Shown in pieces: positions 1 through 64,000 of a stretch of 64,000 bases of DNA; within the stretch, counting starts at the first letter, position 1, and every line of letters starts with the position of its first letter. Origin of the DNA: Weissella fangxianensis (GTDB lineage: Bacteria > Bacillota > Bacilli > Lactobacillales > Lactobacillaceae). The translations under genes and the position numbers were made by a program. Below the pieces are notes generated by a model. The model ran no database searches, was not told where the DNA came from, and saw only the letters and a list, made by a program, of their open reading frames with translations. The DNA lies in contig NZ_JAMXDB010000006.1 in the NCBI RefSeq assembly GCF_024718545.1, positions 1 through 64,000 on the forward strand, in the 5' to 3' direction.

Positions 1-81
1 TTTATTTTTTAATAATAGGTAAAAAAATATTTAATCGTCACAAAATTAAATTAAACTTCATTAACTTATTAACAAAAAACA

Positions 82-126
82 CGACCATGAATCTGACATA
101 ATCTGTCAGATTCACAGTCGCTTTTC
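82..126 (+). terminator. Strong hairpin, possible terminator of an upstream gene
   Basis: An 11-bp perfect inverted repeat (88-98 with 104-114, 5-nt loop) is extended by outer CGAC/GTCG arms at 82-85 and 117-120 and followed by a short CTTTT. It could end transcription of a plus-strand gene left of the window. The T-tract is weak, so a processing or regulatory hairpin is also possible. Positions 1-81 are AT-rich, with nothing else recognisable. Confidence 0.45.
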
Positions 127-190
127 ACAAACCTAATTAATCGATTTTACTGTTTTTCACGCTATTTGACACAGAGCCTCTAAAATGACT

Positions 191-224
191 AAAAAAAAGA
201 TGGCCAATTTCGCCATCTTTTTTG
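191..224. terminator. Bidirectional intrinsic terminator
   Basis: The stem GATGGC/GCCATC has an A8 run on the left and a T7 run on the right, so it can terminate in both directions. On the minus strand it closes the gene that ends at 233. Confidence 0.8.
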
Positions 225-232
225 CAACAGAA

Positions 233-1138
233 TTAATTAAAATTATGGCTTTTATTTGCTAGGTGCAGTGTTTCCATCACTAATTCTAATTCTTTATCAT
301 TTGTTTGATACGCATCAAGAAATTCTTGATGGTATAGTATGCCCGCTAATGCACCCACAAGTGGCATAATGCGCTCTGACTCGCCTGGTAAAGTTTTTGT
401 AAGTGATATTGCACTTTCAAAGCTTGTACTATTTAGTATAACCCAAATAGTCGCTTCTAGTGTATCAACAACATAACCTGATGTGCGCAATGAATTGGCA
501 GACTCGCTCTTTAAGTCAGGTTTATTAAGAGCTTGGAATGCTGGTAAAAATTGAGCAAAGATTTGATGCTGTGAGTAATATTCATATGAACTACTGACAG
601 CTAGATCCACTGCTTCAATAAGTGGCATATTTTGTAACAAATTATTGACAAGCATCGCATATAAGCCACTGGCAATTAGTGACTGGGGATGATTATGGGT
701 CAAACCAGTGATTTGGTGTAACATTAACATCGCTGGTGCATGAGAGGCAAAGTCTTCACCGTACTGTGCCCGTAAGTATAGTACGACGGGGGTAATGTGC
801 ATTAATGCACCGTTACCATTGTCTGACATTTCACGTCCCCCTGAATTAAAGGGGTCACTTGTCCGTTCATACTTATCTAACGCAAATGTTGTTGTACTAC
901 CGACTGCGATTGGTTTTTCAGCGTGATTAGTGTATTCACCAGACTGATACCAACTCAGATACCGATCCATCATGTCAGTTAGATTATATCCATATGATAA
1001 ACTGCTGATTGTTGCTAAAGTTAAAGCGGAGTCTCCACTCCATGATGTTCGCTTACCATCAACTTGCCGTTGTGCTATTAAATCACCAGTAACTAAACCT
1101 AGTGTACTGTTATTTAGTGGACTATACGGTAAAACCAT
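233..1138 (-). CDS. ADP-ribosylglycohydrolase (DraG/ARH) family protein with altered metal ligands
   Basis: The fold family is recognisable from LGLVTGDLIA near the N-terminus, WSGDSALTL, NGNGALMH, THNHP and the C-terminal SGYVVDTLEA followed by GALAGILY. ADP-ribosylglycohydrolases remove ADP-ribose from proteins or small molecules using two Mg ions. The ions are held by a T-D-D motif and a C-terminal D-x-D-T motif. Here those motifs read WSGDS and PGESER, so the usual ligands are largely replaced. The protein may be catalytically dead, bind ligand only, or belong to a divergent subfamily. The ATG at 1138 is chosen because GGATGGAG lies 6 nt upstream of it; the ATG at 1150 sits inside that ribosome site. 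It is transcribed alone and ends at a terminator. The family is fairly sure; the activity is not. Confidence 0.75.
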   Translation of the reverse strand: MVLPYSPLNNSTLGLVTGDLIAQRQVDGKRTSWSGDSALTLATISSLSYGYNLTDMMDRYLSWYQSGEYTNHAEKPIAVGSTTTFALDKYERTSDPFNSGGREMSDNGNGALMHITPVVLYLRAQYGEDFASHAPAMLMLHQITGLTHNHPQSLIASGLYAMLVNNLLQNMPLIEAVDLAVSSSYEYYSQHQIFAQFLPAFQALNKPDLKSESANSLRTSGYVVDTLEATIWVILNSTSFESAISLTKTLPGESERIMPLVGALAGILYHQEFLDAYQTNDKELELVMETLHLANKSHNFN

Positions 1139-1187
1139 GTAAAACTCCATCCTTTCAAGAACATAATTGTAACACTCATGTAAACTG

Positions 1188-1217
1188 TTGGCAAATTAAG
1201 CTGGAATACACTATAAT
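1188..1217 (+). promoter_or_regulatory. Promoter of the yslB-like gene
   Basis: TTGGCA (1188-1193), an 18-nt spacer and TATAAT (1212-1217) lie just upstream of AAAAGGAG and the ATG at 1246. Confidence 0.65.
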
Positions 1218-1245
1218 TAGTTTTGTACGTTAAAAGGAGTAAAAA

Positions 1246-1671
1246 ATGACAGAATCACGACAAGTCCAGGAATTTGACATCTTTTCACTAGTATTATTAC
1301 GCGATCATCTATTACCTGAATTATTACAAGAGGACCAATCTGAGATTACATATTGGGCCGGCAAATCAATTGCAAGCGAGTTTCAACTCGCAGGAATTAA
1401 TGAAATTCAAAATTTCTTCATGTCAGCGGGATTTGGTTATCTTACCAATACTGATCAAAAATCGTCTGAGCAAAAATGGTTACTAAATGGTCCTGTTATT
1501 GATGAAAGATTGCGTAAGCATCCTAATGCAATTTTTGCACTAGAGGCTGGGTTTTTGGCACAAGCAATTCAGCAATTAACGAATACTGGTGCAGAAGCCC
1601 AATGGGATGCTGGTAAAGATTCAGTTACGATTACCGTTATGACAGAGGAACCTGTCGATATGCCAAATTAA
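1246..1671 (+). CDS. YslB-like DUF2507 family protein
   Basis: This 141-aa soluble protein carries the DUF2507 signature near its N-terminus: LLRDHLLPELL followed by ITYWAGKSIA. The family is widespread in Firmicutes (B. subtilis YslB) and resembles V4R-like small-molecule binding folds. No biochemical role is established. The start has AAAAGGAG seven bases upstream and a good promoter. It forms a single-gene unit ending at a long bidirectional hairpin, convergent with trmB. No membrane segments or signal peptide are visible. Confidence 0.8.
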   Translation: MTESRQVQEFDIFSLVLLRDHLLPELLQEDQSEITYWAGKSIASEFQLAGINEIQNFFMSAGFGYLTNTDQKSSEQKWLLNGPVIDERLRKHPNAIFALEAGFLAQAIQQLTNTGAEAQWDAGKDSVTITVMTEEPVDMPN

Positions 1672-1682
1672 TAAATAAAATT

Positions 1683-1738
1683 AAAAGACCCATGATTAAC
1701 ATAGATTTTTAAACATCGAGTTAGTCGTAGGTCTTTTT
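1683..1738. terminator. Bidirectional terminator between yslB-like gene and trmB
   Basis: This is a long imperfect hairpin whose outer arms are AAAAGACC (1683-1690) and GGTCTTTT (1730-1737). It has A-rich and T-rich flanks and lies between two convergent genes. Confidence 0.75.
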
Positions 1739-1747
1739 ATCATGACA

Positions 1748-2410
1748 TTATTTAAATGAACCAACAAATTTGTAAATTGGGTACCCTTGAGATGCAAATT
1801 TATGTTCATATTCGGTTTCGACATTGTCAGCCATCTTATCGTCATCTTCATGTAAGTTTAAAGATATACTGGTTGGCTCAAAACGAATACCAAAGTTAGC
1901 GAAGGAATAAAGTGAATATTCAAAAAGTCCTCGATTGTCGGTCTTGAATTCAACTTCACCGCCTTCAGGGAGTACAGCTTGATAGCTTTTTAGGAATGAT
2001 TTATACGTGAGACGTCGCGATTCGTGACGTTTTTTTGGCCAAGGATCAGAAAAATTCAAAAATAGCTTGCTGACTTCACCCTTAGTAAAGTAAGTATCTA
2101 CTCCCGCACCATCACCATAGATAAATTTTAAGTTTGGCAATAATGCTTCATCTTCATCCGCTTTTCGACCAGCAACGGCTATTGCAGCTTCCTGAATTTC
2201 CATACCAATGAAATTAATTTCTGGGTATTTTTTGGCCATACCGATAATGAATTGCCCCTTACCAGTACCAATTTCAATTTGCAAAGGCTGTTCTTTTTCA
2301 AAAACGCTTTGCCAATTACCCTTTAATGAGACAGCTCGGTCTTGATTGATCACGAGATCTGTATGACTTTCTAACCATGGTTGTGCCCATTTTTTATTTC
2401 TTAAACGCAC
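1748..2410 (-). CDS. trmB: tRNA (guanine-N7-)-methyltransferase
   Basis: TrmB makes m7G46 in the variable loop of tRNAs using S-adenosylmethionine. The 220-aa protein has the Rossmann SAM motif EIGTGKGQF near residue 45, the acidic loop YGDGAGVD, and the TrmB hallmark DPWPKKRHESRR used in tRNA and SAM binding. Length is normal. Its start overlaps the end of ecsB by 17 bp, so it is the last gene of an ecsA-ecsB-trmB unit on the minus strand. This linkage is common in lactic acid bacteria. Confidence 0.95.
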   Translation of the reverse strand: MRLRNKKWAQPWLESHTDLVINQDRAVSLKGNWQSVFEKEQPLQIEIGTGKGQFIIGMAKKYPEINFIGMEIQEAAIAVAGRKADEDEALLPNLKFIYGDGAGVDTYFTKGEVSKLFLNFSDPWPKKRHESRRLTYKSFLKSYQAVLPEGGEVEFKTDNRGLFEYSLYSFANFGIRFEPTSISLNLHEDDDKMADNVETEYEHKFASQGYPIYKFVGSFK

Positions 2411-3509
2411 GAGTAATTCTCCTTTGTGTGCTTTTATTTATTTTTTGTTTCGTATACAAGAATACCAAAACGCCCCCTATGACGACAAGGCAAATTAGGT
2501 TTTGTAACAACAAATTAATGCTAGTAGTAGCCACAAATGCAATGATTAGCCAGATTAACTGGGTTATCACTAGCCATGGTAAGATGGCGTACTGAAATGC
2601 TTGTATGCGTTGGCGGCTTGTGATTGGATATAGAAAGTTAAAGACGATATGTTGGTGCAGATTGCTTAGTGGCATTAACTGTAACACTAGTAAATAAAAC
2701 AATATTATCAATAGAATTGTTTGTAGCCACCCCGTAGTGAACCAGGCAGCCAGGCTACCGAAAATAGTCAGACGGAACCATAGTTTAACATATTGTGTTC
2801 GGCGGATAAATGCTGTGACATAGAGAGTAGTCAGTGGATTACGACTATGTCTGCCCCAAACTTTAATGAATGAATCAGCCCAAGATTGCCGCTTAATTTT
2901 TGGTGTAATTCCTGGTACATCAATAAATAGATTATAAAATGATAAGACGATGAACTGATGATTTTCTTCTGTCGTAACCAGATGACGCCAATTGATTAAT
3001 TTTGAACCCTTTGCATCTGGAAATAGACGCTGCTTACTTGCAATAATATAGGTAAGCAATATTTTTAATGCAATTAAAATCACAGTTGAAATTAAAATTA
3101 ACGTTAGTGAATTTGTGAGTAAGTGAAACATCATCGGCCACAATGCGACTAACAAAATCCCTTCAACGATACCATTAACAATCATACTATATATTGTTGC
3201 TTGTTTTAGTAGCGTACGTAGAACCGTTTCGTCTCCTAGTAAGGCCGTTGGATCTGCCTGTTTGATGAAATTGGTTGGGTTTTTGAAAAAAATGAAGGTC
3301 ACTAAAATAACAATAAGCAGTATGCTTTTGGTCCACATATTGATAGGTGCATTTTGCCATAGTGATTGATACGCTAGACCGCCTGCTCCTGCTAAAATAA
3401 ACAATGCTAATACAGCATGGTCATTAAAAACATATCTGAGGTATTTGAGATACTGTTGCCACCTCTTCGCAATGCGATCTTTAAATAGATGAGTTAATTT
3501 CATTGACAT
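2394..3509 (-). CDS. ecsB: ABC transporter permease EcsB
   Basis: This 371-aa polytopic membrane protein has about eight to ten hydrophobic segments. They include clusters around residues 33-50, 60-75, 108-150, 245-285 and 310-355. It is preceded directly by an EcsA-like ATPase and ends in a basic tail, as EcsB proteins do. EcsAB is a type of ABC transporter whose loss in Bacillus and Staphylococcus affects secretion, intramembrane proteolysis by RasP and competence. The transported substrate is not firmly known. The start codon coincides with the last bases of ecsA, indicating translational coupling. Confidence 0.9.
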   Translation of the reverse strand: MSMKLTHLFKDRIAKRWQQYLKYLRYVFNDHAVLALFILAGAGGLAYQSLWQNAPINMWTKSILLIVILVTFIFFKNPTNFIKQADPTALLGDETVLRTLLKQATIYSMIVNGIVEGILLVALWPMMFHLLTNSLTLILISTVILIALKILLTYIIASKQRLFPDAKGSKLINWRHLVTTEENHQFIVLSFYNLFIDVPGITPKIKRQSWADSFIKVWGRHSRNPLTTLYVTAFIRRTQYVKLWFRLTIFGSLAAWFTTGWLQTILLIILFYLLVLQLMPLSNLHQHIVFNFLYPITSRQRIQAFQYAILPWLVITQLIWLIIAFVATTSINLLLQNLICLVVIGGVLVFLYTKQKINKSTQRRITRAFKK

Positions 3510-4207
3510 TATTCCTTACTTACGGCTAATTCTGGTACGAGTTTCGTAAATTCACTTGCTGCACCTGCAGCAGCTACTTCGCCATCCTTAAGATAGACAA
3601 ATTGATCAGCATGACCTGCGATCGTGTCTAAAACATGTGTCGTAAGTAAAAAACTAGTCCCTTCTTTTTTTCGACTATCAATTAATTTTAATAAATCATT
3701 GACGGCAATGACATCCAAACCTAAAAATGGTTCATCAATGATGAATAATTTTGCATCTGTAATAAAAGCCATGACAATCATTACTTTTTGACGCATACCT
3801 TTTGAGAAATGCGTTGGGAACCATGTTAATTTATCGTTCAGTCGAAAGGTGTTTAACAGCTCTTCGGCCCTTTGCCAAGCAATTTTTTCATCTAAATGAT
3901 AAGCAGCAATTGTTAATTCAAGATGTTCTTTTAAGGTGAGTTCTTCATATACGACTGGTTGCTCAGGGATGTATGCAAGTTGTGATTTATAGGTAACAGG
4001 CTCTTGGTTCAATAGCAAATTATTGAGGATAATACTACCCTGCTTCGGTTGTAGTAGCCCAATAATATGATTGATCGTTGTTGATTTTCCAGAGCCATTT
4101 AGACCGACTAAGGCAGTCAATGTACCATCGGGAACGGTAAATGAAATGTCCTTCAAAACGGTTAGTTTGCCATATCCGCCAGATAAGTTTTTAATTTCTA
4201 AGCTCAT
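3509..4207 (-). CDS. ecsA: ABC transporter ATP-binding protein EcsA
   Basis: This 232-aa ABC ATPase has Walker A GLNGSGKST (about residues 35-43), a Q-loop region, the signature SKGMRQK, Walker B LFIIDEP and the switch H in LLTTHV. The SKGMRQK form of the signature and the immediate ecsB neighbour point to EcsA rather than a generic drug exporter. It is the first gene of the ecsA-ecsB-trmB unit and diverges from hit, as in Bacillus, Staphylococcus and lactobacilli. Confidence 0.92.
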   Translation of the reverse strand: MSLEIKNLSGGYGKLTVLKDISFTVPDGTLTALVGLNGSGKSTTINHIIGLLQPKQGSIILNNLLLNQEPVTYKSQLAYIPEQPVVYEELTLKEHLELTIAAYHLDEKIAWQRAEELLNTFRLNDKLTWFPTHFSKGMRQKVMIVMAFITDAKLFIIDEPFLGLDVIAVNDLLKLIDSRKKEGTSFLLTTHVLDTIAGHADQFVYLKDGEVAAAGAASEFTKLVPELAVSKE

Positions 4208-4269
4208 GATATATACCTGTATTTCTATTGTTTATTCTATTTTACCAAAAAACATATCATTATTTATAC

Positions 4270-4298
4270 CAGACAGAAATTATAATTAACTGTATAAT
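4270..4298 (+). promoter_or_regulatory. Promoter of hit
   Basis: CAGACA (4270-4275), a 17-nt spacer and TATAAT (4293-4298) with an upstream TG (TGTATAAT) precede a strong ribosome site AGAGGAGGG at 4311-4319. Confidence 0.65.
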
Positions 4299-4326
4299 GT
4301 AGGTAAAGTTAGAGGAGGGATATAAG

Positions 4327-4752
4327 ATGTCAGATGTATTTGATAAGATAATTAATGGTGAGATTCCTTCATATAAGGTATATGAAGATGATGATGTATT
4401 AGCATTTTTAGATTTGACGCAAGCAACCCCTGGTCATACGCTAGTTGTTCCTAAGAAACATGTTGCTGATATTTATGAATATGATGAAGAACTAGCTACG
4501 CGTGTATTAGGTGTTCTTCCTAAAATTGCGCGTGCAATTAAAGCAAGTGATGATAGAATTATTGGATTAAATATCATTAATAATAATGGTGAAGCTGCTG
4601 GTCAATCAGTCTTCCATTCACATTTTCATTTATTACCACGTTATGTTGATGATGGTTATGATATCCCTGTACTAGATAATAGTGATAAGATGACAGAAGA
4701 AATCTATCAAGAAAGAGCACAAAAGATTGCTGAACAATTTGAAAGGGATTAA
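4327..4752 (+). CDS. hit: HIT family nucleotide-binding protein
   Basis: This 141-aa histidine-triad protein has the active-site motif HSHFHLLPR with H97, H99 and H101. HIT proteins of the Hint branch hydrolyse AMP linked through phosphoramide or phosphosulfate bonds. The cellular substrate in Firmicutes is unclear. The pairing with divergent ecsA is a conserved arrangement. A strong ribosome site lies seven bases upstream. A small unknown gene follows after 3 nt. Confidence 0.93.
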   Translation: MSDVFDKIINGEIPSYKVYEDDDVLAFLDLTQATPGHTLVVPKKHVADIYEYDEELATRVLGVLPKIARAIKASDDRIIGLNIINNNGEAAGQSVFHSHFHLLPRYVDDGYDIPVLDNSDKMTEEIYQERAQKIAEQFERD

Positions 4753-4755
4753 TTT

Positions 4756-5010
4756 ATGTTTGAAAAAGCAAAAATACGATTTCACGATTTGAAAAATGCA
4801 GTTAAAGGTGAAAAAGATGCTGTTAATTCGATAAAAAAGTCAGTGTCAGATATCCAAGATTCTGTTAGTGATATTAATGAATTGGCGAGCGATTTACAAG
4901 TTCAACTTAAAAAATTAGATTTTAAAAATAAACCACATCTTGATCGCATTAACGAGGCACAGACACGAATTACAGACACTCTGGCTGCTTTTCCAAAAAA
5001 TAAAAAATAA
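4756..5010 (+). CDS. Small predicted coiled-coil protein downstream of hit
   Basis: This 84-aa hydrophilic protein is mostly helical in appearance, with heptad-like repeats around SVSDIQDSVSDINELASDLQ (about residues 29-48) and a basic C-terminus. There is no signal peptide or membrane segment. It begins 3 nt after hit and shares its terminator, so it is co-transcribed and probably translationally coupled. I do not recognise a characterised family. Small genes at this place occur in relatives, and the function is unknown. Confidence 0.7.
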   Translation: MFEKAKIRFHDLKNAVKGEKDAVNSIKKSVSDIQDSVSDINELASDLQVQLKKLDFKNKPHLDRINEAQTRITDTLAAFPKNKK

Positions 5011-5023
5011 ATATGTTGAACAG

Positions 5024-5053
5024 GCTGGGACAAAAAATGTCTCAGCTTTTTTT
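5024..5053 (+). terminator. Terminator of hit unit
   Basis: The stem GCTGGGACA/TGTCTCAGC has a short A-rich loop and is followed by T7. Confidence 0.85.
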
Positions 5054-5156
5054 AATTCTTAGTCAAGGATTTGTTAGCGATATAAACATATTTTGATCGT
5101 TTAAATCTTAAAGTAGTGATGTAGTTCACCTCCTCTTCACGTGGTTAATTATGCAA

Positions 5157-5200
5157 TTGATTTTCATTTTGAATGAGCGTAAAATTACAAACGTTCGTTT
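5157..5200 (+). promoter_or_regulatory. Promoter and possible operator of the peptide transporter gene
   Basis: TTGATT (5157-5162), a 17-nt spacer and TAAAAT (5180-5185) form a promoter. AAACG-TT-CGTTT (5189-5200) is an inverted repeat at the predicted transcription start, where a repressor could sit. The rest of 5054-5247 shows nothing else. Confidence 0.5.
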
Positions 5201-5247
5201 TTTAGAATAAATATGCACATTTTTTAATGTGAAGTGAGGTTTTTTTG

Positions 5248-6713
5248 ATGAATCAGAAAGATAGCGCCTCATTTTTCGGTCAACCACGAGGCTTAATGAC
5301 TTTGTTCTTTACTGAAATGTGGGAGCGCTTTTCATATTACGGTATGCGAGCCATACTGTTATTTTATATGATATACGCTGCTGATAAAGGTGGCCTAGGA
5401 TTTAACGCGGTAACTGGTGCAGCAATTATGTCCATTTATGGATCGATGGTTTACCTATCAGGTATAATTGGTGGCTATTTGGCAGATCGTATCTTAGGCT
5501 CTTGGCGGACAGTATTTTACGGTGGTGTGCTCATTATGTTTGGTCACATTGCTTTATCAATGCCACTTGGAGCACCAGGCCTCTTTGGTTCTATTGTCCT
5601 AATTACCTTAGGAACAGGATTATTGAAGCCTAATGTTGCTACGATGGTTGGAAATCTTTATGATAAGGATGATGAACGTCGAGACGCAGGATTTCTATTT
5701 ATGTTTTTGGTATTAATTTAGGATCCTTTGTCTCACCTATTTTGGTAGGCTGGTTCCAAGTTAACGTTAACTTTCATGTTGCCTTTTCATTAGCAGCCAT
5801 TGGTATGTTTATTGGTTTAGTTCAATATACGGTTGATGGACGTAAGCATTTAAGTAATGTGTCAAGAAAAGCGCCATCACCATTACAAACTGAAGAAATG
5901 AAATCATTAGGTTGGAAACTTGGCCTGATACTTATTGCAATTATTTTAATCTTATTTACTTTAAAGGTTTCAGATGCATTAAATATTGACTCGATTATTA
6001 ATGTGTTAACTGCTGTGGCTATTTTGGTACCGGTTGTTTACTTTGTCGTCATGCTGACGTCAAGTAAGACAACAAAATTTGAACGTCGTAAAGTCATTGC
6101 TTATATTCCATTGTTTATTGCTGCTATGTTGTTCTGGATTATTGAAGAACAAGGATCAGTTGTTCTGGCACTATTTGCAGCAAATCAAACGGCTCTACAT
6201 GGTATCCCAGCTTCTTGGTTTCAGTCACTAAATCCATTGTTTATTATGCTTTTCACGCCTTTCTTCGTTTGGCTTTGGTCAAAAAAATTACGTGATAAAC
6301 AACCAGCAACTGGCGTAAAATTTGCCTTGGGTCTAGTATTTGCAGGATTATCATACGTATGGATGGCATTCCCAGGAATGCTATTTGGTGTAAACAATCA
6401 TTTCAATCCACTGTGGTTAGTTGCCTCTTGGGCATTAGTTGAAGTTGGAGAGATGCTGATTTCGCCAGTTGGTTTATCAGCATCAGCGAAAATGGCACCA
6501 GTTGCATTCCAAGCGCAAATGTTAACAGTTTGGAATTTATCAGATGCTACTGCACAAGCTGCTAATGCACAATTAGTAAAGCTTTATTCACCTGATACAG
6601 AAGTTGCCTACTTTTTGATCATTGGTTTTATTACTGTGTTGGCTGGTCTTTTGTTATGGGTTGCAACTAAGAAAATAAAAATTTTGAATGATAGTTTAAG
6701 TGCAACTAATTAA
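5248..6713 (+). pseudogene. dtpT: Di-/tripeptide:proton symporter (POT/PTR2 family), frameshifted
   Basis: The N-terminal part (5248-5721) has the POT signatures [16 protein letters not shown] and [15 protein letters not shown]. The C-terminal part (from about 5695) carries the remaining segments, including FWIIEEQGSVV. The parts lie in different frames. Adding one T to the TTT at 5692-5694 restores [14 protein letters not shown], as expected for the family, and gives one protein of about 488 aa. POT carriers take up di- and tripeptides with protons, a main nitrogen source for lactic acid bacteria. The ATG at 5248 has GTGAGG eight bases upstream; the in-frame TTG before it is less likely. It may be a real pseudogene or a homopolymer sequencing error. 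Confidence 0.85.
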
Positions 6714-6734
6714 ATAAAAAATACACATTTATAC

Positions 6735-6786
6735 AAAACGCCCCATAAGTATTAGCGATAAAAGCTTAATACTTATGGGGCGTTTT
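6735..6786. terminator. Bidirectional terminator with a perfect 20-bp stem
   Basis: Arms 6735-6754 and 6767-6786 are perfectly complementary (AAAACGCCCC... / ...GGGGCGTTTT). It separates convergent peptide transporter and uvrB transcripts. Confidence 0.9.
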
Positions 6787-6802
6787 AATTAGTTTAAATA
6801 TA

Positions 6803-8818
6803 TTATTTGCCTATTTGTAATTTTAATTCCATGACAGCATCACGTAGATTAGCAGCATCTTCGAAGTCAAGGCGCTTGGCAGCAGCGCGCATTTGGTCTT
6901 CAAGATTGGCAATCATGGCATTTTGATCATCACGTGCCATGTCTTTAAAGGCAACATCAGTAAAGCTACCCTCTTCTTTCGAATCATTATCCACGTCATG
7001 GCTAACAGAAATCAAGTCTCGAATATCTTTTTTAATGGTATGTGGCGTAATGTTATGTTCTTCGTTATATTGCATTTGAATACGACGACGGCGAGATGTC
7101 TCATCCATAGCCGATTGCATTGAAGCGGTAACAGAATCTGCATACATAATTACATGACCATTTTCATTACGTGCTGCTCGACCAATTGTTTGAATCAACG
7201 ACCGGGTATTACGTAAGAAGCCTTCTTTATCCGCATCTAGAATGGCGATCAATGATACTTCAGGAACGTCAATTCCTTCACGTAATAGATTAATTCCAAC
7301 TAACACATCAAATTTACCGATTCGTAAATCACGAATAATTTCCGTACGTTCTAAAGTTTTAATGTCTGAATGTAGATACTTGACCTTAATACCAACGTCT
7401 TCTAGATAGTCAGTTAAGTCTTCAGCCATTTTCTTGGTTAAGGTGGTTACAAAAACACGTTCTTCGTTAGCAACGCGTTTGTTGATTTCACCAATTAAAT
7501 CATCGATCTGTCCCATAACCGGCCGGACTTCAATTTCAGGATCAAGTAGCCCAGTTGGACGGATGATTTGTTGGGCGACGTTCTCTTCTGGTACACGTTC
7601 ATTTTCATAGTCACCTGGTGTAGCAGACATGTAAATAATTTGGTTAACATGGTTTTCAAACTCTTCGAGGCGCAATGGTCGGTTATCAAGGGCTGATGGT
7701 AGTCGAAAACCATAATTAATTAAGGTTTCTTTTCTAGCACGGTCACCTTTATACATACCACGAACTTGTGGCATCGTAACGTGGGACTCATCGACGATAA
7801 TGATGAAATCATCTGGGAAGAAGTCTAACAATGTGAATGGTGGTTCACCAGGTTTACGACCATCCATATGACGTGAGTAATTCTCAATACCGGTGGTGAA
7901 CCCCATTTCTCGAATCATTTCAATATCATATTCAGTTCGTTGCTTAAGGCGTTGTGCCTCAAGTAATTTGCCATCTTTTTCAAGACTTTGCAACTGGTCA
8001 TCTAATTCGGCTTGAATTGTTTTTAAAGCACGCTCACGAATTGCATCATTTGTCATAAAGTGCGTTGCTGGGAAAATTGTTGCCAAATCTAGTTCAGCAG
8101 TTATTTCTCCGGTAAGCGCATCAATTTCGCGAATACGATCTACCTCGTCCCCAAAAAATTCAATTCGCAGTGCTTTAGCATCAGATGATGCCGGGAATAC
8201 TTCTAAAACATCACCTCTAACACGAAAGCGTCCACGTTGAAAATCAATATCATTACGTTGGAATTGAATATCTATTAACCGATGCATGAGATCATTTCTT
8301 TCTAAAATATCTCCAACACGGACATTAATAACATGGTCATAATATTGTTCTGGGCTACCTAAACCAAAGATTGACGAAACTGATGAAACCACAATTGTGT
8401 CGTTCCGTGCTAGTAGCGATGCAGTTGCGGAATTTCGGAGCTTATCAATCTCATCATTAATGGATGAATCTTTTTCAATATAAGTATCTGATGAAGGAAC
8501 ATAAGCCTCAGGTTGATAGTAATCATAGTAAGAAACAAAGTACTCAACAGCATTATTTGGGAAAAATTCTTTAAATTCACCGTATAATTGTCCCGCCAAG
8601 GTTTTGTTGTGTGATAATACTAAAACTGGTTTATTTGCTTGTGCAATGACATTTGAAATAGTAAATGTCTTCCCCGTTCCGGTAGCACCTAGTAAGACTT
8701 GTTCTTTGATACCATTTTTTAAACCGTTGACTAATTTTTTAATCGCCTCAGGTTGATCACCGGTGGGTTGATATTTCGAAACTAAATCGTATTCATTATC
8801 AGTATCACGATTAAACAT
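6803..8818 (-). CDS. uvrB: Excinuclease ABC subunit B
   Basis: UvrB is the damage-verifying helicase-like subunit of nucleotide excision repair. The 671-aa protein has Walker A GATGTGKT (residues 44-51), the beta-hairpin region [12 protein letters not shown], the DESH box ([12 protein letters not shown]), motif [11 protein letters not shown] and a C-terminal UVR domain ([20 protein letters not shown]) that contacts UvrC. Length is normal. It is transcribed alone here: no uvrA follows, although uvrB-uvrA is the common order in Firmicutes. Confidence 0.97.
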
Positions 8819-8841
8819 TTATGCTATCCTACTTTCTTGCT

Positions 8842-8890
8842 AAAAATAAAAGAGCAGCTGATTTAGTTCATATCCTGCAGCTGCTCTTAT
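8842..8890 (-). terminator. Terminator of the HD hydrolase gene
   Basis: The stem AAGAGCAGCTG/CAGCTGCTCTT (arms near 8878-8890 and 8849-8860) is followed on the minus strand by TTTTATTTTT. Confidence 0.85.
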
Positions 8891-8929
8891 TAATTCTAAT
8901 TTGCAAACTACTAACACTATTATAACAAA

Positions 8930-9565
8930 CTAATCAGCATTAAAAATACCGATATAAATACGTTGTAATTTTTCAGAACCGGGAAAATGTTCGTTGAGTA
9001 ATTCAGGTAATACTTCTTTGATGAAGTAAGCGACACTTGGCATATCACGGAAAGCGAAAATTGTTTCAAGACTTTCTTTATAGATTTCTGTAAATACAGG
9101 TTCGGGGTTCCCCTTCTGTAATTCACCAAATGCTTCATATAGCAAATCAACTTTATCTGCAACTGAAAGAATGCGACCTTCTAGAGTATCGTCTTTACCT
9201 TCATGTAACCGACGGGTATAGACATCTTGTAACTCTTCAGGTATTTCAGTATTAATGAAATTATCAGACAAAGTGTCTTCAACATCGGCAAGCATATGTC
9301 TCAAAGTAGATGATGCATATTTAACGGGTGTTCTGATATCACCGATAAAACGTTCTGTAATATCGTGATTCAATGCCTTTTCATATAACATACGCCAATC
9401 AACGTCTTTGCCATGTGCCTCTTCAATATCTCCAAGAAATTGAGCTGCCTCAGTTACTTTCCAAGAATGAGCTGCAACCGAATGTGGTTGGTATTTAAAA
9501 TATCCTGGCGCACGAGTAATCATCTCTAACTCATTCAATCCTGATAAATATTGATGCATTCCCAT
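8930..9565 (-). CDS. YfbR-like HD-domain hydrolase
   Basis: HD phosphohydrolase motifs are present: PHSVAAHSW (first His), NHDITERFIGD (the HD pair) and RTPVKYA. This pattern matches the YfbR/HDDC2-like group, where E. coli YfbR is a 5'-deoxynucleotidase. Substrate specificity here is inferred, not shown. The ATG at 9565 is used because AGGAGG lies 9 nt upstream; the in-frame ATG at 9583 overlaps that site. The corrected length is 211 aa. It is a single-gene unit with its own terminator. Confidence 0.8.
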   Translation of the reverse strand: MGMHQYLSGLNELEMITRAPGYFKYQPHSVAAHSWKVTEAAQFLGDIEEAHGKDVDWRMLYEKALNHDITERFIGDIRTPVKYASSTLRHMLADVEDTLSDNFINTEIPEELQDVYTRRLHEGKDDTLEGRILSVADKVDLLYEAFGELQKGNPEPVFTEIYKESLETIFAFRDMPSVAYFIKEVLPELLNEHFPGSEKLQRIYIGIFNAD

Positions 9566-9630
9566 TAGTATATGCCTCCTCATAAAATATACATTTGTAT
9601 CATATTACTGTTAAGTGTATAGAAAAGCAA

Positions 9631-9656
9631 GAAAAAAAGCCACATCACTGTGGCTC
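9631..9656 (-). terminator. Terminator of the pcrA-ligA-camS operon
   Basis: The stem AGCCACA/TGTGGCT with a 4-nt loop is followed on the minus strand by T7. Confidence 0.85.
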
Positions 9657-9666
9657 TTTCACTGTA

Positions 9667-10866
9667 TTAATATGAGTTTAGGATAGTAACCTTGTATTTA
9701 CTATCATCTGATCCCTGAATTAAGTATGCTTGCATACCAGTTGAAGCTTCGATCTTAATCTTTACAGGTACACCTGTTGGTAGATAATTAGGTGCACTCT
9801 GTGCGATATAATTAGCAAAACTTTCTATTTCAGTTGCTGAATAGAATTGTGTTGAAACGTCAACCACCAATCCCTTTAAGTTATTACCTTCGTATGATGC
9901 CTGTCCGGTAACTGAAGATAGATTAGGGAAGAAACTTTGAATATTTTCTGAGAAGCTAGTGAAACTTTTATTTAACTTTGTTGCGACAGACTTCTCATTG
10001 TCAGTGCCAGTTTGCATAGGTAATACAACGGTTTGATCCTTAATATCTGTCCAACTACCAAGGTTGTTACCTGACTTTGAAACATTCCAACTGTAGAAGC
10101 TACCACCGGCTAGTGAATCATCCTTTGATTGCGAATACATGGCAACATAAATCGGAATATCATTGCTGATGCCATTCATTTTACGGTACCGTTTAACAAC
10201 TTCATGGGCCATTTGCTTACCTTGTTGAATACGATCAGAATTGCTGATGTCCTGCGTATAATTAGAACCATATTGCTCTTTTTGGTAAGTGTCTTGTGTA
10301 TTCATAGCAAGTCCAAGAACAATTCCGTTTAACTTCAAATTATTACCATCTTTAGTCATAAAGTCTTGCTCTTCAATCGTTTGTAAGTAGATTGGATTAC
10401 GACTATTATCGGTTTTACCATTATCTGCAGGATTTAAACCAGTTGGGTTATCGTTTGATTTACGGTCTAACCAATTATTCGCCGTATCAGTTGTTAAATA
10501 CTGTCCTTCTTGGAAAATATACTTAGAAGTACTAAAATGTTCCTTTGCAAAGTCTTGTAGCCCGTTTTCAAAACTAACTTGGTTATAGGTGTTGTTTTGT
10601 TGGGTTGCAGAAACACCTCTGGCTTTACTCGTTAAATAACGACCATTTTTAATCACTGTTTGATAAGATGAGTTGTTATTTTTTTCAGTTATCTGAATTC
10701 CCTTTTTTGAACTACTTGATTTTGTTGCCGTGGTTGTTGTCTTGCCACTATTATTAGAATTTGAAACTGAGGAAGAATTCTTAGAGAAGAAGTTTCCAAA
10801 GAAGACTAGTGCTGCAATCAACACCGCAACAACACCAATGGTAGAAAGCCATTTTACTGCACGCAT
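9667..10866 (-). CDS. camS: CamS-family surface protein, without a lipobox cysteine
   Basis: This 399-aa protein has an N-terminal membrane segment (about residues 8-28), a Ser/Thr/Asn-rich linker (about 30-55) and a CamS-type domain. It sits at the end of pcrA-ligA-camS, the usual place for CamS. In enterococci CamS is a lipoprotein precursor of a sex-pheromone peptide, with a Cys after the signal. Here no cysteine is found anywhere in the protein, so it cannot be lipidated at a lipobox and is likely anchored by its uncleaved helix. AAAGGAG precedes the ATG. Molecular function is unknown across the family. Confidence 0.85.
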   Translation of the reverse strand: MRAVKWLSTIGVVAVLIAALVFFGNFFSKNSSSVSNSNNSGKTTTTATKSSSSKKGIQITEKNNNSSYQTVIKNGRYLTSKARGVSATQQNNTYNQVSFENGLQDFAKEHFSTSKYIFQEGQYLTTDTANNWLDRKSNDNPTGLNPADNGKTDNSRNPIYLQTIEEQDFMTKDGNNLKLNGIVLGLAMNTQDTYQKEQYGSNYTQDISNSDRIQQGKQMAHEVVKRYRKMNGISNDIPIYVAMYSQSKDDSLAGGSFYSWNVSKSGNNLGSWTDIKDQTVVLPMQTGTDNEKSVATKLNKSFTSFSENIQSFFPNLSSVTGQASYEGNNLKGLVVDVSTQFYSATEIESFANYIAQSAPNYLPTGVPVKIKIEASTGMQAYLIQGSDDSKYKVTILNSY

Positions 10867-10907
10867 ACGTGTTCTCCTTTAATCTAAACCGCGTTTCGCT
10901 TAGAAAT

Positions 10908-15229
<4,322 letters not shown>

Positions 15230-15264
15230 AGTCTGTCTCCTCTCGAATTGCAAATGTCGCTTGA

Positions 15265-16398
15265 TTAATTACGAATTTTTTTACCCCAATATTGGTATAA
15301 GTCAACTTTTAAGGCACCATTGTACAACTTACGCTTTTTAGTTGCTTTTTTACCAAAGGCAGTTTCAAATTCTTCATCTGATGTCAAAATATATTTAGAC
15401 CATGTTGGCATCTTGTTATAAATATGGCCCATTTGGCTATAAAGTTGACGGGCAGCATCTTCATCACCAAGTCGTTCTCCATAAGGTGGATTAGCAACTA
15501 AGACACCATTGATTTTGTCAGTTGACCAGTCTGCTGCAGCTAATTGCTTGAATGTTACATCCTCGCCGACACCAGCAGCTTCAGCGTTAGCTTTTGCAAT
15601 CTCAATCATATTTTCGTCGATATCATAGCCGGTTATATCTAAGGGTTCATCAAAATTAATCATACTGCGTGCTTGTGCCTTTAGCGTTTGACCAATATTT
15701 TTATCAAACCAGTCCCAATCAGTAATATCAAACTCACGGTTTAAACCAGGAGCGATATTACGACCTATCAAAGCAGCTTCAATGGCAATCGTACCTGATC
15801 CAGCTGTTGGGTCAACAAATGGATTATCAGTGAACCAATGGGCTAATTTGACCAACGCGGCTGCCATGGTTTCTTTTAATGGGGCCCCACCCTTTTCGGT
15901 ACGATAACCACGCTTAAACAGTGAGTCACCAGTCGTATCTAGGGTAATCATGACATGATTTTTATCGATTGCCGTTTCCAAAACATAGCGTTGACCAGTT
16001 TCTGGTAGATAACTGTGAGCGTGATAAGCCTCAGATAAGCGTTTAACAATTGCTTTTTTAGTAATTGCTTGCACAGTTGGTACAGAATGTAGGATAGAGT
16101 GCTTTGAACGACCATTTACTGGGAAATTGGCATCATAAGGTAATAAATCTTCCCATGGGAAAGCTTTTGTCTTCTCGAATAATTGGTCAAAAGTTTTGGC
16201 ATCAAATTCTTGCACAACTATTTTAATACGATCAGCCACACGTAACCATAAGTTTGTGCGATAAATGTCTTCAACTGTGCCATCAAATAAAACACGTCCG
16301 TTTTCTGTTTCGGTAGCATAGCCCATTTCTTTTAGCTCACGGGCTACTACTGATTCCATACCAGCACCCATTGTTGCCATTAATTTAAAGTTTTTCAT
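15265..16398 (-). CDS. THUMP-domain class I SAM-dependent rRNA methyltransferase (YpsC/RlmL-like)
   Basis: The corrected 377-aa protein starts at the ATG at 16398, preceded by AAAAGAGAAC. It has an N-terminal THUMP RNA-binding domain (about 1-160), then an RlmKL-type catalytic domain with PTAGSGTIAIEAAL, the SAM acidic loop GYDIDENMIEIA and the catalytic NPPYGERLG. The family methylates guanine N2 in 23S rRNA (G2445 in E. coli RlmL); the exact target here is inferred. It lies immediately downstream of rnpB, as in other Firmicutes with the gpsB-rnpB-ypsC order. Confidence 0.9.
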   Translation of the reverse strand: MKNFKLMATMGAGMESVVARELKEMGYATETENGRVLFDGTVEDIYRTNLWLRVADRIKIVVQEFDAKTFDQLFEKTKAFPWEDLLPYDANFPVNGRSKHSILHSVPTVQAITKKAIVKRLSEAYHAHSYLPETGQRYVLETAIDKNHVMITLDTTGDSLFKRGYRTEKGGAPLKETMAAALVKLAHWFTDNPFVDPTAGSGTIAIEAALIGRNIAPGLNREFDITDWDWFDKNIGQTLKAQARSMINFDEPLDITGYDIDENMIEIAKANAEAAGVGEDVTFKQLAAADWSTDKINGVLVANPPYGERLGDEDAARQLYSQMGHIYNKMPTWSKYILTSDEEFETAFGKKATKKRKLYNGALKVDLYQYWGKKIRN

Positions 16399-16455
16399 AT
16401 TCAGTTCTCTTTTCAAGTTGATACTTTTTATTATAAATGAGATTAAAAATTTGGG

Positions 16456-16487
16456 CAAAAAGAAAACCGACGCCACAAGGACGCCGG
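16456..16487 (-). terminator. Terminator of rnpB
   Basis: The stem CCGGCGTC/GGCGTCGG (one G-U pair) is followed on the minus strand by TTTTCTTTTT. Confidence 0.85.
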
Positions 16488-16491
16488 CTGC

Positions 16492-16882
16492 CTGATGTAT
16501 TAGCTGTAAGCCATGTTTTGTTCCAAATAAAAATTGGCAATCTTTATTTGGTGGTAATCATCTATCTCAAACATTTCTGTTTCCCCGACCATCACTTCTT
16601 TTCGCTAGGTCAAGCGCCCCTACCAAAGTTTGGGTTGCCCGCTCGTGGGGTTTACCGCGTTCCATCCATCGCATTTCTTTGATGGTTCGTCACTGTGGCA
16701 CCTTAGCAGCTTACTAAATCATAGATAAAATCCTTAGATCTTTGGCTGGCCATCATTCAAATCATTGAATGCCTAGCCTTATTTTTTCAGCTAGCGCGAA
16801 CACTACTAACATCACAGTTAGTGCGAGCATGGACTTTCCTCATGCAGCATAAGCCACACGCAATCACCCACTAACACATCAC
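16492..16882 (-). ncRNA. rnpB: RNase P RNA, class B
   Basis: This is the catalytic RNA of RNase P, which matures tRNA 5' ends. On the minus strand the near-invariant GAGGAAAGTCCATGCTCGCA lies at 16824-16843, and the conserved 3' block AACAAAACATGGCTTACAG at 16506-16524. The ends pair as helix P1: TGATGTGTTAG (16871-16881) with CTAATACATCA (16493-16503). Length is about 390 nt, right for a Bacillus-type (class B) RNA. It sits between gpsB and the THUMP methyltransferase, its standard place. Ends are set from P1 pairing and may be off by a few bases. Confidence 0.95.
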
Positions 16883-16899
16883 GAATAACCATTATACAC

Positions 16900-17334
16900 T
16901 TATTCAGCAGATTGTGTACTATTTTCTTTAACAATCACATCTTCCACTTCTTCTGCTTTATCATCATCTGCGTTATCTGCTTCTTTATTTTTCTTAAATT
17001 GTTCAGATGAAGCACCAAATACGCGGCGTTCCAAATTCGAAAGACGCTTTAAGATGTCCATATTTGTATTAACAGCAGGAGCTGGCGAAGCTTTTGGTGT
17101 TGATGATGTCGTCGTTGGAGCTGCTGAAACTTGCTTTGTTAATTCAGCAACTTGATCCTTTAGTTTTTGGTTTTGATTATTTAATTCACTAATATTAGTT
17201 TGAAAAGCTTGATAGTCAGAGATAATCTCATCTAAATAAGCATCTACATCCGTTATATCGTAACCGGTACCAATACGTGTTTTCTTAAAATCCTTGTTTA
17301 GAATTTCTTCACGAGTATGTTGCACGTTTTCCAT
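16900..17334 (-). CDS. gpsB: Cell division regulator GpsB
   Basis: GpsB is a DivIVA-like septal protein that coordinates PBP1 and wall synthesis between side wall and septum. The N-terminal DivIVA domain (about 1-65) has KDFKKTRIGTGYDITDVDAY, followed by a coiled coil with LNNQNQKLKDQVAEL, a low-complexity Ala/Ser/Pro linker and a C-terminal helical segment (LKRLSNLERRVFG). ATG 17334 is used because AAGGAG ends about 9 nt upstream; the GTG at 17343 abuts that site. It lies next to rnpB and ypsA and near pbp1A, the usual setting. Confidence 0.93.
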   Translation of the reverse strand: MENVQHTREEILNKDFKKTRIGTGYDITDVDAYLDEIISDYQAFQTNISELNNQNQKLKDQVAELTKQVSAAPTTTSSTPKASPAPAVNTNMDILKRLSNLERRVFGASSEQFKKNKEADNADDDKAEEVEDVIVKENSTQSAE

Positions 17335-17421
17335 CACTTGCACTCCTTAGTTTTCTTCTTACCTTAGTTTACCAGCTTTCTTTATAGATGACAAAGTTAG
17401 TTATGCAAAAAATAATATTTC

Positions 17422-17991
17422 TTATTCTAAATAATCAGAATTTTGCATTTGATATTCATCAGCATAATCTTGTAATCGATCTAAATCAATTAACATAACC
17501 GGATAGTTGTGTTCTGAAGCATATTTTTTCATCGCTTGATAGTCAAAGCGAGCTCGCGTATTCTCAGCCTCTCGATCATAGAAAATAATTGCCCTGTCTG
17601 TGTGATCTAGCATAAATTGCTGGTACGCTTTTAGTTGTCTTGGCCCCTCATAAGGGGTGTTAAATACAGAACTACTAAAATCGACAGATTGCTTTAATTT
17701 AGTTAGTTTTTCTTGCTTATCTGTTTTCCAATTTTTTCCAAAATCGACAAATGGTGTCATTAAAGCAATTTGAAAGTCTGGAAACTTTGTTTGCTTTAAA
17801 TCTAAGGCTTCTTCAATTGCCCACTGCTCAATACCAAGCTGACCACCAGTGATTAGCCAATTACAATCGTCATAAATGGCATTTGTCAAAAGTTTGTTTA
17901 TTGCAAAATTTATAATGGTTAATTTTGGATCCTTATTGTTAAAAATACCTAATTCATAATTTCGGAAACCAGTTATCCAAATACGATCCAT
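17422..17991 (-). CDS. ypsA: YpsA family SLOG-domain protein (DUF1273)
   Basis: This 189-aa protein matches the YpsA/DUF1273 family: an N-terminal IWITGFRNYELGIF and the SLOG nucleotide-binding loop ITGGQLGIEQWA. YpsA influences cell division in Bacillus and Staphylococcus and is predicted to bind an NAD- or ADP-ribose-like ligand; the ligand is inferred from the SLOG superfamily. The ATG at 17991 follows AGAGGTG with 9-nt spacing; the upstream GTG overlaps that site. It sits between gpsB and divergent recU-pbp1A, a conserved neighbourhood. Confidence 0.88.
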   Translation of the reverse strand: MDRIWITGFRNYELGIFNNKDPKLTIINFAINKLLTNAIYDDCNWLITGGQLGIEQWAIEEALDLKQTKFPDFQIALMTPFVDFGKNWKTDKQEKLTKLKQSVDFSSSVFNTPYEGPRQLKAYQQFMLDHTDRAIIFYDREAENTRARFDYQAMKKYASEHNYPVMLIDLDRLQDYADEYQMQNSDYLE

Positions 17992-18042
17992 TAAATCGTG
18001 CACCTCTTTCTGTATTTATATTTTTAGTCAGTTTACGGAAAC

Positions 18043-18071
18043 TGTTACTATTGCGCTACTTTTGTTATAAT
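18043..18071 (+). promoter_or_regulatory. Promoter of recU-pbp1A
   Basis: TGTTAC (18043-18048), a 17-nt spacer and the extended -10 TGTTATAAT with TATAAT at 18066-18071. A ribosome site TAGGAG follows near 18092. Confidence 0.6.
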
Positions 18072-18104
18072 GACAAAGATAAAGTTTAATTATAGGAGTG
18101 TGTC

Positions 18105-18731
18105 ATGGCTTTTAATTATCCCAACGGACATTCCTTTAACGGCAAATCTTTCAAACAACCAAGGGTAAGCCAAGGTGTTTCGCAAAGTAAGCGAGGAATG
18201 TCATTAGAGACTGATATAAATGCTGCGAATAGTTACTACTTAGCAACTGGGCAAGCGGTTATCCATAAGAAACCAACGCCTATTCGAATTGTTAATGTAA
18301 ATTATCCGGCTCGTTCTGCAGCCAAAATTACAGAAGCATATTTTAGTCAAGCTTCAACAACAGATTACAATGGCATCTACAAAGGATATTATATTGATTT
18401 TGATGCTAAGGAAACAAGTCATAAACGTTCGTTTCCGTTAAATAATATCCATGACCATCAAGTCAAACATTTGAAAGCCATTGCTGCACAACATGGATTG
18501 GCATTTATGATAATTAGATTTTCAGTTTTAAAAGAAACTTATGTTGTGTGGGCAGACCTCATTTTCCAATACTGGGACAATCAGGCTACTGGTAGAAAGT
18601 CTATTCCATATGAAGCGGTTGTTAAATCAGGTGAGTTGATTGAGCAAAGAATCAGTCCGACTACCCCCTATTTAGTGGCAGTGGATAAACTTCTTGCACG
18701 ACGTGAACAAAAAGGAGATAACTTAGTATGA
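18105..18731 (+). CDS. recU: Holliday junction resolvase RecU
   Basis: RecU cuts four-way DNA junctions and modulates RecA in Firmicutes. The 208-aa protein has the N-terminal flexible arm, RGMSLETDINAANSYY, and the nuclease core with a YYIDFDAKET D-x-K type catalytic pair. The later FPLNNIHDHQVKHLK is typical of RecU. Its stop overlaps the start of pbp1A by 4 bp (ATGA), so the two are coupled, as in Bacillus and lactococci. Confidence 0.95.
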   Translation: MAFNYPNGHSFNGKSFKQPRVSQGVSQSKRGMSLETDINAANSYYLATGQAVIHKKPTPIRIVNVNYPARSAAKITEAYFSQASTTDYNGIYKGYYIDFDAKETSHKRSFPLNNIHDHQVKHLKAIAAQHGLAFMIIRFSVLKETYVVWADLIFQYWDNQATGRKSIPYEAVVKSGELIEQRISPTTPYLVAVDKLLARREQKGDNLV

Positions 18732-21061
18732 CAGAAGAGATGTCACGTGTTGAACGGGGACGTAACAGCACGAAAAATAATAAACGGCCATCTCAGCCAA
18801 AGCCTAAAAAGTCTGGTTCCAAATGGAAGCGTATTTTAAAGTATACATTTTGGACGATAGTTATTTTAATTGTAGTTGGTGGTTTTGTGGGTGCCGGACT
18901 ATTTGCATATTATGCTTCTTCGGCTCCTAAAGTTACTAATTCTGCGCTAGTTGGTACATCACAAACTAAATTCTTAGATAAAGATGGTGATGTCTTCTAC
19001 TCAACGGGATCAAAACGAGAAACGGCAAAGCAAAATGAGATTCCCAAAAAGATGCGTATGGCAGTTGTCTCAATTGAGGATCGTCGCTTTTACAAACATC
19101 ATGGTGTAGACCCTCGTCGTATTTTGGGGGCTGCCTTTGCTAACGTGACAGGTTCTTCCTTAGGTCTTCAAGGTGGATCAACGTTAACGCAACAATTAAT
19201 TAAGTTAACAGTATTTTCAACTAATTCTAGTGATCAAACGTTTAAGCGTAAAGCACAAGAAGCTTGGTTGGCTACTAAATTAGAGAAACAATATTCGAAA
19301 AATCAGATACTAACCCTCTATATGAATAAGGTATATATGGGTAACGGTGTATACGGTATGAAAACCGCTGCACAATATTACTTTAATAAGGACATTTCTG
19401 AATTAACGGTACCACAGATGGCATTGCTTGCGGGATTACCTCAATCACCATCTGGTTATGATCCCTACTCTAATCCTAAGGGTGCCACATCTCGCCGTAA
19501 CGATGTATTAAAAGCTATGGCAAATAATGATGTGATTTCTCAGTCAGATGCCACGAAATATAGTCAGACATCAATCAAAACTGGTTTGACTTCTGATCAT
19601 GATGCAGTTGATTCAGAAAGTGAAGATGCTAAGGTCGATGATGCGTATATTACATCTGTACGAAACAAGTTGACTAGCTTAGGTTACGACTTAAATAAAG
19701 ATGGCTTAGTCGTACAAACTAATCTAGATTCTGATGTGCAACAACGGGCCTATGATGTTGCTAATACAGATGATTATGTGTCATGGAAAGACGATTTGAT
19801 GCAGGTAGGTTTGACTGTTACCAATCCAAGCAATGGACAAGTAATGGCCCAAATTGGTGGTCGTAAGCAAAATGGTCTCCAGGGTTCAAACCGTGCAACG
19901 AATACAAATCGTTCATCAGGATCAACAGCTAAGCCATTGGTTGATTACGGACCAGCAGTTGAAAACTTAAGTTGGTCAACTAATCATTCTGTTGATGACT
20001 CAGCATATACGTACCCTGGCACTAATACACCAGTCTATGATGCAGACCGTTCTTATCTAGGTAAGATAACCATGCGTAAAGCACTTGCCCAATCGCGAAA
20101 CATACCAGCTATCAAGACATTGCAAGAAGTTGGCTATGATAATTCTTCAGCATTTCTAAAGAAATTAGGCATTCCGATTAATAGTGATAAGCTAGTTGCC
20201 TCAAGTGCTATTGGTATTGATGTATCCAGTGAGCAGGAAGCTGCTGCCTTCTCTGCATTTGCGAACGGTGGTAAGTATTACAAGCCACAGTATATCTCAA
20301 AGATTACCGATCAAAGTGGTGCTGTGAAAGAATTTAAAAATTCAAGCGACACGGCAATGAAGTCATCAACCGCATTTATGTTGACGAACATGATGAAGTC
20401 AGTAATTACGGATTCATATGCTAAGATTATTAACACGTCGGATTATGCGCAAGCTGGTAAAACTGGTGTTACAGCCTATGATGACTCATTGAACATGCCA
20501 GACAAATCTGCTTCAGACGCTTGGTTTACTGGCTTTACGAAGACGGCCGCAATTTCCGTTTGGACAGGTTATGATGAACCAAACGAAGAAGGACATTCAT
20601 TGGCATCTGGTGAGCAACAGTTTACCCCTCTTCGTGTATACAAAGCGTTGATGGATTACATTATGTCTGGCGCTGGTGCAGATGGTTCTGATTGGGACAT
20701 GCCAAATACTGTAAAGAGTTCAACCGTTAATGGTGTCAAAGAATACTCAGTTGTTGGTGCAGATACTTCTTCGGAAAAGACAATTAGTCAAGCGGTTAAA
20801 AAGTCCTCATCAAGGTCTACACCATCAAGAAGTTCATCTAGTGCGCAACCAAGCAGTAGCTCAGAGTCATCAGAAACATCTAGTTCCGAAGAACCAAGTA
20901 GTAGCTCAGAGTCATCAGAGGAATCAGAAACAACGGAGTCTTCTGAGCAAACTTCTTCTTCTGAAGAGTCAGAAAGCAGTAGTACTTCTGAAGAACCAAG
21001 TCAGCCAAGTGAATCAAGCCAACCATCCACAGACAATGGTGGCGGAGATAACGTGCAATAA
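18728..21061 (+). CDS. pbp1A: Class A penicillin-binding protein 1A with a long Ser-rich tail
   Basis: This bifunctional peptidoglycan synthase has a basic cytoplasmic N-terminus and one TM helix (about residues 37-62). The GT51 transglycosylase domain carries EDRRFYKHHGVD and GGSTLTQQL. The transpeptidase has S399-TAK, SRN (in QSRNIPA) and KTG (AGKTGVT). About 80 C-terminal residues are almost only Ser, Glu and Thr with Pro and Gln. That tail is probably a disordered extracellular spacer, and its repetitive DNA creates false overlapping ORFs. It is coupled to recU and ends at a strong terminator. Confidence 0.95.
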   Translation: MTEEMSRVERGRNSTKNNKRPSQPKPKKSGSKWKRILKYTFWTIVILIVVGGFVGAGLFAYYASSAPKVTNSALVGTSQTKFLDKDGDVFYSTGSKRETAKQNEIPKKMRMAVVSIEDRRFYKHHGVDPRRILGAAFANVTGSSLGLQGGSTLTQQLIKLTVFSTNSSDQTFKRKAQEAWLATKLEKQYSKNQILTLYMNKVYMGNGVYGMKTAAQYYFNKDISELTVPQMALLAGLPQSPSGYDPYSNPKGATSRRNDVLKAMANNDVISQSDATKYSQTSIKTGLTSDHDAVDSESEDAKVDDAYITSVRNKLTSLGYDLNKDGLVVQTNLDSDVQQRAYDVANTDDYVSWKDDLMQVGLTVTNPSNGQVMAQIGGRKQNGLQGSNRATNTNRSSGSTAKPLVDYGPAVENLSWSTNHSVDDSAYTYPGTNTPVYDADRSYLGKITMRKALAQSRNIPAIKTLQEVGYDNSSAFLKKLGIPINSDKLVASSAIGIDVSSEQEAAAFSAFANGGKYYKPQYISKITDQSGAVKEFKNSSDTAMKSSTAFMLTNMMKSVITDSYAKIINTSDYAQAGKTGVTAYDDSLNMPDKSASDAWFTGFTKTAAISVWTGYDEPNEEGHSLASGEQQFTPLRVYKALMDYIMSGAGADGSDWDMPNTVKSSTVNGVKEYSVVGADTSSEKTISQAVKKSSSRSTPSRSSSSAQPSSSSESSETSSSEEPSSSSESSEESETTESSEQTSSSEESESSSTSEEPSQPSESSQPSTDNGGGDNVQ

Positions 21062-21117
21062 GCATAATTTAAAAATATGAACTTACGTTAGTAGACTGAC
21101 GTAAAGTTTGAACGACT

Positions 21118-21174
21118 AACTGGTCGGAAAAGTTTCAGTATTAAACTGAAATATTTCCGACCAGTTTTTCTTTT
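21118..21174 (+). terminator. Terminator of recU-pbp1A
   Basis: This is a long hairpin with arms AACTGGTCGGAAA and TTTCCGACCAGTT plus an inner AGTTTCAGT/AAACTGAAA, followed by TTTTTCTTTT. Confidence 0.9.
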
Positions 21175-21183
21175 GTAACCAAA

Positions 21184-21216
21184 CAAAAAGTCCCGTAATT
21201 TACGTAAATTACGGGA
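21184..21216 (-). terminator. Terminator of dnaD
   Basis: A perfect 24-nt palindrome (21192-21215, CCCGTAATTTA.. arms) is followed on the minus strand by a CTTTTTG tract. Confidence 0.85.
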
Positions 21217-21248
21217 TCAAGTTTAATGTTTGTGTTTATAAACACTTT

Positions 21249-21989
21249 TTATTTAAATTTATTCCAATCAACATTTAAAATATCAACATTTGTCGGGATA
21301 TCAACAACTTCATCATCTTGTAATTGTTGGTACTGTCGGTGTTGTTGTCTTTCATTTTTAATATCATTGAGAGAATGATAATTCTTTTTTTGCCACGAAA
21401 CAAGAATAGTTTCGATATATCTCAAGTTGAGTGCTGCATTCAAAACCGCTTCTTGGACAGCAGCTTTAATAAACTTTGGCTCAAAATGGTCAATATCAAA
21501 CCATTGCTTAATTGTTTCCATTTCAATTTGGCTTAAAGGCCGTCCAAATTCTTGCTCAATCAAATTATAAATATCTGCCCGTTCTGTTTGTTCCTTTTCT
21601 GAATTAGGCATACCTTGATTAGCAACCCGTTCATTGGCACTATTACCACTTGATTGTATATTTAATAAGGCAATATAAAGCGGATTAAAGTCTAATTCAG
21701 TCGTCACTTTCCCATCACTGGCATGGCGACTCTTGAAGTTTACTAACCCTTTTTTACGCATCGAATCTAAATATGAAAAAACCTTTTTAGCTGGCCAACC
21801 GATCGCTTGACTAATTAACTCAGTACTAGGTTCGCGATTACCTTGATCAATACCCACCTTGGTTTGGATATATACAAGCAATTCTTCATTGTTCATACCG
21901 ATTTCTCGGTAATGTAAGAGTAGAAAATTATCTAATGTCGTATGACCATTATTTAAAAATGCTAATACGTTATCTTGATCAACTGTCAT
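21249..21989 (-). CDS. dnaD: Primosomal replication protein DnaD
   Basis: DnaD helps DnaA and DnaB load the DnaI-DnaC helicase at origins and restart sites in Firmicutes. The 246-aa protein has an N-terminal winged helix (about residues 10-110, including LISQAIGWPAKKVFSYLDSM) and a C-terminal DDBH2 domain. That second domain is marked by FGRPLSQIEMETIKQWFD and the end motif ALNLRYIETILVSWQKKNY (the YxxxI/W pattern). ATG 21989 has AAAGGTGG upstream; the in-frame ATG at 22019 lacks a ribosome site. It is close to asnS and dinG, as in Bacillus, but a terminator separates it from asnS. Confidence 0.93.
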   Translation of the reverse strand: MTVDQDNVLAFLNNGHTTLDNFLLLHYREIGMNNEELLVYIQTKVGIDQGNREPSTELISQAIGWPAKKVFSYLDSMRKKGLVNFKSRHASDGKVTTELDFNPLYIALLNIQSSGNSANERVANQGMPNSEKEQTERADIYNLIEQEFGRPLSQIEMETIKQWFDIDHFEPKFIKAAVQEAVLNAALNLRYIETILVSWQKKNYHSLNDIKNERQQHRQYQQLQDDEVVDIPTNVDILNVDWNKFK

Positions 21990-22097
21990 TTTTGTCGGCC
22001 ACCTTTTCATAAATATCAATTATAAGCATAACATAGTCAAAAGTCACAATGAATACTGAGTTTAATAGTGTATTGATTATTTTTTTAAAATATTAGA

Positions 22098-22147
22098 ACA
22101 AACAAAAACCGCCACAAACATTGATTTAACAATATCTATAGCAGTTT
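22098..22147 (-). terminator. Terminator after asnS
   Basis: This is an 18-bp imperfect stem with several G-U pairs (AAACTGC... with ...GCGGTTT), followed by TTTTTG on the minus strand. It separates asnS from dnaD transcription. Confidence 0.8.
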
Positions 22148-22166
22148 AATAGTATTTGTATTTAGT

Positions 22167-23462
22167 TTATGGCCATAAGCGGTTCATAGTTCTTGGGAAC
22201 GGAATTGCCTCACGAATATGCTCTTCACCAGTAATCCAAGTGACTGCACGTTCGAGACCTAGCCCGAATCCTGAATGTGGTACTGAACCATACTTACGTA
22301 AGTCTAGATACCAAGAGTACTCTTCAACATCGAGTCCTTGTTCTTTAACTCGCTTCTCCAGGTAATCAAAGTCAGTATCACGCTCTGATCCACCAATGAT
22401 TTCACCGTAGCCCTCCGGTGCTAGTAAATCAGCTGAAATAACAACGTCATCACGATCAGGGTGTCGTTTCATGTAGAATGCCTTGATTTCCTTTGGGAAG
22501 TTCGTGATAAAGACTGGCTTAGCAAAGTGGTTAGCTAAGAAAGTTTCTTCAGGAGAACCAAAATCAACACCCCATTTTACATCGAAGCCATTTTCTTGCA
22601 ATAGTTCAACGGCATCATCGTAAGATACACGTGGATAAGGTAATTGTGTGTATGACTTTAGTAAGTCTTTATCACGACCAAGTAAGTCCAATTCATATTC
22701 ATTTCGATCCAATACTGATTGGATTAGGTATGAAATATAACGTTCTTGTATCTTAAGTGAATCTTCTTGGTCCATCCAAGCCATTTCCGGCTCAATCATC
22801 CAGAATTCAGTTAAATGACGTCGTGTTTTAGACTTTTCAGCTCTAAACGTTGGCCCAAAAGTGAATACACGACCGAAAGCCATCGCACCTGCTTCTGCGT
22901 ACAATTGACCTGTTTGAGATAGATAGGCATCTTCATCAAAATATTCAGTATGGAATAATTCTGTTGTTCCTTCAGGAGCTGAACCAGTCAAAAGTGGTGA
23001 ATCAATTTTAATGAACCCTTCTTTATTAAAGAACTCATAAGTTGCAGCAATCAAGGTATTACGAATGCGTAGTACTGCAAACGGTTGAATATGGCGCAAA
23101 TAAAGATGACGGTGATCCATCAAGAAATCTGTCCCATGTTCCTTAGGTGTGATTGGATAATTTTCTGAAGCGCCAACGACTGTAAGGTCCTTAACCTGTA
23201 ACTCATAGCCAAATGGTGAGCGTTCATCAGCAACAATTGTTCCGATCAAGTACATGCTTGTTTCCTGTGAAAGTGCTTTTGCCTTAGCAAAAATCTCCTC
23301 ACCAACTACTGATTTTACAACAACTCCTTGAAAAAAAGCCGTTCCGTCACGTAATTGCAAAAATTGCATTTTACCTGATCCACGTTTGTTTCTTAACCAG
23401 GCACCTAGACGTACCTCTTGGCCAACATAATTTTTCGCGTCTTCAATGCGAATTGTCTCCAT
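22167..23462 (-). CDS. asnS: Asparaginyl-tRNA synthetase
   Basis: This is a class IIb aminoacyl-tRNA synthetase of 431 aa. The N-terminal OB-fold anticodon domain (about 1-105) contains [19 protein letters not shown]. The catalytic core has motif 2 [20 protein letters not shown] and motif 3 [12 protein letters not shown]. The [14 protein letters not shown] form separates AsnRS and AspRS from LysRS, and the short C-terminus plus the tseB/dinG neighbours favour AsnRS. It is downstream of tseB with 27 nt spacing; no T-box leader is visible in that gap. Confidence 0.95.
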
Positions 23463-23489
23463 CGTTTTGAGCTCCCTTATTATTTATTT

Positions 23490-24002
23490 TTATAAATGAC
23501 GAATTGACTGAACTTGTTTACCATCTGAGAACTGATAAGTAATGAAGTTTAAATTATCGTCCTTATCAACAAAAGTTAATTGCCAAACTGGCACTTTTTT
23601 ATAAAGCGCTAAGCCAATGCTTGTTATCTTTTTTGGATGCAGTTGTTTATTTAGTAAGTTTCTAACTTGCTTTTCAGATAAACCATCCGTCATATTAATA
23701 GTTGTTAGTTTATCCGACTTTCCCTGAACAATAACACCGATTTTCTGGTTCTTTTTATTTTCTCCAACAGCACTGTAGTAAACTTTCTGTCTAGAGATAC
23801 GATAAAATTTTGATACTGTAGTCAATTTGCCTGACTGCTTTGCAATTTTTGTGACACGGTCTTTTGCTGTATCAACAGGCTTTTGTGCTTCACCTAATAC
23901 TGATACACCGATCAAAATAATGACTAAAAATATCAGAATACCAAGTAACCAGCGTCGAAGCCGCTTACCACGGCGTCCGTGTACCGTTGAGCGCATCTCC
24001 AT
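23490..24002 (-). CDS. tseB: TseB-like (YpmB) membrane-anchored PepSY protein
   Basis: This 170-aa protein has a basic N-terminus, one TM helix (about residues 18-38) and an extracellular PepSY-like/DUF5590 domain. YpmB was renamed TseB in Bacillus, where it affects PBP2A and tolerance to wall antibiotics. Placement between dinG and asnS supports the call. ATG 24002 follows AAAGGAG with good spacing; the longer upstream reading lacks a site. B. subtilis has aspB between ypmB and asnS; it is absent here. Confidence 0.85.
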   Translation of the reverse strand: MEMRSTVHGRRGKRLRRWLLGILIFLVIILIGVSVLGEAQKPVDTAKDRVTKIAKQSGKLTTVSKFYRISRQKVYYSAVGENKKNQKIGVIVQGKSDKLTTINMTDGLSEKQVRNLLNKQLHPKKITSIGLALYKKVPVWQLTFVDKDDNLNFITYQFSDGKQVQSIRHL

Positions 24003-24085
24003 ATTACTAAGCTCCTTTGCTGTGAATAGTTCCTGCCCACTGTAAAAATAAACCACTTATTACTTTACCAAAATTCGCCACCTTA

Positions 24086-26917
24086 TTAAAGATATTTATG
24101 ATGTGTATCAAAGAAATCTTTGAGTTCTTGCCCTACTTCAGAATCTTTTAATTCTTTTTGTGGCAAGTTTGATGGCAGCATTTTTCGTAATGTTTTCCCA
24201 TATGATTTAGTCAAAATACGTGCATCATATATAATGACCGCTCCATAGTCCGTAGGTGTTCGAATTAACCTACCGATACCCTGGCGCAATCTCAAAACTG
24301 CTTTAGGTAAAGTGCTTTGGTAGAACGGATGTTTACCTTCTGAACTTATGACTGCCTCCTCTGCTTTTTGCAGCACTGTATTGGGACGATCAAATGGTAA
24401 CCGTGCAATAACAAGTAGTCTTAGCTGATCACCAGGTAAATCGATACCCTCCCAAAAGCTTGCAGCACCCAGTACAACAAGTCCATCTTCAGACTGCATT
24501 CGCTTTTTTATTTTACCACGGGTACCAGTAATTCCTTGGGCTAATAATGTCAGTGAACTACTTTGAAATTTTTGGTTTGATAGTATTTGTGTATAGACTT
24601 GCTGGATAGTGTCTAATGAATTAAACAAAACAAGTGTGTTTTCATTAACAGAAGTTGTGATATCTACTAATTGTCTTGCTAGATAGTTTGAAAAATCTTT
24701 ACTGGTTGGCAAGGGTGCATTTTTCACCATAATTAAATCAGCTTGATTTTTAAAATCCAAAATATCAGGATAATGGCGTACTGTGGCCGTTTCTTTATCT
24801 AAATTCAGACGATCATATAAATATCCAGATTTTGTTGATGTGAATAACGTTGCGCCAATAATTGTGGGTGACATAAAATGTGGATAAACTTGTTCTTCGA
24901 AATAATTCAAAGTGTGTAACAATCCCCCACTCAACTTCAGGTTACTACTGTCGTGACTTTGTGTTTCTGTTATCCAAAAAATGCTAGCATCTGGAAAATC
25001 GACTAAATCCTGCTGGAAGGTGGTTAATTGTTTTTCATACTGACTAATGCTATCTAACAACCGTCGAAAATCAGCTAGTTGTTGCCGCTCTCCTAATGAG
25101 AACACCCCTTTTGCATCACTGAATTGGGTCAATAATGATTGCAATGAGTCTTCAAGATTAAAAACAGCTTTGTGAATACTTTTGACATGGTTAGCTTGAT
25201 CGACCCAAAATTGTGCAAAATCATTATTCGACAAGGCTATTTCATAACTACCTTGTGTTGCAGGTGCTTTTTTGTTTAGTAAAAAACGACGGTATAGAGA
25301 GACTTGTAGTTGTGGTATCTTAGCTGACAGTGTTTCTAAAGAACGTAGTAGACGGTTTTTTAGTTGATCACCGCCAATGATGTGTCGCAAAATATCACCA
25401 ATAGCAGGTTTAGCATCTTGCAGGATTAAATTAATAGCAGTTTGTACTCGTGCAAGCCAAGTCTGGATTGGTAATTGATGACGACTTTGATTTAAAACAG
25501 CGTCCGGCAAGTTTTGTGCTTCATCAATAACAAGATAAGGCTTGTTTTGCGAGGTACCCAATTCGTTGGCATACTCCGCTAAATAATTGTGATTAACAAT
25601 TAAAAACTGCGCATTTTCCGCAAGTACATACTGTCGCTCAAAAAATTCATAACCATAGAAGGGTGAACCTGTTGGATTATTGGCATTCTGAGATAACTTT
25701 GCAATAAATTTATCTTGCGCATTCATTAAATGCAATTCATCAAAGTCGCCTCTAACTGTTTCCGTTAACCAAACTAAAATTTGTGCTTTGATAAATTGTA
25801 ATGAAGTTGTTCCTTCATCAATTTGTAGTGAACGTTTAAAGCTCTGTAAATTCAAATATTGTCGACGCCCTTTAAGACTAACAGCGCGGATTTCAAATGG
25901 TAGAATGTCATGCAATGTTGAATTGACTGTTTCTGTCACTTGCGTTTGAAGTGTGATAGTTGGTTCTGTAACAATTACTTTCTTTTGAGTTTGATTAGCA
26001 AGATAAGCGTATGGTAGTAAGAAGCCTATCGTCTTTCCCATACCGGTTGGTGCTTCAGCTATAAAGGCTGATTCACCAGGCTTTTCTGATAATGAATCAC
26101 TGGTATAGTGCTTATTAATAGCATTCATTAATTTTGCTTGTTGCTCTCGATAGACCAACTTTTTACCATATAACTGTTGTTTAGCTGATCGTTTTGCCGG
26201 ATAAACCATATTTGACTTACTAACCAGTGGCTCCGGATTGCTAAAACGACGAATTGCTAAACCATCAATGACTTGTAATTGTTTTGGTAGTGGTTCCCGC
26301 AATATTTTTGCTTTAGCAAGCACCTTTTCGAATACAATTTTTGTGTTCTGAGGTAATACTAACGGTAAATCGACCAGTGACTGTAGCGTGACCATTGGTA
26401 ATTTTTCGAGGCGCGCAAAAATTTCAACCAATAGCGCTCCTGTAGCTAATGCGTCACTATCTGCTTGATGTGGTCTTCCGTGTGTTAATGATAAGTAAGA
26501 CGTCAGGTCGACCAATCGAAATCCTGGTGCAGTTGGCCAAACAATTTGGCTCAGCGTAACAGTATCGATGGCTATAACGTCTAAAGTCGGCATACCCACG
26601 CGCTGAAATTCTGCGTTCAAAAATGGTAAATCAAAATTAACATTATGGGCAACAAAGATAGTACCAGATAACATCGTATGAATTGATTCAGCCATATCTT
26701 CAAATGCAGGCGCCCCCGTTACCATTTCTGAATCAATACCTGTTAGTTGGACAACATTACGAGGAATAGACTCACGAGGATTTATTAGCGTTGAAAATTG
26801 ATTAATTATTTTGTTGTTTTGTACGAACGCAATCGCAATTTGAATAATGCGACCTGATTCGCTCGTTGTACGGGTTGTTTCTAGATCGACAACCGCATAG
26901 ATGTCCTTATTTAGCAT
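24086..26917 (-). CDS. dinG: DinG-family helicase with N-terminal DEDDh exonuclease
   Basis: The N-terminal about 170 residues form a DnaQ-like 3'-5' exonuclease with YAVVDLETT, FVAHNVNFDLPFL and HQADSDALAT giving the DEDDh set. The rest is an XPD/DinG-type SF2 helicase: Walker A APTGMGKT, DEAQ box VIDEAQN, and motif VI RQGIGRLIRT. Gram-positive DinG of this type lacks the iron-sulphur cluster and may act mainly as a nuclease. The start at 26917 is chosen from the exonuclease domain border. The longer frame runs upstream through non-domain sequence, and no strong ribosome site decides it. It is first of the dinG-tseB-asnS group. Confidence 0.9.
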   Translation of the reverse strand: MLNKDIYAVVDLETTRTTSESGRIIQIAIAFVQNNKIINQFSTLINPRESIPRNVVQLTGIDSEMVTGAPAFEDMAESIHTMLSGTIFVAHNVNFDLPFLNAEFQRVGMPTLDVIAIDTVTLSQIVWPTAPGFRLVDLTSYLSLTHGRPHQADSDALATGALLVEIFARLEKLPMVTLQSLVDLPLVLPQNTKIVFEKVLAKAKILREPLPKQLQVIDGLAIRRFSNPEPLVSKSNMVYPAKRSAKQQLYGKKLVYREQQAKLMNAINKHYTSDSLSEKPGESAFIAEAPTGMGKTIGFLLPYAYLANQTQKKVIVTEPTITLQTQVTETVNSTLHDILPFEIRAVSLKGRRQYLNLQSFKRSLQIDEGTTSLQFIKAQILVWLTETVRGDFDELHLMNAQDKFIAKLSQNANNPTGSPFYGYEFFERQYVLAENAQFLIVNHNYLAEYANELGTSQNKPYLVIDEAQNLPDAVLNQSRHQLPIQTWLARVQTAINLILQDAKPAIGDILRHIIGGDQLKNRLLRSLETLSAKIPQLQVSLYRRFLLNKKAPATQGSYEIALSNNDFAQFWVDQANHVKSIHKAVFNLEDSLQSLLTQFSDAKGVFSLGERQQLADFRRLLDSISQYEKQLTTFQQDLVDFPDASIFWITETQSHDSSNLKLSGGLLHTLNYFEEQVYPHFMSPTIIGATLFTSTKSGYLYDRLNLDKETATVRHYPDILDFKNQADLIMVKNAPLPTSKDFSNYLARQLVDITTSVNENTLVLFNSLDTIQQVYTQILSNQKFQSSSLTLLAQGITGTRGKIKKRMQSEDGLVVLGAASFWEGIDLPGDQLRLLVIARLPFDRPNTVLQKAEEAVISSEGKHPFYQSTLPKAVLRLRQGIGRLIRTPTDYGAVIIYDARILTKSYGKTLRKMLPSNLPQKELKDSEVGQELKDFFDTHHKYL

Positions 26918-27123
26918 CGAGACGTACCACGACTTTCTCTTAGTAATCTTATGTTGATTATAGCATATTAATCTAATGAAATTTAGATAGACTGTCACTA
27001 TGTGATTTTCTAAACATATAAAACATATCAAAGATTAACTGTTAAGAATATTTTAAAACTAATGATTATAATAATTTTTGAGTTTGGAATCGTAATATCT
27101 AGGGTGTAATTAATCACTGAATT

Positions 27124-27132
27124 TGGTATGAT
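27124..27132 (+). promoter_or_regulatory. Possible extended -10 of the mevalonate operon
   Basis: TGGTATGAT is an extended -10 sequence 45 nt upstream of the GTG start of mvk; no good -35 hexamer is seen. The rest of the dinG-mvk gap is AT-rich. Confidence 0.4.
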
Positions 27133-27176
27133 TAAGAAAGCTAAAATAAAGAATAGAATGGATTGGTAATTTCAAA

Positions 27177-28115
27177 GTGAAAAAACCAGGAATTGGCGTC
27201 AGCCATGCCAAAGTTATTTTACTTGGCGAACATGCGGTCGTATACGGCCAGCCAGCTATTGCACTTCCTTTAACGGATTTGGCAATGACTGTGAAAATCG
27301 AATCACGTGAAGCCGGACAAGTTGTATTGTCAAAGGCCTATCAGGGACCATTAGTAGCAATGGCCGAAGTCTATGAAGGTATTCGCCAACTTATTAATCG
27401 GTTATTGAAGCATTTTAGAGCAGATGATATGCCCTTTACAATGACAATTACCTCAAATATTCCTCAGGAACGTGGAATGGGCTCATCAGCGGCAACGGCA
27501 ATTGCCATTGTTCGAGCATTTTTTAATTTTTTTGATGAACCATTACCCAAGCAGGATTTGCAACGTTGGGCAAGTATTGAAGAGTCTATTACACATGGCT
27601 CACCTTCTGGCTTAGATACAGCTACGGCAGCACATGATGAAGCGGTTTGGTTTATTAAAGGGCAACAACCTGAAAAGATTGATATGTCACTAGATGGTAC
27701 GCTAATTTTAGCTGATACTGGAATTCAAGGACAAACTGGATTAGCTATTTCAGTTGTTCGTGAAAATTTGACAAATGATCCTGAGACTGGACAATACCAT
27801 ATTAATCAAATTGGTGAAATCGCTAAAAACACTCGAACAGCAATTGCTGAAGATAACCTAGTTAAAATAGGTAATTATATGAATGACGCACAAAGTCATT
27901 TATCTGCCCTAGGTATTTCTCATCCAAAATTAGATGAACTTATTAATGCGGCACGTCATGCTGGTGCTCTCGGAGCAAAATTAACCGGTGGTGGTGTTGG
28001 CGGTACTATGATTGCGCTTACAACGAATGAAGAGCAAACCACTCGCGTTATTAAAGCGTTAGAAGATGCTGGTGCACAAGAAGTTTGGACACAAAATTAT
28101 ACCAATAACAAATAG
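27177..28115 (+). CDS. mvk: Mevalonate kinase
   Basis: This GHMP kinase phosphorylates mevalonate at the 5 position, the first of three ATP steps to isopentenyl diphosphate. The 312-aa protein has GEHAVVYGQPAIALP, the phosphate-binding MGSSAATAIAI and the C-terminal TGGGVGGTMIAL. The start is GTG, giving KKPGIGVSHAKVILLGEH. Ribosome site complementarity (GGATTGG) is weak, so expression may be modest. It is the first gene of a four-gene operon in the order usual for lactic acid bacteria. Confidence 0.95.
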   Translation: MKKPGIGVSHAKVILLGEHAVVYGQPAIALPLTDLAMTVKIESREAGQVVLSKAYQGPLVAMAEVYEGIRQLINRLLKHFRADDMPFTMTITSNIPQERGMGSSAATAIAIVRAFFNFFDEPLPKQDLQRWASIEESITHGSPSGLDTATAAHDEAVWFIKGQQPEKIDMSLDGTLILADTGIQGQTGLAISVVRENLTNDPETGQYHINQIGEIAKNTRTAIAEDNLVKIGNYMNDAQSHLSALGISHPKLDELINAARHAGALGAKLTGGGVGGTMIALTTNEEQTTRVIKALEDAGAQEVWTQNYTNNK

Positions 28116-28132
28116 TTTGAGGAGCATTTATC

Positions 28133-29113
28133 ATGCATTACACTGCTCGGGCGCACACAAATATTGCATTATTAAAGTATTGGGGCAAAGTAGATGAAGA
28201 AATTATTACACCGACAACAACTTCAATTTCATTAACTCTAGATGAATTTTATACAGATACAACTGTCTGGTTTGATAAAACGTTAGCAAGTGATCAATTA
28301 GTTCTTGACGGTGAAACAATTTCTGGTACTGCAACCCAAAAAGTTAGTCGATTTTTAAATATCGTCCGATATATGGCTGGCTTTAACGACAAAGCGTATA
28401 TTATTTCAACTAATAATGTCCCCACCGCCGCTGGACTAGCTTCATCTGCTTCTGCCTTCGCCGCTTTAGCGGGTGCGGCTAGTAAAGCTGCGGGATTAGA
28501 TTTAAGTGTTACAGAATTATCGAGATTAGCGCGTCATGGTTCTGGTTCGGCAACAAGATCAATATTTGGTGGTTTTGCAAAATGGGTGCCTGGTGATGAT
28601 CGAACCTCGTTCGCAACACCAATATTTGAGAAAGTCGACTGGCCGATTCAATTAATGACGGTGATAATTAACGATCAACCTAAAAAAGTTGGGTCACGTT
28701 TAGGGATGCAACATGCCAAAAATACTGCTCCTTTTTACGAGAAATGGGTAAAACTGGCAAATAGTCAGGTAGATGACATGATTGCAGCAATTCAGCAACA
28801 TGATTTAGTAAAATTGGGTGAGCTTGCCGAAGCAAATGCTTTGCAGATGCACGCTATGAACGCAACATCTGTTCCCCCTTTCAATTACTTAACTGATAAA
28901 AGTTGGGAAGTTATTATGATTGCTCAAGAATTAAGAAATCAAGGCATACCTGTCTATGCAACCATGGATGCAGGACCTAATGTAAAATTAATTTCTCGAC
29001 CTGAAGATACCTCAATTATAAAGAAAGCACTCACCGACGTCGTGACAAGTGCACAAATTATTATTGCTAGTCCCGGTCCGGGAATCAAAGTTACTTCAGG
29101 AGATAAAATATGA
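28133..29113 (+). CDS. mvaD: Diphosphomevalonate decarboxylase
   Basis: MvaD makes isopentenyl diphosphate by ATP-dependent decarboxylation of 5-diphosphomevalonate. The 326-aa protein has ALLKYWGKVDEE near the N-terminus and the GHMP loop AAGLASSASAFAALAGAA with the following GSGSATRSIFGGF. The C-terminal half includes TMDAGPNVKLI. Length is normal. GAGGAG precedes the ATG, and the stop overlaps the next start (ATGA), showing tight coupling. Confidence 0.96.
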   Translation: MHYTARAHTNIALLKYWGKVDEEIITPTTTSISLTLDEFYTDTTVWFDKTLASDQLVLDGETISGTATQKVSRFLNIVRYMAGFNDKAYIISTNNVPTAAGLASSASAFAALAGAASKAAGLDLSVTELSRLARHGSGSATRSIFGGFAKWVPGDDRTSFATPIFEKVDWPIQLMTVIINDQPKKVGSRLGMQHAKNTAPFYEKWVKLANSQVDDMIAAIQQHDLVKLGELAEANALQMHAMNATSVPPFNYLTDKSWEVIMIAQELRNQGIPVYATMDAGPNVKLISRPEDTSIIKKALTDVVTSAQIIIASPGPGIKVTSGDKI

Positions 29114-30177
29114 TAGCAACTGCCCAAGCGCCAGGTAAATTATACCTTGCTGGTGAATACGCAATTACTCTACCAAATCAAAGTGCAATTGTTTTTGCCG
29201 TTGATAAGTACGTTACAGCCACGGTTGAATTCCTTGATATTCAGGAAATTCAATTAAATAGTGATCAGTTAGGAAAATTTACTGTTTCAGTAGACCAATT
29301 CGACCAAGTATCTTGTCCAAAAGACTGGCATTTGGTTGTACGGACAATTCAAGTACTGTATAAATACTATATGACTGATGTCGAGAACTTATCCGGTATT
29401 AAAGTAACCCTCACAAGTGATCTTACTTTTGAGGGCAAAAAACTAGGACTAGGTTCTTCGGCTGCCGTCGTCATGTCAATTATTAAAGCATTTCATAAGT
29501 TGTTCGACATTAGTGTGACTAAGGAACAACAATTTAAACTTGGTGCGATAATTATGTTAACTCTCCCCCACTTTGATAAGGGTTCAATGGGAGATATAGC
29601 TGTCGCAACTTACGGTGGGATGATTGTCTATCGTAAGTTTGATGATCATTTTGTTAAGCAGTTGCTGCAACAACATACTGATTATCAGACAATAATAAAT
29701 GCGTCTTGGCCATATTTAGAGGTTAAACAATTAACTTGGCCATCAGAATGGCAACTTTTGGTTGGCTGGACTGGAGAGGTTGCCGATACTCAGGAATTAC
29801 TTAATGCAGTATCGGCAGAAGAACAGGCAAAAGCTAAAGAAATGTTAGCGTTAAATACAAAAGACGTTATTTCGGAAATTAGCTTGGGTATCAGTAATAA
29901 AGATTATTCGTTAATTGATACCAACATTTTTTATAATCTAACGTTCTTAATGGATTATACGCAACGTGTGGGTATTAACTATTTAACGGAGAATTTATCA
30001 AACGCTATTTTCACTGCCACACTTGTTGGTATCCCAGCAAAGGTTTCAGGAGCTGGTGGTGGCGATAATGTTATTGCTGTCACAGACGACGCTGAAAAAG
30101 CTGACCAGCTTCGTCAAAACTGGCGCGATGAAGGAATCATTCCATTGCCATTAAAAATTGCATCATTAGGAGAATAA
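29110..30177 (+). CDS. pmk: Phosphomevalonate kinase
   Basis: This kinase converts 5-phosphomevalonate to the diphosphate. The 355-aa GHMP kinase has APGKLYLAGEYAI at the N-terminus, the ATP loop KLGLGSSAAVVMSI and a C-terminal SGAGGGDNVIAV motif. The size and operon place (third, overlapping mvaD by 4 bp) fit phosphomevalonate kinase rather than mevalonate kinase. The next gene starts 6 nt downstream. Confidence 0.94.
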   Translation: MIATAQAPGKLYLAGEYAITLPNQSAIVFAVDKYVTATVEFLDIQEIQLNSDQLGKFTVSVDQFDQVSCPKDWHLVVRTIQVLYKYYMTDVENLSGIKVTLTSDLTFEGKKLGLGSSAAVVMSIIKAFHKLFDISVTKEQQFKLGAIIMLTLPHFDKGSMGDIAVATYGGMIVYRKFDDHFVKQLLQQHTDYQTIINASWPYLEVKQLTWPSEWQLLVGWTGEVADTQELLNAVSAEEQAKAKEMLALNTKDVISEISLGISNKDYSLIDTNIFYNLTFLMDYTQRVGINYLTENLSNAIFTATLVGIPAKVSGAGGGDNVIAVTDDAEKADQLRQNWRDEGIIPLPLKIASLGE

Positions 30178-30183
30178 AGTATT

Positions 30184-31224
30184 ATGGAATCAGCGCACGC
30201 ACATCGTAAAGATGAACATCTGGCATTAGCTGAAGCAGAATATCGCAGGCAGCAACCGGCGTCATCATTAGAACAAGTTCGCCTGATTCACCAAAGCTTA
30301 CCAGAAATAAAAATTAGTGATGTTTCAACAACGATTAGGGATGCAAAATTTAATTTTGCTACCCCTTTTTACATTGAAGCAATGACTGGTGGTAGTACTC
30401 GTACCGGTCGAATTAATCAACAACTGGCTGAAGCAGCTAAGGAAACAGGTATCGCAATGGCCGTTGGTTCTCAGAGCGTGGCTTTAAAAGATCCTCATGC
30501 TATTGAAACCTTCACTATCGCTCGTAAAGTAAATCCCGATGGTTTTATTATAGCCAATATCGGTGCGGGTCATACAGCACAGTCAGCGCAACAAGTTGTT
30601 GAGATGATCGGTGCTAATGCACTTGAAGTTCATGTTAACGTGGCACAAGAAGTTGTTATGCCCGAGGGTGACCAAAATTTTTTATGGCTTGATAATATTG
30701 TTGATATTATTCAAAAAGTTTCAGTGCCCGTTATTATTAAAGAAGTTGGCTTTGGTATGGACAAGGCGACTATTAAAAAATTGTATGATTGTGGCGCAAA
30801 ATATGTTAATCTCGGCGGTCGCTCAGGTACCAATTTTGCGGTTATTGAAAATCGTCGGTATCGAGATAAAGACTTCAACTATGATTTCCTATATGACTGG
30901 GGCCAAACGACGGCCGAAAGTTTATTGGAAGCACAGTCTCTAGAACAAAAACCAACTATTTTTGCAACTGGTGGGATTCAAAATCCTTTGGATGTACTTA
31001 AAGCGCAAGTATTAGGTGCAAAAGCTGTTGGAATTGCGGGACACTTTCTTCACACAACACTTCAAGATGGTACAGCTGGTTTAGTCAATGAAATTACCCA
31101 TTGGCAACAGCAATTGACTGAATTGTATGCGCTTGTTGGTGCTCGTTCTGCAGATGATTTGGTCAATGTCCCCTATGTTCTCTCAACCGAATTGCAAAAT
31201 TATAAAAATCAACGAAACTTATAA
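30184..31224 (+). CDS. fni: Type 2 isopentenyl-diphosphate delta-isomerase
   Basis: This FMN- and NADPH-dependent enzyme interconverts IPP and DMAPP, the last step that gives both isoprenoid units. The 346-aa TIM barrel has FYIEAMTGGS, the substrate loop HVNVAQEVVMPEGDQNF, KEVGFGMD and the FMN phosphate site FATGGIQNP. It ends the mevalonate operon. A short inverted repeat without a strong T-run lies just downstream. Confidence 0.96.
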   Translation: MESAHAHRKDEHLALAEAEYRRQQPASSLEQVRLIHQSLPEIKISDVSTTIRDAKFNFATPFYIEAMTGGSTRTGRINQQLAEAAKETGIAMAVGSQSVALKDPHAIETFTIARKVNPDGFIIANIGAGHTAQSAQQVVEMIGANALEVHVNVAQEVVMPEGDQNFLWLDNIVDIIQKVSVPVIIKEVGFGMDKATIKKLYDCGAKYVNLGGRSGTNFAVIENRRYRDKDFNYDFLYDWGQTTAESLLEAQSLEQKPTIFATGGIQNPLDVLKAQVLGAKAVGIAGHFLHTTLQDGTAGLVNEITHWQQQLTELYALVGARSADDLVNVPYVLSTELQNYKNQRNL

Positions 31225-31248
31225 ATTTAATGTTTTGGTAGTGTTTGC

Positions 31249-31268
31249 AAAGGTTTTCTTAAACCTTT
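31249..31268. promoter_or_regulatory. Inverted repeat between fni and the TetR gene
   Basis: AAAGGTTT (31249-31256) and AAACCTTT (31261-31268) are perfect arms around TCTT. Either a weak terminator after fni (no T-tract follows) or an operator for the TetR protein encoded 65 nt downstream; the sequence does not decide. Confidence 0.4.
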
Positions 31269-31332
31269 AAAATGAATCTTCAATTTATCTAATCTGTCAC
31301 CTAATTTACATGCAAAGGCGTAGAATTAAGAT

Positions 31333-31884
31333 ATGAAAAATATGTTAACAGAAAGCATTCGTCAAAAAACTGACGAACAAATCATTGACGCGACGCTGAC
31401 ATTGTTGCAAAGTCAATCCTATGACCAACTTGCGGTTACCGAGATCACCCGTAAGGCAGGCGTGTCACGGATGGCTTTCTATCGCCACTTTGGTACAAAA
31501 GAAGCAGTCATTAAAGCTATTGTTGTTCAACTAACACAAGATTTTGAAACAGAGGCAGCCTCATTACCCCTAGACACTAATGAAATTTCACGAGCATTCT
31601 TTGGCTTTGTCAAAGCGAATGGTATTGCTATCGCTGTTTTGCTTAATGCTGGTTTACGTGAACAATTCTACCCACCATTACGTGATATTCTACACGGATT
31701 ATATGCTGAATTATTGCAAAGTAAGGTCTCGTTTAATCGTTCAATTGATTACGTTTCCGACTTTACTGCATCTGGTATGCTTGCATTAGCTATTCGCTGG
31801 ATTGCAACTGGTGCCCATGAATCTATTGATCAAATGGTAGAAATTGCTAATGAAATGACAACTGCGCAACATGCAAATATTTAA
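31333..31884 (+). CDS. TetR/AcrR family transcriptional regulator
   Basis: This 183-aa protein has an N-terminal TetR helix-turn-helix: ITRKAGVSRMAFYRHFGTKE at about residues 36-55. The C-terminal ligand domain has a hydrophobic stretch. The ligand and targets are unknown. It stands alone between the mevalonate operon and convergent yidC, with its own terminator. The ribosome site is weak, and the ATG at 31342 is an alternative start. TetR proteins often control a neighbour or themselves; the inverted repeat upstream is a possible site. Confidence 0.85.
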   Translation: MKNMLTESIRQKTDEQIIDATLTLLQSQSYDQLAVTEITRKAGVSRMAFYRHFGTKEAVIKAIVVQLTQDFETEAASLPLDTNEISRAFFGFVKANGIAIAVLLNAGLREQFYPPLRDILHGLYAELLQSKVSFNRSIDYVSDFTASGMLALAIRWIATGAHESIDQMVEIANEMTTAQHANI

Positions 31885-31888
31885 CCAT

Positions 31889-31932
31889 AATAAAAAGACT
31901 TGATGGCATACATTCATCAAGTCTTTTTATTA
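31889..31932. terminator. Bidirectional terminator between the TetR gene and yidC
   Basis: Arms AATAAAAAGACTTGATG and CATCAAGTCTTTTTATT are perfectly complementary and separate convergent genes. Confidence 0.9.
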
Positions 31933-31934
31933 TG

Positions 31935-32888
31935 TTATTTTCGTTGTTGTTTACCAGCGTTACGACCGCCCTTTGAGTTACTCTGACGTTCTTGCGTTGA
32001 TTTAGTAATATCTTTACGATCGGCAGCTTGTTGTTGCTGTTGTTGCTGCTCTTGAGCAGCTTGCATGGCTTCAGCAAACTTTCCTGTGGGCTTTGACTTA
32101 ATCTTACCAGCTAAAGCATCATCAGCGACATCTTTAACTTCAAATGTCTCAGCAACTTGTGCTTTTAGCTTTGGACGCCAAACAATGATAATCAATGTTT
32201 GCAAGATCATAACTAATGCACCAGCAAAGAAGTATAGCGCAATACCAGCGTTAGTTACCCAAGTCATGAACAACATCATAATTGGCATAACATACATCAT
32301 CATTTGCATCTGCTTCTTTTGCTCTGCAGGAATACCAATCATCGATAGATATGCTTGGACACCATATGCGATAGCCGTAGCAATTGCTAGGACAGGTGCA
32401 TGTGATGAAAGGCTAATGCCAAAGAATGATGCATTAGCAATGTCATTAGAAGTTCTAATGGCTGCATACAGCCCCATAAATACAGGCCATTGAATAATTA
32501 ATGTTGCAAAGTTCATACCACCTAGCAAAGAGACATTATTTTCACGATAGATTGTCATCATTGCTTGTGAAGCTAACATTTGTTCTTCTTGTGTTTGCGC
32601 ATTTTTTTGTGCATCTTGCACTTTTTTTAGTTGTGGTTGTAGTAAACGCATCTTTTCTTGCTGAATTGTGGCATTACGTTGTTGATGTACCATCATTGGT
32701 AACAAAATCAATCGTACTACCAAAGTCAAAATAATAATTGACCAGCCAACTGCATTTACTCCCCCAATTGTTGATTCTGACCAGCTCATAAAGTCAGCTA
32801 AGGGTCCCTTCAGGAAATCTGCGTGCCCCGTAACGAACAAAACGACTAGCACAATTAATAATATTGGTGTTAAACCTTTAATTTTCAT
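31935..32888 (-). CDS. yidC: Membrane protein insertase YidC/OxaA
   Basis: YidC inserts and folds membrane proteins with SecYEG or alone. The 317-aa protein has an N-terminal hydrophobic segment, then five TM segments of the OxaA core. These include GWSIIILTLVVRLILLPMM with the key Arg, and a Gln-rich basic C-tail suited to ribosome contact. ATG 32888 is favoured by TAGGATG 9 nt upstream. Firmicute YidC proteins are normally lipoproteins with a Cys after the first segment; none is present here. There is one copy in this window; the usual rnpA-linked copy is not seen. Confidence 0.9.
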   Translation of the reverse strand: MKIKGLTPILLIVLVVLFVTGHADFLKGPLADFMSWSESTIGGVNAVGWSIIILTLVVRLILLPMMVHQQRNATIQQEKMRLLQPQLKKVQDAQKNAQTQEEQMLASQAMMTIYRENNVSLLGGMNFATLIIQWPVFMGLYAAIRTSNDIANASFFGISLSSHAPVLAIATAIAYGVQAYLSMIGIPAEQKKQMQMMMYVMPIMMLFMTWVTNAGIALYFFAGALVMILQTLIIIVWRPKLKAQVAETFEVKDVADDALAGKIKSKPTGKFAEAMQAAQEQQQQQQQAADRKDITKSTQERQSNSKGGRNAGKQQRK

Positions 32889-32991
32889 GGAGTATGTCAT
32901 CCTACCTATTTCATTTTTTCAAGTAATAATTATATCACGAAACATAATATATGTTGTAATTCTTTAATTAGTCCTAAAATTTAGGATAAAA

Positions 32992-33993
32992 TTATGAGCT
33001 AAATTTATTAATAACCGATTCAATGTCTTTAATAACCAGTGACATCGTACCATCTGGCTTGTTAATAAATTCAACTTTGTTTTTGTCTTGATAAATATCC
33101 ATCGGAATAGATATTTCAATACCTGAATCAAGTTTAAAACGTTGCAATCGGTATTTCTTTTCAATTTTCTCAGTGTTTGGCACACTAATATCCGTGTTCA
33201 AATGTTTATTATCGATAATCTCCTGATATGCTTGCTGTGCTGAAGTATTACCGTTAAAGACTGATTCAGCAATCGCAGCAGTATTGATTTCACCATCATC
33301 TTGAACAGTATCAAAAATTGAGTTTTGTGTATCTGCTAAGACTTCATGTTCAGGTAGATCAAACTTACCAGCGACTGATTTAACTGCTTGTTTAATCACT
33401 TGGATATTATCTTTGGTTGAGTTTTCTGGTGAAAGTTGCAAAAAATTTTCTGAAAAATAATTAACACGATGGCCGTCAATCAAGTAACGCTTTTCGATTA
33501 ATTTGTAAGCGCCAGACATTAAATTAATGATAACACCCTCATCGACTGTCTGAGTAGCAGCCGGTAACACTGCTTGATTTAATACCAAATTATTGATTAA
33601 TTTATCATCTTGATACTCAACAGCATGCGTGTACCTTGGCGTGAAATTTAATTTCAAGATACAGAAAAAGTCATTTTCTCCCTCCGAAAATTCGACAACT
33701 AGTAAATCACCAGCTGGGATTGATTCACTTGGAGCAATAATATCAAACAATTGTTCAGCTAAGAATGTTGCTTTTTCAGAAAACGAACGCGTGTCATTAT
33801 CTGATACAATCGCACCAATTGCATCATTGTCAGTCAATTGTCCGACTTTGTAATCACTATTTTCAAATTTTTCAATTAACTTTTCAATGTATTCATGTAA
33901 ATTGGGCTGATTTAAATCCAATTCATTTTGAGAAGCAATCAAATTACCGCTATTTTTATCTAAAACGTGTAAAATGACGTGTTTTATAATCAT
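32992..33993 (-). CDS. Nucleoid-associated protein (YejK/NdpA family)
   Basis: This 333-aa protein matches the 37-kDa nucleoid-associated protein family (E. coli YejK). Its N-terminal pattern is IIKHVILHVLDKNSGNLIAS, and it has AEQLFDIIAPSESIPAGDLL and the YFSENFLQ region. The role in Firmicutes is unknown. ATG 33993 is chosen because GAAGGAT lies upstream; the ATG at 34008 is too far into the leader. It is a single gene between yidC and the sensor kinase. Confidence 0.8.
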   Translation of the reverse strand: MIIKHVILHVLDKNSGNLIASQNELDLNQPNLHEYIEKLIEKFENSDYKVGQLTDNDAIGAIVSDNDTRSFSEKATFLAEQLFDIIAPSESIPAGDLLVVEFSEGENDFFCILKLNFTPRYTHAVEYQDDKLINNLVLNQAVLPAATQTVDEGVIINLMSGAYKLIEKRYLIDGHRVNYFSENFLQLSPENSTKDNIQVIKQAVKSVAGKFDLPEHEVLADTQNSIFDTVQDDGEINTAAIAESVFNGNTSAQQAYQEIIDNKHLNTDISVPNTEKIEKKYRLQRFKLDSGIEISIPMDIYQDKNKVEFINKPDGTMSLVIKDIESVINKFSS

Positions 33994-34077
33994 ATTAGTA
34001 TCCTTCACAATAAAAAAGTAAGGTTAAATAGAGATAAGAAAACTTGCTCCTGTCACTATCCTGCCCTACTTTCTTCT

Positions 34078-35556
34078 TTAATTTTGATCTTTTTGCTTAA
34101 TCGGTAACGTGATTCTGAAAATTGAACCTTGTCCAATTGCTGATTCAAGTTGAATATGACCGCCATATCCTTCAACCAGTTTTTGAGCAATACTCAATCC
34201 CAGACCATTACCACCTTGTTTACGAGATCGTGCTTTATCAACACGATAAAATCTGTCAAAGACATGGCTGGCATCTTCAGGGTTGATGCCTTCACCAAAG
34301 TCCTGCACAGCTAGCTCAACAACATTTCCTGAACGAGATGCAGCAAAATGAATTTCTTTACGATCCTGACTATATTTCACAGCATTATCCGATAAAATAA
34401 TCAATATTTGTTCAAGATGATCGCGATTCATATTAACAATTGTGGGCCCTTTTAAGTCATCGTCAATTAGAAATGTGAAATCTGGATGAATCATCTTAAA
34501 GTTTGTATAAATACCATTTATCAATTCTTGTGCATCGGTATCACCATCGCGGAAAGTTAATTCTACTTGGTCAGCACGAGTTAAGTCTAGCATTTCAGAT
34601 ACGAGAACTTCCATTCTACTAATCTCTTTCAACGATGCAGTGATTGACTCATCTAATACCTTTGGATCATCTTTTCCCCAACGGTTTAATAGCTCCATAT
34701 GACCTTTTACAATGGCAACAGGTGTTCGCAATTCATGAGAAACATCTTCCACGAATTGATGCTGTTGTAAGATAAATCGTTGCATGCGATCTAGCATCGT
34801 ATTTAACAAATTTGATAGATCGGTTAGTTCGTCAGGTGTACGTTCTTCATTTACCACACGCACCTGAGCCTGTGGATCACGATTGATTGTGTCGACGGTC
34901 TTTTTGATATTGTCAATTGGTCGTAAGAAGAAACCAGATAACCAGTAGCCCCATAATGCTATGAGAAATAGCCCTAATACAATTAGAATGGCAATTATTG
35001 CATAGACACGGTTAAAGGTTTTATGGTAGCTAGTCAAATGATTTTCAACAGTAATGTGACCGATAATCTGATGATTATCATCACGCAATTCTTCACGACC
35101 GACTAACATCTTTACACCTTGAACACGCTCTGTTTTAATAACCCGTTTCTTTGTTTCATGAAATGCTATTTTGGCCTCTTTTTCTGGATATATTTGGGCA
35201 CCATTTTCATTGTACACACGGACTGTATAATCTTTTCGAGCAATTTGCTGAAGAACAGGATCGTTGACTACCTGATCAAAATTAGTACTGTCTGGACGTA
35301 ACAATTTATCAATTTCAGCAGGCAGCATCTGAGATTCATTAATATGTTCTAGCCGATTAGTTACAGCATTTAGTGAACTCGAGACTTGTTCTTTTTCAGA
35401 GTCCATCATTTGTGTAGCGAATGCCTGCATCACAAACCATGTAAATATAATAAATATTAAAAAAACACCAGCAACAGATCCGAGCGCCCACTTCCACTTT
35501 AAAGAAAGGCCTCTACGTTGTGGTGTTTTTTTAATAACGGATGATTGCCTATCCAT
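34078..35556 (-). CDS. arlS: Sensor histidine kinase, ArlS-like
   Basis: This 492-aa membrane kinase has TM1 (about 26-50), an extracytoplasmic sensor region (about 50-180), TM2 (about 185-208), a HAMP domain and a HisKA domain with H274 in VEDVSHELRTP. The HATPase region contains NAVKYS, DFGEGI and GNGLGLSI. The text after the His (KGHMELLNRWGKDDP) closely resembles ArlS of staphylococci and lactobacilli, where ArlRS controls adhesion, metal limitation responses and autolysis. The signal is unknown. It lies 15 nt after arlR. Confidence 0.88.
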   Translation of the reverse strand: MDRQSSVIKKTPQRRGLSLKWKWALGSVAGVFLIFIIFTWFVMQAFATQMMDSEKEQVSSSLNAVTNRLEHINESQMLPAEIDKLLRPDSTNFDQVVNDPVLQQIARKDYTVRVYNENGAQIYPEKEAKIAFHETKKRVIKTERVQGVKMLVGREELRDDNHQIIGHITVENHLTSYHKTFNRVYAIIAILIVLGLFLIALWGYWLSGFFLRPIDNIKKTVDTINRDPQAQVRVVNEERTPDELTDLSNLLNTMLDRMQRFILQQHQFVEDVSHELRTPVAIVKGHMELLNRWGKDDPKVLDESITASLKEISRMEVLVSEMLDLTRADQVELTFRDGDTDAQELINGIYTNFKMIHPDFTFLIDDDLKGPTIVNMNRDHLEQILIILSDNAVKYSQDRKEIHFAASRSGNVVELAVQDFGEGINPEDASHVFDRFYRVDKARSRKQGGNGLGLSIAQKLVEGYGGHIQLESAIGQGSIFRITLPIKQKDQN

Positions 35557-35571
35557 TAAAGTGCCTCCAAA

Positions 35572-36261
35572 TTACTGGCGCATAACGTATCCAGTACCAC
35601 GAACTGTTTGGATATATGATGCTCTTGAATCAGGTTGATCAATTTTGTTACGAAGATAACGGATATAAACATCGACAACGTTAGTCTCGATTTCTGAATC
35701 ATATCCCCAAACCTTCTTAAGTAACTCTTCACGTGATTGAACAACGTTAATGTTTTCCATTAGTATCAACAATAGTTCATATTCACGTTTCGTCAAGTTA
35801 ATGATGTCATTGCCTCGACGAGCAATACGGTTTTCTTTTTCAACTGTTAAGTCACGATAACGAACAACACTTTGATGTGTGCTGTGCTCTTCAGTTTCAA
35901 TATCGATACGGCGAAGTAATGCGCGAACACGTGCTAATAGTTCTTCTATTGCAAATGGCTTAACAACATAATCATCTGCACCATAATCCAATCCTGATAC
36001 ACGATCAATAACAGAATCACGCGCAGTCATCATGATAATTGGTGTATTTTTTTCTTCACGTAAACGACGAGCAACTTCTAAACCACTTAATTCTGGCAAC
36101 ATTAAATCAAGCAAAATCAAGTCAAAATCATTTGCTAAGGCGATGTCTAACCCACTACGTCCATTATCTTCAACATGGGTATCATATCCCTCATGTTGTA
36201 GCTCTAGCTCGACAAAACGAGCCAAGTTTTCTTCATCTTCAATCACAAGCACACTACTCAT
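35572..36261 (-). CDS. arlR: OmpR-type response regulator, ArlR-like
   Basis: This 229-aa regulator has a receiver domain with phospho-acceptor D52 (ILLDLMLPELSG), acidic pair E8/D9, T in MMTARD and K in VVKPFAIEEL. It is followed by an OmpR/PhoB winged helix with LTKREYELLLILMEN and the C-terminal IQTVRGTGYVMR. It is transcribed together with the ArlS-like kinase. ArlR or CovR-like identity comes from sequence resemblance and the partner kinase; target genes are not shown. Confidence 0.9.
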   Translation of the reverse strand: MSSVLVIEDEENLARFVELELQHEGYDTHVEDNGRSGLDIALANDFDLILLDLMLPELSGLEVARRLREEKNTPIIMMTARDSVIDRVSGLDYGADDYVVKPFAIEELLARVRALLRRIDIETEEHSTHQSVVRYRDLTVEKENRIARRGNDIINLTKREYELLLILMENINVVQSREELLKKVWGYDSEIETNVVDVYIRYLRNKIDQPDSRASYIQTVRGTGYVMRQ

Positions 36262-36352
36262 ACGTTATACCTCTGGTTACTTTCTTACAGGCTATCATGT
36301 CATTTGTTACGCTGACATATTTAACCTAATCATACCATGATTTTCTAATAAA

Positions 36353-37129
36353 TCATAGCTCTTCCCTATTATAATCGACTTTTTGGTGTTTTTGATACAG
36401 TAAAAAGATACCTATTGTAATTGGGAGTGTGATGATGACACCTAATAACGCGTACAAAAGTGACAACATTGATGATGTAAATAATTTCGAATTGATGACT
36501 TCAACAAAACTGTATTTTAGTTTGTTAAACAACACCGCTAAACTGAGAAAATCTGCTAGAAACCCAAAAAGTACGGTATTAACAGCAGTACCGATTATTT
36601 GCTTACCAAGTACCTGTCCGACATCAATTAAGTCTTTATTTTTAAGTGATGGTTTACTATTTAGTAATTCACCAATACCCGTTGCGATGGCAACCGATGC
36701 CTCAGCAATTGCGCCTAAGGTAGCTAATAGTGCAGCGACTATCCCTAACGTACCAAAGTCAATATTAATTGCTAGTGATAGACCTTCTAAATCCTCAGAG
36801 TTTTCTTCTGAAAAGCCTTGTGCAATTGTGATTTGCTCAGTAGGTAAAATGACAGCTAATAAGATGAACATCACGATAAGGCTGGCAATTAGCGCAATTG
36901 CGGTCGTTCGTTCATCAGCACTTGCACTTAAAACAGTTACTGTCAATAAGCTGGCGCCGCCAATAAGTAGAACCCAGAAAGCATTAAACTGGAAACTAAT
37001 CAATACGATCATCACGACCATAATGGCAAAACTAATCCATAAGCTAATGAAGGCACCAATTCCCTTAATACCACCGATAGCTAACATTAAGACAAATAAA
37101 ATAACTGATAACATCATTAAAACACTCAT
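36353..37129 (-). CDS. YibE/F family membrane protein (YibF-like)
   Basis: This 258-aa polytopic protein has about six or seven TM segments and the YibE/F signature GAIAEASVAIATGIGELL followed by GQVLGKQIIGTAVNTVLFGF. It overlaps the larger family member upstream by 4 bp, so the pair likely forms one membrane complex. No transport substrate is established for the family. Confidence 0.85.
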   Translation of the reverse strand: MSVLMMLSVILFVLMLAIGGIKGIGAFISLWISFAIMVVMIVLISFQFNAFWVLLIGGASLLTVTVLSASADERTTAIALIASLIVMFILLAVILPTEQITIAQGFSEENSEDLEGLSLAINIDFGTLGIVAALLATLGAIAEASVAIATGIGELLNSKPSLKNKDLIDVGQVLGKQIIGTAVNTVLFGFLADFLSLAVLFNKLKYSFVEVINSKLFTSSMLSLLYALLGVIITLPITIGIFLLYQKHQKVDYNREEL

Positions 37130-38241
37130 GATTGGATACCTGCCTTCTTTTGTTGTCGTTTATGGAGAATCCAGACCCAAAAAATACCGGCTGGTACTGT
37201 TAGGACAATCCCAATGGCACTAATTAATGTTTGAATCATCCCCAACGAAAGGTTCATCGTGTAAGTGAATCCCCAGTTATTACCATTTCTAAGATATAAA
37301 ACGGCCATCGGGATTTGCTCGGCGATAAAGATTAAGAACAATGTATTACTTAGAGCACCAAAAATTTCTTGACCAACATGACGGCCAGTAACTAGTAATT
37401 CCTTTAGTCCGATATTGGGATGTTCACGCTCTACACTGAATAAAGTTGCAATCATGTCTGTTGCTTCATCCATGACAGCACCAAGCACACCAACAAGTGT
37501 CATTGATAAGAACATCGGCTGCGGCAATTGGGTAATAAAGGACATCAGTTCAAAATGAAGCCCTTTACCATTTGTAACATTAAATACCAACACACCGATT
37601 AACATCGCGATTGTAGTTGATGTCATTACAGTCAATAGCACAGTCCAAGTTAGTCGATTCTTGGCTCCCATAACAAACATCAGGGTGACTGCCGATGCAA
37701 TGAGACTAAACAAGATAAATAGCCAAAAAATATTTGCATCCTTTGTTATGAGATTTAAGTATATCGTGAAAATGAAAAACGTGACGTTTACAAAAAGTGA
37801 GATGGTCATCATCATACCAGCTTTTCCTGTCGTAATGAGTAGCACACCAATCACTAGAATTAAAATAGGTACCCAAAAAGTATCTCGCTTAAAGTTTTTT
37901 AGTCCCCAAGAGCTTTCTGACTTGGATAGGAATACCTGATCATGTCGATGTAACGGTTGTGTAATAGCCATTGCATCGTCATAAGTATTTTTAAATGAAA
38001 TACTTTGGTCCTTTTTCTCAGTATTTAATATTTTGACTCGCACACGTTCATCATGCTGCTTAATTTTATTACCATATTGGTCTTGTAGTGTTTGAGACGA
38101 CAATTGCTTAACACTCGTAACTTCTCCGATGGGCTCTTGATACCAGCTTGCATTGTTCCTTAATAGGAAAAAGCTGGCAACCATTAAAACGAACACAACG
38201 AGAAATTTCAAAATAATATGACTTGTGTTCTTTTGTTGCAT
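37126..38241 (-). CDS. YibE/F family membrane protein (YibE-like)
   Basis: This 371-aa protein has an N-terminal TM segment, an extracytoplasmic domain (about residues 30-115) and then about seven TM segments. The core repeats the family signature: GVLGAVMDEATDMIATLF and GRHVGQEIFGALSNTLFLIF. Its ATG overlaps the dnaI stop by 1 nt, and it precedes its YibF-like partner. Linkage to dnaI may only reflect shared transcription. Confidence 0.85.
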   Translation of the reverse strand: MQQKNTSHIILKFLVVFVLMVASFFLLRNNASWYQEPIGEVTSVKQLSSQTLQDQYGNKIKQHDERVRVKILNTEKKDQSISFKNTYDDAMAITQPLHRHDQVFLSKSESSWGLKNFKRDTFWVPILILVIGVLLITTGKAGMMMTISLFVNVTFFIFTIYLNLITKDANIFWLFILFSLIASAVTLMFVMGAKNRLTWTVLLTVMTSTTIAMLIGVLVFNVTNGKGLHFELMSFITQLPQPMFLSMTLVGVLGAVMDEATDMIATLFSVEREHPNIGLKELLVTGRHVGQEIFGALSNTLFLIFIAEQIPMAVLYLRNGNNWGFTYTMNLSLGMIQTLISAIGIVLTVPAGIFWVWILHKRQQKKAGIQS

Positions 38242-39215
38242 TAATCAAACTCCCGCCGATTTTTGCCTGCCATTTGCACTTCCTTTGATAGAAACTTAAC
38301 TCGTTGCATTAACCGTTCGGCTTTGACCGGTTCGGCCCCATCCTTTGTGACAGTAAAATGCTCATGTTCAAGTTGTTGCATAGAGAAATTGGAAGTAAAG
38401 AAAGTCGTTAACTCATTCTGCATACGATACTCTAAAATAACACCTAAGATATCATCTCGAACCCAGGCTGTTAACGATTCAGCGCCAATATCATCTAGTA
38501 CAAGAATAGGCACTTGTTTAATCGTATTGATCATTTCTTGCGGTTGTTGGTTCGTACCGATTGCCCCACGAATTTCGACAACAAAGCTTGGTAAATGTAC
38601 CAGCGTAACCGGAATACCCTCTAGTGCTAACTCATTTGCCATAGCACCCATGAGATGTGTCTTACCAACACCATATGAGCCATGTATATAAAGGCCTCGA
38701 TGATAATCATCAGGTGTTTGTGTGTAATGGTTGATAAAATTTAGCACACCAGTGAGTGCTGCAAGCCGTTCCTCATCATTATCAGAAAAATCATCTAGAC
38801 GTGCCTTTTTAATTAACTTTGGCATACCGATTGATTTAACTAGATGCGCTTGCATACTCATACGTTGGGCTAGGAGTGTTTCTTCATCTGGCTCATAAAT
38901 AATGACAATTCGGCCTTCTGCAACCGTTAATGCAGGGGTATATCCTTTGTGCACCACGGGTTTACCATGTTTAGCATTATTTCGTTGCGAGTAGTACTCA
39001 TAAAGAACTGCAAAATCACGCGAGATTATTTGACGTGATAGTTTCTCCTTATACTCATTAAAAAATCGGCGAATCTCCGGATCTTTAAAAACCTCATGTT
39101 GTAAAGCTTCATATCGGCTATTTAATTGCTTTCGGTCCATAAAGTCGCGTAATGCATCTCCCACATTCATTGGAGATGCGTCTGACGTTTCCTTTTCAAA
39201 GTCTTTTTCACCCAT
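38241..39215 (-). CDS. dnaI: Primosomal helicase loader DnaI
   Basis: DnaI loads the replicative helicase in Firmicutes. The 324-aa AAA+ protein has an N-terminal zinc-binding/helicase-contact region and Walker A HGSYGVGKTHL. Walker B is VPILVLDDIGAES, with sensor-1 TTFFTSN. It lies 3 nt downstream of dnaB, the conserved dnaB-dnaI pair. Length is normal. Confidence 0.94.
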   Translation of the reverse strand: MGEKDFEKETSDASPMNVGDALRDFMDRKQLNSRYEALQHEVFKDPEIRRFFNEYKEKLSRQIISRDFAVLYEYYSQRNNAKHGKPVVHKGYTPALTVAEGRIVIIYEPDEETLLAQRMSMQAHLVKSIGMPKLIKKARLDDFSDNDEERLAALTGVLNFINHYTQTPDDYHRGLYIHGSYGVGKTHLMGAMANELALEGIPVTLVHLPSFVVEIRGAIGTNQQPQEMINTIKQVPILVLDDIGAESLTAWVRDDILGVILEYRMQNELTTFFTSNFSMQQLEHEHFTVTKDGAEPVKAERLMQRVKFLSKEVQMAGKNRREFD

Positions 39216-39218
39216 CGT

Positions 39219-40565
39219 TTAGTTCTCCTCTGAATTATTTTGTTTACGACGAGCCCTCATTGCTGCTAGCGCTTCTCGTGCCGAAGCAGCATCCGCTTTG
39301 GATATTGAAGTACCGTGCTGATTTTCCCAATCGGGTCGTGTTTCTTGCTTACTTGCATTATTTTGACGTGACCACTTTTTAGATGATTGCTTTGTCTGTC
39401 GAGATTGTTGCTTTTGCGATCGACGTTGTAGATATTGTAACGCGCTAAGGGCATCAGTGACATGATTTTGTGACCAATCATTCACAAGCGTTTGTAAAAT
39501 CGTTTTATTTAACGTTGTTTTCTTTTCAATAACTGTTAATTCGTATAATACAATGTTGAGTACCTCGGATGTCACAATATTCATTTTTGCAATATCTGAA
39601 ATAGCTTTCACCTCATTATCAGCCACAAAACCGTTATCTTTTTGGCGCAAATTCTTTAGAAATTGTAGTGGTGCTACAGTTTGCGCAGTATGAATCAAAC
39701 GCGTAGCTGGATCATCATCATTATTTTGTGGTCGTTCTGTTGTGACTTGCTGAGGTTTTGTCTCAACATGCTTGGCTCTGACCTGAGACTGTTTGAAATT
39801 ACCTTCTAATGCCTTTTTTATAGCAGCTAAATCAATTTGTTTATTTGGTGATGTTGTTGCTTGGATAACTCTCACTAATTCCAGGTCAGACAGTCCATAC
39901 AACGTTTTTTGAATCATTAAATCAACTTCATTATCACGTAATGTTCTTTGTTTAATACCATAAGATTGCAACATATCGGCCATCAGCCCTAAATTCAAAG
40001 GCTGCGCAGCCTCCCGAATATCATGTGGCAATTTTTTATCATGGTCAGACATTGTTAGCGGTGCATGATTGCGATGTATGAAATTTTCCTGCCCGACTAA
40101 GTCAAAGAATGTCTTTGACACATTTTCACCAGAAATTTGGCGTGAATCTGGTAATTCGTCCGCTACTAAGTCATTGAACAACTCATCACCTAGGTAATGT
40201 GCTAATAGACTAGAAAGCAAAGCATCAGACAGGAAGGTTCGTATCGCCATTGGTGGAAAAAGCTGGTAAACCCATTGTGTGCCAAAATTAGTTGTCTGTT
40301 TATATGATCGAACTAATCCCATCCCCTCTAACTTACTACGAGCAATCATAAAGGATTGTTGACTCATTGCTAGCTGATCTAAAAGATCGACGTGTCTATT
40401 CTTGGCTTCTGCTGTTTCGCCAACAGTTCCCCATGCTAAATAAAGAGTGTATGCGTCACGACCAATAATTGGTAAGTAGACCTTAGTTAATGACCGTACA
40501 GCTGTCATATCAATTGATTCATCATATATTAATCGATAACGCTGCTGTATAGAAAACTCTGCCAT
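39219..40565 (-). CDS. dnaB: Replication initiation and membrane attachment protein DnaB (Firmicutes type)
   Basis: This 448-aa protein is the DnaD-like DnaB of Gram-positives, not the hexameric helicase. It has an N-terminal DDBH1-type region starting IYLPIIGRDAYTLYLA..., a middle winged-helix-like part and a C-terminal DDBH2 segment ending in VTDALSALQYLQRR. A Gln/Lys/Ser-rich tail follows. It acts with DnaD to place DnaI-helicase on DNA. The gene sits between coaE and dnaI. nrdR, often found between coaE and dnaB, is absent: only 18 nt separate them. Confidence 0.92.
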   Translation of the reverse strand: MAEFSIQQRYRLIYDESIDMTAVRSLTKVYLPIIGRDAYTLYLAWGTVGETAEAKNRHVDLLDQLAMSQQSFMIARSKLEGMGLVRSYKQTTNFGTQWVYQLFPPMAIRTFLSDALLSSLLAHYLGDELFNDLVADELPDSRQISGENVSKTFFDLVGQENFIHRNHAPLTMSDHDKKLPHDIREAAQPLNLGLMADMLQSYGIKQRTLRDNEVDLMIQKTLYGLSDLELVRVIQATTSPNKQIDLAAIKKALEGNFKQSQVRAKHVETKPQQVTTERPQNNDDDPATRLIHTAQTVAPLQFLKNLRQKDNGFVADNEVKAISDIAKMNIVTSEVLNIVLYELTVIEKKTTLNKTILQTLVNDWSQNHVTDALSALQYLQRRSQKQQSRQTKQSSKKWSRQNNASKQETRPDWENQHGTSISKADAASAREALAAMRARRKQNNSEEN

Positions 40566-40583
40566 GATTCACTGCCTCCTTTA

Positions 40584-41183
40584 CTAAAATGACTGTCTAA
40601 TTTTTTGAATGACCTGCTCCACTTGTTTTTGCGTACTCGAAATCGATCCTGAATTATCAATGACAAAATCAGCTAATTTTTCCTTTTCAACGAGTGGCAT
40701 CTGAGCTGAAATTCTACTTTGAGCTTCTTTTTCAGTTAGATTATTCCGTTGCATTAATCGCGTTAATTGTAATGATTCCGGTACTGTCACCACCATCACA
40801 GCATCTGCGCCCGCAACATTCTTATTTTCTAACAAGAGTGGGATGTCCAGAATAACTAATGGTGTTTGATGTTCCGCTAAGCGATACAGTTCGTCCGCCA
40901 TCATCTGTTGGATACGAGGATGGGTGATATCGTTTAATTTTTGACGTGCTGATGCATCATTAAATACAATTTGTCCTAAAAGCTTTCGATTTAAAGAGCC
41001 ATCTGGCTGTAAGACTTGCTCCCCAAAAGTATTAGTAATTTCAGCTAATCCGGGAGTACCTGGTTCGACAACCTGTCTAGCATACTCATCAGCATCTAAT
41101 ACTGGAATGCCAGTTGACTTCAAATAATTTGAAATCGTTGTTTTGCCGGTCGCAATACCACCTGTAAGACCTAATTTAAACAT
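40584..41183 (-). CDS. coaE: Dephospho-CoA kinase
   Basis: CoaE catalyses the last step of coenzyme A synthesis, adding the 3'-phosphate to dephospho-CoA. The 199-aa protein has the P-loop GLTGGIATGKTT, DADEYARQVV, the lid GSLNRKLLGQIVF and LDIPLLLEN. Length is normal. Its start overlaps the stop of mutM by one base, so the two are translationally coupled. Confidence 0.95.
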   Translation of the reverse strand: MFKLGLTGGIATGKTTISNYLKSTGIPVLDADEYARQVVEPGTPGLAEITNTFGEQVLQPDGSLNRKLLGQIVFNDASARQKLNDITHPRIQQMMADELYRLAEHQTPLVILDIPLLLENKNVAGADAVMVVTVPESLQLTRLMQRNNLTEKEAQSRISAQMPLVEKEKLADFVIDNSGSISSTQKQVEQVIQKIRQSF

Positions 41184-42019
41184 TATTTTGTCCTTTCAAC
41201 CTGACAAGTTGGGCAATAGGTCGTCCCTCGTTGCGCAACCTTAGTTTTGATTAATGGTGTCCCACAACGTAGGCAAGGTTCGCCGACACGACCATATACC
41301 TGTAATTCATTTTGGAATTCACCAGCATTACCAAACACATTTGTAAAACTATGTACGGTCGTGCCGTGATGTTCAGTTGCTCTGGCTAGTTCAGCAATGA
41401 TATTTTTACGTAAAATAGTTAATTCTTCTACGGTTAATTGGTTAGCTGCTGTCAGGGGATGGATTTTTGACTGCCAAAGCGTCTCATCTACATATATATT
41501 CCCAAGTCCAGCAATATGATTTTGATTTAATAGAAAAGGCTTCACGTGCATTTTTGACTTGCCAAATTCAGAAATCATATAATCTATCGTCAAATCTGAT
41601 TCTGTTGGCTCAGGCCCGATTGTCGCTAATCCTGCAACGCTCATGACCTGGTCATTTGGTACAACGTTCATTCGGCCAAACTTACGGGTGTCTCTGTAGA
41701 ATAAATCAACACCTTGATCTAAGTGAAAAGTCACTAAGTCGTGCTTACCTGGCTCTGTCCCAGCTGGTACGGTGTAATATGACCCTTCCATCCTAAGATG
41801 TGACACCATCGTGATATCACCAGTAAATCTAAACAATAAATACTTCCCACGACGATCAATTTTTAGAATTGTTTGGTTATGTAGCGCTTGGTCAAATTCC
41901 TCCGTTGTCAAACCGCCAACAATTTTCTCCCATCTAACTTCTGTACTTTCAACTGTGCGACCTGCAACTAAATTGGTCAATCCACGGCGAACAGTTTCTA
42001 CTTCTGGTAGCTCCGGCAT
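41183..42019 (-). CDS. mutM: Formamidopyrimidine-DNA glycosylase
   Basis: MutM removes 8-oxoguanine and formamidopyrimidines and cleaves the abasic site. The 278-aa enzyme begins MPELPEVETVRRGL with catalytic P2 and E3, has the H2TH region NIYVDETLW and a C-terminal Cys4 zinc finger (CLRCG...CPTCQ). The initiating Met must be removed for P2 to act. In many Firmicutes polA lies directly upstream; here polA is 14.5 kb away, across an accessory region. Confidence 0.95.
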   Translation of the reverse strand: MPELPEVETVRRGLTNLVAGRTVESTEVRWEKIVGGLTTEEFDQALHNQTILKIDRRGKYLLFRFTGDITMVSHLRMEGSYYTVPAGTEPGKHDLVTFHLDQGVDLFYRDTRKFGRMNVVPNDQVMSVAGLATIGPEPTESDLTIDYMISEFGKSKMHVKPFLLNQNHIAGLGNIYVDETLWQSKIHPLTAANQLTVEELTILRKNIIAELARATEHHGTTVHSFTNVFGNAGEFQNELQVYGRVGEPCLRCGTPLIKTKVAQRGTTYCPTCQVERTK

Positions 42020-42163
42020 ATCTCTTGTAAACCCCTTTGTGTCAATGTTTTTATTTATTCATGTGTTATTTCATGTGTACTAGCACATTAGAGACACTAA
42101 ACGTATTAAGTTTATCCTTATTATTTTAATCCTATATAGTATTATACTATCTTATCCGATACA

Positions 42164-42213
42164 TGAAAAAAAGCCCACCAAGTTATGCAAGTTAGCATAG
42201 TTCAGTGGGTTTG
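42164..42213 (-). terminator. Minus-strand terminator at the left edge of the accessory region
   Basis: The imperfect 15-bp stem CCCACTGAACTATGC with GCATAACTTGGTGGG is followed by CTTTTTTTC on the minus strand. It would stop transcripts coming from the phage remnant before mutM. Confidence 0.8.
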
Positions 42214-42418
42214 AATAGCACCAGCCATGGCAGCACTAAACACTAAAGAAAACACCGACCATTCAACTTTGACGAATTTAATTAGATCAATCGATAAGAT
42301 AGCAAGTATCTTGTCAAACGACTACCAGAACGCATTCACAGACTTTTTATTGTCAAACAATTTATGGGACATTCCTTTATTGTTGCTGTAGTCAGTGGCT
42401 TGTCAGCCATTTCATTAA
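42214..42418. other. Unassigned stretch downstream of the portal remnant
   Basis: Both strands have short open frames here. The plus strand has an ATG at 42227 without a ribosome site (54 codons). The minus strand has a hydrophobic reading ending near 42210. Neither matches a family I know. It is most likely decayed phage DNA continuing past the portal remnant. Confidence 0.3.
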
Positions 42419-43177
42419 CTATTTCTTTTTTATTTTAGCGTTCACAACTTTCATGTTCGTGTTGCTAAAATAGTCATTATCATTTTCCTTGTTACTCATT
42501 GCCATATCCACAGCACCAATCTAATAACTTTCTCAAATGCTCAATAGATGCATAGAACTCAACCAGTGGTACATTAGTAAATAGGTTTTCGGTTACTTCG
42601 TCCTACCGAATATTTCGTTTATAGCGTGCCACTGATCGCTTCATTGCGTTGTCGTTGCATGTAATACACGGCATATTCAATGGGCGCACCGATTTGTGTG
42701 CCATAAACCGCAAAGGCATTTCGTGGGTCAAGCGGTGTCACTCTCGTATTGCTATCTCAATGTATATGGTCAACCAAATATATCAACCTGCTTGGCTAAC
42801 TCAGCAATCATGTCTGTTAAATCATTAATTGCCACAAAATTATCAATCCTCTGGTAAAGTTCATTATTTTTTTGACCATTATCATCATAGTCAAACTTTA
42901 CTGGTGTTCCAGCAAAGAACCCAACTAACTCTTTAGCAAAGTTAATGACTAATCGGTTATCAGGCTTTCCCTTTGCTTTAGCTAATTTACGGCTGATACT
43001 ATGCTTACCCAAATAATAATTCATCAAACGATTGTAACGATTATTCAGTCGATTAGTATGAACATTAATCAACTCATTTTCATCACTTTCAACTAGCAAG
43101 TCATCCCCAATTCTTTCAGAATAAAAGACATGGTTTTCGTCAGACGACAACCTATCACTATTAAAATTTATCGTCAT
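42419..43177 (-). pseudogene. Phage portal protein remnant (SPP1 gp6-like)
   Basis: The intact first frame (43177-42770) has NRLNNRYNRLMNYYLGKHSI and LVINFAKELVGFFAGTPVKF, typical of SPP1-type portals that form the DNA entry ring of the capsid. After a stop, homologous text resumes in other frames: DPRNAFAVYGTQIGAPIEYA, then NVPLVEFYAS, then AVDMAMSNKENDNDYF. At least two frameshifts are therefore needed. It starts at ATG 43177 with GGAG 10 nt upstream. The C-terminal half of a normal portal (about 450 aa) is missing. Non-functional. Confidence 0.8.
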
Positions 43178-43225
43178 TAGAAAATACACTCCAAACTCTC
43201 AACTTCATTATGATTGCTGATATGG

Positions 43226-43663
43226 TTATGTATTGCGTAACGTGTTATCCATTGCATGATGATTTTTCTTAACAGACACACCTTTTTTCTCATCCCACAC
43301 ATAATCAAAAATTTCACTCTCAAACTCTTTAGCTACTGCTAGAACCACAAATAAGCGATTAGCTTTAATCATCTTGGCGACATCTTCTACACCTTTCATG
43401 ATTTTTTTCAGCATTATGTGCATATAAATCCTCGTTAATGAATCTAGTGACATGTTCAGGTACCGCTAAATCACACCAAAAGGGGATGTCGCCAAAGCGT
43501 TTCTTAACATCTAAGGCAATATAGACCCAATAATCAATTTCTTCATGTTATGCTGCATGTTCTTCAACTAAGTAATATTTATGATTATCGATTTCAAACT
43601 ATACTTGTACTTGGAATAACGCCTTAATGTTCATATCCCCAATCGATACCAGCAAATTAATTG
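43226..43663 (-). pseudogene. Phage terminase large subunit remnant (C-terminal nuclease half)
   Basis: Pieces of the terminase nuclease domain can be read on the minus strand: FAGIDWGYEH, FEIDNHKYYLVEEHAA, HEEIDYWVYIALDVKKRFGD, IPFWCDLAVPEH, then in another frame DYVWDEK and the end motif NHHAMDN. At least three in-frame stops and two frameshifts break it. The N-terminal ATPase half is missing altogether, so an internal deletion joined the small terminase to this part. It was the DNA-packaging motor in the ancestral phage. Confidence 0.8.
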
Positions 43664-43697
43664 GTTAATGGTGGCACTTCGTCTTTGGAACTCATTA

Positions 43698-43723
43698 ATC
43701 ACTTAGCACGATCACTTAGCACG
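43698..43723. repeat. 13-bp tandem duplication in the small terminase remnant
   Basis: ATCACTTAGCACG occurs twice head to tail (43698-43710 and 43711-43723). The repeat unit is the same length as that of the duplication at 45517-45542. Confidence 0.95.
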
Positions 43724-43898
43724 TCTTTTGAGATGTTGCAACACTTTTTGTCGCAATTTTAACCACTTTATCTGAAACATCATCCCATTTGTAACGTAAT
43801 TTGCATGAACGAATTGTCGAGGTAAATTTATCAATCTTTTGCGCAATATCTTTAATCTTCATACCAGCTAAGTAATCTTGATTAGTCTGTTTTTTAGA
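43716..43898 (-). pseudogene. Phage terminase small subunit remnant
   Basis: The minus-strand frame reads KKQTNQDYLAGMKIKDIAQK, then TSTIRSCKLRYKWDD. This is the helix-turn-helix DNA-recognition part of small terminases (pattern: DYLxGMKxKDIA, then TxxxWKxRYKW). About 60 codons remain. The start codon is lost in a stop-rich stretch, and the frame ends inside a 13-bp tandem duplication. It is adjacent to the large terminase remnant, as in phages. Confidence 0.7.
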
Positions 43899-44071
43899 TT
43901 CTTAGATTCATTACATATCACCACTTCGTTTCTTTTTAACTGACTTATGTTGTTTAATCTGGGGTTGTCTCTTTAATTTTTTATTCTTGTTCATCCAATT
44001 TGCCAAAATGGATGCTTCAACCTTTCGATACCATGGGGCTATTTCTCGTTCACTCCTGATTTTGTGCAAAA

Positions 44072-44101
44072 TAAAAAGGCAACAATTAAATGATTGTCAC
44101 C
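44072..44101 (-). terminator. Terminator of the two-gene cassette
   Basis: The stem GGTGACAAT/ATTGTTGCC is followed on the minus strand by TTTTTATTTTGC. It lies 43 nt after the stop of the membrane gene. Confidence 0.75.
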
Positions 44102-44144
44102 TTCTATGTTTTGTGAATTTCTTTATAATTAATAATTTCGTAAT

Positions 44145-44687
44145 TCACTTTTTATCTTCATCTTCAATAAATTCATTAATTTTAGTTTGTGCTTTCTCTG
44201 AAACATCTTGCAAGTGTGCATATAGTAGCTGCCAAAGGCTTAAAATTCCTCCTACAACAAAAACCAATTCAGTGAATTTTACCCAGTAAAAATCTAAATT
44301 AAAGGCAAAATCTAGTAAGGCAATAATTGATGTAGTAACCCAAAGTAAACTTGAAAGTAAATAAGGAGCAATTAAATCATAATATTCTTGACCTAACTTT
44401 ACGTCATTAACACGATCTTCATATAAAAAGATTGCCGCCAAATCGTCATAATCAAAAATTCTAGTTGTTGCTGCTATTAAAGCAAGAGTGAATGAAAGCC
44501 CTGTAATTCCAGGTGTTAAAAAAACAGATACATGGAAATTTTTTTGTATACCTATACGATTCATTCCAACATATATGCCTAAAGATAATAAAATCCAAAT
44601 CCAAAATAAAATGTTTTTACATAAACTAGAAAAAGATTTAACAAAAACTTGGAATATGTTAATTTTAATTTCATATTTACTTTCCAT
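44145..44687 (-). CDS. Unknown membrane protein with four predicted TM helices (cassette gene 2)
   Basis: This 180-aa protein has hydrophobic segments at about residues 26-43, 54-73, 107-128 and 134-156. A charged loop (about 75-105, FDYDDLAAIFLYEDR) lies between TM2 and TM3, and there is an acidic, lysine-containing C-tail. The N-terminus is likely cytoplasmic. AGAGG lies 8 nt upstream of ATG. It begins 20 nt after cassette gene 1 and ends at its own terminator, so the two form one transcript. I recognise no family. A soluble partner plus a small 4-TM protein inside a prophage remnant resembles sensor-effector defence pairs, but this is inference only. Confidence 0.75.
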   Translation of the reverse strand: MESKYEIKINIFQVFVKSFSSLCKNILFWIWILLSLGIYVGMNRIGIQKNFHVSVFLTPGITGLSFTLALIAATTRIFDYDDLAAIFLYEDRVNDVKLGQEYYDLIAPYLLSSLLWVTTSIIALLDFAFNLDFYWVKFTELVFVVGGILSLWQLLYAHLQDVSEKAQTKINEFIEDEDKK

Positions 44688-44707
44688 AAATCAATCCTCT
44701 TAATTTT

Positions 44708-45532
44708 TTATATATCAATATCAATTATTTTAATTGAATTATTTATAATATTTTTCCCCTTTGAAGTAACTTTTAAATACCCTGAACTCGCATCACTTTG
44801 TAATTCATCATCAATAATTTCCGAAGTATTTATTGACTCATTCTTTTCTGCCTGATAACTTTTAGTAATTTTCTTTGCATTGGCACGGCGGTACTTACTA
44901 ATTGCATCACTACGATGTTTTGCAGAACCATTGGGAAACACAGTCTCAACTTCAACAATGTTATATTTACCAGGTTTAATAGAAATTGTCTGACCATATA
45001 TTGGACGAATATTTATTTCTCCAATCCCTGTCGTAACAATATTAGCATTTATAATTTTTTCAATGGAATATATAACTTCCATTGCATTTTCAGTGCCCAT
45101 TTGTGCATCAATATAAATGTTTTCCGTATTTTTATCATAGACAAATTCAAATGAAAGGCCTTCATTTTTACCTAAATCTTCAACTTCATTCTGTATTTTA
45201 AATGCCTTATTAATGTATGCAAGGTTCATTTTAACCTCGCTGTAACTGGTCATTAAAGGAATGTTCTTACGTTTAAATGCTACTTCTAACATTGGATAAT
45301 CTTCTGTTAGCTTGAAAATCACATCTTTTAATTTTGATCGATTATCCATATAGTCTGAACTATAACTAATGGATCCGGTACTTTGATATTTTTCTAAAAC
45401 CTGTTTATATAGGTTTTGTGATTTTTCGTTTAATTCTATTAACGCCTTATAATCAGTAGATGCCACTATTTCAGAATATTTATTTTTAGATTTTAAGACT
45501 AAATATTCTTCTCCATCATCTATCTCATTCAT
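44708..45532 (-). CDS. Unknown soluble protein (cassette gene 1, main frame)
   Basis: This 274-aa hydrophilic protein has no signal peptide or TM helix. A helical N-terminal half (about 1-110) is followed by a part that looks beta-rich (about 118-205, e.g. FVYDKNTENIYIDAQMG and IRPIYGQTISIKPGKY) and a basic then acidic C-terminus. The ATG lacks a ribosome site and sits over the stop of a short upstream frame (45659-45525). Removing one copy of a 13-bp duplication there joins both into a single protein of about 316 residues with a good ribosome site. As it stands, translation would rely on stop-restart coupling. No family recognised. Confidence 0.7.
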   Translation of the reverse strand: MNEIDDGEEYLVLKSKNKYSEIVASTDYKALIELNEKSQNLYKQVLEKYQSTGSISYSSDYMDNRSKLKDVIFKLTEDYPMLEVAFKRKNIPLMTSYSEVKMNLAYINKAFKIQNEVEDLGKNEGLSFEFVYDKNTENIYIDAQMGTENAMEVIYSIEKIINANIVTTGIGEINIRPIYGQTISIKPGKYNIVEVETVFPNGSAKHRSDAISKYRRANAKKITKSYQAEKNESINTSEIIDDELQSDASSGYLKVTSKGKNIINNSIKIIDIDI

Positions 45533-45542
45533 CTATCTCATT
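45517..45542. repeat. 13-bp tandem duplication that breaks cassette gene 1
   Basis: CATCTATCTCATT occurs twice head to tail (45517-45529, 45530-45542). Thirteen is not a multiple of three. With one copy the upstream frame runs without a stop into the main frame (reading ...VFNEIDDGEEYLV). Confidence 0.95.
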
Positions 45543-45659
45543 AAATACCTTTTTTAATGCTTCTGGAATAATTACTTTAACTGCCTTATCCATATCATCT
45601 CTATAAGTATTTAAAGCTTCTGGTCCCAGATTAAACTTGAAAACAAACATTGTAGTCAT
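45525..45659 (-). CDS. Short N-terminal frame of cassette gene 1
   Basis: This 44-codon frame begins MTTMFVFKF and has GAGGG 7 nt before its ATG, a proper initiation site lacking for the larger downstream frame. It ends in TGA within the second repeat region, overlapping the next ATG. It is best read as the true 5' end of cassette gene 1, cut off by the 13-bp duplication. A stand-alone 44-aa peptide is the alternative. Confidence 0.6.
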   Translation of the reverse strand: MTTMFVFKFNLGPEALNTYRDDMDKAVKVIIPEALKKVFNEIDE

Positions 45660-45670
45660 AATAATCCCTC

Positions 45671-45700
45671 ATTAAATCAATTGATTTAATAATTATACCA
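45671..45700 (-). promoter_or_regulatory. Extended -10 promoter with a 20-bp perfect palindrome
   Basis: On the minus strand TGGTATAAT (45700-45692) is an extended -10; the -35 (CATAAA at a 17-nt spacing) is poor. ATTAAATCAATTGATTTAAT (45671-45690) is a perfect palindrome covering the predicted start point, 11 nt before the ATG at 45659. This is the usual geometry of a repressor operator. No repressor gene is next to it. Confidence 0.6.
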
Positions 45701-45751
45701 TTTATATTAATTTATTTATGTTTAGCAAATTAGGAATATTTATATTTCTGC

Positions 45752-45780
45752 AAAATAAAAAGGCTACCGATTGGATAACC
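45752..45780 (-). terminator. Terminator between the phage regulator remnant and the cassette
   Basis: The stem GGTTATCC/GGTAGCC is followed on the minus strand by TTTTTATTTTGC, the same tail as the terminator at 44072-44101. It isolates the cassette from upstream transcription. The rest of 45781-45919 shows no gene, though the frame downstream of the regulator stop stays open to about 45767. Confidence 0.65.
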
Positions 45781-45919
45781 TTAAGTAATATGTATGTGGA
45801 ACAGAAATGGGATTTGTTGAGTAATCACCAAAATAAGAGGAAACTATACAACTATTTTTCATCTGTTCTACAATACTAATTATGCCTGTATTTTTTCTGT
45901 TTTTGGTATTCAATCGGGT

Positions 45920-46267
45920 CTAAACTGGGGCGTAAACAGTTCTAAAACGAGTGGCTACTACTTCGAAGGTCGTATAAAGATAACCTTTAATGCCGTCTTT
46001 AAAATTACCTCGCCACTCTCTGGCGGTGCCTTTATCTATATGATTATCTATGCCAATCGTCACCCAACATTTTTTATTACCATAATTGTCAATCAATACA
46101 TCTTGGTGGCTTTTAATTAGACAATCAAACATCATCTTTATAATGAACTTTTGATAACGCAGACGTTTTAATTCAGGATCGTTTTGTTCATGAATCATTC
46201 GTGATTCCATAACGTTGTTGTAATCATTTTGTTTCCGGCCACCGCCAATATTCTCATATTGTTCCAT
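45920..46267 (-). pseudogene. RinA/DUF722-like phage late regulator remnant
   Basis: This 115-codon frame contains ENIGGGRKQNDYNNVME near its start and KKCWVTIGIDNHIDKG followed by AREWRGNFKDGIKGYL. This pattern is shared with DUF722/RinA-type regulators encoded just upstream of terminase genes in phages of Gram-positives. No ribosome site precedes the ATG, and the usual N-terminal 20-40 residues are missing, so it is probably 5'-truncated. In phages it switches on late packaging genes. Confidence 0.55.
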
Positions 46268-46363
46268 GTCTATAAGTTAATTACATTTGGCGTAACTGGA
46301 TAGCTACGTCTAATTTATATGCATATGCACATCTACAAGCACTTTGTTATTCCATAAATATAG

Positions 46364-46396
46364 CTAAAATAAAACCGCTACACAATATGTAGCGGC
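46364..46396 (-). terminator. Terminator of the type IIG gene
   Basis: The perfect stem CCGCTACA/TGTAGCGG is followed by TTTTATTTT on the minus strand. The stretch 46268-46363 shows no other feature. Confidence 0.85.
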
Positions 46397-46474
46397 TAAA
46401 TATTTATACTAAGTTTCGAATTTTTTCTTTAAACAATCTGGTACCAATCTTTATTTCAAAGCTTATTTTTTAAA

Positions 46475-46816
46475 TTATTGATTGTTTGAGATGTATTCCT
46501 TCATCGTTGCAATATCGTCACTACCAAGATTAAACCATTTCATAACAAATGTATCAGCTAAACTAAGTAAAGTTCCATTGTTAATCGCATTGTTTATTTG
46601 AGTTATATCGTTTTCATCTATCGAAACTATGTCAGGTATTGGAACAGTACGAAGCACCTCAGGATATAACTCCAAAGTTTTCCCCTTTTTTCGTCCCAAT
46701 TTTACCAGCCAAAAATGAGTCAAAGTTGAATTTAAAATTGTTAAAATTGCCAAAACATATTTTGGCTTTGTTGTATATTCATTGTTCAAAGTTATACAGT
46801 AGGCATCATCCTTAAT
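46475..46816 (-). pseudogene. C-terminal end of the type IIG enzyme beyond an in-frame TAA
   Basis: The frame continues unbroken after the TAA at 46817-46819 for 113 more codons (IKDDAYCITLNNEYTTKPKY and onward), in the same frame as the main gene. The content (LNSTLTHFWLVKLGRKKG, then VLRTVPIPDI) is typical of the end of Eco57I-like specificity regions. This part would be made only by readthrough or by restart at the ATG at 46789, which lacks a clear ribosome site. Confidence 0.8.
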
Positions 46817-49800
46817 TTAATATCCATGATTGTTAAGGGTAAATCTTGGAGTTTTAGAACGTTTTTGGAAATAAATTGTTAATTCATTTTCAAATCTCCA
46901 CTGCTCTCTTGACCTCATCAAGTCTATATCCCGAATATTTCCACCTGCCCTGGATTTTAAAAGTTTAGGATACAGTGGATTATTCCTAATCCACTTAACA
47001 ACTCCTGGTATATCTGACTCCACTATTCTTTTATTAATATATAGAACATAGCTGTCAGGGTCCGATGGTTCGATTACGTCTGTTAATGAACTACCATTCA
47101 CCAAAGGTTTAAATAAATTTTGTTCTTTTTCACTAAATTTCTGTTCATTAATTTGCTTTTTTGACCAAATAAAAACTTTATTGTTACCAGTTGTAATTCC
47201 CAAACTAATTTCGGCATAGTTAGTAAGTGATTTTTGATTATTTATTTTATTAACTAGGTTGTTAATAAATACATTACGCGAAGCTGTATCTAATATGAAG
47301 TATCCAGTACTACTATCCTGGATATCATCTTGAGAAACATGGCCATAATCAGTACTTGAATTACTTCCACTAACAATTTCTTCAAATTTCTCACTGTTTG
47401 CTGATCCAGTTTCATTGGTTACCAATGTGTTGATATCATTATTGTATGGCGCTTTACTTGCAAAAGTAATAACGTTATGTTGGCCAAGTGCTGAGCTAAA
47501 AATTTTAAATTCTTTAAAGTTCAATATATCTGTTAACTGCATTCGATTGATCAAATCATTCCGTAGTCCTGCAGCATCTGTTGCAGTTAACCAATAATTC
47601 GTGGTAATAAATGCCAGTGAACCATTCTTATTTAACAAATCCATTGCCAAGTGAATAAAATAATAGAAAAAATCAATCCTACCATGTGCCCATTGAGCAC
47701 CAAAATCAGTTTTCGCAACAGCATCAAAGATTTCTTTATGCCCTTGTATTCCAATATATGGCGGATTTGCCACGACTAAATCAAATCCTGTATACATACC
47801 TTTGTTATTTAGAACTTCAGGAAATTCAAATCGCCATTCAAATGAGTTTGCAAATATTGGTGCATCATTTACTTCTTTTAAACGAGCTTCTTTTACAGCA
47901 ATCTGCTTGTTTAATTTTTGAATTTTCTGTTTACGCTTCGCACGTTGATCTTTTGTTTCAAATAACGGAATAGCATCTTGTAATTCATTTCTTTGTTGAT
48001 ATAGATTACGGATTTTGGTGTACTCACCACTATCCAAAATTCGATTGATAATTTGATCCTTAAATTCTTTGATTGCAAATTCTATATTTTTCTTTGCTTC
48101 TTTATTATCTGTATTTCGATATTTTTGGACTAACTCTTTAAATTCGGAAACTGTTAAGTCAGTGTGAGCTGTCACATCTCCAAGATTTCTATCTAGACCA
48201 TATTTAAAAACTACTGAATTTCCTGCTTTAATATTCATTTCAAGATTAGGCATAGTTCGAAGGTTTCCGTCAACCTCATAGTAAGAATTCTTTAATAATT
48301 CAATCCACAAACGTAGCCGAGTTATATTAACCGAGTTTTGATTAATATCCACTCCAAATAGGTTATGCTCAATAATATCCAATTTAGTTTTGAACAGTGC
48401 CTCTTGAATTGACTGCCTTGTTTTAGAACCACGTATGTAAGAAAAATAAGTTTCCTCATCACGCATGATTGCAACAAGTTCATCATTTTCAACTTCAATG
48501 TTAACATCCATTCGTATTTCTGCAGGTAGCAATCGTAACGTAGAACGTAGTTTCACTAAATAATTTAAAGCAGAAACCAAGAAATGTCCTGATCCAACAG
48601 CTGGATCAACCAGCTTAAAGTCTCTCAACACGCTTAAAACCGCTTCTTTATGTTCCGGCGTGATTTCAGCAATGTCATCGATAGAATTCACTTTAAATCC
48701 TTCAGATTGAAACTTGTTGATAATGGCACTATCTATTGCCTTTTTAGTCATGAAAGACGTTACAAAACCAGGTGTATAAAATGATCCATCTTTATAACCA
48801 TTTATCTTTTCAAAAATTAATCCTAATACAGATGCATTGATTAATCGAGCATTATCAGTTGATTTTCCGTCTGTATTAAACGCATATGAATCTAAAAATG
48901 TAAGTATATATTTAAGTGTTGGTAAGGATTTTGTCCCTTTTGATACACGCTTATTTAAGATGGACCTATCCCTAATTTTTAACTCTTCATCATCAGATAA
49001 ATCTGAAGGTTTAATACCTAATTTAGATTCAGTAACTGATTTTTCAAAAAGAGATGAGTTTAGATAAGGAACATGTTTGTAACGTTCTGTTAAACTACCT
49101 CGCTGATTGACAGGTTTTGCAAGGACACCAAAAAACAATTCATTAACTCTGTTAAAATTACTTAGGTTTTCATCAGACATAAATTTATAGTCTTTATCGT
49201 CATTATTAAATTTAATTAATTGACCTTCAAGTAATTTCAAGAATAAGATTCTATTGACCCATGTAGATACAATATTAATCGCATAATCAAATTTTTGTTC
49301 GTCATTATTAAAACGATAATCCGTTGAATCAAAGGCCTCATAAACTAGTTCAATTAATGAAGCAGATTGACGTTCCGATTTTGGAACTCTCTCAATTCCT
49401 TTTTCATCTGCACGTTCTTGAAGCCCCATAATATACAACAATTCATCATAAAATGTTGTATCTAAAATATTTGAATCAGCAACAAATGATCGTTTCATTA
49501 ATGTTTCAGGAGCAAGCATTTTTATGAAGTCCCTTACTTTTGATTCATTTATTTCTTTGTTTTTTTGAAATATATCTTTGACATTCAGATGAACATATTC
49601 TAATTCTTTTTCATGTTTAGCCACGAAGGGAGCAGCAATATTTTGATAGAAATCTGCTGTTGTTACATCTAATGTTGCTTGTTCAACTTGTGAGTCAATA
49701 TAATCTTTGGCAAATTGTTTATCTTTAGCAAAAAGATTATTAAATAAAACTGCATCAAATACAAACCAATCAATACCATCTGTAATAATGAGATATGTCA

Positions 49801-50179
49801 TCTTGGTATTGTTTCCGGTAATCAGTTCTCTTATAAAATAGAGAATTAATTCATGCCAAGCTTTATGATTCAGATTACTCTCTGATACCATGTCAGAAGA
49901 ACCTAGTTTTTTAGTCTCTAGCAATACATAATTTACATTTGCTTTGGAAATTGATAGATCAATGCGCCCCTCTGCATTTACCTTGTAGCCTTCTCGTTGA
50001 AATCCAATCCCTCTCAAAAAATCTCTAATATAGCCCTTATTAGTTTCTTCAGTATTTTCAATCTTAATATCTGTTATTAAATTTTTTAGTAAATTAGCGT
50101 TTTCCGCTTTTTGTCTTTCACTCAATGAAAGACGATAAAACATTTTATTAATAACATTCTCAGGTTTCAAAGTTGCCAT
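46817..50179 (-). CDS. Type IIG restriction-modification enzyme (Eco57I-like), truncated by a stop codon
   Basis: This is a single-chain nuclease-methyltransferase-specificity protein. The N-terminal nuclease region has GRIDLS...LLETKK, a PD-(D/E)xK pattern (about residues 65-85). The N6-adenine methyltransferase has DPAVGSGHFL (about 525) and catalytic NPPY (about 803). The target recognition region follows. TAA at codon 1121 cuts about 114 residues from the specificity domain. ATG 50179 follows AAAAGGAG with 7-nt spacing; the longer frame upstream is not needed. It is transcribed alone with its own terminator. Such enzymes restrict phage DNA. Truncation may abolish or alter specificity, since restriction and methylation share one recognition domain. 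Confidence 0.88.
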   Translation of the reverse strand: MATLKPENVINKMFYRLSLSERQKAENANLLKNLITDIKIENTEETNKGYIRDFLRGIGFQREGYKVNAEGRIDLSISKANVNYVLLETKKLGSSDMVSESNLNHKAWHELILYFIRELITGNNTKMTYLIITDGIDWFVFDAVLFNNLFAKDKQFAKDYIDSQVEQATLDVTTADFYQNIAAPFVAKHEKELEYVHLNVKDIFQKNKEINESKVRDFIKMLAPETLMKRSFVADSNILDTTFYDELLYIMGLQERADEKGIERVPKSERQSASLIELVYEAFDSTDYRFNNDEQKFDYAINIVSTWVNRILFLKLLEGQLIKFNNDDKDYKFMSDENLSNFNRVNELFFGVLAKPVNQRGSLTERYKHVPYLNSSLFEKSVTESKLGIKPSDLSDDEELKIRDRSILNKRVSKGTKSLPTLKYILTFLDSYAFNTDGKSTDNARLINASVLGLIFEKINGYKDGSFYTPGFVTSFMTKKAIDSAIINKFQSEGFKVNSIDDIAEITPEHKEAVLSVLRDFKLVDPAVGSGHFLVSALNYLVKLRSTLRLLPAEIRMDVNIEVENDELVAIMRDEETYFSYIRGSKTRQSIQEALFKTKLDIIEHNLFGVDINQNSVNITRLRLWIELLKNSYYEVDGNLRTMPNLEMNIKAGNSVVFKYGLDRNLGDVTAHTDLTVSEFKELVQKYRNTDNKEAKKNIEFAIKEFKDQIINRILDSGEYTKIRNLYQQRNELQDAIPLFETKDQRAKRKQKIQKLNKQIAVKEARLKEVNDAPIFANSFEWRFEFPEVLNNKGMYTGFDLVVANPPYIGIQGHKEIFDAVAKTDFGAQWAHGRIDFFYYFIHLAMDLLNKNGSLAFITTNYWLTATDAAGLRNDLINRMQLTDILNFKEFKIFSSALGQHNVITFASKAPYNNDINTLVTNETGSANSEKFEEIVSGSNSSTDYGHVSQDDIQDSSTGYFILDTASRNVFINNLVNKINNQKSLTNYAEISLGITTGNNKVFIWSKKQINEQKFSEKEQNLFKPLVNGSSLTDVIEPSDPDSYVLYINKRIVESDIPGVVKWIRNNPLYPKLLKSRAGGNIRDIDLMRSREQWRFENELTIYFQKRSKTPRFTLNNHGY

Positions 50180-50369
50180 GCCTAAACTCCTTTTCCAATT
50201 AAACATACTCAATAAGTATATCATTATATATTTTTTTATTATGTATTAAAAAAAGTAATATGTAAACTCTTCTCAGCATATGAATATAGTTTTAGTTATT
50301 TCTAAAATAGGAATAGATGTTAACCTAAGTAGTCACAAAACAATTAAGAAATTTATTATTGATGAAATT

Positions 50370-50408
50370 TTGAGAGGCTAACAAAAGCAACTATACTTGT
50401 AGTGTATA
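50370..50408 (+). promoter_or_regulatory. Promoter with overlapping inverted repeat upstream of the SHOCT gene
   Basis: TTGAGA (50370-50375), a 16-nt spacer and TATACT (50392-50397) form a promoter. TATAC...GTATA (50392-50408) is an inverted repeat with 5-bp arms on the -10. The rest of 50180-50434 is AT-rich with nothing else recognised. Confidence 0.45.
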
Positions 50409-50434
50409 TACTTTTATGTGTAGAAAGGATTAAT

Positions 50435-51147
50435 ATGCAAAAAAAATTAAGAAGTTCTTCAGAAAAGTTAGATAAAGCTAAAACTAAAACAACAATAACA
50501 AAAGACACACGCGTACAAACTTTAGATTATGAAAATCACCTAATAATCAAATAAATACTTATTATGCAAAATATTCTGGTATTAAAACACGACTGAAAAT
50601 ATTGTGGGAACATTCGCATAGAACAAAACGCTTTATCGGTATAACGATAATTTCACTTATAATTTTGATAGCTATTATAATTTATAATGTCTACTCAAAT
50701 ATTTATAGTAAAAACTATAATAACCTTAATATTTATAATAGTGTACTTCTGAACCATGTAAATTCAATAACATTTGTAGCCCCTATATTTATTTTTATTG
50801 AATTAGCTTTTTTTGAAGGGCATTATTTAATAGATTATATAGATAAAAAAAAGAATTCAAAAGAATTAACAAAAATATTAGTAGTAGTAGTCAATTTATT
50901 CCTAGCCGTTTGTTTCTCAGTAGAACTGATGGCACAACCATGGAAAACCATAGAACCAATTATAACTGTATGTACAGCGATATTTATTCCGTACATTGCC
51001 TGGTTGCTTAAAAAATATGGATCTGAAAAAAATAAAACAAATCAGTCTCCCGCCGATGAACTATTAAAATATAAGGAACTTCTCGATAGAGGTGCGTTAA
51101 CTCAGAAAGAGTTTGATGATCAAAAAGCTAAATTATTACCAAAATAA
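50435..51147 (+). pseudogene. Membrane protein with C-terminal SHOCT domain, frameshifted
   Basis: The first frame starts at ATG 50435 with AAAGGA 5 nt upstream and runs 39 codons to 50554. The second frame (open from before 50602 to 51147) lacks an ATG start and ribosome site. Adding one A to the A4 run at 50532-50535 joins them into about 237 residues. The joined protein has a basic N-terminus, four TM segments (second-frame residues about 10-28, 52-72, 85-104 and 112-130) and a C-terminal SHOCT motif, LLKYKELLDRGALTQKEFDD. SHOCT domains are short helical modules on many membrane or stress proteins. A caller may list only the second frame with a TTG start at 50602. Confidence 0.7.
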
Positions 51148-51219
51148 AAACTAACCTACCGATAACGCTCATCAACGCGCAGGAAGTAGTCACGTTAAAA
51201 GCAATCTAGGAGTAATGAT

Positions 51220-51546
51220 ATGGGTTCAGAAAGGAAGTTTGGTCGATCATCATTTTTTGATGGCGGATTATTACCCCTAATCGGCTGGACAATTTTAGGA
51301 TTTTTAGTCACGGTTTTATCAGATAGTATTTTGTATCCTTGGTCACTAGTTATGGTCTACGGATGGAAAATTAATCATACCGTGATTGATGGTCATCGGA
51401 TGCAATTCAATGGTTCAGCTGTTGGACTATTTGGTAATTGGATTAAGTGGTTATTTCTAATTATCATCACATTGGGTATTTATAGTTTTTGGGTCGGTAT
51501 AAAGCTAGAAGATTGGAAGGCTAAGAATACCCGTTTCATTAACTAG
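51220..51546 (+). CDS. DUF898-like small membrane protein
   Basis: This 108-aa protein has two TM segments (about residues 18-45 and 76-96). The end, LGIYSFWVGIKLEDWKAKNT, matches the last helix and tail of DUF898 (YjgN-like) membrane proteins. It is shorter than full members, but such short forms are common in lactobacilli. AGGAG lies 7 nt upstream of the ATG. Function unknown. It follows the SHOCT gene by 72 nt on the same strand and may share its transcript. Confidence 0.7.
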   Translation: MGSERKFGRSSFFDGGLLPLIGWTILGFLVTVLSDSILYPWSLVMVYGWKINHTVIDGHRMQFNGSAVGLFGNWIKWLFLIIITLGIYSFWVGIKLEDWKAKNTRFIN

Positions 51547-51568
51547 CTCATTTTATCTTTATTAAATA

Positions 51569-51823
51569 TTACTTTTCACGTACTACTCGTAAGAATGCAA
51601 AATATTCATAGGCAGCTAACATAACAAATAGTAGCAAGCCAATATATATAGATGCATATACTGAAACGACAGACACTATGGTCAAGCCAATAGCTGACGT
51701 TGTCACAATTAGTGAAACCTTTTGCCATTTCGTTAATTTGTCAGTGTCTCCCTGAAAAGAAACGGCAGACATCACTGCACCTACAACAATCATTACTCCA
51801 AAAAATACATGTAATCCAATCAT
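51569..51823 (-). CDS. Small hydrophobic membrane protein, unknown
   Basis: This 84-aa protein has three TM segments (about residues 2-22, 37-55 and 56-76) and a basic C-terminus (FLRVVREK). ATG 51823 is preceded by GAGGGGG with 9-nt spacing, so the in-frame ATG at 51841 is rejected. It is convergent with the DUF898-like gene. No family recognised. Confidence 0.6.
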   Translation of the reverse strand: MIGLHVFFGVMIVVGAVMSAVSFQGDTDKLTKWQKVSLIVTTSAIGLTIVSVVSVYASIYIGLLLFVMLAAYEYFAFLRVVREK

Positions 51824-51931
51824 ATTAAAATACCCCCTCATTTTTAAACACTACCATTATACGATAGAACAGGTATTAATGATATGGAGAATAGTAATTA
51901 ATGTATATACACCATAAAAATTTTGCTACAA

Positions 51932-51986
51932 CAAAATAAAAAGAGACAACTCAAATTCATTTTAGGCAAAATGACTTACGTTGTCC
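51932..51986 (-). terminator. Terminator of the small-protein pair
   Basis: The outer stem GACAAC/GTTGTC and inner TCATTTT/AAAATGA are followed on the minus strand by TTTTTATTTTG. Confidence 0.65.
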
Positions 51987-52055
51987 CCTAATTTCCTAGA
52001 TGTTTATTTATATCATTGAATCCCAAATACACATCATAAAATGATTAACAACAAG

Positions 52056-52190
52056 CTAATCATCGTAAATTTTATCTTGTAATTTGTCACCAGCACGGTC
52101 TATTTTCTTTACGATAAAAATAGTCGCCAGAGCGGTAATACCACCTGCAATGAAAATAGTTGATAATATAACTTTCAAAAATTTTCCCAT
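52056..52190 (-). CDS. 44-aa single-TM protein
   Basis: This short gene has one clear TM helix (about residues 5-26) and a charged tail (KKIDRAGDKLQDKIYDD). AGGAGAAC lies just upstream of the ATG at 52190, a good ribosome site. It follows a 43-aa gene by 22 nt and shares its transcript and terminator. It is too short for most callers. It may be a toxin-like peptide, a small regulator of a membrane partner or a YtxH-like stub; nothing in the sequence decides. Confidence 0.6.
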   Translation of the reverse strand: MGKFLKVILSTIFIAGGITALATIFIVKKIDRAGDKLQDKIYDD

Positions 52191-52212
52191 TATGTTCTCC
52201 TAAATATCAAGA

Positions 52213-52344
52213 TTACTTGTTACGTTTACGTTGTGAATGCCTTTTAAACTTTCCATACAGATTTGAAATAAATTGAAATACAGTAATTGCTAGCATGATC
52301 TTTTCCAAAAGGCTTGATTTTGATTTTTCTTTACTTTTTTTCAT
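52213..52344 (-). CDS. 43-aa very basic peptide with one hydrophobic helix
   Basis: A lysine-rich start (MKKSKEKSKSS), a hydrophobic or amphipathic stretch (about residues 12-31) and a strongly basic end (KFKRHSQRKRNK) are visible. GGAGG lies 7 nt before the ATG at 52344. It is the first of a two-gene unit with the 44-aa membrane protein. The composition would fit a membrane-active peptide, but no family is recognised and no processing or export gene is adjacent. Confidence 0.6.
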   Translation of the reverse strand: MKKSKEKSKSSLLEKIMLAITVFQFISNLYGKFKRHSQRKRNK

Positions 52345-52508
52345 AGATATACCTCCACTATATTATTTAATAAGCTCATCATCTGCTTATAAATACATTG
52401 TAACATGGTTTATATGAAACTACCTGACGATAGCATTACCCATTTATTATTTATCGAAACTAATAACTATTATCATCATGTTTCAAATCAACTCTTTGTT
52501 ATTTAGTA

Positions 52509-52537
52509 TTGAAAACCAGAAGTCCTGATGTTAATAT
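52509..52537 (+). promoter_or_regulatory. Promoter of a putative small RNA
   Basis: TTGAAA (52509-52514), a spacer of exactly 17 nt and TAATAT (52532-52537). No coding gene follows on this strand before a terminator. The 52345-52508 stretch upstream holds no recognised gene. Confidence 0.55.
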
Positions 52538-52542
52538 TATGG

Positions 52543-52608
52543 GTGTAATAGAGTCCCAATTCTAATTACGTAAACGTCTACCCACAGCCAAGGAGTAGGC
52601 GTTTTTTT
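52543..52608 (+). ncRNA. Putative ~66-nt small RNA
   Basis: A good promoter is followed after about 35 nt by an intrinsic terminator: AAACGTCTAC (52572-52581) pairs with GTAGGCGTTT (52595-52604) around a 13-nt loop CCACAGCCAAGGA, then T7. There is no ribosome site or open frame between them. The size and layout resemble antisense or regulatory RNAs, such as the short RNA of type I toxin-antitoxin loci, but no matching target was found nearby. It could instead be the relic of a lost gene. Confidence 0.45.
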
Positions 52609-52611
52609 GTA

Positions 52612-52652
52612 AAAAAATATACCTATCTCCGCCACTGAAGCTAAGATAGGTA
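52612..52652 (-). terminator. Terminator of the pnuC-like gene (distal)
   Basis: The stem TACCTATCT/AGATAGGTA is followed by a T-rich tract on the minus strand. It is back-to-back with the small RNA terminator. Confidence 0.7.
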
Positions 52653-52661
52653 CACTTGTAG

Positions 52662-52689
52662 TAAAAATATAGGCAGTATCTCACTACCT
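52662..52689 (-). terminator. Terminator of the pnuC-like gene (proximal)
   Basis: The stem AGGTAGT/ACTGCCT with a 5-nt loop is followed by TATATTTTTAC on the minus strand. Confidence 0.55.
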
Positions 52690-52732
52690 ACAATAATTAA
52701 TTTTAATACGCAAAAGTTAAAGTTGCCTAAAA

Positions 52733-53434
52733 TTAATTAGTCTTAGGCTTACTCCAAATCGACCAGAAACGGCCATACAATGCTGTTGCTAGATAGAAGG
52801 ACATTGTCAACAACATTGGTAAAGAGCTGGCTGAATAGCCTGCAAATAGGGCTGTGATCCAAAGCAAAATGTTTACTGCATCAGATAATAGCCAAAGTGT
52901 ATATGAGTCACCATAGCCAACGAACACATATAATGAGGCAGTGCCACCAATAATTAAGACAAGCGCATCCCAAACTGGATTAGTATCGCCTAATTGTGTA
53001 TAAATCCAAAAGACTGGCCACCATAGTAATAGCATACAAATAATCGTTAATACCCATCCCCGCAAGCGCAAGAATTTGACACCACCAACAATACGGTGTC
53101 CCCATGATTTCCATGTGACGATCAAAGGAATATCAATCAATAAGATGAACACAAATTGGTCAAGAACAGATGCATAATGTCCGGCTTGCCAATTAATGTA
53201 AATATATCCTAGCGCACTAATCAATCCTAATAAACCATTTATTGGTTTACCAATCATCATATAAACCGTGCAAGCTGAGCCGATTAAAGTCGCTAATAAC
53301 GTAATCGCAGATAGTAGTGTGATTGGGCTACTCAAAAACAATGCTAATTGCACACCAAAAATAAATGCCAGCATGACACTACCAGCCGTATTGATTGATG
53401 TAATTTCTCTATAAAGCCATTTAAAATATGCCAA
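52733..53434 (-). CDS. pnuC: PnuC-type nicotinamide riboside/nicotinamide transporter
   Basis: The PnuC family signature begins FKWLYREITSINTAG. About seven TM segments follow, with a central NWQAG...DQFVFILLIDIPLIVTWKSW and a C-terminal WLLSDAVNILLWI. PnuC carriers admit nicotinamide riboside by facilitated diffusion, with trapping by a cytosolic kinase. Substrate is inferred; other Pnu members move thiamine or riboflavin. There is no in-frame ATG near the expected N-terminus. TTG 53434 with AGAGG 9 nt upstream is the best start (233 aa). It is downstream of lacLM but separated by a terminator. Confidence 0.8.
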   Translation of the reverse strand: MAYFKWLYREITSINTAGSVMLAFIFGVQLALFLSSPITLLSAITLLATLIGSACTVYMMIGKPINGLLGLISALGYIYINWQAGHYASVLDQFVFILLIDIPLIVTWKSWGHRIVGGVKFLRLRGWVLTIICMLLLWWPVFWIYTQLGDTNPVWDALVLIIGGTASLYVFVGYGDSYTLWLLSDAVNILLWITALFAGYSASSLPMLLTMSFYLATALYGRFWSIWSKPKTN

Positions 53435-53514
53435 TCTTTTATACCTCTTTCTTTTTTGAACACAAAGATATATTTTATCAGAATTTTGGTACAATTGTTA
53501 GAAATTTCGAGAAA

Positions 53515-53550
53515 TTAAAAACCTCATGCCAAATTTAAGCGGCATGAAGT
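53515..53550 (-). terminator. Terminator of lacL-lacM
   Basis: The stem CATGCC/GGCATG extended by flanking pairs is followed by GTTTTTAATT on the minus strand. Confidence 0.8.
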
Positions 53551-53566
53551 TTATTAATTTTATTTA

Positions 53567-54532
53567 TTATTTTGTTGGTTGAATCGTAAAATCAAATGTG
53601 TGATCAGTTTCTGCTGAGATATGATATGGCGGTTGTACATCTGTCCCCCAACTATCAATACCACCAACACCACGAACCTCACCATATATGGTAACAACTG
53701 TTCTTCTTGAAACTGGTAGTTCTTCGATATGAGTGGCATTTTCTATTTCAATTGCCGTATATGGCAACGCAGAGAATGCAAAAGGTTCGTTTAATTGTTT
53801 AAAGGTTAGTAAGCCCACCTCTGTCGACGTATCAGCATTATTCAAGCTCGTTGAACGACTAACCGTTAAACTTGAGGTTTGCATATGCATCCCCATTTCT
53901 TGAGGCACGATATAAGGCGTTAATGGCAAGCCCGATACCTCATAAGTACCAATTTGACCGCCAGTCATTCGATCGGGATATGTTTCACCAGATAATCCGG
54001 CATAGCTATAACCATCCGCAACTGTTGGCATCACAAATCGTAATCCTAATGTCGGTAATTCTGGTAATCCGGCCTTTCCAGTATAATCAACTTGGATATT
54101 GAGTTGTCCATTGGCGACAACTGTGTAAATAACCTTAACTGTCGTTTCCGGCGTTGTCGCTGTTAAAAATGTATATGTCAATGAAACTGAATCAGCATGT
54201 TCATTCGCTGAAAAGCGATTGTTTTCTGGTGCAATTGGCAGGCCAAGTTCTTTACCATCAACGTTCACTGTTACTGAAGTTGCTTCAGTAAACATATCAG
54301 CACCAAACCAGGCTGCTGATTTGGTTGAAAAATGACTACCGCGATCATTATCAGTTGTTGCTCGCCAGAAAGTTAATTTGGGTACACGATATAACCATTC
54401 TTTACCGTTAACATTTAATGATTCAAGACCACCCTTTTCATAACTGAATAAATAATGGAAATTTTCGCCTTGTACACCTAGGGATCCGTCACCATATACA
54501 ATTTGTAACTGATTAGTTATCGTAGCGTCCAT
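53567..54532 (-). CDS. lacM: Beta-galactosidase small subunit
   Basis: This 321-aa protein corresponds to the C-terminal beta-sandwich (domain 5) of GH2 beta-galactosidases: [14 protein letters not shown] near residue 50, LGLRFVMP, and the late [11 protein letters not shown]. In lactobacilli and leuconostocs the enzyme is a LacL-LacM heterodimer, and both parts are needed to hydrolyse lactose. Its start overlaps the end of lacL by 20 bp, a conserved overlap ensuring coupling. Confidence 0.96.
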
Positions 54533-56402
54533 AATAATAGCTTACCTCCTGTATTGCTGGCTTAGGTTGGCGATTGGCAAAGACAATCCCATCCCCTGAA
54601 AATTCATAGTCTGAATGGCGCTCATCAAAGTCACCACCATAACGAAGCACCTGCTTACCAGTTACTTCATCGGTTACATACAAAGCTTGGTCAATGTAAT
54701 CCCAAATAAAGCCACCCAAATAGGTATCAAATTCATCATATAGTTGGACATATTCGTCAAAGCCACCCACTGAATTTCCCATACTATGCATGTATTCACA
54801 GTTTAGGTATGGCTTTTTCGGATTATTTGATAAATAGTCTTTAATATCCGCAGGTGATGCATACATACGACTTTCAACATCTGACATACGGTCCTCGTCG
54901 ACACGATTTTGGAAGATACCCTCATAATGTGTCAAACGTGAATCATCAACAGACTTAAAATATTGATCCATGGCAACAGTATTATCACCTGTATATGATT
55001 CATTTCCTAATGACCAGAACAAAATAGATGGATGATTCTTAAACTGTTCAAAGTTTGATTTTGCACGATCCAAAACAACATCTAACCACTCTGGTATTGA
55101 ACCAGGAATGTTATAAGATGGTTCAACCGCCCCCATTTTTTGCCAACTACCATGTGATTCTAAATTAGTTTCAGCCATCATATAGATACCGGCTTCGTCA
55201 CACATACCATACCAAGGGATTTGATTAGGATAATGTGACGTTCGGACAGCGTTGATATTGTTTTCTTTAAATATTTCAATATCAGTTTCCATCTCATCAA
55301 GCGTAACGTTGCGCCCGCCAACAGGACTCCATTCATGGCGATTGACACCATTTAGGTGCAAAAGCACCCCGTTGATTGTCACACGATTATCATCGTCTTT
55401 AACCAAACGCCGGAAACCGAAATTATATGGTACCACCGCAACAATCTGCTTATCTGAATCAAAAATAGTAATCATTAATTCATATAAATCAGGTTGTCGG
55501 TGCGACCAAAGTGCAACATCATCAAAAGCCTCGCTAAGCTGAATGTGCTGCTCTGCTGTTACTGTGCGATCGAGGACGGTCTCTCCGCGCGGATTGTTAA
55601 CAGTAATTTGGGCTGTTGTATCAGTTAAATCACCCGCTAATGTTAAACCAATTGATAAGTCTCCTGAATGTAAGTCAGCAGCCACAACCGGCTTCAGATG
55701 GACATCTACCACGTTAACTTGTGGGATAGCAATTAAATTAACACTGCGGAAAATACCTGAAAAACGGAACATATCCTGATCTTCAATAAAAGCAGCTGTA
55801 CTATACTTAAACACTTCAACTGCTAGTTTATTTTCACCAGCTACTAAGTATGGTGTTAAATCAAACTCTGCACGCGAGAAACTATCTTCAGAATAACCGA
55901 TAAACTGACCGTTTAACCAAATATACATGGCTTCTTCGACACCATCGAATTGAATATGCACATCATGCCCACTAAAGTTTTCTGGGAGAGTGAATGTTTT
56001 GACATATTGACCAACTGTATTATCACTGGCCTCACTAAAAATACCTGGATATGTCTTATCGGGACCTAATGCATAAGGTGGTCGACGATAAATTTTTCCT
56101 TCCCACGGATACAAGGTATTAATATATTGGATTTGACCAAAGTTTTGCAATTCAATATGCCCTGGCACTTGAATATCATCAAAATTTTCGGTATTAAAAT
56201 TTACATCTTCAAAATTAAGCAATCGTTCGGCAGGTGTCTTTGCAAAATGGAACCGCCACGTACCATCCAAGCTACTAATCAAACTTGATTCACCTTGCGT
56301 TATTTCAGCTGCTGAGCGATAGACTGTGTGATCACTATGCGCAGGCAATTTACCTACTCTAAACACAGTTGGATCATCTAACCATTCTAACTTTGCTGTC
56401 AT
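54513..56402 (-). CDS. lacL: Beta-galactosidase large subunit
   Basis: This 629-aa GH2 catalytic subunit hydrolyses lactose to glucose and galactose. It has a sugar-binding domain, an Ig-like domain and a TIM barrel with acid/base E468 (WSLGNESY) and nucleophile E536 ([11 protein letters not shown]). Both catalytic residues are present, so it should be active with LacM. AGGGGG lies 5-6 nt before the ATG. The promoter overlaps a cre site, indicating CcpA repression by glucose. No lactose permease or galactose genes are next to it, which supports acquisition as a separate module. Confidence 0.96.
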
Positions 56403-56431
56403 AGTATCCCCCTAAAATAAATACAACGTTC

Positions 56432-56476
56432 TTGGAAACGTTTTCAATTATCTATTGTAACTTAAATTTGATGCAA
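56432..56476 (-). promoter_or_regulatory. lacL promoter with cre (CcpA) site
   Basis: On the minus strand TTGCAT (56476-56471), an 18-nt spacer and GATAAT (56452-56447) form a promoter. TTGAAAACGTTTCCAA (56447-56432) fits the cre consensus with one mismatch and covers the start point, which would block transcription when CcpA is bound. Confidence 0.65.
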
Positions 56477-56518
56477 TGTCTTTTAATTCCCCTAAATTGT
56501 ATCATAAGACATTATCAA

Positions 56519-56562
56519 TAAAAAAAGATGCTACTCACTTGAAAAGCAAATGAATAACATCT
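56519..56562 (-). terminator. Terminator of polA
   Basis: The 16-bp stem AGATGTTATTCATTTG/CAAGTGAGTAGCATCT is followed by T6 or more on the minus strand. Confidence 0.9.
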
Positions 56563-56574
56563 ATAAATCCTAAT

Positions 56575-59274
56575 TTATTTCGCGTCATACCATGAGGCAC
56601 CCACATGAGAAGAAACCAACAAAGGTACGTCTAATGTTACGGCACTGTCCATAACGTTTCGCACGAGCTCTTCCAAGTCGGCCATTTCACTTTCAGGTGC
56701 TTCAAAAATCAATTCATCATGAACTTGTAATAACATATGAGCTTGCAGCCCTGCTTTTGCAATAGCGTCCTGAACTTCAATCATCGCAATCTTAATAATG
56801 TCAGCAGCTGAACCCTGAATTGGTGAATTCATCGCTGTACGCTCTGCAAATGACCTAGCATTGAATCTTTTTGCCTTGATATCTGGCAGATAACGACGAC
56901 GATGAGCAATCGTCTCAACATAACCCTTGTCACGAGCAGAAGCAATAATGTCATCTGACCACTTTTTAACATCGGGATATTGGTCAAAATAGGTTTCAAT
57001 GATGGCTTTGGCTTCTTTACGTGATACACCGATATTTTTTGAAAGTCCGAAATCAGAAATACCATACACGATTCCAAAATTAACGGCTTTCGCTTGGCGG
57101 CGAATGTTACCTTCTACTGGTTCGTCATCTTTAATACCAAAAATACGACGTGCCGTCGCTGCGTGGATATCTTCACCATTTATAAATGCAGCTTGTAGGT
57201 TTTTATCACCCGTAATATGCGCCAAAACACGTAATTCGATTTGTGAATAATCAGCACTAAGAATTTGCCAATCGTCTTGACTTGGCACAAAGGCTTTACG
57301 GATCTGTCGTCCCTCTTCAATTCGTACGGGAATATTCTGCAAATTAGGATCAACTGAAGATAAACGACCAGTCTGAGTTAAGGTTTGTAAGTATCGAGTA
57401 TGCACCTTTGAATCAGAACCATGAATCACACGCAACAATCCTTCGACATAAGTTGATTGAATCTTAGCCACTTGTCGATAAGCCAAAATAGAAGCAACAA
57501 TTGGGACATCTCCCATTTTTTCTAGAACCTCGACACTCGTCGAATAGCCAGTTTTTGTTTTCTTAATGGGTGTGTATTTCATTTCTTCAAACAAAACGAC
57601 CCCAAGTTGCTTAGGGGATTGCACATTAAATTCATGGCCAGCTTGTTGATAAATTTTCTGCTCAAGTTCACTCAACCGCTCAGTTAGCTTACTGCGCATT
57701 TGCAATAGTTGTTCTGAATCAACAGTGATACCCGTTGACTCCATATCTGCTAAGATTTTGGTTAATGGTAACTCGATTTCCTCATACAACTTAGTTTGCT
57801 CATGCTTTGACAACCGTTCTAATAATGGCTTCCGCAATAAATTAATCGCCATGGCTTTGCGACCAAGGTGTTCAAATAAGTCTGCGTCAGCTTCGGGGAT
57901 GGCAAACTTTGCACCCTTGCCATAAACCTCTTCATCAGTCATGACAGCATAATAATCATTATCATGTGCTAATGCCCCTAAGTCATTATTATTATCATTC
58001 GTATCTAATAAGTACGAAACGAGTAATAAGTCGAAACTAACACCCTTCAGGTTAACATCTAGTCGTTTTAAGCTAACATATAGTTCTTTTGCATTAAACA
58101 CGTTTTTCAAAATCGTCTGGTCTTCAAGAATTTTTTTTACTGGCGAATTTTGTGTTAGTAGTTCCATATCACGACTAGCAAAATAACCATTCTCTTGATT
58201 ACCAATAACAAAGCCAACTGGATTAGCTGTATGATAATTTTCATCATCTAATTCAAGATAAAAGCTCACAGTTCCTTGCAATTGAGAAACATGGGTTAAG
58301 CTAGCAGGTGTAATTTCAGATACTGCTAAGTCTGTATTATTCAAATCGAATTCTACATCTTCGTTATGCCCACTCGTTGGCACTGTGTAACCTTGATTGG
58401 CAAGCTTAACTAATTGTGCTTTAAAGTCTAGATGTTGATAGAATGGAATAATATTTTCGTAATCAGGACCCTGATACTTTAAATCGGATAATGAAATTGT
58501 CACAGGCGCATCCGTCAAAATCTCAGCCAAGTCACGTGACAGCAAGGCATCTTGCTTACCGTTAACTAACTTTTCCTTTTGCTTAGATGCTTTCATGTCA
58601 TCAATTTGATCGTACATTTCAGGAATTGAATGATACTTTTTAATTAGCTTTAAGGCTGTTTTAGGACCAATTCCTGCAATACCAGGGTAGTTATCACTGG
58701 TATCCCCCTGCAGTCCTTTAATGTCCACAATTTGCTTTGGTTCTAGGCCGTCGTAAAGCTCTGCAATCAGTGCCGGTGTATAGTGATCAATTTCTGAAAT
58801 TCCCTTCTTGGTCACCCAAACAGTTATATCATCAGATACTAATTGTGTCAGATCGCGATCACCAGTAACAATGGTCACTGAATAACCATTTTCTTCACCA
58901 AGGCGGGCCATTGTCCCAATAATATCGTCCGCTTCATAGTCAGCTAATTCATATGATTTGATACCATGCAGTGAAACCATTTGTCGTAATGGTTCAAATT
59001 GTTCGACCAATTCTTGTGGTGTGTTATCACGGTTCCCCTTATAGTTATCAAATTTTCCTGTACGGAAAGTGGTTTTGCCCGCATCCCATGCTACTAGCGC
59101 TAAATCAGGATTAAAAGGCTCAATAATACCGTCTAGCAGATTATTAAACCCGACTAGCGCATTTGTGTGTAGACCTTCGTGGTTAACAAAACGATCGACT
59201 TGGTTAATCAACGCATAAAACGCACGAAAAGCCAAAGAATTACCATCAATTAAAAGTAAAGTTGGTTTTGCCAT
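56575..59274 (-). CDS. polA: DNA polymerase I
   Basis: This 899-aa family A polymerase has a 5'-3' nuclease domain (about 1-300, with DGNSLAFRAFYA and GDTSDNYPGIAGIGPKTA) and a degenerate 3'-5' exonuclease region. The DxE motif there is not intact, as in most Gram-positives. The polymerase domain carries DYSQIELRVLAH, KAVNFGIVYGIS and HDELIFE. It acts in Okazaki fragment maturation and repair. In relatives polA is followed by mutM-coaE; here an accessory region of about 14.5 kb lies between. Confidence 0.97.
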   Translation of the reverse strand: MAKPTLLLIDGNSLAFRAFYALINQVDRFVNHEGLHTNALVGFNNLLDGIIEPFNPDLALVAWDAGKTTFRTGKFDNYKGNRDNTPQELVEQFEPLRQMVSLHGIKSYELADYEADDIIGTMARLGEENGYSVTIVTGDRDLTQLVSDDITVWVTKKGISEIDHYTPALIAELYDGLEPKQIVDIKGLQGDTSDNYPGIAGIGPKTALKLIKKYHSIPEMYDQIDDMKASKQKEKLVNGKQDALLSRDLAEILTDAPVTISLSDLKYQGPDYENIIPFYQHLDFKAQLVKLANQGYTVPTSGHNEDVEFDLNNTDLAVSEITPASLTHVSQLQGTVSFYLELDDENYHTANPVGFVIGNQENGYFASRDMELLTQNSPVKKILEDQTILKNVFNAKELYVSLKRLDVNLKGVSFDLLLVSYLLDTNDNNNDLGALAHDNDYYAVMTDEEVYGKGAKFAIPEADADLFEHLGRKAMAINLLRKPLLERLSKHEQTKLYEEIELPLTKILADMESTGITVDSEQLLQMRSKLTERLSELEQKIYQQAGHEFNVQSPKQLGVVLFEEMKYTPIKKTKTGYSTSVEVLEKMGDVPIVASILAYRQVAKIQSTYVEGLLRVIHGSDSKVHTRYLQTLTQTGRLSSVDPNLQNIPVRIEEGRQIRKAFVPSQDDWQILSADYSQIELRVLAHITGDKNLQAAFINGEDIHAATARRIFGIKDDEPVEGNIRRQAKAVNFGIVYGISDFGLSKNIGVSRKEAKAIIETYFDQYPDVKKWSDDIIASARDKGYVETIAHRRRYLPDIKAKRFNARSFAERTAMNSPIQGSAADIIKIAMIEVQDAIAKAGLQAHMLLQVHDELIFEAPESEMADLEELVRNVMDSAVTLDVPLLVSSHVGASWYDAK

Positions 59275-59354
59275 ATTTATCTCGTTTCTGGGTACAATAC
59301 CCCTTTTTATCTATTAATAGTTTATCAGAGTTCAAAGAGGGATAACAAGCTCAA

Positions 59355-59390
59355 CAAAAAAGCATTACCTCGTTATAACGAGATAATGCT
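59355..59390. terminator. Bidirectional terminator between the BI-1-like gene and polA
   Basis: The stem AGCATTACCTCG/CGAGATAATGCT (inner part CGTTATAACG) has A6 on the left; it closes the minus-strand gene ending at 59400. Confidence 0.85.
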
Positions 59391-59399
59391 ATTAAATGA

Positions 59400-60119
59400 T
59401 TAATCACGTGAACCGAAGGCCGTAAATAATTGAAGAATGTAAATGAACATGTTAATGAAGTCCATGTACAAGTTTAAAGCACCTGATACGGCGATTCCTT
59501 GGGTGAGTTGCGCATTCGTCTCACCATGTTCATAGTACAATGCCTTTAAGCGATTCATATCATAAGCTGTCATAACAGCAAAAACAAGTACTCCTAGGAT
59601 TGATAAGAAGAAGTATACAACACTGTTAAAGAAGAATAGATTAATAATTCCTCCAATAATCAGAGCAATCAATGAACCAAATAAAATTGATGACAATGAA
59701 GCTAATGATTTTTTAGTGAAGTATCCATATGCTGCCATACCCGCAAATAGAAAAGCTGTCGTTAAGAATGCTAGTGCAATCATCCCCATGTTTACTGTGA
59801 GGCTAATCACCGTAAATGTGAAACCATTAAGGACTGCAAATCCCATTAACATCCCAAATGCTTGGGCCGGATTTTTGTATACCCGACTTGAAAATAACCA
59901 AACAAAACCCATCATGATACCAAAAATAATCAATGATGAAATTGGGCTACTAAAAATTCGAACAATTGGGCCAGCAAAGAATGTCGTACCCAAATATGCC
60001 GTCACTGCTGTGACAAGCAATGCCAATGCCATGTATGAATAAACTTTTTTGAAAAAGTTATTTAAGCCACTAGCATCCGGATTGACGATCCGTGGTTCTT
60101 GATTTTGAAAATTATCCAT
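59400..60119 (-). CDS. Bax inhibitor-1/YccA family membrane protein
   Basis: This 239-aa protein has seven TM segments and the family marks SYMALALLVTAVTAYL near the N-terminus and a C-terminal ALNLYMDFINMFIYILQLF. Conserved Asp residues near the end belong to the pH-sensing calcium-leak site known for bacterial YetJ. The physiological role in this organism is not known. AGGAGG with 5-6 nt spacing precedes the ATG. It is a single-gene unit. Confidence 0.9.
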   Translation of the reverse strand: MDNFQNQEPRIVNPDASGLNNFFKKVYSYMALALLVTAVTAYLGTTFFAGPIVRIFSSPISSLIIFGIMMGFVWLFSSRVYKNPAQAFGMLMGFAVLNGFTFTVISLTVNMGMIALAFLTTAFLFAGMAAYGYFTKKSLASLSSILFGSLIALIIGGIINLFFFNSVVYFFLSILGVLVFAVMTAYDMNRLKALYYEHGETNAQLTQGIAVSGALNLYMDFINMFIYILQLFTAFGSRD

Positions 60120-60232
60120 TTGTACCTCCTACGTTGTCAATGGTGACAAGGGTTCGGTGAACCGTCCCACTAACCTAAGTATAACAGAAAGTTCATCCAA
60201 AAAATTAACTTTTAGCAAAAAAATTAACTTTT

Positions 60233-61573
60233 TTACTGTAAATTCGTTTGTGTGTTCGCTAATAGTGTTTCAAAGGCAAATTCAGTCATTTGTAAATCAC
60301 CAGCGCCCATAAAGATGAACACCCCTTCTTCATCTTCCAAAAGAGGTGCCACATCATTTGGTGAAACAATCCCTTCAAATTTAGAAATCTTCTTACCTAA
60401 GTCAGCAGAACAGATTTCACCAGCTTGCTCACGGGCAGAAGCGAAAATTTCTGTTAAGAAAACATTATCTGCTAAATCCAACGCTGTTGCAAAATCATCT
60501 TGATAAGCAATCGTACGTGAAAATGTATGTGGCTGGAAGACAGCAATCAATTTACGATCTGGATATTTTTGACGGGCCGCGTCAATCGTCGCCGTTATTT
60601 CTGATGGATGATGTGCATAATCATCAATGATTGTCACCGGCCCGATATGTTTTTCCGTAAAGCGTCTTTTTACCCCTTGAAATGTTAACAATTCTTCTTG
60701 AATCAGAGCGGTTTCTATCTCTTCAAAGTATGATACGGCAACAACAGCTAAAGTATTCAAGACACCATGTTGACCAAACAAAGGGACTTTAAAATTACCT
60801 AGGAATTTTTCATGATAATAAGCATCAAAACTTGATCCTTTGGTTGAACGCTTAATATTAGTTGCATAGAAATCATCAGTCTCAGGATTATTACCATAAT
60901 AATAGACCGGTACAGAGACATTGATCTTGCGTAGCTGTTCATCATCACCCCAAGCAAAAATACCCTTTTTAACATTATTACCAAAGTCTTCAAAGGCGCT
61001 CCGCACGTTGTCGATACCCGTGTAATAATCTGGATGATCAAAATCGATATTCGTCATAATTGCATAATCGGGTGTGTAATCCTCAAAATGGCGACGATAT
61101 TCATCAGCTTCGAAAATAAAGAAACGTGCGTTAGGCACACCTTTACCAGTACCATCACCAATTAAGTATGATGTTGGCGCAATTCCTGATAGCACGTGTG
61201 AAAGCAAACCAGTCGTAGAAGTTTTTCCGTGCGCACCAGCAACCCCAATTGAGGTGTACTGTGTAATTAATTGTTCGACCATATCAGGATAAGTTAAAAT
61301 CGTTAATTCATCCGCCATTGCCAAAGCCGCAGCAACTTCAACGTGGTCATCTTCAAAAGAATTACCACGAATAACCGTCATGCCTGGCTTAATATTTGTG
61401 GCATCGAACGAATAAATTTCAACTTCTGCTTCCTCAAGTGGCTTTTGAGTAAATGTATATTCATCAATATCTGATCCCGAAACTTGGTAGCCCTGATCAT
61501 GTAAGATCAATGCTAATGCACTCATTCCTGAGCCTTTAATACCAATAAAGTAATAATTAGGATTTTTGTCCAT
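60233..61573 (-). CDS. murC: UDP-N-acetylmuramate--L-alanine ligase
   Basis: MurC adds the first amino acid of the peptidoglycan stem. The 446-aa Mur ligase has the N-terminal Rossmann motif [17 protein letters not shown] loop [21 protein letters not shown], and the C-terminal [10 protein letters not shown] and [12 protein letters not shown] 61573 is favoured by GGATGAGAG upstream; the longer start at 61591 has none. It is linked to ytpR and an M42 peptidase, as in Bacillus. Confidence 0.96.
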
Positions 61574-61633
61574 ATCTCTCATCCATTCCAACGTAAATAT
61601 TATTCGTTAAATTTTATTAAATCTATCTTATCA

Positions 61634-61671
61634 GAAAAAAACATCTGCCGACATAGTTTCAGCAAATGTTT
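61634..61671 (-). terminator. Terminator upstream of murC, after the 117-aa gene
   Basis: The stem AACATTTGCTGA/TCGGCAGATGTT (G-U pairs) is followed by T7 on the minus strand. It suggests murC has its own promoter. Confidence 0.75.
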
Positions 61672-61679
61672 TCAAAGAG

Positions 61680-62033
61680 TTAGTGCTCCTTAAAGTAACC
61701 ATTGTCATCTCGAGCAGCTGAACTTTCCTCTTCCGAAAGGATGTCATCCAAGCTAAGTCCTAATCCGGTTTTTATAGATTTAGGCTTGTTTACCTTTGAC
61801 ACTTTATCGACAACTTTTTTGGTCTTTGGTGTGATACTCTTCTTTGTGTTCCTTGATCGCTGAGGCTTTAAAATCTCAACGGTCACATGTTGTTTTGTTG
61901 TCTTTTTAGGAAAGTCTCCATCATCTGTTGCCAAGAAAATATACTCTGTCTTGGCAGCTAACAATTCTGCAACCTGTTGATCATAGGTATGCATAAGATT
62001 TTCATAAAAAACAATTGGTCGCTGCAAAGCCAT
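61680..62033 (-). CDS. Hypothetical protein between ytpR and murC
   Basis: The 117-aa protein has a compact N-terminal half (about 1-50, IVFYENLMHTYDQQVAELL), a lysine-rich middle (about 60-88) and an acidic end (LSLDDILSEEESS). There is no TM helix. AAAGGTGG lies 7 nt before ATG. It starts 15 nt after ytpR and so is co-transcribed. I do not recognise the family; position between ytpR and murC suggests a lineage-specific gene. Confidence 0.65.
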   Translation of the reverse strand: MALQRPIVFYENLMHTYDQQVAELLAAKTEYIFLATDDGDFPKKTTKQHVTVEILKPQRSRNTKKSITPKTKKVVDKVSKVNKPKSIKTGLGLSLDDILSEEESSAARDDNGYFKEH

Positions 62034-62048
62034 TAAATCACCACCTTT

Positions 62049-62690
62049 TTATTCAAACAGTGATTGGGCAGCGGCAGAGTTGGCATCAAATGGTGTCCCA
62101 ACTGGTGCAAAGTCATCTGGCAAAATTAATGCACCTGGCACTTGTGGCGCATTTGGTAGGCGTAATTCACGTCCGGAAGAAATCATACCATTAGATGTAA
62201 CCCCACGTAGCTCACCTGGCCAAATAATAAGTCCTGATGGCATCATTGCCCCAACCTTTGCAACCACGACCTTAATACCTTGCTTCATGTTAGGTGATCC
62301 TGAAACAATTTGAACTCGTTGGTCATTATCAATCACTGTTGTTGTCACTTGAAGATGATCTGAATCTGGATGTGGTTCTGCCGTTTCAACATATCCCACC
62401 ACAAACTTTGGCTCTTCATCAACAACTAGTTTTTCTGCGAAACCTGCTTTCTCAATCATCTTATTTAATTCAGCAACTTGTTCTTTAGACAAGAATACTT
62501 GGCCTGAAATATTTGATAAGTCTAACGTTTCACTAATATTGATAAAATTGTAGCCAATTAATTCACTATTATCTGTTATAAACTGAACCACATTTCCCTG
62601 GTGGTTAATATGAAAACTTTCTGTTTGATTATTAGTTAATACGATTAGGTTATCACCCATTCCTGCCGGATTATAGCTGGCAATTAGCAT
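62049..62690 (-). CDS. ytpR: YtpR family tRNA-binding-domain protein
   Basis: The 213-aa protein has an N-terminal DUF4479-type domain (about 1-85) and a C-terminal OB-fold tRNA-binding domain. The latter carries HPDSDHLQVTT, IVSGSPNMKQGIKVVVAKVG and the end motif GVTSNGMISSGREL. This is the domain found at the N-terminus of PheT. The cellular role is not established. AAAGGAG precedes the ATG. It is part of the M42 peptidase-ytpR-hypothetical unit. Confidence 0.92.
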   Translation of the reverse strand: MLIASYNPAGMGDNLIVLTNNQTESFHINHQGNVVQFITDNSELIGYNFINISETLDLSNISGQVFLSKEQVAELNKMIEKAGFAEKLVVDEEPKFVVGYVETAEPHPDSDHLQVTTTVIDNDQRVQIVSGSPNMKQGIKVVVAKVGAMMPSGLIIWPGELRGVTSNGMISSGRELRLPNAPQVPGALILPDDFAPVGTPFDANSAAAQSLFE

Positions 62691-62731
62691 ACTGTCAGTG
62701 CTCCTTTTAATTAATTTAGTTTTTTAAATGT

Positions 62732-63814
62732 TTAGTCGCCATAGATAATATCATTTACGGTTGTGGCGTCTAGTTTTTGTGCTAGTGTTTCCACCAACGC
62801 TTGGGCAGCTTCAAAATCAGCCACTGACCAAACTGTTTGATGGGTATGTATATAACGAGATGCGACACCTAATGCAACAGATGGAATACCTTGATTCTGT
62901 GACTGTGCACCATGAGCATCAGTACCACCTTTAGCAACAAAGTATTGTAACGGAATACCGGCATCATGTGCTGTGTCTAATACAAATTCTTTCAGTCGTA
63001 ATGGCATAATAACACCGGGATCAAAGACTCGTAATAATGCCCCTTGATCCATTTGTCCTTGACCCTCAGCAGAACGGGTATCATCTGCGGTTGATGAGTC
63101 TAAAGCAAAGAAGATGTCAGGTTTTAGTTGATTAACAGCGGGACCAACACCTCTTAGCCCAACTTCTTCTTGCGTATTGGCACCCATAATTAGCGTATTT
63201 GGCAAAGTTTTATTTTTCAGGTTTTCCAAAGCGTTTAAAATGGTGACTAATCCAAAACGATTATCCCAACTTTTTGAAACCACATGCTTACCATTAGCCA
63301 ACATTTTTGTTGTCACATCTGGCACGATAAAGTCACCTGGATGTATATCATAAGCTGCGACTTCATCAGCAGATGTAAAACCACCATCAAACAAAATGTC
63401 TTGAATTTGAGGTGTGCCATCCACATTTCCTTGACGTAACAAATGCGGTGCAACTGAAGACGAAACAACTGGATAGGCATTATTCCGGGTAAAAAGTGTA
63501 AAACGCTCAGCTGATACTGTATATGGATTCCAGCCACCCACTGGGGCAACGACTAACATACCGCGAGACGTGACCTGAGTGACTACAAAACCAACTTCAT
63601 CCATATGGGCACCAAACATAATCCGCGGTGCCGTAGCATCTTGGTTATGTCGAATACCATACAGTCCGCCCAAACCATTTTGAACGACCTCATCAACCAG
63701 TGGTGACAAATCTTTTCTAAATGCTTGTCTAACGAAATGTTCCTGACCAGAGGTCCCTTGTAATTCCGTGTATTTTACAATACGATTCCAAATTCGTTCT
63801 TCCAATATTTTCAC
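62732..63814 (-). CDS. pepA: M42 family aminopeptidase
   Basis: This is a zinc-dependent glutamyl/aspartyl aminopeptidase of the PepA-like M42 family, acting on short peptides in the cytoplasm. The 360-aa protein has metal ligands in AHMDEVGF, SWDNRFG, TQEEVGLRG (catalytic Glu), ALDSSTADD and GGTDAHG. No ATG is found at the N-terminus. GTG 63814 is the probable start, although the preceding AAAGAAAG is a weak ribosome site. The neighbourhood matches Bacillus ytoP-ytpR. Confidence 0.92.
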   Translation of the reverse strand: MKILEERIWNRIVKYTELQGTSGQEHFVRQAFRKDLSPLVDEVVQNGLGGLYGIRHNQDATAPRIMFGAHMDEVGFVVTQVTSRGMLVVAPVGGWNPYTVSAERFTLFTRNNAYPVVSSSVAPHLLRQGNVDGTPQIQDILFDGGFTSADEVAAYDIHPGDFIVPDVTTKMLANGKHVVSKSWDNRFGLVTILNALENLKNKTLPNTLIMGANTQEEVGLRGVGPAVNQLKPDIFFALDSSTADDTRSAEGQGQMDQGALLRVFDPGVIMPLRLKEFVLDTAHDAGIPLQYFVAKGGTDAHGAQSQNQGIPSVALGVASRYIHTHQTVWSVADFEAAQALVETLAQKLDATTVNDIIYGD

Positions 63815-63834
63815 GCTTTCTTTAGGAATTTATT

Positions 63835-64000
<166 letters not shown>

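What the first reader, a model, noticed from the sequence alone, without database searches (positions are those of the whole stretch)
233..1138. ADP-ribosylglycohydrolase-like protein with replaced catalytic metal ligands
Seen: the TDD-type motif reads SGD and the C-terminal GGDTDT-type motif reads PGESER, while fold-defining motifs (NGALMH, GYVVDTLEA, GALAGILY) are kept. Established: these motifs hold the two Mg ions. Inference: pseudo-enzyme, ADP-ribose reader, or altered chemistry.
Basis: partly seen in the sequence, partly recalled or inferred. Interest (0 to 1): 0.5.

Follow-up and report, generated by a model that had tools for sequence, protein, structure and literature searches.

The report
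Core-gene pseudo-ADP-ribosylhydrolase of lactic acid bacteria
A relative of enzymes that remove ADP-ribose tags from proteins has lost its metal-binding reaction centre, yet it is kept under selection in nearly every examined genome of Weissella and of a Leuconostoc-like genus, so it probably now works by binding something rather than by cutting.

Summary
In detail: the minus-strand ORF (233-1150; start more likely at 1138) is a clear PF03747 ADP-ribosylglycohydrolase-fold protein whose TDD motif reads SGD and whose DTDT motif reads ESER. The Glu-flap segment is also deleted. The replacements are not conserved: across 27 orthologues in the genus the ligand positions drift, and in two further genera plus one genome of a third they are replaced differently. 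None of 53 such proteins keeps all four metal-binding aspartates, against 38 of 40 class controls and 12 of 12 canonical paralogues in the genus. So this is loss of the metal site, not a swapped one. It is not decay: 27 of 28 genomes of the genus and 19 of 19 of genus g17 (Leuconostoc-like) carry it, dN/dS is well below 1 (mostly 0.05-0.11), and new invariant residues (M141, N209, P211, D212) have appeared. In the window's genus it lies head-to-head with a DUF2507 (YslB) gene in 27 of 27, sharing a conserved bidirectional promoter. Best reading: an ancient bacterial pseudo-ARH that acts by protein binding, a parallel to vertebrate ARH2. The partner is unknown, and a metal-free ADP-ribose-binding role is not excluded.

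The parts
233..1150 (-). pseudo-ADP-ribosylglycohydrolase ORF (305 aa from the first ATG; 301 aa from the likely start at 1138)
   Evidence: ORF; PF03747; model pLDDT 88.4, Z 37.4 to 8za7
1031..1039 (-). SGD in place of the TDD/SDD metal motif (residues 38-40)
371..388 (-). PGESER in place of the GxDxDT metal motif (residues 255-260)
1043..1081 (-). shortened segment (residues 24-36) where canonical homologues carry the Glu-flap (GxPYE/Q) segment
   Evidence: alignment gap in 27 of 27 orthologues of the genus
692..733 (-). AMLMLHQITGLTHN (residues 140-153), conserved in the ligand-less clade; M141 and N153 are nearly absent from the 31 canonical rows compared
515..580 (-). YYSQHQIFAQFLPAFQALNKPD (residues 191-212); N209, P211 and D212 kept in the genus, in g17/g8 and in g29, rare or absent in canonical rows
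1166..1217 (.). bidirectional promoter: overlapping -35 hexamers in TTGGCAA/TTGCCAA (1188-1194), -10 TATAAT for DUF2507 (+) and TGTTACAAT for the pseudo-ARH (-)
1246..1671 (+). DUF2507 (YslB-like) gene, head-to-head neighbour in 27 of 27 orthologues of the genus
   Evidence: Pfam; synteny; PDB relative 3njc

Best explanation
It is a non-catalytic member of the ADP-ribosylglycohydrolase fold. Shown here: the fold is predicted to be kept; the two-metal centre and Glu flap are gone in the whole clade; the replacements are not conserved; the gene is a core gene under purifying selection; new clade-specific invariant residues have arisen; and in the window's genus it is always found head-to-head with DUF2507 across a conserved divergent promoter. 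Inferred: one loss of catalysis in a common ancestor of Weissella and the genera coded g17, g8 and g29. Inferred, less sure: the protein now acts by binding another protein, as a scaffold or regulator, using the conserved AMLxLHxxxxxTHN and YYxxHxxFxxxLxxFxxLNxPD stretches, with DUF2507 as the first candidate partner in Weissella.
For: Ligand census: 0 of 53 proteins of the clade keep all four Asp, against 12 of 12 canonical paralogues of the genus, 20 of 23 proteins of other Lactobacillaceae genera and 38 of 40 class controls. Glu-flap segment a gap in 27 of 27 of the genus. Present in 27 of 28 genomes of the genus and 19 of 19 of g17. dN/dS in the nine pairs of the genus with dS under 1.1: seven 0.051-0.107, two 0.006-0.010. 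Tree: the clade is one side of a branch, 100/99*, and 100/92* with the motif columns removed. Model pLDDT 88.4, pTM 0.90; Z 37.4 to 8za7, 28-29 to ARH3 and DraG. DUF2507 head-to-head in 27 of 27; promoter kept in 26 of 27 by strict pattern, the last in variant form. New invariants M141, N209, P211, D212.
Against: No binding partner was shown, and the neighbourhood differs between genera (DUF2507 in Weissella; a PBP in g29 and g8; metK in g17), so no single partner follows from synteny. The query keeps S38 and D40 and has two conservative D-to-E changes, so a weak metal site in this species cannot be excluded from sequence; PDB titles show single ARH3 mutants (D77A, D314A, D314E) still binding Mg and ADP-ribose. 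dN/dS of the clade is mostly two- to threefold that of the canonical paralogues (mostly 0.022-0.035), so constraint is somewhat relaxed. Long branches meet in both trees. The model's coordinates could not be inspected.
Confidence: 0.67

Rival explanations
1. ADP-ribose or nucleotide reader: the pocket still binds ADP-ribose or NAD-like ligands, without the full metal pair, and transmits the signal.
For: In the window's genus the DNGNGALxR loop and THN stay partly conserved. PDB titles list ARH3 D77A and D314A, each bound to magnesium and ADP-ribose (7l9h, 7l9i), so losing one Asp need not abolish binding. A SIR2 homologue is in the genome.
Against: Several ligands are lost at once here, not one. 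The loop is not kept in g17 (ADSENILVR) or g29 (NDENVLIR). A review says both metals are needed for correct substrate positioning (PMC7050489 section 22). No Macro domain was found in the genome. The one ART family tried (PF03496) gave no match, but no control genome rang either, so that shows nothing.
Confidence: 0.16
2. Altered metal chemistry: E257, E259, S38 and D40, or other conserved His/Asp (H145, H152, D99, D212), form a new metal site and the protein is an enzyme of changed specificity.
For: D-to-E changes are conservative in the query. PDB holds an ARH3 D314E structure with ADP-ribose and magnesium bound (6d3a). H145 and D212 are conserved across the clade.
Against: At the D314 place the 27 proteins of the genus carry nine different residues (E in 12, D in 5) and at the D316 place eight, never D; g17 carries A/S/V and S/N/H there. 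The Glu flap is deleted. A metal site that defines the function should be conserved.
Confidence: 0.08
3. Immunity by occlusion: it blocks ADP-ribosyltransferase toxins of competitors by binding them, as some ARH immunity proteins are said to do besides hydrolysis.
For: The closest solved relative by sequence and fold is Lmo0067 of a Listeria ART-ARH effector-immunity pair; the Serratia Tri1 structures are also near. That Tri1 also acts by occlusion, and that it is from Serratia, is recalled, not looked up.
Against: Core-gene distribution and purifying selection are unlike immunity genes. None of the neighbours I named is an ART, but most genes downstream were not identified.
Confidence: 0.07
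4. Decaying pseudogene of an ADP-ribosylhydrolase.
For: Catalytic motifs are lost; one of 28 genomes of the genus (G236) lacks the gene; dN/dS is higher than in the canonical paralogues.
Against: No stop inside any of the 27 places of the genus or the 19 of g17; dN/dS far below 1; presence in 19 of 19 g17 genomes; conserved promoter; new invariant residues.
Confidence: 0.02

Closest known systems
Vertebrate ARH2 (ADPRHL1), a pseudoenzyme of the ARH family
   Same: ARH family member with altered metal-ligand residues and no detected hydrolase activity (PMC9738213, passages; PMC7390403 and PMC10601310, starts of abstracts in a listing)
   Different: Animal protein tied to heart muscle; its kinship to this clade was not tested; this clade also lacks the Glu-flap segment and is a bacterial core gene
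Lmo0067 (PDB 8za7), ARH of a Listeria ART-ARH effector-immunity pair
   Same: Nearest solved relative: 30% identity over 290 aligned residues, Z 37.4
   Different: Keeps SDD and GGDTDT motifs; partner of an ART, which was not seen here
Canonical PF03747 paralogue of the same genus (12 of 28 genomes)
   Same: Same family, same genus
   Different: Keeps all six metal ligands in 12 of 12 and E (10) or Q (2) at the flap position; on the other side of the 100/99* branch
DraG and ARH3 hydrolases
   Same: Fold, Z 28-29
   Different: Two-metal enzymes; the ligands are largely absent here
ARH-fold chains in the Ycf2-FtsHi motor (8xqw_G, 8xks_Q) and a trypanosome mt-SSU assemblosome (6sga_FP)
   Same: ARH-like fold as part of a larger assembly, Z 26 and 19
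   Different: Eukaryotic organelles; their own active-site state was not checked here

Membership tests
ADP-ribosylglycohydrolase fold family (PF03747) | Profile match above the curated cut-off | tested here: met
   124.4 bits against 26.2
ADP-ribosylglycohydrolase fold family (PF03747) | Helical ARH fold | tested here: met
   AlphaFold2 model pLDDT 88.4; Z 37.4 (8za7), 28.9 (ARH3 6d36), 28.7 (DraG 2woe); a prediction, not a solved structure
Catalytic ARH/DraG hydrolase | T/S-D-D motif (metal ligands) | tested here: not met
   SGD in the query; D at the D77 position in 0 of 53 clade proteins
Catalytic ARH/DraG hydrolase | D-x-D-T/S C-terminal motif | tested here: not met
   ESER in the query; D at the D316 position in 0 of 53
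Catalytic ARH/DraG hydrolase | Glu-flap glutamate (ARH3 Glu41; of minor effect in DraG) | tested here: not met
   Segment a gap in 27 of 27 of the genus; no E or Q in the aligned column of the other 26, where the alignment is unsure
Catalytic ARH/DraG hydrolase | Hydrolysis of an ADP-ribosyl bond | not testable with these tools
   Needs biochemistry
Tri1 equivalog (NF041672) and DraG equivalog (TIGR02662) | Curated equivalog cut-off | tested here: not met
   79 of 490 bits and 37.4 of 337.05 bits
Pseudoenzyme (ARH2-like state) | Catalytic residues lost while the gene stays under purifying selection | tested here: met
Pseudoenzyme (ARH2-like state) | Non-catalytic cellular role | not testable with these tools
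   Needs genetics

The most novel reading that the evidence does not exclude
An ARH fold was recruited once, in an ancestor of Weissella and the g17 (Leuconostoc-like), g8 and g29 genera, as a non-catalytic housekeeping component, with the gained LNxPD and AMLxLH surfaces as its docking site. This would be a bacterial core-gene counterpart of ARH2, functionally tied to DUF2507 in Weissella.
Probability: 0.35. Interest if true: 0.68.

Novelty: new variant of a known kind. Interest (0 to 1): 0.52.

Why it matters
[quoted passage not shown] A bacterial pseudo-ARH kept as a core gene in food bacteria would be a simple genetic system for what this fold does without catalysis. It also warns annotation pipelines: these proteins score as ADP-ribosylglycohydrolases in Pfam, though they very probably cannot do that reaction. 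The conserved bidirectional promoter gives a first testable link to DUF2507, whose Pfam entry also says function unknown.

Tried and rejected
Altered but conserved metal site: rejected as the leading reading because the replacement residues differ within the genus. Local decay or sequencing error: rejected, as the loss is seen in 27 genomes of the genus (several are close relatives, such as the W. confusa ones, so not all independent), two other genera and one genome of a third. Convergent losses as the cause of the clade: tested by a tree without the motif columns; the ligand-less rows still fall on one side of one branch, 100/92*, though the program warns of long branches. Fourteen of the 88 rows were left out of that tree: eleven near-copies, and L151, L164 and L158 for length. 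Plasmid origin: the protein search of the plasmid collection found 31 records, all under 60% identity; phages were not searched.

Literature: 'ADP-ribosylglycohydrolase' with 'pseudoenzyme', with 'Weissella', and with 'catalytically inactive', 'magnesium' and 'bacteria' gave 0 papers each; with 'Leuconostoc' 1 paper, a Lactobacillus plantarum genome paper of which I saw the listing only. lmo0067 with ADP-ribosyl and ARH3 with D314E and magnesium gave none; the Listeria immunity search gave one paper on zinc macrodomains, listing only. So the statement that this clade was not found in print rests on these searches of an open-access library only.

Searches that led nowhere: the PF03496 ART search rang in no control genome and shows nothing; DUF2507/YslB papers gave only a gene list of polC-co-evolving genes (one passage) and no function. 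Active-site geometry could not be measured, as the tool gives no model coordinates.

Full report
OBSERVATION. The window's first gene is on the minus strand, 233-1150, 305 aa. It matches one Pfam family, PF03747, at 124.4 bits, and lies far below the equivalog cut-offs for Tri1 and DraG. The motifs are as described: SGD at residues 38-40 and PGESER at 255-260. Ligand names follow the ARH3 residues given in PMC9738213 (passages): Glu41, Thr76, Asp77, Asp78, Asp314, Asp316, Thr317. The query has deletion, S, G, D, E, E, R there. The nearest solved protein, Lmo0067 (8za7), keeps SDD and GGDTDT in the printed alignment.

WHO ELSE HAS IT. The genus (code g1) is Weissella: of 19 named loci found, 18 are titled Weissella, among them W. 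thailandensis (97%), W. paramesenteroides (89%), W. hellenica, W. confusa, W. cibaria, W. viridescens, W. halotolerans and W. kandleri, and one is an unnamed Lactobacillaceae bin. In 28 of 28 genomes of the genus PF03747 rings, with 39 matches. Sorting them by alignment gives 27 ligand-less orthologues (all genomes but G236) and 12 canonical paralogues. A second genus, g17, has a ligand-less version in 19 of 19 genomes. I take g17 to be Leuconostoc: the glucose-6-phosphate dehydrogenase of its genome G085 matches 1dpg-type entries over their full length, and that 1dpg is from L. mesenteroides is recalled. A genus g29 (six genomes found, one only 65% complete) and one g8 genome carry it too; how many g29 and g8 genomes lack it was not counted. 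In 395 genomes drawn from the order, matches at E up to 1e-40 fell in 3 genera of 80, all in the same family: g1, g17 and g14, the last with canonical proteins. That threshold is too strict to see g29-type proteins, so the search does not bound the clade.

LOSS, NOT SWAP. In one search I counted all 88 aligned rows. In the 27 proteins of the genus the D77 position is S 16, G 6, A 5; D78 is kept in 18; the D314 position is E 12, D 5, K 2, N 2, P 2, and Q, A, S, T one each; D316 has eight residue types and never D; T317 is R in 15. In 19 g17 proteins none of six ligands is kept. In five of six g29 proteins two are kept (both threonines), in the sixth none. All four aspartates: 0 of 53. Comparison: canonical paralogues of the genus 12 of 12; 23 proteins of other Lactobacillaceae genera, chosen by genus and not by motif, 20 of 23 (L164, in a 1.2 Mb genome, is itself degenerate). 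These 23 are only part of the matches. As a class-wide control I fetched 40 near-full-length matches, most of them every second one down the ranked list, some from one contig (four from G758, three from G802): 38 of 40 keep all four, 33 of 40 all six. The Glu-flap segment is a gap in 27 of 27 of the genus, and the aligned residue is neither E nor Q in the other 26, where the alignment is unsure. Canonical-like motifs at other places: [ST]DD[STGA] in 5 of 53 and DxD[TS] in 7 of 53, around residues 110-117 of some g17 and g29 proteins only, GxDxD in none; 33 of 35 other rows have each of these.

NOT DECAY. dN/dS (NG86, experimental Biopython module; 20 proteins of the genus, 10 canonical, 9 of g17; pairs 70-99.5% identical). 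The nine pairs of the genus with dS under 1.1: window-L045 0.085, window-L003 0.068, L045-L003 0.067, L052-L044 0.051, L052-L004 0.067, L044-L004 0.078, L054-L049 0.107, and two W. confusa pairs 0.006 and 0.010. The highest value of any pair is 0.171, at dS 1.1. g17 pairs with dS under 1: 0.053-0.074. Canonical paralogues are tighter, mostly 0.022-0.035, with two near-identical pairs at 0.07 and 0.19. Many more distant pairs had saturated or undefined dS. So the gene is constrained, somewhat less than its active paralogue. Residues conserved at 85% or more and alike in the genus and in g17/g8, but rare in 31 canonical rows: M141 (0%), N209 (0%), N153 (3%), H195 (3%), D212 (6%), P211 (23%), and others; M141, N209, P211 and D212 are also invariant in the 5 g29 rows used, where H195 is R. 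DraG has THNHP too, so N153 alone is not special.

TREE. 77 rows, IQ-TREE: the 45 ligand-less rows lie on one side of a 100/99* branch. With the flap and both motif stretches removed and 14 of 88 rows left out (74 rows) the split stays, 100/92*, in 100% of 200 bootstrap trees. Both runs warn that long branches meet, and the root is not inferred. Gene order: in 5 of 5 g29 loci examined (the sixth lies on a 3.3 kb contig and was not examined) the gene follows and nearly touches a PBP gene and lies next to RNase J, with a LOG-family gene beyond; in g8 it follows a like PBP (46% to the g29 one) by about 59 nt, but RNase J and LOG were not found in the 13 kb held; in 5 of 5 g17 loci examined it follows metK, with RNase J and LOG some kb away. 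Pfam was run on two of the PBPs and two RNase J. No match to these four genes lies within about 6 kb in the 19 named loci, so orthology between Weissella and the others rests on the tree.

WEISSELLA NEIGHBOURHOOD. In 27 of 27 orthologues the gene lies head-to-head with a DUF2507 gene. TrmB is next to that in 22 of 27; in the other five it is not in the fetched flank, so the pair outlasts its surroundings. Downstream genes differ in the eight loci listed. Between the two genes is a TTGCCAA heptamer that can serve as -35 in both directions, with TGTTACAAT-like 13-14 nt away on the pseudo-ARH side and ATTATA/AGTATA (-10 of the other strand) on the other: 26 of 27 fit the strict pattern, and L010 has the variant TGGTAAAAT. 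A plain promoter scan of this region finds no more sites than shuffles do (7 against 8.9); the evidence is the conservation, and some of the 27 are close relatives. In G236, which lacks the gene, DUF2507 keeps a TTGGCAA upstream and faces a gene that is 48% identical over 299 residues to the one just beyond the pseudo-ARH in L083, which looks like a simple loss. DUF2507 is in 28 of 28 genomes of the genus; its PDB relative is YslB, 3njc.

STRUCTURE. The AlphaFold2 model from 20 aligned sequences has pLDDT 88.4 and pTM 0.90. VIA-align puts 8za7 first (Z 37.4, rmsd 2.2, 290 aligned), then ARH3, Tri1 and DraG at Z 28-29; Foldseek also puts 8za7 first. Eukaryotic assemblies also contain this fold: Ycf2-FtsHi motor, Z 26; mt-SSU assemblosome, Z 19. 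The PDB list also holds ARH3 mutants D77A, D314A and D314E with magnesium and ADP-ribose bound (titles), so a single lost ligand need not stop binding.

MECHANISM. A review says ARH enzymes need both metals to place the distal ribose, and that the flap glutamate is crucial in ARH3 but minor in DraG (PMC7050489 section 22, read whole). With most ligands and the flap gone, hydrolysis by the known mechanism is very unlikely. The fold, selection and new invariants point to binding. I commit to protein binding as scaffold or regulator (0.67 for the whole statement; the non-catalytic part alone about 0.9). The partner is inferred, not shown. No Macro domain was found in the genome; one SIR2 protein is there.

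VERDICT. Observation confirmed and extended; interpretation narrowed to pseudoenzyme. A pseudo-ARH is known in vertebrates; a bacterial, core-gene one was not found in my searches of the paper library. New variant of a known kind.

Noticed in passing
window 5245-6713: A POT-family peptide transporter gene is split into two ORFs (5245-5721 and 5742-6713), while W. thailandensis has one ORF of 489 aa there (L071 481-1950): a frameshift or stop in this strain, or an error in this assembly.
   Followed up: partly
L168 (G236) 2208-3802: The one genome of the genus without the pseudo-ARH: DUF2507 keeps a TTGGCAA upstream and now faces a relative (48%) of the gene that lies beyond the pseudo-ARH in L083.
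   Followed up: partly
L146-L150, L093: In genus g29 (5 of 5 loci examined) and the g8 genome the pseudo-ARH directly follows a penicillin-binding protein gene, nearly touching it in g29 and about 59 nt away in g8, suggesting an operon.
   Followed up: partly
L164 (G363): A second, separate degenerate ARH (WSKETS, FG-DHTV) in a 1.2 Mb genome of genus g14, on the canonical side of the tree; a possible independent loss.
   Followed up: no
L213 (G802:C32:167741-168646): One of four neighbouring PF03747 genes lacks most metal ligands (TYV / LxDS); of the other three, the two examined keep all six.
   Followed up: no
L096 (G269): One g17 genome has, besides its ligand-less protein, a second PF03747 protein with intact TDDT and GGDTDT motifs.
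   Followed up: no
PDB 8xqw_G, 8xks_Q, 6sga_FP: ARH-like folds appear as chains of the plastid Ycf2-FtsHi motor and of a mitochondrial ribosome assembly intermediate.
   Followed up: no
window 16502-16875: Class B RNase P RNA gene on the minus strand, ordinary.
   Followed up: no
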